Assembly (NCBI RefSeq): GCF_000002865.3
Contig: NW_001865079.1
Coordinates: forward strand, 116,294-180,293
Origin: Monosiga brevicollis MX1
Taxonomy: Eukaryota; Opisthokonta; Choanoflagellata; Craspedida; Salpingoecidae
Direction of reading: 5' to 3'
DNA length: 64,000 nt
Each line of letters begins with the position of its first letter. Positions within the stretch are counted from its first letter, which is position 1. The notes below the pieces were generated by a model that worked only from the letters and a program-made list of their open reading frames with translations, made no database searches and was not told the DNA's origin. This document shows, in pieces, positions 1 to 64,000 of the stretch. Position numbers and translations under genes: made by a program.

Positions 1-246
1 ACCGCCCCCCCTCCTCCCCCTCCTCATGGATGTGTCTGTAGCTTGCCGCTTCAGTCCTGGGACCTAGAGCGGTATAACGCCCGGGCCTGCTGTTTTGTGG
101 ATCAGTTCGCTCGGTGGATTGGCCTTCTGTTCAGCCGACAACTACTCAACGCCGCCCCTACGAGCGCTCCTCCCGCTCACTCGTGCTCTCTCCTCGAATC
201 TTGTCATTGCCAAGGGGTGCGCATTGAGCCGACCCATCCCCTCACC

Positions 247-3200
247 ATGGGGTCGAGTAGCAGCCGTGCTGCACCGATCCACCACCATCGCTCATCAGCT
301 GGTCAGCAAGAGGCCACCATCAACATCTTATTGCATGGGACAGAGGCCATCAATGCCTCCATTCCCGATCCTTCCCATCCGCGCCGTTCCAGTACCAGTT
401 CAGCTCAGCAGCTCAAATTGACATCCGATCGACGTCTCAGCCGCTTTGATCCTGAAGCTAGTACAGGCTCGGGCCGCCTCAACGCCGAATCCACCCGTTA
501 CGCCAGCGATACCACCGTGGTCGATGCCACCCGCCTCCTGGCCAGCCAGCCAGCCATCAAGGTTCGCCGCACTCAAGCGCAGCTTCTCTTGGTTTTGGTT
601 TGTTTGTTTTTCGAACCACTCCCCCCTTGTGCCCTCACCGACTTTCATCGCATCTAGGTTCAGTTGGTCATGGGCCAACAGCTACAACTGCGGTCTGCCG
701 ATACCAGTGATTTAATCCTCGCGCTCAATTGGCTGCAGTGCCACGAGTTTGCCATGTTACAAGGACCTCTCCTCCTGATCTACCACAATGATATCTCCGC
801 CCACAGCGCCGCCATCACTCTCTTGGAAACCGCCAGTCGCACTCACACCCGTGAACTCGTTGCTCTCCTACGTGCCATCAAACACGACCGTGAAATTCAC
901 CACGCTCGCCACGCCCTTGATCAGGCACTCAACCCCTCCTCTTCCTCCATCACCTCTGCCGAGCCCCACCAACAACAACACTTTCGCATTACCCGTGGCT
1001 TCTCCATCTCCTCAACCTCCTCATTTGATGCTTCGGGTCTTGCCACCCCGCATCAAGCCAGCACGCTTGCCGTGCCCGCCGTGACCCGCATCCGCCGCTC
1101 AAGCCCCCTGGCCTCCCCCGCCCAAAGCCCCCACAACTCCCCCGCCGTGCGTCGGCAGACTCAGTCCAAAGACCGCCCCAACAGCATGCCCGTGCTGAAC
1201 CTCGACGAGTGCCCTGATAGCCCCACCCTTACCAATCCCACGTCTCTGGACAACAAGCGACTCCAAGTCGCCCGTCGTTTCCAGGTCGAACTCCTGGACA
1301 TGCTACTAGCCACCCGGACCGCACCCGAGGAACGTGCCCGGCGCGCCGCAGCTCTCTTGCATGACTTTGATAAGACCAGCCACGACGTGCTCCTCCCCTC
1401 GGCCAATCGGCAGGAACTCGTCGATGCCGTTCTCACCATGGATCACACGGAAGATGAGGGTGATCAAGAAGAATTGGACACGACCTCAAACAAACAGCCA
1501 GAGGGAACAGGCGCAGAAGATCCTGCCCCGATCCCGCCCCTCAACTTTGGGCCCAATGTTGCCCAGGCGTGGGGCGCCTCGCCCTCGGCACCGTCTGCCC
1601 AAGCGACAACGATGGACCTTGATCGCCTCGACGACAGTCATGACGCCGTTGTCACCCACCCCTCCAAGGCGTCTGTTTTGTCCGCTGACTCGGGGCCACC
1701 GGGCCTCAGTCGCCGCACAAGCAAGGTGGTGGCTCAGCTATTTGGTTTGGCCCCGCAACAGCAGAGAACGCTTTTTTGGGCCGGCTTGCGCCAGGTAAGC
1801 GGTGGCGAGGGCGGCACCTTTGAGCCAAACACAGATCTGCAGCAGCTTCACACCATGCCCAGCGTGGACGATGATGAGGAAAATGTTCGCGCAGCAACGC
1901 CCTACTCTGATGATGGTGATGACGACCGGCGCGAGAGTGGACAGTTGCAACTTGAGGCCGCTCGCCCTGGGGTCGAGCTTCTGCCCTGGCGCCAAGAGCT
2001 GGCGGGTTTTGGCGCTGTTCTAGAAGCCGGCCGCGAGCACGCCCGTGCCCATGCGACCGTCCACGGCAATTGGCAAGGCACTGTTGTCATTAGTCAGGTG
2101 CCAACCGTGTCGCGCATCCTCCGTAGCTATTCGGCCCTCAACACGGGCCATTGGGCCCTGACCGACATTGACACGGTTCGCTATCAGGGCCGTGCTGCCG
2201 TGCTGCGAGCCACCTCCTATAGCGTTGCGCTGATGGCCCAAGGAACCGCACGGGAGAACAGCAATGCTCCAGCAGGCATGCAACTTCTACTTTCTCGACT
2301 CGACTTTTGGTGCCGGGTACCTGGAAACAAAAAGCTGCTGGCGCTGGCCGTGCGTGGACCATCTAATCACTACCTTGTAGCGTTTTTTCACGTGCCGCGC
2401 CGAGCCGCCCAACTTCTTGCTCGCCTTGCATCACTGCGCCGGAAACACCATAGTCACTTTTGCGACGTGGCACTGCCTCCACCCATGACGGCCCGTACGG
2501 GCCCCGAAGGCACACCCGAGTACCAGGTGGAGGCACGCCTGCTGGGCACCCAGTTGCGCCACGGTGCCACCTCCCTGGCCACGGCGAGCGAAGCCATTTT
2601 TGAGATTTTGGTGTGTCGCCATCGCCAACCGCCTTCCCCCCTGCCCTCGGCCCTGCTCCCATCAGCGCAAAGTGGCCAAGTTGTCTCGTGCCTCAAATCG
2701 TCTGGACCCGCGTTGTCTGATTCGCTCATCTCATCAATGGTGTCACTAGGAACCCCTGCCATCACCGGTGCGCGTGTCATGCTCTTTTACGGCGTTGGAC
2801 GCCACCATTGCGTGGGAGCATCCGGATGGATCCTCCGATCGGCGCATGCATTCGAGCGTGAGCTTTGAAACTCAGCACCTGCGGTATGGCACACACTTGG
2901 GGGCGCTCATTTCCACATGCTGCAATCAACACGATTCGGATGGTTGTTCCACGGTTCGGCCACATGACAACCAATGAAAGATGCGTGCGTGCACTGCTCA
3001 CCGGCAACCTCCATTTGCATCCATCCATCTAGCCTTGCCGCCGTCCTGGAGCGCGACCGTGCCATGGCAGCCCGAGCCAAGGAGATGCACCTGCATCTTC
3101 CCGAGGACGGCTATCTTGTTGTGCGTGATGCCCGCCTTCCTTCATCACTGGTCAAGACTGCAACCTCGAAGATACCTGAAAATACCTCACGCGCATGGTC

Positions 3201-5887
3201 TGCCCTTGCCTGTCCGGCTGCAGCTACTCGTGTATGGCGAGGCGACAGAGCCTGTGTTGGTCATCGTTTTGGAGGTCGCCGGCATGGGTCTCGAGATTGT
3301 GAATCAACTCCAGCGCATTGTCCAGCTGGTGGGTGACCCGCAACATGCTCGCCAGGGTTAAAGGGAAGGCAGGGAAGCCCCTGGGAGTCAAATAGTCGAA
3401 GAAACAACGCTCAAACACCTTGTTGTTGCTGTCTTATCCTCACGAGCTGTGTGCGATGCGATGTATGCGGGCGCTGTCCATGATACTTAGAGCAAAACCA
3501 CGCAGCGTGCACGCCAGACCGCAGACGTTTTTGCGAGTGTGACACCAAGCCCTGTATCAGCACTTGTTATAGATGGCCAGCACATTGAACCATCAGCAGG
3601 CCTACGGCAAGCGCAGATGGACCGTCATTCGCTCAAGTCCATCACTGCCCTCGGTACGCTGACAAGCGGCGGTCGCTCTCCAAGCTGCACACCGTCATGC
3701 CTTATTCCGTTCAATCCTCTGGCGCTTCCTGCATGCAGGTCAGGGTCATTTTGGCAAGGTTTACCTGACCGAGTGGAGTCCCACCGATGGACGTGAGCCT
3801 CGGAAGGTGGCGACCAAAATGCTCCGGTCTGACGCCACCGACGAAGATCGCGTAAGGCGCGCACTTGCATGGATGGATGATGCAGATTGATCTTTTCTTC
3901 ACCATCTGTGCACTCGGCCATTGCTCCCGTTGCTCTTGATAGCGCAACTTTTTGCGAGAGGCCGAGCTGGCGTGCCAGCTGCGCCACCGAAACATCGTCC
4001 AATTTGTTGGTGCGTGCCCGGTCCCAATCACATGGTCGTGAACCACCGACGGGCTGTCTCAACATGCCAAACCCACCCTTTTGCAGGATGCTTGTTGGAG
4101 TCGGACCCGTGGTTGTTGGTCCTGACATACGTGCCGTATGGCGATGTGCGTCGCATCCTGAAGACGATTCGCGGTGGCGGCGCGCGTTGCAGTACGCTTG
4201 AGCTCTTGAAAATTGCTACGCAATGCTTCCAAGGTGAGGCGACAGGCTCATCGCGTTGCACCGCCCAGAGCTCCGCCGCGCCCCGCACCTGCATGGTATG
4301 GCAAGGGCCTACTGAGTTGGCGCCGATTGCTCACTCTTTGGGATTGAACCTGTAGCCATGACCTATGTGAGCGAACAACGCTGCCTGCACCTGGACCTGG
4401 CAACGCGCAATCTGCTGGTCGGGCTCGAAAACCATGTGGTTCTTACAGATTTTGGGCTCGGGCGGCGCCTGGCGAAGGATGAGGCAGCCTGGCATTGCAC
4501 CAACCCAGGTTCGGCTGGGCTTGGCATGCACAGGAGGGACCACGGCGGTCGAAACACCTGATTTTCGGCATGACGTGCTGGCATCACGGCACGCTGACGC
4601 GGTTGGCATCTTTGGCTCGCAGGTCGCATGCCCATCAAGTGGCTGGATCCACAGGCCATGTTTGACGGAGTTTTCAGTCCACAGACGGATATCTGTAGGT
4701 GTGCCCGCAGACTCGATGTCTTGCTCCTGGGCCGCATGGCGAGCGATACGTGCTCACTGCGTGTGCTGCGTGTCGCTTCGGCGGTCATTGGTTCCAGGGG
4801 CGGCCGGTATTACACTATGGGAGGTGCGTTTGTGAAGTTTGAACAGCAAAAAGCGTCAGAGGGAAGGGGGGTGTGGGGATGTAAAAAAGAGTGGGTGCCC
4901 GGCGTGTCGCAGGTTCCGGTGCAGGTTAATGTTCACATTGTCCATGGGCTGGTTGATTGGTGATAATAGCTGTGGTCACATGGCGCACTGCCCTATGGAC
5001 AACTCAAGGGTGAGTCTTTTGTCACCCACTGCTTTGCTGCTACGCCGAATGGCTGAGCAGGAGTAGCATTGGCCACAATACAATCTTGTCACCTTGTTTT
5101 GATCGATGCGGCGGCTGCGCGAATAGGCAAGGCGTATGAGGCGCAGTTTCGGGCGGGCTTGCGACTGGAGATGCCTAACAAGTGCCCGGCGTCGGTGTTT
5201 GGGCTGATGACGGCTTGTTGGCACAGTGATCCCTTGCAGGTCTGCTCGCGCTTGGTCTGATCCGCGCTGCAATCGCATCCAATGCTGGCTGTGCTCATGG
5301 TGCGCCATGAATCTTGTATTGTCTTAGCGGCCAACGTTTGGCAAGATGACGACCCAGCTGCAGCGCATTGCCGCTGCAGGCATTGCCAAATTGGCACAGG
5401 ATCGCCCTTCGGTGACAGTGCGCGACCTGGGGCTGCTTGCCCAGGCGTTGGAGCGCCAGCAAGGTTTGTGCCAAGCCCATCCAGGATTTAAATTGTCTCC
5501 AGGTCGAAGGCAAGGTAGCATCAGACTCATAGCGACTCGTGGTTGACAGATGTCAGTGTGGTGCCACGATACTCTGTCAACAAGGACCGTGACTTGCACG
5601 GCCCGCGGCGGGCCACGGCACGCCAGGCAGATGAGAGCAAGAATGTTTCAAAAACGGACGGCAAGTCCGTAACCGCTGCGGTGCTCTCAACGCCGTCGTC
5701 GTCGGCCTCTGCCTCAGTGAGCGAGACAGCCCAGCCACCATCGCAACCAGCCCAAGAAGCTGCGGCACCGCTGGCACGCCCGCCCATGACGCGCCTGGCA
5801 GCTATTTCCGAAGCACCAGCCATCGAGTCACAAGACGTCTCGACCGCCGCCATCATGCCCACACCAATGGATGATTCCAACTGTTAA
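247..5887 (+). CDS. Cytoplasmic tyrosine kinase, putatively N-myristoylated, with tandem PTB-like domains
   Basis: Predicted to phosphorylate tyrosines at the inner membrane. Exons that hold frame: 247-561, 658-2610, 2750-2883, 3033-3150, about 3224-3330, one ending at 3653, 3739-3851, 3943-4009, 4087-4233, 4356-4508, 4623-4694, 4798-4823, 4970-5009, 5127-5239, 5328-5463, 5548-5887. The region 3330-3600 is unresolved. The start is the ATG at 247 (CACCATGG context), giving MGSSSS, a myristoylation-type N-terminus as in Src kinases. A PTB-like domain spans residues about 570-710 and a second begins near 724. Kinase motifs across the exon joins: ALGQGHFGKVYL (glycine loop), KVATKM (lysine), FLREAELACQLRHRNIV (helix C), HLDLATRN (catalytic loop), DFGLG, MPIKWLDPQ, QTDIWAAGITLWE and a C-lobe CW motif. 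The low-complexity tail ends at a TAA. Oddity: the HRD arginine is leucine. The kinase call is firm, the PTB calls are moderate, and no subfamily is assigned. Confidence 0.88.
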
Positions 5888-6486
5888 GCTGAAGCCTGGG
5901 CATCTCATCTGTGGAAAGTCGGTTGTGACCAAGATGGGACCCCGTGCGGGATAAAAGTACTAATTATTCTGTGTTACTACAATAAGCATCTAAACATTTG
6001 AATGGAATTTTCTTATGGACGCATCAATTTTATAGAAAATAATGTTTACGAGTGTTTACGGAGCGTCGTGACTTATGTTGATGATTGTTGCGCCGAATGT
6101 TATTTTGCCCAACGTAGAGTTAAACGGTGGTCATGGCCACCGCGCCATCGCGGTTCCAGCTGCGCGACATGGACGACAGTGGTCCAGCAGTCAGCTGGAG
6201 TGGGTTTTTATTCAAAAAGGCTTGATGTGCATGTTGCTTCAAGAACCGTTGATAAATGTAAAAAGAGCTAATCAATTGGCAGAAGCACCAGTGCAAAAAA
6301 CATGGTGCATGGCCTGCGGCACAGCCACAGGACTGTTGTTTGTATTTGCTTTTTTTTTTTGTTCTTATTAAGACCATTGCATTACTTAATGTCGCACTGC
6401 TCACACATGGCCTGTCAGCTCTAGACTTGGTCAAAAGAGCGCAGGGGAAGAAGAACATGTGCGCATCGCATCACATAAAGGAGACT
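5888..6486. other. Convergent intergenic region
   Basis: Lies between the 3' ends of the kinase gene and the CRAL-TRIO gene. It is more AT-rich than the flanking coding DNA and holds short T and A runs. No supported gene or RNA is seen; it probably contains both 3' untranslated regions. Confidence 0.6.
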
Positions 6487-7716
6487 TTACGACTCTTGGG
6501 GGGCAGAATTGTTGTTGCGCGAGGTCTCGAGGGAGAGCTGTTTGAGGCGCTCGGCTTGGGCGGCAGCCAGGTCCGTCAATTTGCGGTTCCAGACATCTTG
6601 GACGGTGCGCTTGACGCGGCAGGAGAGGTGGGTGACATCGGGGGTGACGACCAAGTTGCCAGCGGAAGTCACGGGCTTGCCGTTGACGGTGAGGATGATG
6701 TCAAACTGTTGAATGCCAATCTGGTGGGCGGGGGTGTTGGAGATGACGTCGCGGGCAAAGGTGAAGGGGCCGACGGTCATGCCCTCAACACCAAAGTCGC
6801 CGGGGCCAACGGCGCCGCTGAGCTCGATTTCCTCAGTCTCCTCGTCGACGAACTCGCGGAGGAGGTTAAAGTCTTCGCTCACACCCTTGGGGTCCAGGGT
6901 GCCACCCAGGGAGGCGGGAATCTGGGTCGGGCCGAAAAAGGTTTCGAGGCCATCGCCCTTGGAACCCACCAGCTGCACGCGCTCGCGCAACTTGGCGTTG
7001 ACAAAGGGGCGCACGATGCCCCAGACCATGGACATGACCGCAGAGTGGTGGCAGAGGGCGATGGTACCGACACGAACGGGGAGGCGATCCTAAGTGTGCA
7101 GACATTTTGGGGTGGAACGAGTGAGCACCACGCACGAGGCGGGAGTTGCGGTGGGGGTTCGCTAGCGAGGCGTAGTGGAGCAACGGGAAGGGTATCGTAC
7201 CTGGAGGAAGCGAATGACGTCGTGCTGGACTTCCGAGGTGAGGTCGGACCAGCCAAAGTTGGTGGCGTCGGCAATGACAGCGACACCAGTGCCGGCGAGC
7301 TGGGCCCCACGGCGCTGGAGAAGCTGTTCAAAGAGGTAGTAAAGGGCCTGAACAATGTGCTCCTTGCGGAAGGCGTTGAAGTTGAACTTGGAGTAGTCGC
7401 TGAAGAGAACGGTGTGGCCGAGGGGTCCAGGGGCGGGGAGGGGGGTCAGCATGCCGCTGCCCAGGACGTCCAGGAAGCGGACGGCGGTCATGGGGTGATG
7501 GTCCGAGCCGAGGTGCTCATCTTCCCAGGCCTCGAGGTTGAAGAGACGCTCCGAGGCCTTGGTGAGGTCGTACTTGGCGACGCGAAGGAAGCGAAGCAGG
7601 TAATCGTCGTCATCGTAGCGGATGGGAAGGCGAGTGGGGGCTTGACGGCGACGGGCATCGTTGTCAATGTTGCGGCGGAAAGCGGCAAGGGTGCCGGTGA
7701 TGTCCGAAGGAGCCAT
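6487..7716 (-). CDS. CRAL-TRIO (Sec14-like) lipid-binding protein with C-terminal PDZ-like domain
   Basis: Two exons, 7716-7201 and 7089-6487, join in phase 0 at good splice sites and encode about 372 residues. The N-terminal part has the helical CRAL-TRIO N region (YLLRFLRVAKYDL), then the lipid-binding fold, including GVAVIADATNFGWSDLT and, after the intron, DRLPVRVGTIALCHH and FVNAKLRERVQLVG, the typical Sec14 ending. Residues about 268-340 resemble a PDZ domain: FGVEGM as the carboxylate loop, then NTPAHQIGIQQFDIILTVNG. Such proteins bind and exchange phosphoinositides or other small lipids; the ligand cannot be read from sequence. The start at 7716 has a CACCATGG context and follows a likely 5' UTR splice acceptor. 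An in-frame ATG at 7938 would add a low-complexity extension and is less likely. The more usual partner domain in this family is GOLD, so a PDZ partner is unusual. Confidence 0.85.
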
Positions 7717-7939
7717 GGTGGGGCTTTGAGCTTGAGCTACGGAGGGAGATGGGTGATTGAACCCGGGGGATAGCGCGACCGGAGCGTGTTTGGCGGGATG
7801 AGTGATGGCGGAGGATGCGGGGTTGTTACTGGGCTCGGGGTTGGGAGCCGTGGACCACGGGATGGGAAAGGGAAATGGGACGGCCAGCGGCACTGCTGCC
7901 AGGGTGCTTGGTGTGTGATTGGTGTTGGGCAATGCCATG

Positions 7940-8000
7940 GTGTGAGGGTGTGAGGGTGTGAGGGTGTGAGGGTGTGAGGGTGTGAGGGTGTGAGGGTGTG
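7940..8000. repeat. 8-bp minisatellite, about 7.5 copies
   Basis: The unit GTGTGAGG is repeated without interruption just upstream of the CRAL-TRIO gene, on its 5' side. It is a simple tandem repeat with no coding meaning. Confidence 0.95.
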
Positions 8001-8329
8001 AAGCAGATCAGATCTTTCAAGACACACCACGGTGCGGCGTGGGCGCGGCGGATGGAGGGACAAAGGAGCGTGTCAACGACAACACAAGACACGACGCAAG
8101 ATTGCGTCAAGACAAGCAGCAACAGCAACGGCACCAGTGGGCACACACTCTGGGTTCGGGCTGGATCTTTCCACCAAAACAGACATTGGAAAAATGGCAG
8201 CGGGAATCAAAGCCGGCTCGTTCCCAATGGTGTTGATGTCTCGATGATGGCGTCGGTAGCGTGTTGGACAGCCGAGGGCTCCAGACGCATCATCACCACC
8301 ACACTCTGATCATCAACAACTGGTGCTGA

Positions 8330-8361
<32 letters not shown>

Positions 8362-8423
8362 TGTGTGTTGCCGAGGCGTTGCATTTGGATCTGTGTGTGT
8401 ATGTGTGTGTGTGTGTGTGTGGT
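8330..8423. repeat. (GT)n microsatellite, interrupted
   Basis: Two GT runs are separated by about 35 bases of unique sequence. The surrounding 8001-9060 shows no supported gene. The short open frames there are low complexity. Confidence 0.9.
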
Positions 8424-9072
8424 GTGATGTGATGGCGGGGCAGTCATCGGGGTCAACAGGGGGCGCGATCCAACTTACGAGCAGCCATGATGATGATGAT
8501 GATCGCGATAAAACACGCTAGAGTCCAAACTTCAAACCCAAATCAGACCAGTCGAAAACGGGGCAGCAACCAGTCGTAATGGCAGTGGTGTCCGTCCGTC
8601 AGTGAGGTCAGTGAGGTCGGAGAAGGGGGTCAGTGGCAGCAGAGAGGGATCACTGGATGTCCAGCAAGGAAAAAAATGGAGTCGTGGCCGTGTTGGGGTT
8701 CAAGATGTGGGCGGTGAGCAAGATCGGGCAGGGTCCTCCGTGTGTGTGGTAGATGCATGTATAGGGTGTGGAGGATCTGATGTTCATGTGTGGCAAAATT
8801 AAGTGTGAATGTGCTTGGCAATGTTTGTTTGGGTGTGGAGGTTTGGGGTGTGTGGTGTGGCAAAGGCGTGTGTTTTGTGTGGCGATGTGATGAGCCATCA
8901 GCACAATAACAAAAATCACATACGGGTTATTGCATTAAATTTTAGAGTTTATGTAGTTTTATTAAATTAATAAGAATTAGTTTATGTTGTATAATGATAT
9001 TTAGTTGTAGCTGTGATGAGCGTCCGGTGCTTGATGCAAGACGACTCGCGCCCTTCATCACACACACACACA

Positions 9073-9214
<142 letters not shown>

Positions 9215-9489
9215 GGTGTGACGCAACATGGAATCGGGGACATGATGTGAGGCAACACTTGGTCATGGCGAAGTGTGCACATGTGTGGGAATACAACGTT
9301 GTTGGACGTTGGCGATGTGTGGGTGGGTGTGGTGTGATAGGGTGTGGTGCGGGTTCATTGCATGACGTTGCAGATCGGCAGAGAGGTGTGTGTGCCACAG
9401 TGGCAAGATCAGCCCAACTCAAAAGTGTAACAAATCACACTTATAGCCGCTGGTGCAAGCTGCTCAAGGGCTTGCATAAGGATGAAAGC

Positions 9490-9550
9490 TGGTATCTAAA
9501 ACTTACCTCTGTTAGTTTAAATTTTTCATCTGACATGTTAATTTATATTA
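9490..9550 (+). repeat. Dispersed AT-rich repeat, left copy
   Basis: This 61-base segment, starting TGGTATCTAAAACTTACC, recurs at 21971-22032 in the same orientation with one substitution and one single-base indel. Similarity fades beyond about 9565. In this copy the stretch GACATG...CATGTC forms a short dyad. It is far more AT-rich than its surroundings. It lies 758 bases upstream of the SecA-ankyrin start codon. The family is unknown; no coding potential is seen. Confidence 0.9.
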
Positions 9551-9990
9551 CATGTCTTTAAAATATAAAGTCGGCACAGGTAGCTTCAGCCCGGCGAGCT
9601 GTTTCGGCGACTCGCGCGGACTGGACTGGCGCCTCGGAGCGTGAAGGCATGATGTGCAAAGAGCGCGCCTGGCGTGCATGTTGAGGCAATAAGGGCATCT
9701 ACAGTGGAACGGATTCCTCCGAGATACATTCCAAGCAGCTGACAGTTCAAGCCCACCCGTCCCCATCATCATTCACTGGCTTGCTTGTATTGTGTTCGCG
9801 TGCTTGTAAAACACAGTGAGTGTGCTTGTATCGGCGTGCTTCTCTGTCTGCATTGAAGATCGCAAGCCATTTGTCTTCACGCAACGCGCGTGTAAAAGTG
9901 CTTGCGTCTTTGATCGATTTGTTGGATGTGTACAAAGGTCAGTCGGGGGCGAGCGCTGCTACTTGGAGTGAGACGGGCAACCGCGATCGG

Positions 9991-10095
9991 GTAAGTAGAC
10001 CAGCTTGTTCATCTCGACCCACCTCTCTTTTCCTTTCCTGTCTTTTGCTTCTTCTTCATCATCTTCTCTCATTCTCAAGCTGTGTACCTCTTTAG
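9991..10095 (+). other. Candidate 5' UTR intron of the SecA-ankyrin gene
   Basis: A strong donor, GTAAGTAGAC, follows CGATCGG at 9990. A pyrimidine-rich stretch ends in CCTCTTTAG at 10095. Reading on from 10096 in the frame of the large ORF meets a TGA near 10219, so these exons are untranslated and the ATG at 10309 is the first in-frame start after that stop. A short upstream ORF begins at 10218 in another frame. Confidence 0.5.
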
Positions 10096-10308
10096 ACGAC
10101 AAGCGATCAGACGCCGGTCGTGTCAGACAGTGAAATTCTCAAGTGCTGCTCCCCAAACCGGCCGTGCAATCGCCGACACTACAGGCAACTGACAGTGAGC
10201 GCTTTGCAAAGCCTGCCATGAGCGATCGGCAGCCCTCTGGCAACCCCTCAGCGCACTTCATACACCTGGCTCACTGCTGCATTTGCTCCGCCTGCCTCCT
10301 ACCCAGCA

Positions 10309-13300
10309 ATGCCCGAAGTCGCCGCCGACAAAGGCAAGAACGGACGGCTGTCCAACGCCGCCAAGGCGGGGCATCGCCGCCACGTCTACCAAAACCCCAA
10401 GACCTCGAGGATCGAAAGGGGCTGGATGCAGCAGGAGCTTAATCGTGGCCGCACCTTCAACACTATGCGCAACCTACCCGGCACCCACATCGACCACACG
10501 AGAAACCATCCTGATTTCTGTCGTACCCAATGGGCGTCAGACAACAGTAGCCGTGGTGCTCGTCTTGGCAAGGAAGGTGAAGCCATCCGCACCCGTGCAC
10601 AGCCCAAGGCGCAAACAACGGGATGGAAAGGCCCACGCGGCGGCGGCGGCAGCAGCAGCAGCAGCGGCATTGGTAAAAGTGTCGGTGCTGGCACTCGTAG
10701 CGCTATGCAGGCAGCAAGCCGCACCGCCGCCCGCCAGACTGCACTGCGCACAGGCGCACGGATTGCTGGCAGATGGCTTGCGGGTGGTGCCGCGCGCGTG
10801 CTTCTGTGCAGCGTGCCTGGTGGCGCATTTTTCTCGGCCGCGCTGCTGGCCGTCGACCTCTACATGAGCTACTACAACACTTGTGGGGGCGACGATGGTG
10901 GCCCCGGTCGTGGAAATCGCGAGATGGCCCGCGATCCGGGTGGGGTAGCCGTTCCTCGTGGAAATCTGGAGGCCTTCAGCAAAGCCCCAGAACTTGCCGC
11001 CGACGATGCCGCTGCCGTGCTGGCCATTCTTATACCCCGTGCGGAGGCGGAGCTTCAAGGTCTTCCCTTCAGCTCTCGCACGGGTGACCTGCACTCCGCC
11101 GTGGTGCAGATCGTTGTGGCAGAACTCGCCACTAGCATCTACGTCGACAACGCCTACCCGTTTTTTTCCCTTCATTTCAACAAGGATGCCTGCCTTTACC
11201 CCGTGCTGCACCCGCTGCTGCGCGAGACGCTCGTGGGCCACGTCATCGCCACGCTGGACTACTACCTCAAGGGGTTCCTCAACGGCGGCGTGTACCCCGT
11301 TGAATACCTGATGAACTGGCACGAAGGCAGCTGCGGGGTGCAGCGTGAGGAGCTTAGGCAACACGTTGTTGACCTCCGCACCTTGGTGGCAACCCACGGT
11401 GGCGAGGGGGTTGCGTATAAGTCACTTCTCGAGATGCTGGCTGAGGCTGGCGTCGCAGACCTTGTAAGAGGGACCGATCAGCCCGAAGAGGCCACCAGCA
11501 CCGGCAAAACCACCGACGCATCGGCCAGCAAGTTCCGCACCAGTTTTCGCATTATCGGGACCCTGGAGCGAGCCGAGCGCGATGGTGACGTCGTCGCCTT
11601 GGTGCCCGGTTTTCGTGTCGAATACACGGTGGAGACCACACCTGCTTATCAGAAGGTGTTAGACGCTCATCTTGCTGAGCATGGCGTGTACCCAGATGGC
11701 TATGCCACTGTGCAGCGTGTGTATGCGCGCGCGGCTCGGGCTGCAGAGCAAGTCATGCCCCGCATCCCTCTCTTTGCCCCCTACTTTGCCATGCTCCGCA
11801 TCATCACAGCCTGCTCCGCACTGGTGACGTCGCTTCGGTCGACAGGGAAACTGCCACTCCTGAGTCTGCCAGTCGATGCATTCCGCACGGGGGCCAACTG
11901 CAAGCTGACACGCCTGACACCTCCTTTGTATCCCCCCCTGCCCGTGCGCTACTACAAGCAGCACGTCATTTCGATACGTCTGCTAGACCTCGTCAACCAG
12001 CTGCGTGCCAACGACAACCTTTCTGCTCTCACGCTAGACTCGCGTCACACACGAGCCTTTGAGCCCTCCAAGCTGGATCGTGAGATGGAGAGGCTTTCCT
12101 TACGCGTCTTTGAACCAATGGCCGACGTTACTTCCGCCGTCCAAGCTGCTGTTGCTACACTGGCCCAGCGCCAGCTGCCAAGCGAAGTGGACTTTGCCAG
12201 TGTCGACCTGGACGCTCTCCAGACGCACGTTCAAAATCAGTTGACTGCAGTGGCCGACGCTTGGCCAACAGTGCTGCTGCCCCGAATGATTGTGGATACA
12301 ACACGGCATTTACTGGCCACGTCCCTCTTTGATGACGAGCCGTCACAGCTGCCAAACGATGGCGGTGTGGACATTGAAGCTCATGAAAAAGCTGTCAGGG
12401 CCAGAATGCCCAGCAAAGAGGTGACGGAGCAGCTACTGCAGCCATTCCTGCGCCGCCTTTCGACCATAGACACAGTGCCTGACCGCAGCACTGCCGTCCG
12501 CCAGCATTTTGCCGATGAACTCATCACGGCTTTCCGAGCGTCGGCACTGTTTCCTCCGTGCAAGTTTCGCGAGGAGAGCCGCTTGCGAAAGCAAATTTTG
12601 CACACGCAAACTCAGTTGCGTGAAGAGCTCGCCAAAATTGATGTTTATCAACGCAGCATGGAGAAGGCTACCGAGGAGTACCGGACATCCCAGCTTGAGG
12701 CGCTTGCACAGGAGGTCCAGGATCTACATGCAGGCTTTGACCGTCGGGTGCTCGCCGTGCCTCCCGGCTGTGCCGTTGACCCAGCCGCAGTACAAGCCTT
12801 TCGGCAGTGGCTAGCCGATCAGGAACGACAGTCGCGTCAGCAGATTGAGGAAAGAGTGCAGCGCCAGGTTACAAGCAATGCCCAGGCTTTGGATGACGCT
12901 CGTCGCGATGTCAATCAGAAGGTGCAGAAGTTCATCCAAGGAATCGAACATACACTGCAGGTGGAGCCAGAAAAGCGACTCATGGGCATCCTCTCGGAAA
13001 AAGCTTCAGCATATTCATCTCAGCTTGCGGATGGAATTGTCCAGCTTCATGCCCGCCAGTCGGCTATCATTTTCCTTGACGACAAGACGATAAAGGGAAG
13101 AGTCGTGTCTCGCTGCTTGGGCGTGGCGGATCGGAGCTTCCTCAATGGGCATCAGGAGGATCCGAGGATCATAGGGGGCTGCGGGGTCAGCCTTGAGGAC
13201 CTAGAGGACAGCCCGCTTTTAGCCACCACCCTATCGACCGCTCAGGCACAACACCTGCGCGTAAGCCTCGCGCTCAAGACCTCTGCGGGATCCAGCACAG

Positions 13301-16300
13301 ACGTGAACGCCCAAGCTGTGGGTGCAACTGTGACCCGGCTAGATTTGGAGAATGGCCAATCTGCACTGGCTTTTCGCTGTCCGACTGAGAACGGATGCCT
13401 TGCGTCGCCCTCTGAAGCCACGCTTTGGCGAGCATGCACCCACGACGGCCGCGGGCACGTGACACCCGGACTTGGGCTAGTCATGGCAGAAGCTCGAGCG
13501 CTCATCGGCGACTGCCTCGAGCATGACGACTCGGTTGCTGAGGTAAAGGCAAAGCTATTGACGCTTGTAAAGCAATCACCCAGCGTGGTCTCAAGCCTTT
13601 CGCAGCTGGCTGCCGAAACGGAGCCTGCTACGGGCGCAACCCTGCTCCACGTGGCGGCAGCCTTTGCTTGCCCTAACGCCACCGAAGTGCTATTGGAAGC
13701 AGGCGCCAATGCAATGGCGACGGACAACGAGCAGGCCACGCCACTGCACTACGCCGCCGCTGCCGCGGCAGCTTTGCTGGAAGAAGGCTCGCGCGGCAGT
13801 GCTAACGACCCTGACACCAGCCCACACCAGGCTGTTGGCAATTTTGCAGGGGAGCATGAGGCACCAGAGCTGGCAACAGTACGGCTTTTGGTGAATGCGG
13901 GCGCATCGCCTTTTGTAAGACAAGGCGCGGGCCTAACGCCACTTTTCGTCGCCTGTCAGGGAAATGCTGCCGCCACGGCTCTGGCCATGCTGGATACACA
14001 CAAGGCTGGTGGTGGGTGTGACGTCAATGTGGGCCCGGACTCGGACATGATGCCCCTCCACTGCGCCGTAGCCCACGACATGGCGGCCGTGGCAGCTCGC
14101 CTTGTCCAATGCGGAGGGAGCTTGGAACGGCGGCGGCGTGCCGATGGTGCCTCTCCATTCCTCTACGCATGCATGCGAGCGTCCCATTCAACACTGGACG
14201 CTATGCTCTCTGCGGCCAAGAATGTACCGGACATTGACCACATGCTGGAGGGAAATTACAACTGCCTGCACTGCCTTGCCGCCTATTCTGGCAACAAGTC
14301 CTTGGCCAGCTGCTCCGACCTCCTTCAATCTGCCCAGGTCCTCCAAGCGGTTTACAAGGGTGCCAGCTGGCGGAGTCTCTGCTGCCAAAAGGACAGCAAC
14401 GGTCGGACACCAGCAGAACTCGCACTGGGCAGTGGTCTGCCAGAACTTGCCATGTTACTTGGCGAGCAGCTGGACGCCGATTCTGAGTTGCGATGCTTAC
14501 AGGCCGCCCTGGCTGCGGGAGCTGAAAGTTTTCTACGGGCCCACGCAGGACGCTTGCCACCAGATCTTGCCCGTGGGTGTGTGAAGCGCGGCTTCCGTCT
14601 CATGTATTCTCCTCAAAAGACAGAAAAGATCGTGAGTGATGCCCTGAATGCCCATACTGGCGAACAGGATGCAACCTTGCTGCTTACAGCCGTAGCACAA
14701 ACACGGCAAGCCGTTCTGTTGCGCACCATTCTGGAAAAGCAGCACAAGGGCAAACTACAGGTGGCCGAGTTCCTCAGACTCGCGGCAATAGCCAATGACG
14801 TCTCCCTTGTGAGCGAGACTTTACCAAAGGCGGACCAAGCGGCCATGCACGCATCGCTTTGCGCCGCACTGCGGCAGGCATCCTTGATGGCTGCCAGCCT
14901 GCTAGCCGACAAGCTGAATTTTACAGTGCTCGCCAAGCCGCAGATTGCCGAGGTTGTGGAAGCCGCCATATTGTCACAAAATCGGGACGGTTGGGCCCTC
15001 ATCGCACGCTTCGTAGCGCCGGATGATATGCAGCAGCTTCCGTCGTGTCGGAATGGCAACGCACTGCACTTGGCCGTGACCAGTGGAGCCACCATCCTCA
15101 TCCCAGCCATCGCTGCTGCCGGGGTATCGAGCGAGCAGCTTGACGACGATGGGCGCTCACCGCTCGAGCTCGCCGTGGCCATGAGTAGCCCTGCGCTTGT
15201 GGAGACGATGTGGCGCGTTCGGCCATCGCGGCTGCGCACTGGCGAGGACCCGGGCGTTGTCAGGGACACGGCGCCATCTGATGCCTCGCTTTTGACCCGC
15301 GCCATCTGCCACGCTCTTGAGCTAAGTGATGAGGTCATGTTGAGAACCCTTCTGCGGCTCCCAGGTGACGGTTCCAAGGCAGAAGCCTTGTTGCGTCAAA
15401 TACCTGCAGCTGAGAAGAGTCGGCTTCTTCGCCACAGCATTGACACGGGGGCTCTTGCCCTACTCAAGTTTTGCCTGGGGCTTCTCCGATGCATCCCGAC
15501 CCCCGATGCCGTGGCCGCTGCTGCGGTCAAGGACAGACCGGACCTTGTCGCCTCCCTCTTGGATACCTTAGCGGGTCAGAACAACCCCAAGGTGCTAAAT
15601 GAGGCCGTGGTGGCTGCTTACGAGGCTGCTATGGGTGTCTCAACACCCGTGTTGGGCCTCGTGCACCTTATGGCCAACGGCAAGGTGGGGACAAGCACAT
15701 CTGCGGCGGACGCGTGTAAAATGTGCACCACGACGCCCTCCTTGATGCCCCTTGTGCAGGCGGAACAGCTTGCAGGGCGTCTCCGTGCTGTGCAAAACGC
15801 GATTGAATCAGGCACGGTCGCTGAATTGCGACATGCACTGAAAGAGCTCCCTGATAAGGGTCTACACTTTCGTGACCCAGATACGGGCAGCCCGTTGCTA
15901 CACTGTCTTCTTGCCAAGCGGCGTCTCAACGCCCTGAATGTGCTCCCGCCTGGCTACAAACTAAACTCCCTGGACTTGGGCGGCCTGAGCAGCTGGACCC
16001 TGATGCTTCAACAGCTATCAGCCCAGGATATGAATGAATGGCTGCAGGCTTTGTGCTTGAGTGGGCATCAGACACGAAGTCAGCTGGCAGACGCACTTCT
16101 CTGCTCTGTAGGGGGGCATACGCCCTTTGAGCTGGGGCGCATGGGACTGGCTCAAACGACGGGGCTCCAAGTGCTCGCCACGCACGTGGCTGTTGGTTGT
16201 GAGGATTCCGAGGTCGATGCCGTGTCGACGCTGCCGGTCGTGCGCGGAGCGGGCAAATATGTGGGCTGCACTGCACTTCACGTGCTTTGCAGCGAGGCTG

Positions 16301-19300
16301 GTGCGAGTGCCGTCCAGGCGTACCTGGCGGCTCTGGAGGAAAGAGGTGCGAGCCCGGCAGTTATGCGCCAGGTGGTGAACGCCCGAGACCGGCAGGGTCG
16401 CACTCCACTGATGTGCCTGGCTGCTAGCCGCGGGACTGATGTTGGGTTTGCTGCTCTTACAAGGGCCGGCGCGGAGTTTGATGCCGTGGACGGATGCGGC
16501 CGCGGTGTGCTTCATCACGCGATTGCGGCCAGTCACACTACATGGCTTGGCAATGTCCTCTTGGATCCAACCACTGCTTCCCTGCTACCTCGCGGGCCCG
16601 ATGCCGATGGACGGAGGCCCGCCATGCTGGCTGCCCAGCTTGGGCTTGGTCAGGTGCTACGGCTCTTGCTGCTTCACAGGGACGAGCAAGAACACCTATG
16701 CACGCCGGATGTGTGGGGCCACACGGCGCTCACCCTGGCTGCTAGCGAAGGTCATGACGACCTTGTGTGTATGTTGGTAGATGACTATGGTGTAGACCCG
16801 GATGCTGTGTGTGAGGGGCCGCTCAAGGTTGACATTCAGCAGCGTTCCATGAGCAGCAGCGGACTTGCCGCAAAGGCAGGTATGACTGCAATTCACCTGG
16901 CAGCGCAGCGGGGCCACATGCCCGTCGTGCGTGCCCTTCATCATCGTGGTGTTTCAGTGTCAAGGCCCAATGTACATGGACAAACTGCGCTGCAGCTGCT
17001 CTTGAGCGCCGGGCGTGCGGATGCCATTGACCTCCTGTCACCGACACAGCTCATGGCGGTGGCCAACGAGCCACAAATGGGCGCCAGCCTCTTATCCGCC
17101 GCCGCACGCGGCAACCTATCCACCACAATTCTTAATTTGGTCCACCTTGCCGGCATCGCAGTTGATGCCGCCGATGCCAAGACGTTGATGACACCGCTAC
17201 ATGTAGCCGCAGCCACAGGTGCGCTGCAGTCCGTACGTGCTCTCCTCGACCTCGACGCAGATTTTCTGGCTTGTGACTGCCAAGGTCGCACGCCGCTGCA
17301 CATGGCAATTGAGTGTCGACAGCCAGACGCAGCCGCAGAGCTTCTACGGGCCGCACTGGAGGAGGGTGAAATAAAACGGCTTTGTGCCGCGACGACTGCC
17401 GATATTGTGGGTGGGGCAACAGCATTGCATGTGGCAGCCGAGGCAAACGATGTGGCCACAACTGCACGCCTATTGCGAGCTGGGGCTGATGTCAATAAGC
17501 CTGACGCCCGTGGGAACACACCAGCTCTCTGTGGCTTGCGGCGCCACGGTGATGGTGGTGACCTGAGAGTGCTCCAGCTTCATGTTGCTTATGGCGACGA
17601 GAGCCTGGCGTCACGTGTTAAGTTACCGTCAAACCACGGCAAGGAGGCGGCGGCGTTGCTTGAACGCTTGAGGTATGAGAAACCCCTGGTCAAGCCGGGC
17701 GAGCCACATCCACACCCACGGCGGCGTCTGTATCTTGAGCCGGATGACGTTACCCACGCTGGGGACATTCGACCACTTCTCCGCCGCGCCTTAGAAAGGA
17801 GCAGCAGCCAACTAATGGAGCTGGCGCAGGTACAACTAAGGTCCGACACCAGCAATGATGGCCCCAAGACGACCGGAAACACGCCGATCGCAGAAAGCGC
17901 TGGCGCCACCTCAAGCACGTGGCTAGATGTTGCCCAGGAAAGCGACTCGTGTCTTGCGGAATACTTTGTTGCGGTGACCGAAACCACGGGAGCTGAAGAC
18001 CTCCTTGAGACTCAAACGCCAGCTGTCATGACGGTGGCAGAGCGGCGTTTGGCTGTGCGGCAAGCCTGCCAGGGACTCTTGCAAGCCCATTGGCACTTTG
18101 GGGCAGAGGGTACCAAAATTGCGGTGGAACACCTCAACTCAACCAACCTCACAGCCAAAGACGTATCTCTGACCGCGCTCTGGCCGGGCAGGAAGACTGC
18201 CAAGCAAGCTCTCCTTGTCAGATGCATTGCCGAAGCTGCACGTGGGCCTTGTGAAGCCGATGTACTTCAATTTGGACTGGACGCCATGCTTCGCTGCGCA
18301 CCCGATAGCTTAAGCGCGGCCGGCGCTAGTGCACTTGGTTTAGTGCTGAACCAACTGGTCTGTGTTGGAGGCTCTCTCTGGCTTGGCTTTGTGTGCACTA
18401 GCGGCGCGGCGGGGGGCGCACTGGCTGATTTGACGGGTTTTGCACAGGATACTATGGATCTTTTGTCGGCGTGCCAGGATGAGGCTTCCTCCCTCAGGGC
18501 GCTCAAGTCGCTAATCCCTAACGCACTAGCACGAGGCGCAGCTCGGATAGAGTGCAAGAAGCATCGTGCACGGGTTCCAGCGGTATCACCCAAGCCAAGT
18601 GCAAAGGGCCCGGCAGTATCACCCAAGCCAAGTGCGAAAGGGCCGGCAGTAGCACCCAAGCCAAGTGCGAAAGGGCCGGCAGTAGCACCCAAGCCAAGTG
18701 CGAAAGGGCCGGCAGTAGCACTCAAGCCAAGTGCAAAAGGGCCGGCAGTAGCACTCAAGCCAAGTGCGAAAGGGCCGGCAGTAGCACCCAAGCCAAGTGC
18801 GAAAGGGCCGGCAGTAGCACCCAAGCCAAGTGCGAAAGGGCCGGCAGTAGCACCCAAGCCAAGTGCGAAAGGGCCGGCAGTAGCACTCAAGCCAAGTACG
18901 AAAGGGCCGGCAGTAGCACCCAAGCCAAGTGCAAAGGGGCCGGCAGCGGCGGCACGTGGCGTCAATCTGGACCGAGCAGCTGGGTCAGCCAACACAAAGC
19001 ATGCGCAAATAACCTCGACTCCACACCTCAAAGACTTACGCGCAGCTGCACAGCAAGCTTTGGCCGTGGCGCTAGCCAGCGCCTTTCCGGACCATGACGT
19101 CGAGCATGTGGAGCAGTCGTTTGCTAAGGACGTCTCCCACCCTCTCTCTCCAGACGTGCTTGCCCACTGCACAATGTTGTTTGACACGATCGAAAAAGCG
19201 GAGCAGCGGTTGTCGGCGATGGACATGAGCGGTGTGGTAGCGGAGGCGCGACAGCTTGGACAGCATCTAGCCAAGCGCCCTGGTTGCGGTTTTCCTCACT

Positions 19301-21345
19301 CCACGGACGACGAGGGCTGGAAGCAATGTGCTCACCTGCTAGCTGTACTTCGTGTCACGGCACGTCGGCGTCTAGGCGTGCGGCCGTATACAACACAGTT
19401 GTTTTCCCTCCTTGCCCTCCTTCATGGCATGGATGCCGATGGCGAAGGGCTGCAAGGTCGCGTGGCGCAAATTCGTACAGGGGAGGGCAAGTCGCTGCTG
19501 TTGGCTCTTCTTGTCGCATACCTTGCCCTGTGCGGACGCACCGTGGACGTTGTGACCAGCTCGGACGGTCTAGCCACTCGTGATCAGGCAGAATTTGCAT
19601 CCTTTTATGAAGAGTTTGGCCTACGTGGGGCACACATCTGCCGAGAGGAGCCGCAGCCTGAGCACTTTGAAGCCCCCATTGTCTACGGCACGAATGCGGC
19701 ATTTGAGTTTGGCGTGCTGCGGGCGATGTTAGGCTGGCCAGGTGCGGCTGTTGCGAGCAACGGTGCGCCACGTCTGCGCGATGTTGTTGTAGTGGATGAG
19801 GTGGACAACATGCTGATTGACACGGCCTTGTCGCCAGCGCGCCTCGCCCGGCCGCGGCTGCATGATTGGACCTGGCTGTACGAGCCTATCTGGCATTTTG
19901 TGGAGAAGGTTTTGAACGCGGAGAGTACCAGCGCACCATGCTCTCGGCTTCGGAGCCACCTGAACAGTGTGCTGCTGCCAAGCCTTCGCGAACAGCTTGC
20001 CGACGTTCCAGATGATGACTTGGGACGCCTCGTTGCCTCAGCACTGGCGGCACGTAGCAAGAAGCGCAACGTCGACTATGTGGTGCAGAATGACGAGGTG
20101 TTGATTGTGGATTGGGCCCATACAGGTCAGTTGCAGCACGGGTCGCGATGGTCCGGCGGCGTTCATCAGTTTGTCGAAGTGAAGGAGGGGTTGGAACCGA
20201 AGAGCGAGTCCTTGACTGTCGCCTCGCTCGCACACCCGTCCTTCTTCAACGGATATCGAAAGCTCGTGGGGGTCTCCGGTACCATTGGGTCTGTGGGAGA
20301 GCGCAGCGAAATTGGTAAAATGTACAACACGTCCAGCTTTGATGCACCCACGCACCGCACTCGCCTGCTAAAGCAACTGCCGACGATCCTGGTGGATGGT
20401 GACTATGAGAAGGTATACCTCCCTCGGCTTTGTGAGGAGGTGGTGCGAGCCGCAAGTGGGGAACAGGCACGGCCTGTATTGGTACTGTGCGCGACGCTTC
20501 GGAGCGCGCAGCAGGTGACTGCCGCGCTGGCTAGGTCGTCTGCTGCCGGGTCCTGGGCCCGCCTCCAGCAGCTTACCAAGGTGCAAGCGGAGGACGAAGC
20601 GCTCATTGTTCTTCGTGCTGGAAAGCCCGGGACGGTGACTGTGGCTACCAATGCTGCCGGGCGCGGGACGGACGTGCGGCTAGCCTCCGAAAGCATCCGA
20701 TCCGGGGGCTTACATGTGCTCATAACGTTCCTTCCGGCCAATCTGCGCGTGGAGGAGCAAGGCCTGGGCCGTGCCGGTCGGCAAGGCCAACCAGGAACCG
20801 GGTGTCTTTTCATCCACACGGGTGGTACAGATCAGCTCGTTCATACCCTAACTCAAGGCACGCGCTGCGCATCAACGCTGGGGGTCAAGCAGCTTTTCAC
20901 CCTACGCGAGGCGTACATTGAAGCACAGTCTGAGGCACGCATGCGACGCGCTGCGTTGGAGCGCCGGCTTTATGGCCTGCTATACCGATTCTCGCAATGC
21001 CTGTCCCAGTTTCGCTGCATAACAGTCGGGGCGATGGAGCAAGCTGCTGGTATGCCGAAGAGCAGTGCACCCGCGCTGACTAAAGCCCTGTGCCAGCTTC
21101 GCGGGAAGGCTGCACCAGAAGAAGAGCCTTTGCTGTATCAGGCGGAGGGGCTTCGAGCCCGGGCCGGCGTGGTGCTCGAAGAGGCTTGGGCGGTGTTCTT
21201 CTCGCAACAGTGCCAAGTGACCGCCAGCAAGGATGATGCCTACGTGGAGGACCAATTCAAAGTCTGGGCTCAACAGTGGCTCCCGGATGATGCCGTCATG
21301 TGGTTACGTGGAATTCTACTGATGCCGGGGCATGAGGAAGCTTGA
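10309..21345 (+). CDS. Giant ankyrin-repeat protein with C-terminal SecA-type ATPase motor (intronless coding region)
   Basis: One open frame of 3,678 codons. A basic, glycine-rich N-terminus is followed by a hydrophobic segment at about 163-187 (AARVLLCSVPGGAFFSAALL), a possible membrane anchor. A long helical region includes a probable coiled coil at about 760-895. Ankyrin-like repeats lie at about 1105-2420 (e.g. TGATLLHVAAAFACPNATEV, GGATALHVAAEANDVATTAR). Eleven 11-residue repeats occupy 2757-2877. The SecA-like motor spans about 3020-3530: QIRTGEGKS (Walker A, near 3055), TSSDGLATRDQAEF, IVYGTNAAFEFGVLR, VVVDEVDNMLID (Walker B, near 3162), KEGLEPKSESLTVASL, GVSGTIGS, ATNAAGRGTD (near 3446) and GLGRAGRQGQPG (near 3486). 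In bacteria this motor drives preproteins through SecYEG. No Sec channel gene is visible here and the role in this cell is unknown. All core ATPase motifs look intact. The first in-frame ATG after an upstream stop is used. Confidence 0.93.
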   Translation: MPEVAADKGKNGRLSNAAKAGHRRHVYQNPKTSRIERGWMQQELNRGRTFNTMRNLPGTHIDHTRNHPDFCRTQWASDNSSRGARLGKEGEAIRTRAQPKAQTTGWKGPRGGGGSSSSSGIGKSVGAGTRSAMQAASRTAARQTALRTGARIAGRWLAGGAARVLLCSVPGGAFFSAALLAVDLYMSYYNTCGGDDGGPGRGNREMARDPGGVAVPRGNLEAFSKAPELAADDAAAVLAILIPRAEAELQGLPFSSRTGDLHSAVVQIVVAELATSIYVDNAYPFFSLHFNKDACLYPVLHPLLRETLVGHVIATLDYYLKGFLNGGVYPVEYLMNWHEGSCGVQREELRQHVVDLRTLVATHGGEGVAYKSLLEMLAEAGVADLVRGTDQPEEATSTGKTTDASASKFRTSFRIIGTLERAERDGDVVALVPGFRVEYTVETTPAYQKVLDAHLAEHGVYPDGYATVQRVYARAARAAEQVMPRIPLFAPYFAMLRIITACSALVTSLRSTGKLPLLSLPVDAFRTGANCKLTRLTPPLYPPLPVRYYKQHVISIRLLDLVNQLRANDNLSALTLDSRHTRAFEPSKLDREMERLSLRVFEPMADVTSAVQAAVATLAQRQLPSEVDFASVDLDALQTHVQNQLTAVADAWPTVLLPRMIVDTTRHLLATSLFDDEPSQLPNDGGVDIEAHEKAVRARMPSKEVTEQLLQPFLRRLSTIDTVPDRSTAVRQHFADELITAFRASALFPPCKFREESRLRKQILHTQTQLREELAKIDVYQRSMEKATEEYRTSQLEALAQEVQDLHAGFDRRVLAVPPGCAVDPAAVQAFRQWLADQERQSRQQIEERVQRQVTSNAQALDDARRDVNQKVQKFIQGIEHTLQVEPEKRLMGILSEKASAYSSQLADGIVQLHARQSAIIFLDDKTIKGRVVSRCLGVADRSFLNGHQEDPRIIGGCGVSLEDLEDSPLLATTLSTAQAQHLRVSLALKTSAGSSTDVNAQAVGATVTRLDLENGQSALAFRCPTENGCLASPSEATLWRACTHDGRGHVTPGLGLVMAEARALIGDCLEHDDSVAEVKAKLLTLVKQSPSVVSSLSQLAAETEPATGATLLHVAAAFACPNATEVLLEAGANAMATDNEQATPLHYAAAAAAALLEEGSRGSANDPDTSPHQAVGNFAGEHEAPELATVRLLVNAGASPFVRQGAGLTPLFVACQGNAAATALAMLDTHKAGGGCDVNVGPDSDMMPLHCAVAHDMAAVAARLVQCGGSLERRRRADGASPFLYACMRASHSTLDAMLSAAKNVPDIDHMLEGNYNCLHCLAAYSGNKSLASCSDLLQSAQVLQAVYKGASWRSLCCQKDSNGRTPAELALGSGLPELAMLLGEQLDADSELRCLQAALAAGAESFLRAHAGRLPPDLARGCVKRGFRLMYSPQKTEKIVSDALNAHTGEQDATLLLTAVAQTRQAVLLRTILEKQHKGKLQVAEFLRLAAIANDVSLVSETLPKADQAAMHASLCAALRQASLMAASLLADKLNFTVLAKPQIAEVVEAAILSQNRDGWALIARFVAPDDMQQLPSCRNGNALHLAVTSGATILIPAIAAAGVSSEQLDDDGRSPLELAVAMSSPALVETMWRVRPSRLRTGEDPGVVRDTAPSDASLLTRAICHALELSDEVMLRTLLRLPGDGSKAEALLRQIPAAEKSRLLRHSIDTGALALLKFCLGLLRCIPTPDAVAAAAVKDRPDLVASLLDTLAGQNNPKVLNEAVVAAYEAAMGVSTPVLGLVHLMANGKVGTSTSAADACKMCTTTPSLMPLVQAEQLAGRLRAVQNAIESGTVAELRHALKELPDKGLHFRDPDTGSPLLHCLLAKRRLNALNVLPPGYKLNSLDLGGLSSWTLMLQQLSAQDMNEWLQALCLSGHQTRSQLADALLCSVGGHTPFELGRMGLAQTTGLQVLATHVAVGCEDSEVDAVSTLPVVRGAGKYVGCTALHVLCSEAGASAVQAYLAALEERGASPAVMRQVVNARDRQGRTPLMCLAASRGTDVGFAALTRAGAEFDAVDGCGRGVLHHAIAASHTTWLGNVLLDPTTASLLPRGPDADGRRPAMLAAQLGLGQVLRLLLLHRDEQEHLCTPDVWGHTALTLAASEGHDDLVCMLVDDYGVDPDAVCEGPLKVDIQQRSMSSSGLAAKAGMTAIHLAAQRGHMPVVRALHHRGVSVSRPNVHGQTALQLLLSAGRADAIDLLSPTQLMAVANEPQMGASLLSAAARGNLSTTILNLVHLAGIAVDAADAKTLMTPLHVAAATGALQSVRALLDLDADFLACDCQGRTPLHMAIECRQPDAAAELLRAALEEGEIKRLCAATTADIVGGATALHVAAEANDVATTARLLRAGADVNKPDARGNTPALCGLRRHGDGGDLRVLQLHVAYGDESLASRVKLPSNHGKEAAALLERLRYEKPLVKPGEPHPHPRRRLYLEPDDVTHAGDIRPLLRRALERSSSQLMELAQVQLRSDTSNDGPKTTGNTPIAESAGATSSTWLDVAQESDSCLAEYFVAVTETTGAEDLLETQTPAVMTVAERRLAVRQACQGLLQAHWHFGAEGTKIAVEHLNSTNLTAKDVSLTALWPGRKTAKQALLVRCIAEAARGPCEADVLQFGLDAMLRCAPDSLSAAGASALGLVLNQLVCVGGSLWLGFVCTSGAAGGALADLTGFAQDTMDLLSACQDEASSLRALKSLIPNALARGAARIECKKHRARVPAVSPKPSAKGPAVSPKPSAKGPAVAPKPSAKGPAVAPKPSAKGPAVALKPSAKGPAVALKPSAKGPAVAPKPSAKGPAVAPKPSAKGPAVAPKPSAKGPAVALKPSTKGPAVAPKPSAKGPAAAARGVNLDRAAGSANTKHAQITSTPHLKDLRAAAQQALAVALASAFPDHDVEHVEQSFAKDVSHPLSPDVLAHCTMLFDTIEKAEQRLSAMDMSGVVAEARQLGQHLAKRPGCGFPHSTDDEGWKQCAHLLAVLRVTARRRLGVRPYTTQLFSLLALLHGMDADGEGLQGRVAQIRTGEGKSLLLALLVAYLALCGRTVDVVTSSDGLATRDQAEFASFYEEFGLRGAHICREEPQPEHFEAPIVYGTNAAFEFGVLRAMLGWPGAAVASNGAPRLRDVVVVDEVDNMLIDTALSPARLARPRLHDWTWLYEPIWHFVEKVLNAESTSAPCSRLRSHLNSVLLPSLREQLADVPDDDLGRLVASALAARSKKRNVDYVVQNDEVLIVDWAHTGQLQHGSRWSGGVHQFVEVKEGLEPKSESLTVASLAHPSFFNGYRKLVGVSGTIGSVGERSEIGKMYNTSSFDAPTHRTRLLKQLPTILVDGDYEKVYLPRLCEEVVRAASGEQARPVLVLCATLRSAQQVTAALARSSAAGSWARLQQLTKVQAEDEALIVLRAGKPGTVTVATNAAGRGTDVRLASESIRSGGLHVLITFLPANLRVEEQGLGRAGRQGQPGTGCLFIHTGGTDQLVHTLTQGTRCASTLGVKQLFTLREAYIEAQSEARMRRAALERRLYGLLYRFSQCLSQFRCITVGAMEQAAGMPKSSAPALTKALCQLRGKAAPEEEPLLYQAEGLRARAGVVLEEAWAVFFSQQCQVTASKDDAYVEDQFKVWAQQWLPDDAVMWLRGILLMPGHEEA
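18577..18939 (+). repeat. 33-bp tandem repeat in the SecA-ankyrin gene, 11 copies
   Basis: The repeat encodes eleven copies of PAVAPKPSAKG, with S, A or L varying at the fourth or fifth position and one T for A. The array is a proline-rich, lysine-bearing linker between the ankyrin region and the SecA motor. Copies are nearly identical in DNA, which suggests recent expansion or ongoing homogenisation. Confidence 0.97.
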
Positions 21346-21970
21346 TTGATCGTTGGCTGAATACTCGGTTGGCATGCAAAGCACTGTGCATGGCCGTTAT
21401 AAGGCAGAGAGGACGGTGTTGGCATCAAACTCGTCCTTGAGGGCCGTGCTTCGTGTATTTTGCAACGTGGTACAGACCGTCTTGTGTGATAAAGTTGTGT
21501 GACTACCGCTGTCTCTTCTTGTTGTGCCACCTGCTGCGGGGCACGATTTCCCTATCCCGGGACAGTTATTCTAATGGTGCACCTGGTCTGGTCACTACTT
21601 GCCGACCACACTGGTCCAATCGACTTGAAGACACCAACAAATCTCTTGTTTCGTTGAGACATCTCTAATACTCCTGTAAAATGCTTCCTCAACACTTATG
21701 CGCCTCCTCGCTACCCAAAACATGCCGTGGAGACGGAGATTGAAATTGGTAAGGAGAAACCTTGAGAACAGAAACGCACGGTAGAGGTAGGCATCATCGA
21801 GGAAATTGAGGCGAAGGCGGTGCTGGAGGTGGCCAATGTATGTGAGGAGCATGTAGCGGGATAGATAAACGCGTATGCAACGCGGTGTGACGCCATCAGG
21901 TCGCGTAAAGCGGCAAAGGGTCGCCGCTGCGATGGCGGCATGGCAATTCGAAACAATGAACACCAGAAGG
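21346..21970. other. Region downstream of the SecA-ankyrin gene
   Basis: Contains the likely 3' UTR. A minus-strand open frame at 21595-22011 (138 codons) runs into the dispersed repeat and resembles nothing I recognise. It has no clear start context or splice neighbours, so it is not called as a gene. Confidence 0.5.
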
Positions 21971-22032
21971 TGGTATCTAAAACTTACCTCTGTGAGTTTA
22001 AATTTTTCCATCTGACATGTTAATTTATATTA
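21971..22032 (+). repeat. Dispersed AT-rich repeat, right copy
   Basis: Second copy of the repeat at 9490-9550, same orientation, differing by one substitution and one indel. Weaker similarity continues to about 22049. It lies 625 bases after the SecA-ankyrin stop codon, so the two copies bracket that gene as direct repeats about 12.4 kb apart. Confidence 0.9.
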
Positions 22033-22513
22033 TGCACCTTCAAAATGTAGTGTTTTAACAGCGCACGACGGCAGTGAGAGTGGCAGAGTGGAGCGGCTTG
22101 CTGCATGGGCGCTTGCCGCCGATGGCGCCTTGTTCTGGTGATCTTGCCCTCGCCAGACTGCATCATGACTGAACAAACATTCCCCGCACTTCCCCACTGC
22201 CGCGCGTCATTCCTGATGTGACATGATAAACTCACACGTGGCTTTAAATTGATCGAAAAAGAGGGGTGCGGGGCGTCTTGCCCCTTGCCCCTTGCCCCTC
22301 TTCACTGGCCGTGTCCCTTGTTCGCCCTCCCATGTTTTCAAATTGGCTCGATAAGGACAGTGGCGCGCGCAATCGTCTCATGGAACGTGGGCAAGCGCTG
22401 GCTTCCCGGTCAACCCGTCGAGTCAAAAAGGGTCGTGCCTCTCAACAAAAACGCGCACGCTCAAGCGCGGTGGCCCCCTAGTCAGTCACGTGAGTGGGTC
22501 AAGTGCAGCCGGT

Positions 22514-22589
22514 CCCAATGGGGGGTTTGTCCCCTTCGAAGACAGAAATCCTGTCTTCGAAGCCAATAGGACAAACGCCACCCATTGGG
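22514..22589. repeat. Long imperfect hairpin (inverted repeat)
   Basis: The inner arms CTTCGAAGACAG (22534-22545) and CTGTCTTCGAAG (22551-22562) pair perfectly around a 5-base loop. After a small bulge, the outer arms CCCAATGGGGGGTTTGTCC (22514-22532) and 22569-22589 pair with a two-base bulge and minor slippage. Total stem is about 30 base pairs. It could be a foldback element remnant, a structured RNA, or a terminator-like structure. No gene adjoins it. Confidence 0.85.
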
Positions 22590-23949
22590 TGCGGAGGTTT
22601 GGTCTCTGGTCAAAAGCCCAAGTCTTGCCACTGGCCGTCCGAGTTGGATTCGCAACACGCCCGTGCCGCCGCTCGACTCTTGTGTCATGTTGGAACGAGA
22701 GAACAAGAGCCAACCTTTTTTTTTCATAGTCTTGACTCGCGCCAAACCAAGCGCACACCATCAAGCAAGCGCCCCACACCAAAAAAACACAGGCTTTCAT
22801 CATGATAATGTTGTTATCACACTCCCTCCCTCCCCCTTTACGACTGAATCACTGAGACCAGACCAGAGCACGGCACCGCACGAGAGCACGCCCGTCGTCG
22901 AGTCGAGTGCATCATGTCACCCCTGTGGTCATCTCAGAACAGAAAAAAGTCCTGGGGGTTCCTTTGATTTTTTCCTTGGAATCATCATCTGCAGAAACCT
23001 GCATGGCAGACTGCACAAACCTTGAGGCACGCTACAGTTAATTCCTATGGGGACCAGGACTCTACCGACACAACCCTGCAGATCACGTGCAGGAAGGCAA
23101 CGATGGGGGTGTGGAAGGTGTTGCACAGGCTACGACTCGCAGTGTAACACCCTTTGCTTTCCACCGGCACACAATGTGAGAGCTGGGTCAAGGTCAAGAG
23201 AGGTTGGCGGCACACACATTGTGTTCTCACACACACACTCAGAGAGAGCGCAAAGCAAAGGCAAAGCAAAGCAAGGCAAAGGTTGTGTTGTGTTGTGTGT
23301 TCATTATGATAAGGATCACAATGCCATTGGACCCCCTCCTAACTTGCACAAGCCGCCCCCGCCCCAATGGCAGCCTGATCTGATGGGTGAGGACTCGACA
23401 CACGAGGGCACTGTCTCCGACGGGCACAGAGACGTGACCCAAGCCCAAGCGGCCCACATCAGGGGGCCCCAAGAAGGGCAGCGTGCAAGGTTAGGGAACA
23501 AGAAGGGGGGTGAACCCCATAAAGACCCTTTGACTTGCACACCGCCACCAGAAAACCACGAGAGAGCGACAGAGAGAGAGAGCGACAGAGAGAGAGAGAG
23601 GAGTGATACAAGATGCAACACACCTTTGTTACCTTTGCGTATGTACGTAACAAACAGCACAGAACCGCATCTTGCGCGCTGTCCACCTTCCACTTGGCAA
23701 GGAAGTTACTCGCTACGACGCGCGGCTTGCTTCCGTACCCGACTCGTTCCAGGCGACGGTCGTGCTCTGGCTCTGGCTGGACGACTTGGAAACAGGGGGT
23801 CGACAGCCAGACAGACAGCCAGCCAAAGCATCAGAACACGAGTCATAGGCGTGCGTGTACATGGAATGGCAACCAACCAACCCGCTGTGCCCCAACACAC
23901 ACACACACGCATGGTGCGATCCGATCCGATACGCTCTCTCTCTCTAAAA

Positions 23950-23995
<46 letters not shown>

Positions 23996-24066
23996 TTCTT
24001 TTGTTCATTCCTTTGTTCATTCTTTTGTTCTCTCTCTCTCTCTCTCTCTTAATGTCTCTCTCTCTG

Positions 24067-24129
<63 letters not shown>

Positions 24130-24409
24130 AACTCCCTTTCTCTGTGTGTGTCGGTAACTCGGGTGGCGTCATTTTTCCAACCGATTGCCTCTGCTGCATT
24201 TGCTCGCGCTTGCCTCCCCTCTCTCTCTCTCTCTTGCTCTTGCTCTCTCTCTGTTGCAGCTGGCTGCCATATGCCACTGACAGACTGACTGTGTGCGCTC
24301 GAAGCTTGAAGCTCATTTTCAGTCGTTGTGGTGGGTCGCCTTTTTGGCATTTGGCCATCGTTCCATCAGCTGCTCTGGCCATTAACGGCCTGGGCTTTGT
24401 CGGACACGG
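22590..24409. other. Intergenic region with CT/GA tracts
   Basis: Holds GA-rich DNA at about 23560-23600 and a long CT tract at about 23933-24135, broken by a TTTGTTCATTC triplet repeat. Open frames such as 23047-24288 arise from these tracts. No gene is supported. The last few hundred bases are the likely promoter and 5' UTR of the phosphatase subunit gene. Confidence 0.6.
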
Positions 24410-25495
24410 ATGATGGCGGCTTGTGTGCTTCCCTCGGTTCCCCTGGCTCAGTTTCGGCGACCTCCTGCGCCTGTGAAATCAGCCGTTCCCGCTTCCTCGT
24501 CTTCCAACATGGCCGCCGCGGCTGCCCCGGCCGCCCCCCTCCCCACGGCTCCTACCACCTCGCGTCGCTGCTCCCCCGTCAAGCAAGAATCGATGGACGC
24601 CATCACTGATCTCTTGCAAGCCACGCTCTGCAAAATCGAGACGGCCTCACCCGCTCCCGCTCCCTCGTCCTCGTCCACCCTCGCGCCTCGCCGCGGTGTC
24701 AATGTACTATCCCTTCAAAATCTGGCCGAGACCAACACGGCGGCCCTCACGCCCGCCCTGACCCCGGTCCCGCCACCCGCCGCCAACACCACCAGCTCGA
24801 GTGTCCCCTGCACCCCCACCAACGCCTGCAAGACCGCCAACGTCACACCCCGCAAGGCCCGCCTCACGCGTCGCCTGACCTGGAGCGACGAACGCGGTGG
24901 TCAACTCGAACACAAGTGCCACTTTAGCAAATACGACGAACCCTATCGCTGTGGTCGCCGACCCCACGCGCGCCCCACCGTCCAAGCCGACCTCGACATT
25001 GGCGCCACCCTCACCGACTCGAGCACCGTCCTGGCCTTTGACTCGGCCCAGCTCTGCGCTCCACACCTCATGGCCGAACGTGCCTGCCAGCAAGGCGTCG
25101 TCCTTGAACAAATCAACGTCCGCCTCCCCTACATCTTTTGCACCGTTCGGGTCGCCAACCTGGCTTACGCCAAATCGGTCAAGATCAAATACACTTGCGA
25201 CAACTGGGCCACCTCGGACGTGGTCGAGGGCGCCTGGATTTCCTCGGGCCTGGAACGCGACACGGAGCGCTTCGTCGCCACCATCAGCCTCTACAACTTT
25301 CGTCTCATCAAAAATCTTCAGCTCTGTGTCCAGTACAACGCTGCCGATCAAGAACGCTGGGACAGCGCCGATGGGCGCAACTACCAGCTTCGCCAAGTCT
25401 CCCGTGCCGATGCCCGCACCCTTTCCCCTCCCCCCTACCGCAAATGGCAACAACAGGGGGCCTGGCATGACTCGTGCCTCGGCGCCTTTTTGTGA
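24410..25495 (+). CDS. Protein phosphatase 1 regulatory subunit 3-like, with CBM21 glycogen-binding domain
   Basis: Single-exon gene of 361 codons. It would carry protein phosphatase 1 to glycogen, favouring dephosphorylation of glycogen synthase and phosphorylase. The first 140 residues are Ala/Pro/Ser/Thr-rich. At about 145-165, ARLTRRLTWSDERGGQLEH sits where animal subunits have the PP1-docking RVSF motif followed by an acidic stretch. RLTW is a recognisable but variant RVxF. The CBM21 domain covers about 225-335: FCTVRVANLAYAKSVKIKYT, TCDNWATSD, and the carbohydrate-binding WDSADGRNYQLR, equivalent to WDNNxGxNY in relatives. The protein ends soon after this domain. The start ATG is the first of two in a row. 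Family assignment is strong; which of the animal paralogues it matches cannot be said. Confidence 0.9.
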   Translation: MMAACVLPSVPLAQFRRPPAPVKSAVPASSSSNMAAAAAPAAPLPTAPTTSRRCSPVKQESMDAITDLLQATLCKIETASPAPAPSSSSTLAPRRGVNVLSLQNLAETNTAALTPALTPVPPPAANTTSSSVPCTPTNACKTANVTPRKARLTRRLTWSDERGGQLEHKCHFSKYDEPYRCGRRPHARPTVQADLDIGATLTDSSTVLAFDSAQLCAPHLMAERACQQGVVLEQINVRLPYIFCTVRVANLAYAKSVKIKYTCDNWATSDVVEGAWISSGLERDTERFVATISLYNFRLIKNLQLCVQYNAADQERWDSADGRNYQLRQVSRADARTLSPPPYRKWQQQGAWHDSCLGAFL

Positions 25496-27195
25496 TCAAA
25501 CACGCCCCGCCAGCCGCCTGTCCATAACCCTCTGCTGCAGCTGCCGTTCTGGCTCCCTCTCTCTCTCCCTCTCTCACCTCCCGGGATGTCATGCGTGGCG
25601 TGCGCTATGCGCGCACCTTTGGTGGCTTGCGTGTTCAAGTTGGGTGAGCGGCAACACACACGAGTTGTTGCCGTTCCCCATGGCTTGAACACGTCACCAA
25701 GGAAGGTTGCGCCTTGTCTGCCCGCGCACCCCGCTCGACTTTGTTCTTTCTATACTATCACAATCATGTGTGTTGTGTGTGCTCTGCTCCATAATCTGCG
25801 ATGAGCCTTTATTCACCCCTTGTGTTTCCTCTTTTTGTTCCCCGCACATGGCTGAGCCATGATGGCATGCATTTGATATTCAAGCATCGCCCTGTTCCTG
25901 TTTTCTTAAAAGGAGGCTGCCTCCGCTCATAATTTCCCCATATTAGTACCCTGGCGAGTTTCGTTCGTTGTTCAAGACAAGAATCGCACCGCGCACCGCT
26001 GCTGGCGCCCTCGATTGTGGCCCCAGCCGGAAAATCGACCCCCTCTCTCATAATAATGACAGTCCATCACACGCATCGCCAGATCAAAAAGCTCAAAGCT
26101 CTCATCCGCTCGTCCCATCACTCCTTCAGACCCGGTCCTTTTCAAGTTTGCATCAGGTGACACCCAAGAGATGGTGCGTCTCTGTGTGTGTGTGTGTGCC
26201 ATGATGCACGATCACACGATCTTATGTCACACACACGCTCTCTCGAATCTCTCTCTCATTTCCTAACGTGATGTGCGTACACGCAAGAGTGTCTTTGGTG
26301 GGGACATCCATGTGGTTGGTCCTCTGACCACCCAGAGCCACGTGAGTGACGATTATCTGACAATTTAGTTATGCTCACTTTATTCGCTCATATGGCAGAC
26401 AATGTCCTTTTTCTTTAATGTCAGATGAAATGTTTTGTCCGGAGGAGTGACTTGGTTGAAAGGACAACGCGCCGACGGCGACACGATCGGAATGCGCGCA
26501 CACACACACACACTCGCGCGCGCGCGCGCGATTCAGATCTCAACGGCCGTCCCAAGCAGACTGGCTAGTTGGTTGGCCTCGCAGATCCAAGGCTCATCGG
26601 CGCGAATCCACCCAGCTCTTTGGTCCAGCAGCCAAACATGAGCATGCAACATTGGTGTGTGGATCCCGAGCTTGCATTCCGTCCTGTCCCATTGCACGGA
26701 CAACCGTTGCGCGTCGTGGGCGATGGACAGCGCCTACCCGCAACCCGCCATAGCCCTGGCCGAGCAATGCGACTCCAGTGGACATCCATGTCCCCCCATC
26801 CGCTCTCAAGCACCCCACTGCCTCTGCAAGAACCCGTCCCCTGCCTCCGCCCAACCGAGCCGCCCACACGCCCCTCCCCACCAATACGACGACTCACCGT
26901 CTGACACCAACGAGACTCACACCAACGAGACTCACGCCAACGAGACTCACATTAAGCCCTCCTCTTCCCTGGCGTTTCCTCTTATACCTCTTTTACTGAC
27001 ATCTCTGGACATGCTACGTCATTTTTCAATCGCCCCTGCGCCCGAGCACGCAGTCGCGCTCGACACCAGGCCAGAGCCCTGGATGTTCTTCCTCTTGCGA
27101 TCCCAATATCCCTTCCCTCAACTCAAATTTACATCTCCCGAACACAGTTGCGCACCTTTCTTTACCTCCCATAGCCTCTGCTTGCACGCTCAGCC
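25496..27195. other. Intergenic region
   Basis: Contains short CA and CG alternating runs near 26499-26530 and a 15-base direct repeat (about three copies of CCAACGAGACTCACA) near 26905-26950. No supported coding region is seen. The 3' part probably includes the 5' UTR of the receptor gene. Confidence 0.6.
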
Positions 27196-30100
27196 ATGAT
27201 GCCGTGCCTCCCTAGCGCACTGTCGGCGCTCTCTATCCTCGCTTTGCTTGGTACAGCCCCGAGAATGTTACTTCATCCCGTCCTGTCCTGCCCCTCGCCA
27301 AGGCCCCTTTCCCTCACGCGCACCCAATGACCTGCCTTGACCATAGGCGCCGTGGCTGGAGCCGGTATGACTACACTGCCTCCAAGCCCGACAACCCGCG
27401 CCGCGACCACATCGCCCGCCGCGACACCACCGCTCTGTAACTTTGATGGCATGTGCTTCTGCCCCATCGGTCTGACCGCCCGCATCGAGCTCGACGCCTT
27501 CCGCTGCCCCACCTGCCTTTGCCTGATTGACGAGGAAGAAGACAGCTTTGAGGTGCCCGCCACTGAGGAGCCCACCGAGGACCCCTGCAGCTTTGACGGC
27601 ACCTGCGACTGTCCTGACCACCAGCAGGCCTCCATTCGTGTACGTGCAAAAGCGTCCCCCCTCCCCGCATGTTATCGGAGACAAAGCTGCTGCTGCCATC
27701 CGCTTGCTCCGTACCTCTGGTCAGTACAAGAGGGGTCAAGACCCATTCACTGACAGGGATCGCGCTCTTATGCTAGGTTTACGATGGTTGCCCGACCTGC
27801 ATCTGCTCAGACCCCGTGACGACGCGAGCACCAACCACCTCTCGCATCCAGACAACCACCCAGGCACCCATCTCCACGACCAACATTCAGGCCACCTGCG
27901 CCCCCTATCGCCCATGCAACTGTCGCCCTGGCGCAATCAGCGTGGACACGGTAAGCACCATAAATTTGAGAGCACGCATCAAAGTCGAAGCGCGTGCCTC
28001 CCTTGACCTTGCTCGGGCTAACGCCCCCGTCCCAACGCTCAGTTTGACCGATACGGTTGCCGGAGCTGCTCCTGTAAGCCCGTTCCAACCACAACCCCGG
28101 CACCTACCACTACCAACTCTCAAGCCCAGACTACTGTCGGACCCCAAGTAACCACAAACCAGAACAGCTGCAGCGCCTACGTACCCTGCAACTGCCGACC
28201 TGGAGCCGTTCCTCGAGATTACGTGAGTCCCGGCCCGTGCCTGCCGTCCGTCTCACCTGTCATCTCATCCAGGTCACTCACCAACACGTTCCATTTCACA
28301 CCTCAAAGTTTGACCAAGATGGATGCCGCCGCTGCTCCTGTCGCGCGGCCACCACGCCTGCAGCTAGTTCTGCCCCTTCCTCCACCCAGACCTCGTCTAG
28401 TTCCACATCAAGACCCTCAACAACCACCAGTTCCTCAATCTCCAGCTCGTCACGGTCCTCTTCCTCTTCCTCTTCCTCATCAACGTCATCCTCTTCCTCT
28501 TCCTCTTCAACGTCATCCTCTTCCTCGCACTCATCAACGTCATCCTCTTCCTCGCACTCCTCGTCCTCGACCACCTCTACCACCTCACCGCCTCTCAATC
28601 GTAAGCCCTTCTCAACATGCGACACCGCTTGGCGCCGTTTCCGCGCACGTTTTGTGGATGCACCGCATGCACCCCTATTCATGCCCAACCGTGCTCTTCT
28701 CCGCAGCTGGCTGCCCTGTTCCCGACTGCCACTCTTGCCAAGCGCACCAAAACGTCATCAGCTTTGAATACAACGGTTGGTACAAGCAAATGAATACAAC
28801 ATCCGCATTCTTGTTCGCCACTCAGGCGGCACCTGACGGAATGCTTCAATTCTGCTCCTGTATTCTCCAGGATGCTACTATTGTCGCTGCGAGGACAGGA
28901 ATGCACCCCAAACTTCGCCTTATCCCCCGCAATGTGCCAACCCTGATTGCCACGAGTGTCAAGCGCATCAGACCGTTGAGTTCTATCAAGAGGCCGGTGA
29001 GCATACACGTGCCGCCCATGGACACACCCTGTTCTGTGTTTCTTCCAACGCCAAACCCACCTAACATGCCCATTCACATGGACTGCATTCCTGGCACCAT
29101 GCCTAGGCTGCCCCAAATGCCGCTGTGTCACTCCCGGTGAACCTAGCACCTCTCGTGTGCCGCTGACCACAACCCAACCAACCACGACCCCTCGTCATGT
29201 TCCCACCACGACCCCTCGCCATGTTCCCACCACGACACATCGACCCATGCCAACTACTGCAGGATCAACCACCGCCCCCGGCCCCACCAACGTTCCCGCT
29301 GACCAGTGCCCAGTGCCCACGCAGTGCAATGGCGCCTGTCGCTGTGAGTGCTTGCACTGCCCATGTGCACATCTCCAAATGAGCAAGCGCCTCGAGAGGC
29401 CGCTGGCCCTCGAGACTGGTATGGACTCTGACCACTCACTTACCCTGCCTTGCAACAGCTTCAGAGGTGCCCTTTTGGACAACGGTAGCTGGTTGCTACG
29501 GGTGCCTGTGCATTCCCAGTGCTGAGAATCGTGAGTTCTTGGATGCAGGCCTTGCCGCCAACCAAAGACCATCAGGCTTACCTCTTGCCTGCTAAAATTG
29601 GGGCTTTGCGCAATTAGGCGACTATGATGTCAACTGCAGTGCCCCTGCAGAAGACCTGACAGAGTGGATCTATTCCTCTTGGAACCCGTGGTCTGCTTCG
29701 TGTGGCATGGCTTACCGGTACGCGATCAGACCTCGGTTTGGCCTCGAAATTGTCATCTGTTTGCAGTCTCATGCCTTGGTCGCAGGTTTCGAATGGCGCT
29801 GTTCTGCCCTGCAGCTTTGTGCGGGGCAACTTGTGGTCACCCGCTCGAGGTTGAGTCCCGTGACATGGGACCCTGCCCAACAACTACCATTGCCCCGGCC
29901 AACAACGCCCAGTCGAGTGATAACGGGAAGCAAGCATTTGTGCTGCGCGATGCGCTGGTAAGACTTGGACCGTGTGCATTTTTGTGTGCACCATCCCATC
30001 TTGATAGTGTGCTTGCTTGACGACTGTGCACTGGCTCATCTTGTGTTGCTTTGTTTTTTTGTTTTTTTGTTTTTTACCTTGACCCTCTCGGCGCAGACGG

Positions 30101-30431
30101 GTCCGGCCATGGGCCTGATTGTGGCCGGCATCGTGCTGCTGTTGCTCGTGGTGGCAGCCATCGTCGTAGCCTTGCGTCGCCGCCAGTCCCGCCATGTCAT
30201 GAATGAACTTGAGGGCTTGGAGTACGATGATGGTTCGCTCAGCCTGAGGTACGGTGTGCCTTGGCTTGCCCAATAACATCCTTAAACGTTGCCTCGGCAT
30301 TTGGTCTGGGCCGTCCCGCCAAGCCTCACTGGTGGCACATGCCTGTGTTTAGGCCAGCGCCTGTACCGCTGCATCGCGACAGCGAGGCCCAGCCCATCGT
30401 CGCCAACCCGGCGTTTGAAGATGAGGCATGA
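27196..30431 (+). CDS. Type I membrane protein with antistasin-like repeats and a thrombospondin type 1-like domain
   Basis: Multi-exon gene. The first exon, 27196-27250, gives a signal peptide (MMPCLPSALSALSILALL). The second runs from 27347 to about 27639. Several cysteine-rich modules follow, each split by an intron, of the form CNCRPGAISVD then FDRYGCRSCSCK; the spacing fits antistasin-like inhibitor domains. Thr/Pro- and Ser-rich linkers join them, including a long Ser run near 28400-28590. Later modules (GCYYCRCED, GCPKCRC, GCYGCLCIPS) vary the pattern. Near 29650 WIYSSWNPWSASCGMAYR and a following cysteine-rich exon look like a thrombospondin type 1 repeat. A membrane span (GLIVAGIVLLLLVVAAIVVA) starts near 30110, followed by RRRQSR and a short cytoplasmic tail ending in NPAFEDEA. 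The role is probably adhesion or sensing; the ligand is unknown. Exact exon edges in the middle are uncertain. Confidence 0.78.
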
Positions 30432-31335
30432 TACGCTCCAGCCCGTCTTTATAAGTGTGATGGCTTGATGAGCCTGCTCCCCGTCCCAAAGCTTGAGTTG
30501 CTTGGTCCTCGTGTCCATAAACATACATGCGCACCGTTTTCATGTTGACTGCCCGTCCCTACGCGCGGTCTGGCAGTGGTTGTCAATCCGCACATACCAA
30601 TTTCAGCCAATCATTTTAAAACCGAGTCGCAGTGTCATCCTGCAAGGAGTCTCGACTGGAGTAGCACTTGAGATGCAGCACAGAAGCGTCAAAGAAAATA
30701 TGGTGTTCGAATTCGACAGTTGTCGGAAGAATGGAAGGCTGTGCAGCAAATGAAAGCCGGCAAAAATAATTCACTAAAGGGTGACCAAGCAGGTGATACT
30801 AAAAAAAAAAACCCGAAGAAGGGAGCTGGAGAAGGTAGCCGGACACGTGCAGAGGGTATGGGCTCTCATTTTGTTCGCAAAGAGCAGGGGCGAGAACAAA
30901 AGTGTTGCAATACAGCGGCTGGCGAGCACGTTGGCACGGTTCACACATCCTTCAGCCACCCCTGGCCCTGAGGAAAAAAAAAACTATTCTATGCATGTTT
31001 ATTTGGTTCTTGCTGGTTTTACCTTGGCGAATAGCTCGCTAGCCAACTCATATTTCCTCACACTTTTTGTGCCAAGCGTGTTGGTCGTGCAAGCGATTGC
31101 AGCTGGAAGGAGTCGGGCTTTGGCAGTCAGTGGGTCAGTGAAGGGATCGCACAGCGATCGATCATAGCAAGTCAAGCAGGGAATTGGTCATCACTCGCAA
31201 TGACCGTGACAGCAATAAAAGGCGGGTAATCGAGAAAGAAGACCAAGAAGCAGCCAGCTTGATCCAGAAGAAAGCGCCTCGAGCGAGCGCGTGACCGACA
31301 TGCGCAGCTCACGCGCCTCCAAAGGGATAGACGCT
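30432..31335. other. Convergent intergenic region
   Basis: Lies between the receptor gene and the mitochondrial carrier. It holds an A-run near 30800, another near 30975 and an AATAAA near 31215. No gene is supported; it is likely 3' UTR sequence. Confidence 0.55.
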
Positions 31336-32698
31336 TCAAGGACTGGGGACGTGCTTGTGGATGGCTTGCTTGATCAGTTCGTAGGTGACGAAAGTGGTGA
31401 TACAGCTGGGCAGGACGCGCAGGATGTTAATGTGCAACCCGCGATAAAAGCCGCGCCAGCCGTCGGCCTGCAAGATGTTTTTAGCGATGGAAGCCAGACC
31501 AGCTGGATTGCGACTGTCTTGCATGCGAGCCCGAACCACCTCATGAGGGTAGGTGATGGTACCGGCAACGAGTTTGGAGCCGGCCGAAGCTAGGATGAGG
31601 CCCAAGATGGATTCCTGGATGGGAGGCCAATGGCAGCAGTGTGGTGGTGGCGGTGGCGGATGACCGAGAAGCGCGGGGCGAGAGTGAGAAGCTTGTTGGC
31701 AGCGGTGAAGAGCAAAGTGATTAGCAGAGCAGGCAGGGACGAGGGCTTACGCGGCCATCGGGGCTGGCGTCACGAGCCCGGTGTTTGAGCTCCTCATAAA
31801 GGGGAAACTGGATGGCCACGTGTAGAAGACCGAGGAAGGAGGCACCGAGGCCCTTGTAGAGTGCGGTGATGCCTTCGTGTTTGGCAATGTGGAGCATATG
31901 CCCCGGGACGGAGAGCCGTTGGAGGACGGCTTGCTCAGTACGGTGATAAACGGCCGAGATGATGCGCGTCCGGACAACCCAGAGTGGGTTGGTGAGCACG
32001 TCTACCACGCCTGCGGCACCCATGGCGGCCAGGCAGCTCTTCCATACGGCGCCACGAGTATTTGGCTCGACGCCCAGGCGTCTCCTAAAGGCATCGTACA
32101 ACTATGGCGGGACAAATCCAGGCCATTGAGGCAAGGAAGAGCGTCATGTGCGAGTGGCTGTGCCGGTGGATGGATAGGTGTTGTCAAGGATGAAAAATCA
32201 TGTGGCACGGGAGTAGGGGCAGACGCACGGGAAAGTAGGTGGCCCAGAAGAAGGGGAGGGTAATGAGACTAGGTTGGAGGCCTCGAAACCAGCCGCGGTA
32301 GCCTTCCTGGTTGCGAATGTCCTGTAGGGCGGCGACGAGGAGCCATTGTATCAGCTGTTCGGAGGGGCCTGCGCATGCGCTTGAACCAGGGGGCGGGGGG
32401 GGGCAGGGGTGTGATGCACGTGCACAAGTCGTACCCTAAGAATGGTCCAGAGCCCCGCTTGGTGGGACGTGCCTGGATGAATGACACCCTCGACCTGCTG
32501 GCGAACCTTGGCTACGTCCAAGGGAGAGCACACGAGGGCGTTGACTAATCCACCACCGGCACCGGCCAGAATGGACTGGTTGTAATGAATCCAATGGGCG
32601 GCACTCGTCAAGTAAGAGTGGCTCGCTGCGGGTGCCACCGGCGTCGCCGACGTCGGCGCCCCCGACGACGACGAGGAGGAGCTCGCCGTCACAGGCAT
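31336..32698 (-). CDS. Mitochondrial carrier family protein, NAD+/pyrimidine-nucleotide carrier type
   Basis: Four exons, 32698-32435, 32321-32229, 32101-31751 and 31614-31336, all join in phase 0 and give 328 residues, the usual carrier size. Three repeats are visible, each with a PX[D/E]XX[K/R] signature: SPLDVAKVRQQV, NPLWVVRTRI and TYPHEVVRARMQ. The sequences ALYKGLGASFLGLLHVAIQF and GFYRGLHINILRVLP resemble yeast Yia6/Rim2 and the animal SLC25A32/33/36 group, which move NAD+, pyrimidine nucleotides or folate/FAD across the inner mitochondrial membrane. Substrate cannot be fixed from this reading; NAD+ is the best guess. The first repeat is preceded by a Ser/Ala-rich N-terminus. The ATG at 32698 is preferred because the frame upstream offers only non-ATG starts. 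In the second repeat tryptophan replaces the usual acidic residue of the signature. Confidence 0.9.
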
Positions 32699-32937
32699 GT
32701 CCTTTGGTACTACCACAACCCCTGCCTCCCCCACCCACACGAGGCTAAAACCAACCAACCCCTCAACCCTTCAACGCCCTGCCCCCCCCCTCCTCCCCCC
32801 GCTAACACAAGCCTTCAGCAGCCCGTCCAACGCGACACCGACTGCGCGCACGACAGAGAGAGAGAGAGAGAAAGACAGAGAGACAGAGAGAGAGCGTTTT
32901 GCGAAAAAAAAGTGAAAACTCGATGAAACTCTTGACA

Positions 32938-33120
32938 CACTCTCTCTCTCTCTCTAAATCTCTCTAAATCTCTCTCTTTCTCTTTCTCTAAATCTCTCTC
33001 TAAATCTCTCTCTCTAAATCTCTCTCTCATCTCTCTCTAAATCTCTCTCTCTCCTGTCTCTCTCTCTCTCTCTTCTTTCTTTCTCTCTCTAAATCCCTCT
33101 CTTCTAAATCTCTCTCTCTA
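32938..33120. repeat. CT-rich satellite-like tract with TCTCTCTAAA units
   Basis: CT runs are interrupted at intervals by AAAT. A second CT tract lies at about 33366-33475. Both give spurious open frames. They sit between the divergent carrier and TPP2 genes. Confidence 0.9.
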
Positions 33121-33157
33121 TGGGGGAGTGAGGCCAGTGGATCTGAGAGGGAGGAGA

Positions 33158-33190
33158 GGGGCTGGGCTGGGCTGGGCTGGGCTGGGCTGC
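33158..33190. repeat. (GGGCT)n short pentanucleotide repeat
   Basis: About six copies of GGGCT. A similar short GGGCT run occurs at about 47576-47600 inside an intron of the fibrinogen-like gene. Confidence 0.9.
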
Positions 33191-34570
33191 CGTTTGAGAG
33201 ATTCAATGGGGTTTCGTATGCACACCCTCCAACAAACTCGCATCGAGCCGGATACCGCGGAACGAAGAAACACACAGCTACACCCTCCCATTGCCCTCAG
33301 TCTGCCCCTGGCTCCCGGCTCTCCCTGCCTGTCTACTCACTCACTCACTCTCACTCCGCTCTCTCACTCACTCTCTCTCTCTCTCACTCACCGCTCACTT
33401 CCGCCGTCTCCGTCTCTCTCGCTCCGTCTCTCTCGCTCTCTCTCGCTCTCTCGCTCTCTCTCGCTGTCGCAGATCCACGTGCTGTGGTTGCTCAGGTCGT
33501 GTGCAAAACATCAACAAGAGCTCCAGGCTGAGCCGTTCCTCGCTATGAGCAGCACCCTCTGTTCACTACGCCCTTTGCCTTTGGCTCATGGGGCACGGGA
33601 AAAGTAGACGCTGATACCCTCTCCGGCCATGACCGGTGCCAGTATCTCTATCGACAACCTGCCCTCGCCCACTGAAGAAGCCAGTGGCGCTGCCGTTTGA
33701 AGCTTTTTTTCTCTTTTTTTTTCTGCGATCATTCGCACATTCTGCGAAACCCAATGGCTCAAACTGTGATAAACATTACACTACACTACAATCACCTTGG
33801 TATATCTTCACTGCATTCGCCTGCTCAAAAAGTATTTTACATCCTGGTGTAGGTGATGAAAATCAATAGTACCTCTCTTAAATTGAAGTATCGCCAACCT
33901 CTTGTTGTGGTTGTGGTTGTTGGAGGTGAACCACTGGCAAACGGCAGCGCCCCCGCCCGCCGCCCGCCGCCTTGGAGCTCCTCCTTCCGACGCTGCGGTT
34001 GGCGCACATCGGTTGAGACACTACCCTTTCTTGCGCTCACCTCTCCTGCTTATTTTTCTTCTTCGCAGCCTCCCGGAAAGCCTTTGTGCATTCACACACA
34101 ACATCACACAAGCCCCACGTCACACAAGCGAGCGACCGCCAACATTTTCTTGGTGCATATTCGCTTCTGCAGGTACGCCGCCGGCCGGGGGGCGGTCCTT
34201 GTTCTGTGCTCGTTCCATGCTTGTACTGAGCTTGTTCTGTGCTCGTTCCATGCTTGTACTGAGCTTGCACTGGACTTGTACTGTGCTTGCACTGGACTTG
34301 GGTCTTGGTTTCGGCCGCACTGACATTGGTTTTGTAACGTGTCAAACGCAGACGACTCGTCGTGGTCTCGTCAGCACTGAACCAGGCCATAGCCGCCTCG
34401 TTGCTTTCGCTCGTCACTGCCTTTGCCCTTTCCAAGCAGTCGCCGCTCGTCGAACGGCCGCACACACTGGTACCTACGCTTTTGGCAGTTTCTTCTCCCC
34501 TGCTCCTTTTCTGCCCCTGCTTCCCCTCCCGTGCTACCCCCTCACATCTTGGACCCCCCCAGCTCGCGCC
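33191..34570. other. Upstream region of the TPP2 gene
   Basis: No supported gene is seen. It contains a perfect 33-base tandem duplication (34198-34230 and 34231-34263) followed by degenerate partial copies. The 3' end is pyrimidine-rich up to the TPP2 start codon. Confidence 0.55.
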
Positions 34571-37500
34571 ATGGCCAACAAGAGCAACCTCTCGGCAGCC
34601 GAGCTGGCTCGCTTCCCCGCAGACAAGCTCATTCCCAAGGATGAGACAGGCGTAACCGACTTTCTTGTAGGTACTTGCCTTTTGCCCAGAGACACGCTCT
34701 TGATAGCACCAACTCACACTGGTTTGCCCCCCCCCCCCCCGTTGCTGCCTCCCTTGTTTTTCTATTCAGCGTGCCCGCCCCGACTACGATGGCCGTGGCA
34801 TTCGCGTTGCCATCCTGGATACGGGCGTCGATCCCGGTGCCGTCAACCTGCAAGTCACCTCGACTGGAGCTCGCAAAATTGTCGACCTTATCGATGCCAC
34901 TGGTCGGAATGCGCTGTTTCATCCTTGTGCACCAGCTACTGCGCCTATCCCTAAGAGCACCCACCCCATTCACCTCTCTCACATGATCTTCGCTGCATCA
35001 TACAGGCTCTGGCGCCGTCGACACGGCTACCGTGGTCCAGCTGAATGAAGATGGCACCCTCAAAGGCGCCTCCGGCACCGTGTACACGAACGTGTGTGAT
35101 ATGCGCCTGCTTCCCCTTGACCCCCACCCACCCCCATACCTTCAACTGACACAACTCTTCGTGGTCAGGTCCCCGACGCCATGCGTAGCCGCGACGGATC
35201 TTATCGAGCTGGCTCATTTTACCTCCATAACCTCTACACCGGAGGTCTCCGCAAGCGCATGGAGGTCAGTATTCCTGCCGCATCCACTCACTGGCCCTAA
35301 CCATCTTCTCCCAGCCCTGACGCGCATCATGTGGCAAGTAGGCGTGGCGTCGCAAGGACTGGGACAAAAACCATGGCCAGCTCCTGGCCAATGCCCGCAA
35401 CGCTCTTCGCAAAGCACTCGCTGTCGATGCAAAAGATCAAGTTGGTCTGCGCTGCCCATCACCGCTACTAGCTGGCCCGTTGCGACGCGATCATTCTTGT
35501 GACCGCAGGTTTGAGCTGACACGACTTCTCCCGTCACCCGCTTGCGCCAAAAACATACAGGACCGAGCGCACCTTGAAGAGTTGCAGGGACGCGTCAAGG
35601 CCCTTGAGACACTGCAAACCTCTTATGAAGACAAGGGTCCTCTCTACGATTGCTTTGTCTTCAAGAGCAACGAGGATGAGGTGAGGTTTTTTGGGTTTTT
35701 TGGGTTTTTTTTTTNGGGGGGGGGGGGGGGGGAANNNNNNNNNNNNNNNNNNNNNNNNNNNNNNNNNNNNNNNNNNNNNNNNNNNNNNNNNNNNNNNNNN
35801 NNNNNNNNNNNNNNNNNNNNNNNNNNNNNNNNNNNNNNNNNNNNNNNNNNNNNNNNNNNNNNNNNNNNNNNNNNNNNNNNNNNNNNCCCCCCCCCCCCCC
35901 CCCCCCTTTTGCCCTTGCTCTTGTCGTTGGCTGTGTCCTTTCTCGTTTCGCCTTGACAATGCATCTACCCCTTCCTCCCCTAATTTGTGGCACCTAAAAC
36001 CTGCCTGCGGATAGCAATGGCGGGCCGCTGTGACCTGCACTGAGGAACCAAGTTTGATCGCCGCGAAGGTTATGCGCAACTACAATGTGGCCTACGAGTA
36101 TGCGGCTTTTGGCGAGCAAGACTGTTTCAACTACTGCTTCAACATTGCCGAAGACGGCAACGTGCTCACCATCGTCACCGACTCGGGTGAGCTTGCTTTC
36201 TAGTGAATCCAAGAGCCCCAACGCCCCTTGCACGCACACCGCCGCACTTGGCCTCGCTTGTTGTTTATTTGTTATCCATGCTGCTAATTCACCCTGTTCG
36301 TTCGTGTCCCACCACCCGACATTCCCCCCACCTTCTGACACTGCAATGCATCGATATGGCAGGATCCCACGGAACGCACGTGGCTGGCATTGTAGCCGCC
36401 TTTGATCCAGAGAACCCAGAACGTCATGGCGTCGCCCCCGGTGCTGAAATCGTTGGCATCAAGATTGGTGATGGGCGTCTCGATGCTATGGAAACAGGCA
36501 CCGGCCTCATTCGCGGCGTACGTCACAAGCTGTGGCTGGCCTTTTCTCCATCACAAAAGTGTGCCTGCGTACCCCAGGCGCCACTTGACCTTGAACCACA
36601 CATTGCAACCCCTTCAGGTTCTGGCTGCCGTACGAACTGGCTGCCAAGTGATTAATCTCAGCTTTGGCGAGGCTACAAGCGTCATCAACGCTGGGTACGC
36701 ACTCCGCACATCTTCCATGGACTCTGAATAGCTTCCCATCATTTATAGCATTTTATAAGCTTGCCTTTGCATCACTCACCGTGATGTGATTATCCGCCAG
36801 CCGCATTGTCAAGGTGATGCAAGAGGCAGTGCGGAAGCACAACGTAACGTTCATCTCGTCAGCCAGCAATAGTGGTCCTGCGCTCTGTACCCTTGGTTGC
36901 CCTGGCGGTGTCTCGGACCATCTCATTGGCGTCGGTGCCTATGTGAGCAAAGCCATGATCACACCGCTGTACTCGGCTCACGACGATGTCAATGAGAACC
37001 CTTACACCTGGTCCTCCCGTGGTCCGGCGCCCAACGGTACACTGGGCATCTCAATCTGCGCCCCCGGTGGTGCCATCACCAACGTGCCCCTGTGGAACCT
37101 CTACAGTAACCAGCTCATGAACGGTACCAGCATGAGCAGCCCCAACACTGCTGGTTGTGTGGCCGTGCTTCTCTCGGGCCTCCTGGCTGAAGGTCGCCGC
37201 TGGACCCCATCAGCCGTGCGCCGTGCCCTCGAGAACACAGTGTGTACCGCGCGCGAGTCCCGCCCCTTCACACCATTGACCGTCGCTTCTTCATTCGCCG
37301 TCCGTCTTTGAAAACTCAATCGTGCTCTTCTTTCTCTCACCCCTGACTTAGGCCCGTCCCGTGCCAGGCTGCACCATGTACGACGTCGGACATGGACTGA
37401 TCCAGATTCCTGGCGCCTTTGAACACTTGCAGCAATACGCTGATCTACCAGTCAATGCCACCAACATTATCACCTCGGCTGGCTCCTTGCTCAACCAACG

Positions 37501-40500
37501 TCAGCACTTTCGAGGAGGACTTTACCAAACAAACCTTGCCATTGCTCCTGATATGCATGATGAGATCGACCCTCAACTCAAGATCAACTACAGTACGTGC
37601 TTTGCCGTGGTTGAAACAGTCTGGAACTTCATTCTGTACTGTCGAGCAGAGGCCCGGTGGGGACTAGAGTGGTTTGCTGACGCTTCGTCTGGTGGGCTAC
37701 CTGCATAGACATTATGGCACGCCTCCAAACAACTGCGTCATGGCTCAACGTGCCGTCATCCGTCTTCTTGACGGCTGCTGGCAAGCTCGTGCCCATTCGT
37801 GTATGTTCAGTGCCATCACGATCTGCCTGTCACCCAATCGCCTTCCTCCAGTCCATTCGTTGGTGATGCCACCTATCGGCTGAAACCCCAGTTTGACCCG
37901 TGCTGTTCGACATCATCTCATAGTTGGATACGGAGGCACTTGAGCCTGGGCTGCATGGCACGGAGATTCGCGTGTTTGACTCTGAAAACACTGCTTTCGG
38001 TCCCATTGCTCGCCATGCTGTGACTGTCTTCAAGCCCCATCGCCCAACCGCCCCCACCGCGCCTCTCCAATTTCCAAAGCTTCAGCTAACGGGTGGTGAT
38101 CTGCACGTACGAACTTGAAGCCCCATGCCTCGACAAATTGCAACTCGCGTGCAGTCGCCTCGCAGAAAATCACATTCCGCTTCTTTGCTGCTTTGTCTCG
38201 CATGGTGCATTTCAATGCTCAATCTGCGATGGTACTGGCACAATACGATCGGCACAGCGCCTCTTTGTCCTGCCTCCCGAAGGCGCGGGAGCGTGTACCG
38301 TGCGTCTGACCCTGGGGCAATGCGAAGGCGAGAAGCGCATTGTTTTGCACATGCTGCAAACTGTTCCGGACACGCCCTACTCTGCACACGAAATGGAGCA
38401 ATACTGTATGATGCAGGCCAATGAGTCGCGCGTCTTTACTCAGCGCATCGTGGCTGACACAGTCATCGAGGTGTGCGTTGGCCAGTGGTGGAGCCACAGC
38501 CTTCCATCCGAGGTACACCATTGCCTTGCCTCGCTCAGCCCCCTTTCCCGGACCTCAACGCTCATCCGGCCGACTCATCACCCCGTTGATAGGTGGACGT
38601 ATCCATCGACTTTCATCCCCTTGATGTCAGCCAGCAGACCGTGGCTCTCTCTTCAGGTGGCTCGGCTGCGCGCGTGGTATGTGAGCCTCCCATGCTCCCA
38701 TGCCTGAATAAGCGTCCATGCTTGGATAATCGCCATGAAGCTTCTCTACCTTGCGGTGGTATGAGGTCGAGACGCAACCCTGTGCCTGTCTGATGCGTGC
38801 CCGACCTTCTTAGATGTTCGACAATACATTTGCTCCCTTCACCATGAAACCTTCGGGCAAGCTCGAGACGTTGCGCAAGTCCCTTCGCCCCACACAACAT
38901 GCCATCATTTGCAAAAGTGGTCCGGAAAACACCATGTTCAACGGCAAGCAAACACATGCCTTGGAGCTGACCTACGAGCTGAATCTGGCCGAGAAGGTTG
39001 GTGTGTTTGGTTTGTTTTTGTTTTTATTTTATTTTTTTTTTTTATTTTTTTATTTTTTTTGGTTTTTGATTTTTGATGTTTTCAGAGACATGAATCCGGT
39101 GGCACCCCCTCCCATCTTGCTTTCAACAGTGGTTTTCTTGTCTTTTCGTTTCTTTTTGCCTTTGCCACATTTCATGCCAACCCCTCCCGTTTTCGGCGTT
39201 GTGCCCTCAGGCCAAGGTCGTCCCGCGTTTAGCACAGCTTTCTGAGGTGCTTTATGAAAGTGCCGCTGAGAGCCAACTCATGGTCATTCTGAACGAGAAA
39301 AAATTTCCGGTTCTCTTTGCCGATGCCTTTGGCCGTTACTCGACAGAGCTCGACAAGGGCAAGTACACCCTTCGTGCTGAGGTACGTTTAAGCTTCGTAT
39401 CGCAGCTTTTAATTTGCCCCTGACACGCAGGTTCGACATTTCTCACCCCATCACCCGGGATTTTTTCTTGTTGGTGTAGATTCGCCATGATGACACGGCC
39501 TGGCTGGAAAAGTATAAGGACTTGGCTCTCAACTTGGACATCAAAATCAAGGTGGCAACCCCAGCTGGAACCCAAACACTGATTTGAATGCTCAGCGGAG
39601 AACGCCACTTATACAGTCTTGCAACCCTTGCCATAGGCTGTCGATGTGGCCGTGGACAAAACCCCCGCCATTGTCCAGGGTGGATCGGTACACATGCGCC
39701 TGCCCACTCAGCAGTAAGCCCTGCTTTGCTGGGCACCTGTGACCCCTTCTCTCGCACCAGACTGATGATCCCGTGGTATCGTCTGATGACACCAGGCGCA
39801 CCTCTTTCTTTGTCGAGCCTCCGACCGATGCCAGCCTGCCCAAGCTTGCCGAAGCGGGCGATGTGCTTCTGGGCAAACTCTCGCTTCTGCCCTCATCACA
39901 TGAAGTGAGCATTGGCCTTGCTTGCCCGGCCGTATGGCTCCTTCGGTATCAGCAGATGTGGCATTTGACATTCACCCATGCGCTGTGGCCGTTGAGTACA
40001 GGCCTCCAAATCAGTGTATGCCAACCTGGTCTGCACGGTGGCACCGCGCTCCAAGAAGACGACTGATGACAGCGCGTCGCTGCCAAAGCCCAAGCCTACG
40101 GAGGAGGACTCAGTTGTTGCCGACAAGCGCAAGGCACTTTTGTTGTATGTATGCCCAAGCTTTTTCTGTCAACCCCAGCCTCTGAGGTGCTGACCGCTGC
40201 TCTCGCGCATGCTGCGGCTTGAACAGGCTGCCCGTCGAGCATCTTGAAGTGGTTAAGGATTTGGAAACCGAGTTTGAAAAGGACCAAGCTTATCTGACCC
40301 AACGCCTTGAGAAGCTTGGTGCAGTGACGGACAAGGTAGGCCCAAGTTCACGACAAATTGCCCCAAACACAGCACTGGTGGCAAGGCCACGTACCACGCC
40401 ATTTTCGCCGTGGTGGGCTCGTCTTTGCTGTTTGAGTTCACATCATCGTCTTTCTCGTGTCATCAGAACCGCGACTACGCCGAGTCGGTGGCCGACCGCC

Positions 40501-41324
40501 TCCTGGCATTGCTGGACGAGGATGCCATTGCTGCCGGTGCCGGTCGACTGAGCATTGACCCGACCACTCCCGAAGAAGCCAGCGCCGCCAAGAAACAGGC
40601 TGATGCAAAGGCGAGCCTCATTGCCGCCCTTCGCAAAAAGGTTGGCGCGTGGCTTTGACACCACCTGTACTGGCTTTATTCCACGTGGCGGCTTGCCATT
40701 GCTGCTGGACGATTTGTTCTTTTGTTCTTATTCAAGCGGCCGCTTGTTTTTGAAAAAAAAAAATACTGATGTGCGAAATATTCATTGTTGCCCGATTTAG
40801 CTCGAGGCCGTGCTGTTCGATGCAACCACCAACGGCAAAACTGATCGTATTGCCGAGGCCGAGGCTGTGCGCACACGCCTTCAAGGCTGGGTCAAGCTGT
40901 CCGACAAGGTTTGTGTGGGCAGTTCAGACGCAGACGGACCTATGTCTTTCAAGTTTCTAGGAGGACATGCTCATGCATCTTACGTACTCTGACTTAGGAG
41001 CAAATGGCTGCAGAGGTGGCCTTCTTTCAAGCCAAGGAGCAACATGGTCGCCTCTTGGAACGCCTCTTGCAGGAAGGCAAAACGAAATGGTCCAAGGAGC
41101 AGGCGGACAGTGCCCAGAAGGCGGCTGCAGCTTTGGGTGCGTGCCCTCATGACTCAAGTGACACACTTACACCAACTCTCGTGGGGTGCAATGCCATGGT
41201 GCGCGCTGTTGCGCTCACAGATTCTCACGACGGCTCACCATTTGAAACTTTTGTCTCAGGGTGGGACACGCTTCAGGCCTCTTTGCAAGTGCCCGTGCCC
41301 ATTGAACGCTTGATCATGAGCTAG
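34571..41324 (+). CDS. TPP2: Tripeptidyl peptidase II (large cytosolic subtilisin-like protease)
   Basis: Multi-exon gene for the giant cytosolic exopeptidase that removes tripeptides from peptides released by the proteasome. Exon 1 is 34571-34666 ([15 protein letters not shown]), exon 2 34770-34902, exon 3 starts at 35006. The catalytic aspartate lies in [11 protein letters not shown], the histidine in [14 protein letters not shown] (joined across an intron near 36190/36362), the oxyanion asparagine in [17 protein letters not shown], and the serine in [13 protein letters not shown] (about 37121-37150). [19 protein letters not shown] and [11 protein letters not shown] match the family closely. 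The rest follows animal TPP2 order through helix-rich C-terminal exons to a TAG at 41322-41324. A gap of Ns at 35735-35886 lies in a region that reads as intron between the exon ending near 35680 and the one starting near 36017. It is therefore probably complete as a gene, but an exon hidden in the gap cannot be excluded. Confidence 0.93.
35735..35886. other. Assembly gap (152 N) with flanking homopolymers
   Basis: A run of N lies between a G run on the left (with one isolated N at 35715) and a C run on the right. The opposed poly-G and poly-C borders suggest a sequencing failure at a homopolymer rather than a large missing piece. It lies in a TPP2 intron. Confidence 0.95.
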
Positions 41325-41527
41325 ACAAAAGTTGCTGTTAACAGACGGTTGCTTAATGATGTTTGTGATCCAAATGACAATGACTGAATTCACAAATTGA
41401 TGTGCCACAGCTGTTTGTGTGTGTGTTGCTTCGGGTAGGGGGGCCATGTGAAACTGCAACAGGAGCCCTCGCGTGTTTTTTGCAAGGGTTAGCCTGGGGC
41501 AGTGGCGCGGAAGAGAGGCCCTAGCCT

Positions 41528-44500
41528 CTACTGTCGGCGTACAAAGATGGCGTGCGAGTTCCAGTTCCAGACATTATCGTTACTGGATCCCCAGTTGTGA
41601 GCATTGATGGCGTAGACATCGTCCCCCGAGGCAACCCCAGCGTAGCTAGAGAAGAGAGGCAAAGGCACAACAGTCAGGTCAGCGCATGGTTTTTAACCAG
41701 CTCACCACGCTACGTGAAAAGAGCAGGGCGTTGAACATACCCAGCGCCGACGCCGCCGCTTGTGACACAGTTCGTGGTTGAATGGGGCTGTAAGACACCC
41801 CAGCCCACGACGGCACCAGCGTAGCCTGAATAGAGGTTCCCGCAACCTGCAATGGCTGTGTAAGAGGTGGTCTGATCGGGTACAAACATGCCAAATTTAG
41901 TGTTGGCACACTCCACGTAGTAGCCGTTGTTAATCGAGGTGCTATCCAGGTTTGCAATGCCACCAAAGAGCTTGGCACCATTGGTGACGGCCTCACACTT
42001 GTAAATCACGCTGTGCAGCGAATCATACTGCGTTGGATGACGCCAGCCAAGATTCTTGCTCGGGTCGTTGACCGACCGAATCATCACATCCGAAAAAGGC
42101 ACACCGACATAAGCTGGGCCCAGCGCATTGATGTCAGCCATGGTTTCCGTGCTCCCCACCAGGCTGGCATGACGCCAGGCATCCCAATTTTTGCTGTTGA
42201 GCGTGGCGTCGTTGCCCTTGACAATGGCCACCAGCGTCCAACCGCCGGACTCAGTCGTCTGCGCCACATTGTAACGTTATCTTAATGCCAAGGCTCAACA
42301 AGTGCCATCGCAGGTTGAAGCGGAACGTACCATGTCGCAGTAAACCTTGCTAGAGAACAGTGAGTCTTGGGCCCGGTTGAACAGCCAGTAGCTGCCGGAG
42401 GTGGTCTGTCCAAACAGCTGCTGGGCACTCCGGCAATCGGAAGCCGCAGCCAGCTCACTGGAACCATCTCCACCCATGTCCGTCACGCTGCCTTGAGTAA
42501 ACTCGCACCAAACCTAGGTCGGACCCGAGGTCATCGTGAAGGACATCGTGTCAGTTATTCTAACCATGAGTTCTTCGATAATGACAATCAGCGCCGCAGC
42601 AGTTGATGTTCTCTCACCTGCACCGGCGTGGCTGCCAGTGTCCGACGTAGCCAATATTTACCGGACGTGGTTGCTTGAAACTCAAAAGCCAGCTGCTCGC
42701 ACGAAAGACCAGCCATCGCTGCGGTGCTTCCGTTGCCGGCGTTCCAAAAAGCTGATATGGATACACGATCTGGCAAGTGGCGAACCCAAGCACCGTGGGC
42801 CTTGAAATTGGCCACTTTGGCGTTACCAGCGCCCCACCAGTGTGCGTTGATGGCGTACAAATGAGTACCGGAAGAGACGTCTACATACCCGCCTAGCAAA
42901 GAGCCGAAGGAGTTGTTGAGATAAATGCTTGTTACAAAGTGATTGAGCAATGGCTGTGTAAAACCGAGAGAGCGTCGCACGCAAAACAGCACGAGCTAGG
43001 CGGTTCTGCAACGAGCAAGATATGACCCAACGCGCAATACGACAAAGAGGGGAACACAACATCAAATGCCAGCCTGTATCACTGACCAAACATGCCAAAG
43101 TTTGTCAGACAATGAACGCGGATTCCATCATCCGAACCATAGTTCCGAGTACCGTTAACAACTATGCCATATCCAAATACACCAAGGGCATGGTTGCGAT
43201 TGGCACCGCTGCATCCAAAACGGGTATACGAACTTGTTCCCGTCGTGTCTGGTACCAAGAAGCCGTAGCGCCGTTCAGCTACCGCGCTACACATGCGCAT
43301 GCGAGTGATGAAATCACCGTCGCCGCTTCCCCAGTACTCCAAATCAGTGGGTGAGCCTGCAAGCAGGATCCCGTTGTCGCGGTAACGGCACTCGTTCACA
43401 ATGACCTGGGTAGATGGTTCAGTGCTGGGCATGTGATAGGCGAACAATCGTGTTGGCATGGCAAGAGAGCGAATCATCACGTCTTCCACTTCCGCCGAGT
43501 AGTAGCCGGTTCCCAAGCCGTTTGCGTCTGCGGTATCGAAAATTTGATTCAAGTACACGCCATACTTGAGGTTGCGCCAGTTGCGTGAGTTGAGGGTACT
43601 GCTGAGTGCGCCTGATTTGGCCGTCAACTCCCAACCACCACCAAGCGACTTTTGATCGCAAAACACTTCGCGAGCTTCGTTGTACTTTGTATCCCACACC
43701 CAAGCACTGGTACTCTTGAGGGCGGCATGGGGAAAGAACATCTTGATGTGGCTGCAGCTGCGTGACCAGCGCTTGGCAGTGGTACCGTCCGAGCCCAAGC
43801 TGACTCCGGCGGCAGACATGTCACACCACACTGGCATTGCTTGCCCGGGTCCAGGTGTCTCATCTGCTCAGGCGTCGTCCGGGAATGAGAAGATCCAAGA
43901 TTCACAAACAAACAACCGAACAAACCAGCAATCTACCCCTGAGCAAATTTAGGTCCAAACAATGGAAAAAGAACAGGCACTCACCAGCAAAGATCCATCG
44001 CAGGCCCGAGTCGGAAACACCAAAGCGCTCCTTGATAGTCTGGCACGACAAGCCAGCCCGAATCTTGCTTGAGCCGTCCCCGCCCCAACTCACGGGCGCG
44101 TGGTCACGCAAAAAAACACCGTGAGAATTCCACACATTTGTTTGAGTGTTGCCGGCACCCCACCTAAACCGCACAAACACCGCCAAACAGCATGGAAGTG
44201 AGCGCTTTCGCTACGGCTCCAGCAGATCAAGGGTTGATTTTGCCTCGGGTTCACCACGCAAAACAAGCATATTCAAACATACCAGTGAGCATTGAGGGCA
44301 TAGGTATCATCCCCGCCCGAGTTGGGCCTCAGGATGTAGCCCGAACCGACGCCAAAATTAGTGACACACTGTTGGTACCAGGAACAGAGATCAGATAACA
44401 TGGCGCAATAGCTGGACAGCAATCGCAATACAAAAAGCGAGGCGTGATTGTGAGCAAACCTCAAAAATGATATCACGTTGAGTATCCGTATTTTGCACGG

Positions 44501-47500
44501 TGGGTCCAAGAGAGGCCGGGATAGCAGCTCCAACTACACCAAGTGAATGCCCGGTGACAATTGGGGAGCAACCCAGGTAGCCCGAATACTACAGGCAGAA
44601 TGGCATGATACGATTTCAACATGCACGCGGCATAAACGTATTTGCAGCTGGCAGCGGTACGGGATGCAGACGACGCAGCTCAACTCCAGACTTACAGTAT
44701 AACCGGTGCTATCGCCGAGCAGCATGCCATATTTGAGTCGAGTGCAGCCCCGGTAGTAGTTGTTGCCGTAAGGGGCACCTGATCAAAACAGCAACAAAAC
44801 AGCAGCATGGCATACCAGGACAGTGAGCACCCAACTCAAGTCGAGTGTCGCCCTTATTGCAGCCGCTGCGTATCCAAGGACCGGCACGGTGGTGACTTAT
44901 TGCGACACTGACCTGGGTAGTCGAGATTATGCACAGCACCAAACAGTAGCTGGCCGTCATCGACGGGATTACAGGCTCGAACAACGCTCCTCAAATTAGC
45001 ATGTTGGGTGGGGTGGCGCCAGCCCATGTTGCGATCCGGAGCGGTCAGCGAGCGCACCATGACTAAAAAAGACCACAGGGCATGAATAGAATGGTTTCGG
45101 AAGGCCATTCTATCGAAACGTATAGAAAGGACGAGACGCTGAGGTGCGCATTGTCCTGGTTGGTGCCTTGCAAGTATCAGACTCACCGTCAGTGAACGGC
45201 GTGGTGCTATAAGCAGGGCCAAGCGCATTTTCGTCGCTCAAGCTAGTAGTGGATCCAATCTCGTCGCCATCGCGCCATCTGAGAAAGTTGAAACGAAGAA
45301 GAAAAAAAAAAAAAAATACCAGATTTGGCTAGGTGAATGCCCAAGCTCAAAACAGACAATCGCAACGCTCCTTCCACGCGGAAACCGTGACTTGATTTAC
45401 GTACTGGGCAGTGTTGAGGCCGTTCATGACTGCGTCCTGGCCCTTGACCTTGGCCACCAGCGTCCAGCCGCCGCCTGATTTTGATGAGCAAGCGAGACCT
45501 CACGTGAACATGTCACGCTTCATTCCAAATGCAAAAACAAGCCGGCGTGACGTACCTTCCGTCTCCATGTCGCAATAGACTTGGGCGGGCAGGGCATTTT
45601 CAGCTTCGATCCAGTAGACACCACTGATATGAGGCGCGCGCTCTGGAAAATACTGCAGGATCGAACTGCAGGACACGGCCGGCGAAGAGGAGCTCGAGCC
45701 CGAGCCAGTGAATTGGCCATCAAAGACGCAATACTCCTGGACTTTGGTGTTCGTGGCATCAGCTGCCAACCATATCCAGTGTGAGACATTTGAACGTGTA
45801 CCACAACAGAATTGACTGCCGTCAACAAAAGAGGGGAGAGCCAGTGGGCAGTACGCACTCGGGTCAAGATTGAGGCCTGCGTTGATCCAATAAAGCCCAC
45901 GCTCGGTGTGGGTGCGTTCAAAGAAGCGCTGCAGCATGCCACAGCTCACGGCGGGCGCGTGAACGCTGCCGTCACCACCGGCAGAAAAGCGCGAAGCAGA
46001 TTGGATGCAGTATTCCTGGTGAAGCACTTCGCCCTCACGCTGAATCCAATAGAGGCCATCTGTGGTGGCGGCCACGTGCTCGCACCCGGCCGCGGGCAAG
46101 CTCGGAGTTGTACCGCCTACGCAATTGATTTTGAAGTGAGAGGTGAGTGCAACGACGACAAGGAAGACTCGCCGCCAAAAGCGGGTGAAAACGAGCCGAG
46201 GCATAAGTTGCGACAACAAAAATGCTTGTGCCATCGCAATAAACAGAGCAAGCAACCCCTTCACAGAATGGCCAATATTCGACGCCCATTCGAACGTACG
46301 TTGGATGCTTTCAGCAAAAGTCAAAGGCTGAAATTGCGTGCCGTCGCAATAAAGCAAAACTTGATCTGTTGAGTCAATCTTCAACAAACCGACGTTGGTG
46401 CCATCGCAGGTACCACTGTCGACTGCCACCTCGGCCCCGCCAACGCAGTCCTCAATGTCCGGATTATAGACCTGACCGTGCACCGCACGCATCCACGAAT
46501 GAGCATGGGAAAGGGCTACGCAATAAGGAGACGTCTACAAGCGAGCGGGAGCGCGTGTTGCGCACACCTTGCCAAGCCGATTGCAGATGCGCATCGCGGC
46601 CATTTGGTCCTCAACAGTCGTCAAGCGTAGATTTTGCACGGCTGAGCTGTTGACCACGGCCCCCAAATCCTCATCGACCCGGGCCAATTCTGAAAGGCAT
46701 GACGAGCAAGCAGGCGCGCCGCCCTAGAGATGAGAATACCACTTTAGAGGCCTACAATTTGCGCTTGCAAACCTACCTGAGAGAAGAAAGACAAGTGACT
46801 CGTTGTGGGCAACGTCCTGGTCTGCCGCATCCGACATGTTGGTGGCCAGGAGCGCCAACAATGATCCAATCTCCTCATCGAGGCGGCCGTCCACACCTTC
46901 CGCCAGTGCTGCAACTGAGGCAACCTGTTCGCGGAGGCTGCTGTTAACTGCCTCAACCTCGATGGCCCATTTGGTATCAAGCCCCTGCAGCTTGGTTTCG
47001 AGCGACTCGCCCTATGTAGTTGAGCGTCGGCAATACGCGCGGTAATTTGTAAGGAGCAGTCGGTATCTTCTGTTGCGAGCAAGAAAAAAAAAAAGGCGGG
47101 GGGGGGGAGAGGCAGAGGCAGCAGCAGCGGCAGAGGCAGAGGCAAAAGCAAAAGAGCCTGATCAAGCATGATTGGGCCGCTTGCACACGACCAACCATGG
47201 TCACGCGAGCGGTGTTGGATGCCAAAATGTCGTCATAGAGACCGTCTTGCGCTTCCTCTGTGGTCTGCAAGCGTGTGTTGACCTGCATGGAAAGAGGAAT
47301 GGGTGAAAAGGAGCAAGGTAGAGCGGCATTGTACTTTTGCCGTCGTCTCATGCCTTGTCACAAACTCACGCTGGCTTCAATGTTCAGGACGGCATCTTGC
47401 GTGGCGGCACCCAGACCCGAGCGAAGCTCCACCTTGGAACTTCCTTGCTGCAAATAAAACTTGTGGGCCTGGTCGACTGTGATATTCCCAAACAGCCGGC

Positions 47501-48617
47501 AGCATCCACCGTGTCAGCGACTGAGCAACTGGGCGATGAGAAGAGCAATCAATACAAAGACAAGTTGGTGGGTGCGGCTGGGCTGGGCTGGGCTGGGCTG
47601 TCGCCCCTGCTGGCGTGCGTACCGTTGAAAACCATATCTCCGTCATCCACCTCAATCATGGGGCCTGGGCACTCGGCAAGGTTGCACTCGCGAGTTTGCA
47701 TCAAGCCGGGGCAATTGGGTCCATTCTAAGCCCCCATTGATCAAAGGAGGACAGCGGTCGGGTGAGTGAAACAAGTGGTTGATGGCACATGGCTCTTTGA
47801 CTTGAAATGCGGTGCGCAAGTGCCGGGTAGGGGGTGTGAATACGGTCGCGGGCAAGGCGTGGCGCGGACCTTGATCACCACGCGGGAGCGTGTTTGCGTG
47901 CCGTTACCGCAAGTGCGGGTGCAATCGGACCACTCTGTCCAAGCGCTTACAGTGCAGTCTGGGACACGAGCCGAAAATGAGTCAAAAGCACGACGAGAGG
48001 AGAGAGCACGCAGGCCGAATATGAGATGCGTGTGCGGACGCAGTCGTGGGCATGTGGAGGACGGAGAACCGTACCACACAGCGACACATCACTGCACAAC
48101 TCGGACTCGGAAGGCGGGAGGTTGCAGGTGGGGGGCGTCTCCGGGGGCAAATAACGGGAACGAACGCAAGCACCCGTCTATAGCCACAGGGCATGTGCGT
48201 GAGCTTTGAGTGAGTGCCTGCTTGATGAATGGTTGTGTGTGTGTGTGTGACGACGCATGTCAAGATGTGGTCTGTGAACGTGTGGGCCGAAACATGGTTG
48301 TGGACCCCGCAAGGCTTTGCGCGACCCGCGGCTCCCCAGGCGAAGCGGGGCAGAAGAAGGGGGCGTTTTGCTCGATGATGAGGCAAGGGAAGATCAAAGC
48401 CAAGATTTACCGCATTCATGGCACAGGCTTGCCAGTCTTCATAGGCACAGTCTAGAAGAAAGAAAGACAGAAAGGAGAGAACAGAAGCGCCAAGCGTGAG
48501 CCGGTGGCAGTCCTTGGCACCGGGTGCAAGGCGTTGAGGTGGGCGGATCCTACCGGCCGCCGCGCCACTCGCGAGCAACAGCAGCGCCAGAGCCCAAACA
48601 CAGCCGCGAAACGCCAT
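41528..48617 (-). CDS. Secreted protein with TSP1 domain, coiled coil and three fibrinogen-like domains
   Basis: Many-exon gene. The ATG at 48617 starts a signal peptide (MAFRGCVWALALLLLASGAA). A thrombospondin type 1 repeat follows (SAWTEWSDCTRTCGNGTQTR at about 47850-47950, continued by CPGLMQTRECNLAECPGP). A heptad-rich coiled-coil region occupies about 46600-47450. Short Cys modules with DGLYWI and VYCDMETEG precede three fibrinogen-like domains at about 45480-44270, 43860-42850 and 42330-41528. Each has GGWTLVA or GGWELTA, an RNMGWRHP-like motif, a Cys-rich FGM segment and a GDDVYAINAH-type segment where related domains bind calcium. The second domain has diverged most. The protein ends FVRRQ. 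The coiled coil plus fibrinogen-like layout recalls ficolins and angiopoietins, so oligomeric binding of glycans or prey is a reasonable inference. Individual exon edges are partly uncertain. Confidence 0.82.
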
Positions 48618-49078
48618 GGCGTCGGGTAAGCGCCTACAACCAACCCCCCGCCACCGCCGCAACATGCACGAGCCATCAGATTCAACCCCACCGCCACACG
48701 CACACACACACACCCGATCCGATCACATGACGAGCGCGCCCTGTGCATATTCCCAAACAACCCTGGCCATCATTTCAGACACATCAACACCGCGCATCGC
48801 TCCACACACACACACACACACACACAGAGGCGTGCGCGCACGATAAATGCTATCCCTCACATCCCACACACACACGCGGGCACACACAGAGAGAGAGTGA
48901 GAGTGAGTGAGGGAGAGGGAGAGAGCTCGCATCCCACCTCACGGCTGCCATTTGCAGGTGCATCTCAAACTCTCTCTCTCAAACTCTCAAACACACACAC
49001 TCTCTCTCTCTCTCTCTCTCTTCATCTCTCTCTCTCTTCATCTCTCTCTCACTTGATCTCTCTCTCTCTTCATCTCTC

Positions 49079-49128
49079 NNNNNNNNNNNNNNNNNNNNNN
49101 NNNNNNNNNNNNNNNNNNNNNNNNNNNN
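49079..49128. other. Assembly gap (50 N) within a CT microsatellite
   Basis: Fifty Ns flanked on both sides by CT repeats. The real repeat length is unknown. Confidence 0.97.
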
Positions 49129-49151
49129 CTCTCTCTCTCTCTCTCTTTTCA

Positions 49152-49188
<37 letters not shown>

Positions 49189-49549
49189 CACAGGGTTTTG
49201 GTCTCGGAGTCACCTCTCACCAGCAAAGGAGGAAAATAATTGACACACTCATCTCCCATCACCCACAAGGATGGATGTACGAACTGTCCTTGTAAGGGTT
49301 TGGATATTATTCATAAGGGTGCGTATCGGCATGGGCTGGTTTTTGTCCACCTGCTTATTCGAATATCGAAATCCCACAAGTTTTTGTCCAACTTCTTAAC
49401 AGGCCGTGGGTGCTAGAGACCAACCCGCTCAAAGTCGTCACACCCACATGGATGTCAGACATTTGTTCTGTTACCAACTGTCAGTTTTATCTACGGTTGG
49501 TAATGGCGGCCCTCGTCGGGTGCCAGCCCGCGTGTCTGGGTCAAAGCCA

Positions 49550-49574
49550 TCGGCGGCGGCGGCGGCGGCGGCGG
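49550..49574. repeat. (CGG)n run, about eight copies
   Basis: A short CGG triplet run upstream of the RPB8 start codon, probably in its promoter or 5' UTR. Confidence 0.9.
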
Positions 49575-49810
49575 TGCCCTCGTGCTCGAGTCAATGGCTC
49601 CTGCATGTCCCTCTCGCTTGTCCGCTGCCTTGTCTGCTCTTGATGCTGTCCCTCTGTCTCTCTGTCTGTCTTTTTGTGCTCCAATTGGAAGGGGGGGGTC
49701 AAAATGTTTGAATGTTTGCTTCATCACCCTCACTATGTGATGCCGCTGCTTCATCGACCACCAGGCCAAACCCCCCCTACCCCGATTTTCCCCCAGCACA
49801 GCCCGACGCC

Positions 49811-50715
49811 ATGGCTTCCACCGTCTTGTTCGAGGACGTCTTTACCGTCCGCGATAAGGTACGCGTGCCCCCCGTGCCTTTTTGCTTCCTCCGACAAAAC
49901 TCTCACCGCAAATGCACCTGTCTCCGACCTTTTGCGATGCAGGATCCCCATGGCAAGCGCTTCGACCGGTAAGCTTTTGACCGAGCTGGCATCATGTCTG
50001 CGGGTGCTCCCGCCCCGACATACGCCCAAACCGGTACTCTGCACAATCCCCGTAATCTTACCAACTTTTTGCCCATCATCACCAGCGTCTCCCGCGTCAT
50101 CTGCGAGGGTATGAGCTTCAACATTGAGCTGATCCTGGACCTCAACACTCAGCTATACCCCGTCGACCTGAACGACCGCTTTACTCTCTGCCTCGCCTCT
50201 ACCCTGAGCATGGACGATGAGCCCGACGATGGCTACTACAACCAGGTCCGAGCAACACACATTCAAAGCCCGATCTGTTGAATTCCTCGTCCCCCCTCCC
50301 CCTTTCGACCCCATTGTGTTCTGTTGTGTTGACTTGGCCCTCACGTCTGCAATCTTGGTTCTTTTGTGTGCTCAACGCCAGAACCGCAACGCCAGCCGAG
50401 CTGACAACTTTGACTATGTCATGCACGGCACCATTTATCGCATTGAGGACACGGACAACGGCCAGCAGCTGTACGTGGAGTCTTCCGCCTCAGTATCGAT
50501 CTGCATGCTCCCTCCCTGCCTCGCCCCTTGTTTCCTCGCCTTGCAGGCACAATGCCGCTGAATTGCCTTCTCACGCTCTTCAACTCGCAATCAGGGCCAT
50601 CTACATTTCCTTTGGTGGGCTTTTGATGCGACTCAAGGGTGATACCTCAACGCTGAACAAACCTGGATTGGATCTTGACACGCAGCACTACCTCTTGATC
50701 CGCCGCGCGCAATAA
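49811..50715 (+). CDS. POLR2H: RNA polymerase I/II/III shared subunit RPB8 (ABC14.5)
   Basis: Common small subunit of the three nuclear RNA polymerases. Exons: 49811-49858, 49943-49968, 50086-50245, 50382-50470 and a last exon ending at 50715. The protein begins MASTVLFEDVFTVRDKDP and continues FDRVSRVICEGMSF, LILDLNTQLYPVDLNDRF, LASTLSMDDEPDDGYYN, SRADNFDYVMHGTIYRIE, FGGLLMRLKGD and DTQHYLLIRRAQ, all matching the OB-fold RPB8 family in order. For the last exon two acceptors are possible. The one at 50595 gives 147 residues and aligns without insertion to the approximately 150-residue family. The one at 50547 would add 16 residues. The first is preferred. The stop codon overlaps an AATAAA (GCGCAATAAACC). 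Confidence 0.95.
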
Positions 50716-51578
50716 ACCGCCCTGTGCCATTTGACATGCCTGGCCAGAGTTCCTCTGACTCTGATAGCGTGCCATCTACCACTAGTAGCCGGATCGAGTC
50801 TCGTGCCCAAGTGCCAGACCTGTTTCATGCACGACAGGAGCACACTGCATGGACGGCCACACATGCCGTTTTCCACCCATTTGCTGCCATCCACTACCTC
50901 TTCCGGTCCCAAAGACCAACGCTCTGCCATTCTTTTTCTCGTTTGCAGGGCACATGCCGTTTCCGACTCGCCTGGGGCGAACGTCGGTGCAACACGGAGC
51001 CTCAACGATGACAGAGGCCTTGCATCGACGTGAGGACCAACTGCGGCCGTGATCCCATTGCAATTGATGAAATGACCACTCTTTGTTCACGTCTCAAATT
51101 GAGCAAAAGGAAACCAAAGAAGAAGAAAAGAAGAACAAGGGAACAAACAGCGGCTCTGAGAATGTCTTCCGTCCCGCCCGATGCCCTTTGCCCCACCTCC
51201 CTGTCCCCCAGCACACCCCTCTCTCTCATTTGCCCGATTCCAATATATTTCCGAGAGGAGTCCGATATCCTGTAAAATATAAAAACATGTGGTAACCGCT
51301 TCCGCCCACTTTTTTTGCTGCTGGTCGACCATTGCCCGAACAAACGGCAGCGCCTCGGGCCCGAGTCCGGAGGGAGAAGGGTTGACTGAGCAACACCGGT
51401 TGCTCTTGATCCAAGCGTTTATGCATGTGGGATCTTCTTGGGAATGTTATTGAGTGGGATTCTCTGCTGGCAACTCCGTCCAAACACCAAACTTTTGCCG
51501 TCCGTCTGCCCACGGGGCAGCACAGAGCCTCGAGAAGCGCCTGCGCACGCGCTGGCCATCCACGGCTGATCATCGGGC
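50716..51578. other. Intergenic region
   Basis: Between RPB8 and the multi-pass membrane gene, both on the plus strand. No gene is supported. The last part is likely promoter and 5' UTR of the downstream gene. Confidence 0.55.
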
Positions 51579-53576
51579 ATGGCGTCAACAACTTCGCCCC
51601 TGACCATCTTTGATGGATCCACAGCAGTGGACGCCGGCGATTTGACCGTCGCCATTGCGTTCACCCTGGTCATCTCCTTTCTCTGCTTCTTTGTGCTCTT
51701 CATCCTGTGCATCAAAGTTGTCCGCCGCCAGGTCACCGTCACCACCCGGGAGGAGCAGGGCTACGTCTTTTGGCTCCTCATTCCCATCGAGCTTTTCCTC
51801 ATCGCCTTTGCCGTTGTCAGTATTCGGGACCTTCGCACCGGCCTTAATCTTGCTGATCAGGAATACTATGCCCTTCAGGATCTGTACGACAACGGCTCGG
51901 TGAGCTTCTGCCCGGCCAACGCCACCTTTTGCTGTGACCACATCACCAGCATGGTCCGCAACACCAGCTACGCTGGCTGTAGCATCATCAATGACCCCGT
52001 GTGGCGCCGCAGCGACGAATGTGCCGACCATCGCCAGGGTTCCTATGAGCGCAATTGCTGTCATTTTGCTCCTGGCATGGATGACTTGGACGGCACCTAC
52101 ATGTCCTGGATGTGGTTCGGCCTCGTTGCCGTCGTAGCCACCACCATGCTCGAAGTCCTGTACTTTCTCTGCGAGTTGTGTGAGCTACCTTTTACCCGCT
52201 ACACCTGGATCATTCTCGTTCTCGACTCGGCTGCCATCCTTTCTGACATGTTTTGTAACCTGGTTGTCATCACCATCGGCGATAAGCTGGATGAGCAGCC
52301 GTATCACTGCTTTGAGGACAACACCCTCCAAGCCCAATACCAATCGGCCCTCGCTGCCTTTGTCAACTTGCTCTCCGACTTTAGCAGCCTCACATGGATT
52401 TTTGTGGTTATCGCCATGATTTTCACGACCTACGTGCTGTGTGTCCGATTGGGTTGGCCCGCCTTTCTTGTGCCACACCTCAAGGAGCGCCCTGCCGCTG
52501 TGGCCCGTCGTAGCAAGAAGGAACAGAAGGGAAAGAGCCAACCCACTTCTGCAGCCGAGGTTGGCGCCACCAGTCCTGAATCTGATCTTGAGCTCGGTCA
52601 AACCAACGGAATCAACCAGCCCCTCGATAACAGCGCAATGGGCGCCCCCACGGAGCTGGACTTGCTCTCCAGTGTCAACTCCGAACCAGCCAACCTCCAG
52701 GTTATGGAGCTTGACGACATCGGCGAACCAGAACCTGCCCTTGACACCGCCCCTGCTGACAACGAGTCCTTGCAAGAAACTGCACTCGACGTCCCTGGCC
52801 CCATGGACCCCACTGCCATGGATGTGCCGCTGCCTCCTCCAGAGAACGCTGCCTATGCCGCGCCGCAGGATGCGGTATCCGCGCAAGCAACGGACTTTTA
52901 TGCCCCGCCGGTCGAGGCCAATAGCGATGATCTCTACGCCGATGCCCAGGAACTGCCCGATGCACCCTCAGAGGCAGCGCCAGAGCTGCAGGAACAACCG
53001 GCAGAAATTCAACCGCTGCACGACGACGTGCGCGATGATGAGCATCAGCAGACAGAGCCGGCTTCGGATGTGCAGCAAGAAGAGAGTGCCCAAGAGCAAG
53101 AGGTGACATTGGCCGCAGTGCCGGCGTCAGCTTCAGACGCGACGACAACGCCAGAAGAGCCAGGAGAGCCAGGAGAGGAGGAGCAGCAACAGGCTTCGGC
53201 CTCGGCCTCGATCGTGGCAGAGCCTCACGACCCGTCTGCTCAGGATCTGAGTCAGTCTCAGCAGGATGATGGATCTGGTAAAACATCAGACTTGGCAGCC
53301 GAAGCCGAACTTGTCAGCACCAATCAAGAAGCTGAGCAGGATGATGGATCTGGTGAAACATCAGACTTGGCAGCCGAAGCCGAACTTGTCAGCACCAATC
53401 AAGAAGCTGAGGACACAGCCAATGAGACTCCGGATAGCCCAGAGGATGGGGCACTGTCTCCCGCACCACCTGCACCTCCTGCACCACCTGCACCTCCTGC
53501 ACCACCTGCGCCTCCCGCACCTCCCGCACCAACTGCAGAAGATGTGTCGCCGGACGACACCGCAGCTGCTCCTTAG
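51579..53576 (+). CDS. Multi-pass membrane protein with long acidic, Pro-rich cytoplasmic tail (family not recognised)
   Basis: Single-exon gene of 665 codons. Hydrophobic segments that can span a membrane are seen at about 22-48 (TVAIAFTLVISFLCFFVLF), 63-84 (FWLLIPIELFLIAFAVV), 175-197, 205-230 and 265-292, so four or five spans. Between the second and third lies a loop of about 90 residues with many cysteines (including FCPANATFCCDH and RNCCHFAPGMDD) and two or three N-glycosylation sites, so it is probably extracellular and disulphide-bonded. The tail of some 360 residues is rich in Glu, Ala, Pro and Ser and ends in a PPAP repeat. It contains a tandem 25-residue duplication. I do not recognise the family. 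The layout is loosely tetraspanin- or claudin-like but key motifs of those families were not found. Confidence 0.8.
   Translation: MASTTSPLTIFDGSTAVDAGDLTVAIAFTLVISFLCFFVLFILCIKVVRRQVTVTTREEQGYVFWLLIPIELFLIAFAVVSIRDLRTGLNLADQEYYALQDLYDNGSVSFCPANATFCCDHITSMVRNTSYAGCSIINDPVWRRSDECADHRQGSYERNCCHFAPGMDDLDGTYMSWMWFGLVAVVATTMLEVLYFLCELCELPFTRYTWIILVLDSAAILSDMFCNLVVITIGDKLDEQPYHCFEDNTLQAQYQSALAAFVNLLSDFSSLTWIFVVIAMIFTTYVLCVRLGWPAFLVPHLKERPAAVARRSKKEQKGKSQPTSAAEVGATSPESDLELGQTNGINQPLDNSAMGAPTELDLLSSVNSEPANLQVMELDDIGEPEPALDTAPADNESLQETALDVPGPMDPTAMDVPLPPPENAAYAAPQDAVSAQATDFYAPPVEANSDDLYADAQELPDAPSEAAPELQEQPAEIQPLHDDVRDDEHQQTEPASDVQQEESAQEQEVTLAAVPASASDATTTPEEPGEPGEEEQQQASASASIVAEPHDPSAQDLSQSQQDDGSGKTSDLAAEAELVSTNQEAEQDDGSGETSDLAAEAELVSTNQEAEDTANETPDSPEDGALSPAPPAPPAPPAPPAPPAPPAPPAPTAEDVSPDDTAAAP
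53262..53411 (+). repeat. 75-bp tandem duplication in the membrane-protein tail
   Basis: Two adjacent 75-base units, 53262-53336 and 53337-53411, encode QDDGSGKTSDLAAEAELVST and so on, twice. They differ at one visible base (K to E), so the duplication is recent. It keeps the frame. Confidence 0.97.
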
Positions 53577-54090
53577 TGTAGTGTAATCTTGATGATCCCA
53601 GCTCAAAAGACCGTATGTGCGGTGCACAGCGCTCTTCATCAAGTGTGCGGTCTTTGAGTGGGATGTCTTACCAAACCCATGCTCACCCAGCCCTATTAGG
53701 CTGGCTTTTGGGAAGTCCCGTCTTTTAGGCTTGTTGACTTACTATTTTGTTCATGCTCCCTCTCTCGCCTTTTCCTTTCCCTCTCTTTTTCTCTCTCTCT
53801 TTCTCCCTCGCTCACTGCTCTCTCATTGTTTTTGTGGTTGTTCATCTTATTCTCTCTTGTACTTACTTTACGGAACTACAATTCACAAACACTCTGACCG
53901 GTCTGCGATGCAATCATGCTCGAGATAGCTTTGACCGCTTGTTTCTATTTCAAGCAAACTGTTAGCTTCCCAAAGCTCAGTTTGTGTAGTCGTCGCATAA
54001 ACGTGCAAAGCAGACAAAGTCAGTCTGTCCATTTCAAGAGAGGCGGGAAGGAATGATCGATTGAAGCTGCGCACAGCGCTGTCCTGCCGA

Positions 54091-57000
54091 TCACTTCTTG
54101 AGCTGTCGAAGTTCCTCTTGCAGCTCGGCCCGCTGTTGCTTAGCATTGACCAGCTCCATGCTCTGCCCCCAGAAACGCACCAGCATGATAACATTGATGA
54201 GAACGTTGCTTCATCGACTGCTTTCCTCATTCGATGGTGTACCAAGCAAAAGTTGCAGGACTCACCATCTCTTGCATCGCTTGCTGCATTGTTGCCCGCA
54301 TGCTCACAGTGTCCTCAAGCGCCGCTTTTAAGAATTTGATTTGCTGTGGAACAAAGGTTCAAACCAGAAAATTGGCCGTGAGCGCGCGCCGCATTCACGC
54401 GTACACAAGGATGGCTGTTACCATGCAGGCGTCTTGCAAACACACCTCTTTCAACTGCTCGTTCTCATCAGCCACGTGCTGCTGCTCGGCCTTGTGACGG
54501 CTTTGCTCTTGATCAGCCGCCGCCTCGAGGCGGTGCAACCGAGCCTCGTAGGCCGGTGGCTCTGCTGACACTGGCACCATAATCACGTCGAGCGAGCTAT
54601 CGGGCCGGGTTACCAAATCCATGGCTAGGGCCTCAACTCGAGCCAAGGTCGTGCCCGCAGCTAAGAAGATCACGCACAATGAGAAGAAAGTCATCTTGCT
54701 GAGCCAGGCATTTATGCCACCTCACACTCACCAATGGCAGCTGCCCACATGTCCGTGTCGAAAAAGGAGACGTCTTGCAAGGCATTATGATCAAAGTAGG
54801 CCATCGTGGAGCGACGAACCTGCATTGGCCGGTACGAGAGAAAGAGTCAAAATAAACCCCAAACGGCCGCAGCAGAAAAGGATGGATCGATGAGTCTTGC
54901 GAGATGGCAGGCTGACGCCAGCAAGAGGAATGAAAGCGTACCTCAATCCGTAATGGAGCCATGGGCATCGGTTCGATGTAATCATCACCAAAACGTCCGA
55001 GTCGTGAGAGGTGATATGTGCTGATCCATGCGTCCAAGCCCTGCACGACCAGAACCGACTTGGGCAACTCGATGGGCGGTAAGGGCGGGAAGGCACCGCC
55101 TGGAAACTGCTGGCGAGCAAATTCGCTGCGCAAATGCTCTTGCGTTGCAGGTGCCAAGCGTCGAGTCAAGTCAACCTGTGTCCCACGATGGGTGCTTGCA
55201 CTCAGGTCGCTCACGCTATCGCCTTCCTCCTCCGTATCAGGAAGGCCGGTGCTGACACTCATGCTTGCACTCGTGCTTGTGCCGATGCTCGCATTCAAAC
55301 TGGTGTTCACAACTGCCTGGTCAAGATCCACAGACCCTTCCTCCTGTGCACCAGAGCTCGTGGCATCAGACAACGTGGTGGCCGTGGGACCATTGAACCG
55401 AATGCCCGCCTTGTCTGCAGGAGCCAAGGGCTCGGGGTTGGTAGGCGTGGTAGGCGTGGATAAAGGCCGTGCTTGCTCGGCCTGGGCCTCAAGCTGAACT
55501 TGAACCTCGTGTCCGTCTGAGGAGATGGATGAGGTGGGAACGTTGGCGCCCACGAGAGCTTTTGGCGCTGCATCGCCATGGCGTGTCGCTGAGGCCGGGT
55601 GGTCGGCTGCTGGAAGCTGAAAAACAGACGCGCTGGGCGGGTTGCCGGTCTGGCCGCGTGTGTCTGCCTCACGGGCATGCCAATCATGAACAGTGGCCTT
55701 GACCTCGGCTTCGCTCAACATCTGCACAACTTGCTCATGCGTTGGCTCTTGAGAGCCTGGTGGGGGGGGTCGTGGGGGGGCAATTCGCAAGGCCGTCAGG
55801 TTGGGTTGAGATCGGCTGTTGTGGACTCGACTATCGTTGGCGCCCTTGCGAGATAATTCCGGGGACGCCTCTGCTGAGCGCCGTGACCCAAAGCCAAACT
55901 TGGATCGCCGACGAAGCAATGGTGAACCCTTGACAGGTGACATACTCTTGGCCTTGCTGTTGGGGCTGCTAGAGTTTTTGGAATGGTCTTTTGAGCGTCG
56001 GAACAAGCCTCGTCGCCGAGTGTTGGGGCTGGCAGCTCCAGAGGATGAAGCTGATTCGGACGGACTGGGCGCATCAATCGTGTCGGCATCAGGCTCCGCG
56101 CCAGGCATGGACTTGGCACCGGCTGCGGGTGCAAGACGTGGGGTGGTTAGAGGCGTCATAAAGGCATCCTCGTCAGCCCCCTCGCCGTTGGCATTAGGCG
56201 GAGCCGAGTCGGCAGCAAACGCATTGCGGCCGTCACTCGGTTCGGGCGGTCCAGGCTCGCCCAAAAGGGCAGCCTCACCCAGGCGCTGAAACGAGCGCGC
56301 GGTGAGAGTATGAAAGTGTTGATGATCCATGTCAATGCGCCATTGCTGTACTTCCTTGCGCCGTTGCCGACGCTGATCAATGGCTTCAAAGAAAGCACGA
56401 CTCTGGTGTGGCGAGGGACGCTCATCGCGGCAGTGGTACATGATGACGGGTCGCCCGGCAACGGCCTCGTGACGAGCAGACTCCAAGAATGTACGTGCGT
56501 CACTCATGTCCAAGTCTTTGGGCATCTCCGGTAATCTGGCAAAGTGCGTAGAAATGGAATCGGCTGCGGCAACAGTGATGCTAGTCCGATCCCAGGAGAC
56601 CATCGCCAGCTCCACACGATCAATGTCCACATCGCCAATCAACGTACAGGCCCGCTCGTGCTCTGTATCCTCCGTTGCATCAGGTTCTGTGCCTTGTTGC
56701 TCTTCATTGAGCATACGTACTTGAAGCTTGGGCACGTGAACCAAAAGCACGTCGGTCCCCACCGCAGGCGCGCCCGTATCCAGAAGCTGCGCGCGGCACC
56801 ACAAACCCAGGCACGGCAGAGTGAAAGCGAGGGGAGAAGGGTGCCGTAAATAAAATAAAGAGAGCTGACGACGACTCGTAGACACAGTCGCAACAACCAC
56901 AACCACAACCACAACCACAACCATATTTGCTCCGGCTTACCAAAAGGGTTCGCTGGAGCGACTCTGAAAAACGCGTCAAAAGCAATATCTATAACAATGA

Positions 57001-60000
57001 GCGCGAAAACATCGTCAGAAGTTGGAGGACAAATTGACGCTCACATAACCTTTGACAACTGACTGCTCATCCACGGGATTACATACGTCCATGTCGCGCA
57101 GCTGGAAGTGCCACGGCTCAGTGGCCATGACCATCGTGTAACTGTTTGGCAAAATAATGTTGCTTTCTTTTTTGGAGGGAGCGGAGCGCTGGTCGTGTGG
57201 TGCCCCAGTGCCACTGCTCTCAGTTGAGGCAGTGTCCCCCGTTTCATCCGCTGGTGGCGGCGTGTAGATAAGTACACAGAGTGGTGCCGGCTCCAGCAGT
57301 GGCGCGCGACCCAGAGGAGTGGTGGAATCGACCCACACCTACGGTACAGTGCCAGCAACACGGTTGGGGTTGAGTCGTGTAAATAGGCGCCGAAAATTCG
57401 AAAGACGATGTCGAAGCACCACAAAATGGTGGTGGCTTACTTGATCAACGGAGATGGATATGAGGCCCTCAACATCTGGATGCTTGTTGGATGGATCGCG
57501 AACACTGATTTCATTCACAGGCGGTACCAATTGAACATCAGGGTCTTCAGCTTCAAAGGGTGGGGCCCGACACTTTGACTGGAATAATGGACTGTCATAG
57601 AATGGCTTCAGCGTGGGCAAAGTTGGGCCACCCTACAAAACGCAGGCAACCGGGAGATGAGCGGCGGTGGCGCGGGCGTGCGAGACAGTGAAGACCCACG
57701 ACCCATTGAAGTCTGTGGACGCTTCTGACAGGGCGACCGAGGCCTTCACTGACGGAAATGCATCGAGGTGTGTTTGTAATGGTGGCCTTGGACAGCATAG
57801 CCACGATGCTGCGGCGCCGCATGTAAAAGGGCGACGGCTGAGGCGCTTCTGGGATGATCACACGTGGAAGGAGAACCTCAATGCAGAAACGGGTAAAGTG
57901 TTCCTGTTTACCAGAGAGGAACACAAAATGAAGGCTGCCTGAGATACACAATATGGCAACGAACCCGACTCTTGACGCAAGTTGCAAACCTTTGGAGGGG
58001 GCGGGGCGTCTTCTTCGCTCTCCTCAAACATTTCCTCAAAACCAGCGATCCAGAGCAGTGCTGAGCCCTCTTCCTCATCTATGATGGCGGCCAAAGGCCA
58101 GGTAGGCCATTGTTGAGCTGTGTCAAATGGCTGTGGGTAGCATGCTGGTTCCTATGCTCGATAAGAACGAACGCACCTTCCAAGGAATCTAGCCGCTCGC
58201 GATATAGGTTGAGCAGCGTTGTGCGCTCCGCCACTTGCAAGACATCAACTTGCTCCTGCCAATCGCGACCGAGCAGGTGGTTTGCATTCAACGCGCGTGT
58301 GGGCAATGGAAAAGGGCTGAGTAAGACCTAACGAGGAGCCTTGCGCGGAGGGCCAGCAAGATGCTCGAACAAACCTGCATCGCTTTGCCAATGTTGGTCA
58401 GCTCTGCTGAACTTGTTGATTGGAAAATGCGGTCAGCAAAGCGCTATGGCAACACATTTATGAATCATGGGTGAGGAGCAGCGTATGAGTGCAAAAGGGC
58501 AGAGCTGGCATTCTGCGTTGACACTCGCACCTTGGCTTGAGCTGAGCGAAGGCGTCCTGGTTGGGCAAGTCGCGAGTGCTCCAAAAACCGCGACACTTGA
58601 AGCACAGCCGCCACATGTAACGAGACCTGACAGACACGGGGCATTAACAAGGCAAGGCCATGAGAGATTCAATATTCATCGGCTGATTGATTTAGCCGCG
58701 CACGTGGCTACGTCGACCCCACCAACCTTGAAAGGGTGTACTCGACCAAAGAGGGTGGGGGGCGGCAGAGCAAGCTGAATATCGTGGAGCTCCGCAGCCA
58801 ACCGGTGGGCTTGCTGCCGTGTCAGCTGTGAGAAGCCTGGTACAGTTGGGAGCTCGATATCGGACTCGATACGAGTGGTAGCGCGGTGTAGCTCGTAACG
58901 GGCTCGCGGGCTGAGGTAGAGTTGGGTATGCTCGAACATGAGCATCCGCATGTTGTCATCCGCGTCGTATTGCTCTCGATCAATCTGCAAAATGACGGCC
59001 ATTTGACGTGCTGCATTGGGACCTGCATCCGCGCTCACTGGGGCTGCATTGGCCATCAAAGTCATGCTAGCGACGGAGAACGTCATGACATCATGCATAA
59101 CGCGACCTGGTAGGCAGTCTTCGAGTGAGAGAGCGCTGGCGACTTGAAGCAACCATGACTCCTTGTCCTGTTCAAATTGCTGGTAAAATTGGTTGCGCAT
59201 CGCGGAGCGATCGGGATTGGGAACCCATGGCTTTTGTGTCTCCTGACAGCCAAGAAGCAAACAATTTGCCCCGCGTACATCAGCCACAAGGATATTAGAA
59301 TCGTTGGTGAATAAACTAAAACTTAAAAAAGGTTGAAAGAGTTGCTGCGCATTGGCGAGCGCATTGACATACCTGTTTGAACACAAGTCGACGAAAGCTC
59401 CAGGTGGCCAGCTGAGGGCGGCGCGTGCCAATGTGGCCATCTTCCAAGAGTGACAAGAACAAATGGTCGCAGCGCACGTAGATCATGGGGATGAGGCGAC
59501 GATTGGCATTGCGATCCGGTGTTAACGGAGCCTTGGGTGACTCGGGAGGTCGATTTGCCATCGCCTCGACTTTGGCCGCTGGCCCCTTTTGCGGGGTGGC
59601 CTTTGTGGCAGGAGCAGGTCCGTTGTGCAAGACTGGCCCTTGCTCCCCACCCTCGTCTTCCGAATCAGTGCCAAGGCTTGTGTTGAGTGAAGAGGCGAAG
59701 GAAAATTGAGACAAGTCGCTGTCGCTGCGCTCCCGCAGACCATCATCGGGAATGGATAACGGCTATTGCATCAAAAGCACGAAGGAATGAGAGACCAACA
59801 GCCAGGCCAAGAAACACTAGCTTCAGAACCCTTTCAGGCCCTTTTTTGGGACCAGCAATAAACGTACAGGGCTCCCTTGAGCACGACGATGGGCTCGGAT
59901 GAGATTTGCCAGGGAAGATTGAACAACTTGGATAATCTACGTCGGGATGTGTTGAGAGAATACGGCCATCGTTGACGCTCAGCACAGCGCCGCCGGGGTG

Positions 60001-61636
60001 ACAGGAGGACCACCATCATCGCCACGCTTCTTTTTGAACCCCATACCTGTAGGTGCTCAGCCGAGACCTCGAGTTGTAGGACATCTATAATGAATTGTAG
60101 TTGGCTCCCCAGGTTGACGCTGCACGAGGTTGGCGTGGCCGCAAAAAAAACATGAGAAAAACACTGCCAGCTGAGCCTAGTCGGGCCATCAGACTCGGCG
60201 ATGCAGAGAAGGGCAAGGCAAAGGGCAGAAATGCATACGTGTTGTCGGCCAGGTCTCGACGTCGATGAATTTGCAAAACGGGCTCTGACATTTTGAGGTG
60301 AAGCACGTCGTCTCGCGCTTTCTATACTCAACCGAGCGCACAGGGCAGTTTTGGCCAGAACAAGGAGATGGCACATTCCGTGGGCCGCAAAGTTAGAGAA
60401 GCACAGACACCAGGGCTGGTGCCCACTGAGGTACGGGTTGTTTTCGAGGCGTGCTCATGCCTTGGAAAGTCGATCAGAGGTACCGCGCAGGCTGAGTTCC
60501 AGAGAGGACAACTGCATAAGACAAAGGCCTGGGTGAACTCAACAACTCTGGGCAGACAGGCGCCCCCGCGATGAAAGCTTGGTTTGTGAACTGCGTCCGG
60601 CTTTCTGGACCGACGAACCGATAGCATTTTGAAGAGGGAGGCAAAGCCATGCCGCTGATGAATTTGAATGGCTGATTTGAGGTCATCCACCTAGGCGAAT
60701 AGGCCCATGCACCATTCGTGAAACATTCAAAAGAAGCTGCCATCAGAGCGTGCTGGTTGATGAGCCCAAGAACCACCTACCACCTCCCACTGATGATTGG
60801 TATTTTGAAGCCACAGGTGGCTGACGTCGAGCGTGGTGTCGAATTCTGGGGCGACGAGCCGGATGGCCAGCGTGCCAATGTGCAAGACGATGCCATCGCC
60901 AATGATGTCGCCAGTGCCATAGCGCTCGCGTTTGGTGCTGGCCGGGGTGGCGGATGTGGCGCCTTGACCGGCTTGGTTTCCCTTACCGTCCTGGGTCTAA
61001 CCAAACGCAGGCCAGAAAAAACAAGCGGCAATGCATTCAAGTGTGCGCGTGGGGTGTGGGCAAGAGAGAAGGGGTTCTGATACCAGGCGGGAGCATGTCA
61101 AGAGTTGAAAAAGGAACCAATTTTACCTTGGAGGCTGCGAGCTGTTCCTTAGCTTGAACCTCGTCGGGTGTCAAGAGACGGATGACGACCTGCAAGACAT
61201 GCGCCAATGAAAGGTGGCTCGAGCAGTCTGATCGATATTCTTTTTTTGCGAACGTACCTCAATCTGGTCCACGTCGAGTCGTACGGGTACAGATTTGAGT
61301 CGAGTGATGGAAAGCTTGCATGTCACAGTGGAACAAGTACCTCGTTCCAGATGGAGCCAAGGTGGCGCACCAAGCCCCTCCTAAGCGTGATGCCCCGATC
61401 AGAGAAGCAGAAATGGCTCTGGAGTGCCGCTGTAGAGCTCGGCCCGTGCTGGCGCGGCCTTGGGCGAGCAGGCACCGAAAAGGGCGTTGACCAACCTGAA
61501 GAAAGTTATCACGAAGCTCGAGCCCGCTCAGCTCAGCCTCGCCTTTGAAGAAGGAGAGAGAGAAGCGGTCGGGTGTCATGTCCTTGAAATACAGGGCTAG
61601 CCTCTTGGCCAAGGCCGTTTTGATGTAGGAGGCCAT
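54091..61636 (-). CDS. Bridge-like lipid-transfer protein of the BLTP3 (UHRF1BP1/SHIP164) type
   Basis: Many-exon gene. First exons: 61636-61496, 61380-61258, 61189-61127, 60996-60784, all phase 0. The protein opens MASYIKTALAKRLALYFKDM, then LSFFKGEAELSGLELRDNFL and LKSVPVRLDVDQIEVVIRLL, a chorein-type N-terminus that aligns best with human BLTP3 (LPTWL...LKTHPICLCLDKVEVEM). IGDGIVLHIGTLAIRL follows as in that group. The middle alternates beta-rich segments with disordered Ser/Pro-rich stretches, notably about 55100-56200. The C-terminus is a coiled coil (ADENEQLKE, then a last exon ending ELQEELRQLKK at the TGA 54093-54091), again as in BLTP3. Such proteins form a long hydrophobic groove that moves lipids between endosomal or Golgi-linked membranes. 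VPS13 is the main alternative but lacks this C-terminal layout. Confidence 0.82.
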
Positions 61637-62324
61637 GATGGCGAGGAGCGATGCGCAGTGGCCAGGCCCAGGGCAGTCAGGCTTAAAGTCCTCTGCTTAC
61701 GCCTGCTCGCTCGCTCGTGGCCGCTTGGAGCCAGTCAGACCAGGCAAACGTGTGGTTCTGGTCTTGGTAGGATCAAGTTGCTCGTGGGCAACGCTCGACC
61801 GCTCAACAGCGCATGACGCTTGGGACTGCCGACACAAGCAGAGGGCGCGGTCAACGTGCTGCCAAGAAGCAAGACTAGATCTACGAGAATCATTCCAGGC
61901 ACCAGAAACAGTGAGCACAGCAGTGCATAAAGGTCTCGCCGGCTACCAAAAGTGGCCCCCCGTCGTCTTGGAGCCCCTGGTGACCTCCAGACTCGAGCCC
62001 CTTTGGCGCAGCGACACCATTATCCCTCAAGCCGCAGCCCAATCCTCACGACCTCATCGCCACACACACCCCACACACCCCTGTACCACACGCATCTGCC
62101 CTCTTCTTTCCCCGCTCCCCCGCGTCGCCGCTGGCTCACACTGCCACTGCCGTTTCTACGCACGCCAGCGAGACATTGTTGGCCAGCATTCAGTCGCTCA
62201 CACACACGACTGCCCATTATGCTATACGTACGCGATGCCTATAGTGGAGGAAAACACGACTTTTTACCACACACACACGGTATAAATCATATACACACAC
62301 TCAAAGTGCTTCATGTTGCAAACG

Positions 62325-62327
<3 letters not shown>
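61637..62327. other. Upstream region of the BLTP3-like gene
   Basis: Promoter and probable 5' UTR of the minus-strand gene. A plus-strand open frame at 61635-62285 has no recognisable domain and is not called. Confidence 0.5.

Positions 62328-62369
<42 letters not shown>
62328..62369. repeat. (CA)n microsatellite
   Basis: About 21 CA units, preceded by shorter CA runs at 62262-62305. Confidence 0.95.
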
Positions 62370-62372
<3 letters not shown>

Positions 62373-62422
62373 AAATACATCCGGATGTAAGAAAAAAAAA
62401 CTTGAATGCTGTCTCGCTGACT

Positions 62423-62711
62423 GAGTCACGATGGCTATGGGAATGTTTGAAACGGCACTGGAAGCACTGGAGTTGCTGTGCTATGATGGCTGAGTCACGA
62501 TGCTATGGGTATATTTTAAACGGCACTGGAAGCACTGGAGTCGCTGTACTATGATGGCAAAGTCGTGATGGCTAAGGTGGGTATACTTTAAACGGCACTG
62601 GAAGCACTGGAGTCGCTGTACTATGATGGCTGCGTCCCGATGCTATGGGTATTTTAAACGGCGCTGGAGCGGAGAGCGCTGTGGAGTCAAGAAAGTCGCT
62701 GTACTATGGCT
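62423..62711. repeat. Minisatellite, about 70-bp unit, four copies
   Basis: Each unit carries a core AAACGGCACTGGAAGCACTG followed by a GGAGT-GCTGT-CTATGATGGCT segment, with small indels between units. The fourth unit is the most altered and slightly longer. No coding sense is seen. Confidence 0.9.
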
Positions 62712-63576
62712 GATGTGCCGCCGAATGAACCCCCTATCTTGCAACGGCGGTTGTCGACATTCAGCAGACCGTCAATGAAGTTCCACCAAAGATTCCTGCC
62801 ATGGACTGCCGCCCAGGCCCGAAGCGTACCTGACTAAGCATCGCAAGCGCCTGACGCGTTGAACAACCGCTTGAAGCAATTGAACTCAACAACCGACACC
62901 CTGGGCCCAAAGAGCTGCATACTCTCACAAAGCAGTTTGAGTTGCCGCCAGTTCTTCTCACACCCCAACCCATGCTGGCAGCGTGCCCTGCCTCACCCAC
63001 CGCGCTGAAAATCGCTCCCGAGACGCCGCCCGCCGACCTTGGTGCAGCTGCCCGTGTCCTTCCATTCCCTCCGTCCGGGGCCCTGACATGCACCCAACAA
63101 CGAGCGGTACGTTGAACAGGCTCGGCGATTTTTTCCGTGCTAGAGAGTGTCTGTGGTCGACTTTAGACCCGACTGATGCGATGCGCCTTTCATGTCTATT
63201 CGGTGATTGCGACGCCGCTTGGGCAATTTCACGAGGTCGTTTTGTTTGAAAATGCTCAAATCTATCCTGAGCTAATAATGCACGACACGGCCGAATTAGG
63301 ATGTGTTGAGCTGTTTAATGTCAGTGGTTGACCTCTTCCCAGTTTGCTGGTTGCGTATCGCTTGAGATGCGGCAAGCGCGTGCATGTTGAATTGACGTGC
63401 GTACGAATTTGGTGGCTTGTGGTATTTCTGAGTGTGCGATATTAATCAAGAGCAGAGATTGCAGGGCCGGGTGAATTAAGAGAAGAGGCAGCAGTGGCTC
63501 TTACTGGCCGTGGGTATCATTGGTCGTGGCTGTCCCGCGCAGCGGGCTTTCGACACGGGTATATGGAAAGTCGCAA
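62712..63576. other. Intergenic region with short disconnected open frames
   Basis: Between 62740 and 63115 the plus strand shows short protein-like stretches in different frames (such as DIQQTVNEVPPKIPAMD and LTKQFELPPVLLTPQPMLA). They could be a decayed gene or chance. From 63120 to 63576 nothing is seen. Confidence 0.4.
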
Positions 63577-64000
63577 TCAGGCAGAGGTAGGGTCTGCGCC
63601 GAGCTTTTGCCCAATGAGACCACAGCTCACGAGCACGCGCAGATGATCGGGTTGGTATCGCCGCAGATATTCAAGCACTTTACCGGGCACCCCTTCGTCT
63701 GCCGGCGGCGGGTACAAGTAGGGACACGACCAGAGTGCGAGAGCAGTGAGTGGAAGACGAGGAGCACGAGCGTGGACCATGGCCATGACGGGGATGCGGG
63801 TCTTGGTGGTTTGCGGGCTCTGGCGATGGTTGCAAACGCGTACCAGGATCGCCTTCGAGTTGCTCGGCCACAAAAGCTCGAAGCAGCTGCTTTGCCTCGG
63901 CAGACGCCAGCAAAGCTTGTTCGGACACGACACCGCCATCTCCTGGCAGCATAATCTCCACCTCGCCCACGGCGTAGTCGGGCGCGGCGCTCTGGGTGAG
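63577..64000 (-). CDS. Last two exons of an unidentified gene (5' part beyond the window)
   Basis: The frame is open from the window edge (LTQSAAPDYAVGEVEIMLPG) to a donor after 63844. It continues in phase from an acceptor at 63698 and reads DEGVPGKVLEYLRRYQPDHL, then VLVSCGLIGQKLG, ending ADPTSA at the stop 63579-63577. The two exons join without breaking the frame, which supports a real gene. The visible 90 or so residues are mostly helical. No family is recognised. Confidence 0.6.
   Translation of the reverse strand, partial: SPRAPRPTTPWARWRLCCQEMAVSCPNKLCWRLPRQSSCFELLWPSNSKAILVRVCNHRQSPQTTKTRIPVMAMVHARAPRLPLTALALWSCPYLYPPPADEGVPGKVLEYLRRYQPDHLRVLVSCGLIGQKLGADPTSA

What the first reader, a model, noticed from the sequence alone, without database searches (positions are those of the whole stretch)
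10309..21345. Intact SecA-type translocase motor fused to ankyrin repeats in a eukaryotic nuclear gene
The C-terminal 500-odd residues carry every core motif of the bacterial SecA motor: RTGEGKS, YGTNAAFEFG, VVDEVDNMLID, TNAAGRGTD and GRAGRQGQPG. They follow a possible membrane segment, a coiled coil and about 1,300 residues of ankyrin repeats. SecA normally works with SecYEG in bacteria and plastids; this lineage has no plastid and no Sec channel gene is in view. The motor may have been re-used as a large remodelling ATPase tethered to a membrane. SecA-like proteins have been noted in some animal and protist genomes, but to my knowledge their function is undescribed.
Basis: partly seen in the sequence, partly recalled or inferred. 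Interest (0 to 1): 0.9.

Follow-up and report, generated by a model that had tools for sequence, protein, structure and literature searches.

The report
Ankyrin-SecA giant shared with protist bacteria
A choanoflagellate-like nuclear genome carries one giant gene that joins, in a single protein, what several groups of bacteria keep as two neighbouring genes: a huge ankyrin-repeat protein with a new front domain and a SecA-type ATP motor that stands apart from the secretion pathway's SecA.

Summary

(1) In a 65-row tree the motor falls, with 100/100 support, in a clade apart from canonical SecA and SecA2: SecA-like motors of Legionellaceae, Parachlamydiaceae and other bacteria (many known, from recall, from protist hosts) plus a few protists. 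(2) Residues about 200-560 are an unnamed conserved domain (NTD; no Pfam or PDB match). In bacteria NTD and ankyrins usually form one frame and the motor another: 10 of 12 NTD-bearing Legionella-family genomes have the motor 5-8 kb downstream on the same strand; NTD and motor co-occur in 11 of 112. The window gene is the fused form, also seen in a bacterium (L114) and the amoeba Acytostelium.

Best reading: a Sec-independent polypeptide-remodelling ATPase exchanged between intracellular bacteria and protists. Direction of transfer is unresolved (AU p 0.18); mechanism is inferred. Eukaryotic and Legionella SecA-like genes are in print; this module was not in my ten literature searches.

The parts
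10309..21345 (+). single open reading frame, 3,678 aa, whole protein
10798..10854 (+). hydrophobic segment aa 164-182, possible membrane segment, not conserved in the relatives compared
10906..11988 (+). N-terminal domain (NTD) aa about 200-560, conserved in bacterial ankyrin proteins and fused relatives; no Pfam/PDB match
12466..13008 (+). charged helical (coiled-coil-like) segment aa about 720-900
   Evidence: composition only
13621..17598 (+). ankyrin repeats, aa about 1105-2430
   Evidence: (best stretches) and reading of the translation
18583..18946 (+). tandem array, 11 copies of 33 bp, coding a Pro/Lys/Ala linker (aa 2759-2880) just before the motor
19132..21210 (+). SecA-like motor (NBD1, PPXD-like insert, NBD2, start of helical scaffold), aa 2942-3634
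19477..19494 (+). Walker A TGEGKS, aa 3057-3062
19792..19806 (+). Walker B VDEVD, aa 3162-3166
20647..20673 (+). motif V TNAAGRGTD, aa 3447-3455
20770..20796 (+). motif VI RAGRQGQPG, aa 3488-3496

Best explanation
Shown: the gene encodes a fused 'NTD-ankyrin-SecA' protein whose two halves are two neighbouring genes in bacteria of at least the Legionella family, Chlamydiota and single Verrucomicrobia and Neisseriaceae bins; its motor belongs to a SecA-like clade apart from canonical SecA, SecA2 and the planctomycete-type secondary SecAs. Inferred: it works as a Sec-independent ATP-driven polypeptide remodeller. The NTD and ankyrin superhelix recognise and hold a protein target; ATP cycles of the two RecA-like domains, with the SecA-type clamp (PPXD-like insert), pull on an exposed polypeptide segment and unfold it or strip it from a partner. 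No bacterial-type SecY was found to accept the chain, and the C-terminal part is shorter than in canonical SecA. The module has moved between intracellular bacteria and bacteria-eating protists (I favour bacterium to protist, about 60:40, because I saw the split two-gene state only in bacteria), and the choanoflagellate-like host keeps it as a single-copy nuclear gene.
Against: No biochemical or expression evidence. Direction open: a tree with ten known bacterial rows as one clade apart from the eukaryotes is not rejected (AU p 0.178), and published work argued eukaryote-to-bacterium for other SecA-domain genes. The structural alignment runs to chain residue 768 of 6itc_A, so a two-helix-finger-like end is not excluded. 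In 11 of 18 NTD-bearing Chlamydiota genomes no clade motor was seen, and the clade rows L015-L019, L028, L088 and P0005-P0009 show no NTD in what I held (L015 is cut by its contig end). The NTD tree does not repeat the motor tree's grouping of the window with P0002-P0004: these sit on a very long branch, and window and P0040 are themselves long and unresolved. An uninterrupted 11-kb frame is no sign of recent transfer: single frames up to 11,470 aa occur in this genome.
Confidence: 0.45

Rival explanations
1. It is a working protein translocase that pushes chains through Sec61 (or an unknown channel) across the ER or another membrane.
For: All SecA motor motifs plus the preprotein cross-linking region; the model superposes on SecA in SecY-bound structures; a hydrophobic N-terminal segment.
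Against: One SecY-family match, Sec61-alpha, none of bacterial type; no SecA_SW match; 182 residues after motif VI against 319-349 in four canonical SecAs; hydrophobic segment absent from the 12 relatives that gave a value.
Confidence: 0.08
2. It is a domesticated defence or sensor protein: the ankyrin/NTD part binds microbial or damaged host proteins and the motor extracts or unfolds them, an immune use of a captured bacterial effector.
For: Relatives include many bacteria of intracellular groups and bacteria-eating protists (lifestyles recalled); ankyrin effectors are known in Legionella (PMC4256840, passages).
Against: No expression or phenotype data; PADLOC matches of the window are to two ankyrin-region models only; a bacterial gene A adds MzaA and a bacterial motor weak DpdF.
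Confidence: 0.2
3. The motor acts on nucleic acid as an ordinary SF2 helicase.
Confidence: 0.06
4. The transfer ran from protists to bacteria: a eukaryotic fused gene was captured by intracellular bacteria and split there.
For: AU test does not reject it (p 0.178); PMC3639933 and PMC4256840 argued this direction for other SecA-domain genes; ankyrin repeats are commonest in eukaryotes (recalled).
Against: Of the listed relatives with a named eukaryotic source only two carry the motor, UC4 and Acytostelium, against 12 of 112 Legionella-family genomes and 7 of the 18 NTD-bearing Chlamydiota genomes; but eukaryotic genomes could not be surveyed likewise. The split state was seen only in bacteria.
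Confidence: 0.35
5. The locus is bacterial contamination or a misassembly.
For: Most relatives found are bacterial or metagenomic; one uninterrupted frame.
Against: Gap-free flanks with eukaryotic domains on both sides, one gene split by apparent introns; GC 0.57-0.61 in the 2-kb bins of the ORF, other bins 0.505-0.601, while 13 of 14 fetched bacterial or viral-filed loci of the clade are at 0.27-0.45 (L018 0.59); same protein on a 288,870-base contig in the protein collection.
Confidence: 0.01

Closest known systems
Canonical SecA of the Sec pathway (e.g. B. subtilis SecA, PDB 6itc, 1tf5)
   Different: Separate clade 100/100; no SecA_SW or SEC-C match; shorter C-terminal part; fused behind about 2,900 residues of NTD, ankyrins and linker; no bacterial-type SecY found in the genome.
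SecA2 proteins of Gram-positive bacteria (e.g. C. difficile SecA2, PDB 6t4h)
   Same: Best single-sequence PDB match, E 3.7e-57.
   Different: The accessory SecA2-like bacterial rows group in the other half of the tree; the four SecA2 NCBIfam models score 164-209 bits, far under their cut-offs of 725-1,100.
Secondary SecA_DEAD proteins of PVC bacteria (PMC4452313; section 14 and passages seen)
   Same: SecA_DEAD without, or with only a fragment of, SecA_SW.
   Different: The planctomycete/acidobacterial rows (L031, L048, L072, L084 and others), which I take for this kind, group with canonical SecA and SecA2; no ankyrins are described for them in what I read.
Eukaryote-type secA genes exchanged with Wolbachia and Amoebophilus (PMC3639933, passages seen)
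   Same: Giant SecA-domain genes in eukaryotes and intracellular bacteria.
   Different: I could not place those genes in my trees; the passages describe no ankyrin/NTD gene beside the motor. The genome's own divergent copies on C48 and C51 may be of that kind (not tested).
L. fallonii lfa2470 'SecA DEAD-like' (PMC4256840; section 18 and passages seen)
   Same: SecA-like gene in Legionella with a proposed eukaryotic origin.
   Different: No architecture given in what I read; not known whether it belongs to the clade found here.
NTD-ankyrin protein + SecA-like gene pairs (L008, L009, L010) and fused L114, P0040
   Same: Same domains in the same order; NTD profile and motor clade shared.
   Different: Two genes in most bacteria seen; the window has an extra tandem-repeat linker and a hydrophobic segment.

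Membership tests
SecA-type DEAD motor | SecA_DEAD, preprotein cross-linking and SecA P-loop domains over cut-off | tested here: met
   (PP_bind covers profile positions 47-110 of 110)
SecA-type DEAD motor | intact Walker A, Walker B, motif V and motif VI residues | tested here: met
   invariant columns
SecA-type DEAD motor | SecA overall fold | tested here: met
   (predicted model)
Sec-pathway SecA (canonical) | recognisable SecA_SW (scaffold and wing) profile | tested here: not met
   no SecA_SW match to E 0.1; 182 residues after motif VI against 319-349 in four canonical SecAs. A long scaffold-like helix is present in the model
Sec-pathway SecA (canonical) | two-helix finger that enters SecY | tested here: inconclusive
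   model ends in a helix pair 709-738/744-758 of middling confidence; alignment range reaches 768 of 6itc_A
Sec-pathway SecA (canonical) | groups with canonical SecA in a tree | tested here: not met
   (bacterial canonical rows only; no plastid SecA)
Sec-pathway SecA (canonical) | bacterial/plastid-type SecY partner in the genome | tested here: not met
   one SecY-family match, Sec61-alpha; the assembly may be incomplete
NTD-ankyrin-SecA module (defined here) | NTD at the N-terminal side | tested here: met
   (window is in the profile); blastp of window to L114 over 255 columns, E 3e-27
NTD-ankyrin-SecA module (defined here) | ankyrin repeats between NTD and motor | tested here: met
NTD-ankyrin-SecA module (defined here) | motor inside the 26-row clade | tested here: met
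NTD-ankyrin-SecA module (defined here) | polypeptide-stimulated ATPase | not testable with these tools
   needs purified protein

The most novel reading that the evidence does not exclude
A so far unnamed two-part machine - a giant ankyrin protein with a new N-terminal domain plus a Sec-less SecA motor - that acts inside eukaryotic cytosol: intracellular bacteria of several phyla use it on their protist hosts, and choanoflagellates and dictyostelids have captured it, fused, as a gene of their own, turning a secretion motor into a host-protein unfoldase.
Probability: 0.25. Interest if true: 0.9.

Novelty: new variant of a known kind. Interest (0 to 1): 0.7.

Why it matters
SecA is usually described as a motor that works with a SecYEG-type channel (recalled). 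A clade of SecA motors that sits beside giant ankyrin proteins in bacteria of several groups, many of them intracellular, and is fused to them in protists in which no bacterial channel was found, would show that the SecA mechanism was freed from secretion. It gives a concrete, single-copy gene in what looks like a close relative of animals on which that can be tested, and a new conserved domain (NTD) with invariant residues as a target for structure work.

Tried and rejected
Rejected: generic helicase; canonical SecA remnant (no plastid SecA was in the tree, only bacterial rows); contamination; conserved membrane anchor.

Results against: in 11 of 18 Chlamydiota NTD genomes no clade motor was seen; in G006 the motor precedes the NTD gene; in L013 a 343-aa frame lies between the two; in G192 one pair is 13 kb apart; in G007 NTD and motor lie on different contigs and in G018 no clade motor was seen; G021 has the motor without NTD. 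L015-L019, L028 and L088 show no NTD in the fetched stretch. G077 is a chance-like match (E 2.3e-4, seven stops) that I dropped from the count of 13. The NTD did not come up in P0005 (UC4), which has MyTH4-FERM instead. The NTD tree leaves window and P0040 unresolved on long branches and does not join the window to P0002-P0004.

Full report
What is there. The frame at 10309-21345 (+) encodes 3,678 residues without a stop. Pfam finds ankyrin repeats, SecA_DEAD (E 3e-47), SecA_PP_bind (E 2.7e-10) and P-loop_SecA (E 2.9e-14); SecA_SW and SEC-C are not listed. Against solved structures the best chain is C. difficile SecA2 (E 3.7e-57). The window lies on contig 16 of a 39.5 Mb, 57-contig genome. 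Flanking frames carry CRAL_TRIO, CBM_21, mitochondrial-carrier and subtilase domains (four of the eight frames scanned there gave no match), the subtilase split by apparent introns (read by eye). The N runs of the window begin at 35.7 kb, so the ORF, the CRAL_TRIO, CBM_21 and carrier frames share one gap-free stretch. Cadherin (150 scored, the limit) and PDZ (146) matches fit a choanoflagellate (inference); the species is not shown.

Its kin. A protein search with the motor region listed 10 proteins: the window itself, three metagenomic ankyrin-SecA proteins (P0002-P0004), P0005 with the EukProt label UC4 (that this is an uncultured choanoflagellate is recalled) with MyTH4-FERM, ankyrins and SecA (domains), and five others. 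A search for SecA-length proteins gave six hits, the best at 31% identity and 169 bits. Tatlockia bins (five), a Lac Pavin gammaproteobacterium, two Parachlamydiaceae, a Verrucomicrobia and a Neisseriaceae MAG and an unnamed bacterium. In a tree of 65 rows that I chose from the hits, 26 rows including the window form one side of a branch with 100/100 support; canonical SecA, SecA2-like and planctomycete-type secondary rows are on the other. I left out many near-duplicate actinobacterial and other SecA2-like rows and the very divergent L116, L117, P0010, L004 and L005. A second tree of 44 rows puts the window with P0002-P0004 (96/89) and UC4 (93/92); Acytostelium P0040 stands apart without resolution.

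The missed half. BLAST showed that P0002-P0004 and the bacterial protein L114 also match the window at aa about 260-516, far from motor and ankyrins. A profile of that region found it in separate frames of loci L008, L009, L010, L011, L013 and L115 that also hold a clade motor. In L008, L009, L010 and L011 a 2,192-2,367-aa frame with this NTD (full of ankyrin repeats in the three of these that were scanned, L008, L009, L010) ends within 69 bases of the start of the motor frame or overlaps it. In L013 a 343-aa frame lies between; in G006 (L115) the order is reversed. L114 is fused and lies on the same contig of genome G002 as a canonical SecA. A further protein search with eight long sequences gave 52 hits; of the 51 other than the window, 26 have the NTD, nine of those fused to the motor, including P0040 of the amoeba Acytostelium subglobosum; P0018 of Legionella nautarum is an unfused one. 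P0040 as held lacks the Walker A stretch.

How regular the pairing is. NTD profile: 13 of 112 Legionella-family genomes, 12 after dropping a chance-like match; 18 of 151 Chlamydiota; 0 of 147 in the family of a Glaciecola, which is free-living as far as I recall. Motor of the clade at 690 bits or more: 12 of the same 112 genomes, 11 shared with the NTD set, one each alone. In 10 of the 12 NTD genomes the motor starts 5.2-7.9 kb downstream of the NTD on the same strand; the frames themselves were read only for G001, G002 and G003. In Chlamydiota 7 of 18 NTD genomes have a clade motor at 700 bits or more; genomes without NTD were not searched for the motor there. Canonical SecA is present beside it in 7 of the 9 genomes checked first; it was not seen in G005 and G009. 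Parsimony needs at least five changes between split and fused over 21 rows.

Mechanism, and what is shown. Shown by sequence: motor integrity, clade, NTD, pairing, and that the one SecY-family match is Sec61-alpha. Inferred: ATP-driven pulling on polypeptides, target choice by NTD and ankyrins, action outside the Sec pathway. Repeated fusion and pairing make joint action of the two halves the best-supported step. Whether bacteria send these proteins into hosts was not tested.

Known background. PMC3639933 (passages) reports eukaryote-like secA genes in Wolbachia wBol1-b, with matches in insects, Polysphondylium, Tetrahymena and Salpingoeca, and argues for eukaryote-to-bacterium transfer. PMC4256840 (section 18 and passages) lists L. 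fallonii lfa2470 [SecA DEAD-like] among genes acquired from eukaryotes. PMC3482391 (one passage) mentions SecA-like domains in Amoebophilus effectors. PMC4452313 (section 14 and passages) describes secondary SecA_DEAD proteins without SecA_SW in PVC bacteria. PMC8195603 (passages) names SecA-like ATPase domains in giant actinobacterial toxins. I found no account of the NTD-ankyrin-SecA pairing in ten searches (listed under Tried and rejected). My AU tests leave direction open.

Verdict. It is a new variant of a known kind, eukaryotic/symbiont SecA-like proteins, with a new domain and a traceable two-gene counterpart in bacteria.

Noticed in passing
L004 (G000:C48:682500-692400) and L005/L006 (G000:C51:65000-81400): Two further, divergent SecA-like single-frame genes in the same genome: long proteins with a weak SecA_DEAD match; the C51 copy ends in a vWA domain and by eye begins with a GTPase-like P-loop (Pfam names no GTPase).
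   Followed up: partly
window 18583-18946: 33-bp tandem array, 11 copies, 96% matches, inside the ORF; GC3 drops to 0.46 there. It may vary in copy number between strains.
   Followed up: no
P0005 (UC4), residues 376-695: MyTH4 and FERM domains stand where the NTD would be, perhaps a eukaryote-specific re-targeting of the same ankyrin-SecA chassis.
   Followed up: partly
L118 (Legionellaceae, 3,274 aa), L116 (L. quinlivanii, 3,920 aa), L117 (Legionellaceae, 2,760 aa): The same Legionella-type genomes carry several more giant, divergent SecA-like frames (7 SecA_DEAD matches, incl. the canonical one, in one 2.3 Mb genome).
   Followed up: partly
P0034 (3,436 aa) and P0048 (3,520 aa): OTU-type cysteine protease domain combined with NTD-ankyrin-TPR (P0034) or with SecA (P0048), by the domains listed and the profiles.
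   Followed up: no
L088 (IMG/VR contig): A contig filed as viral encodes a 3,555-aa SecA-like protein of the same motor clade; it may be a mis-filed bacterial contig.
   Followed up: no
Chlamydiota genomes G142, G146, G155, G184, G189 and others: NTD in frames of about 550-1,100 aa with no clade motor seen, a possible stand-alone form of the domain.
   Followed up: partly
G000:C40, C22, C10: Single open frames of 11,470, 7,963 and 5,934 aa with cadherin matches, so very long uninterrupted frames occur in this genome.
   Followed up: no
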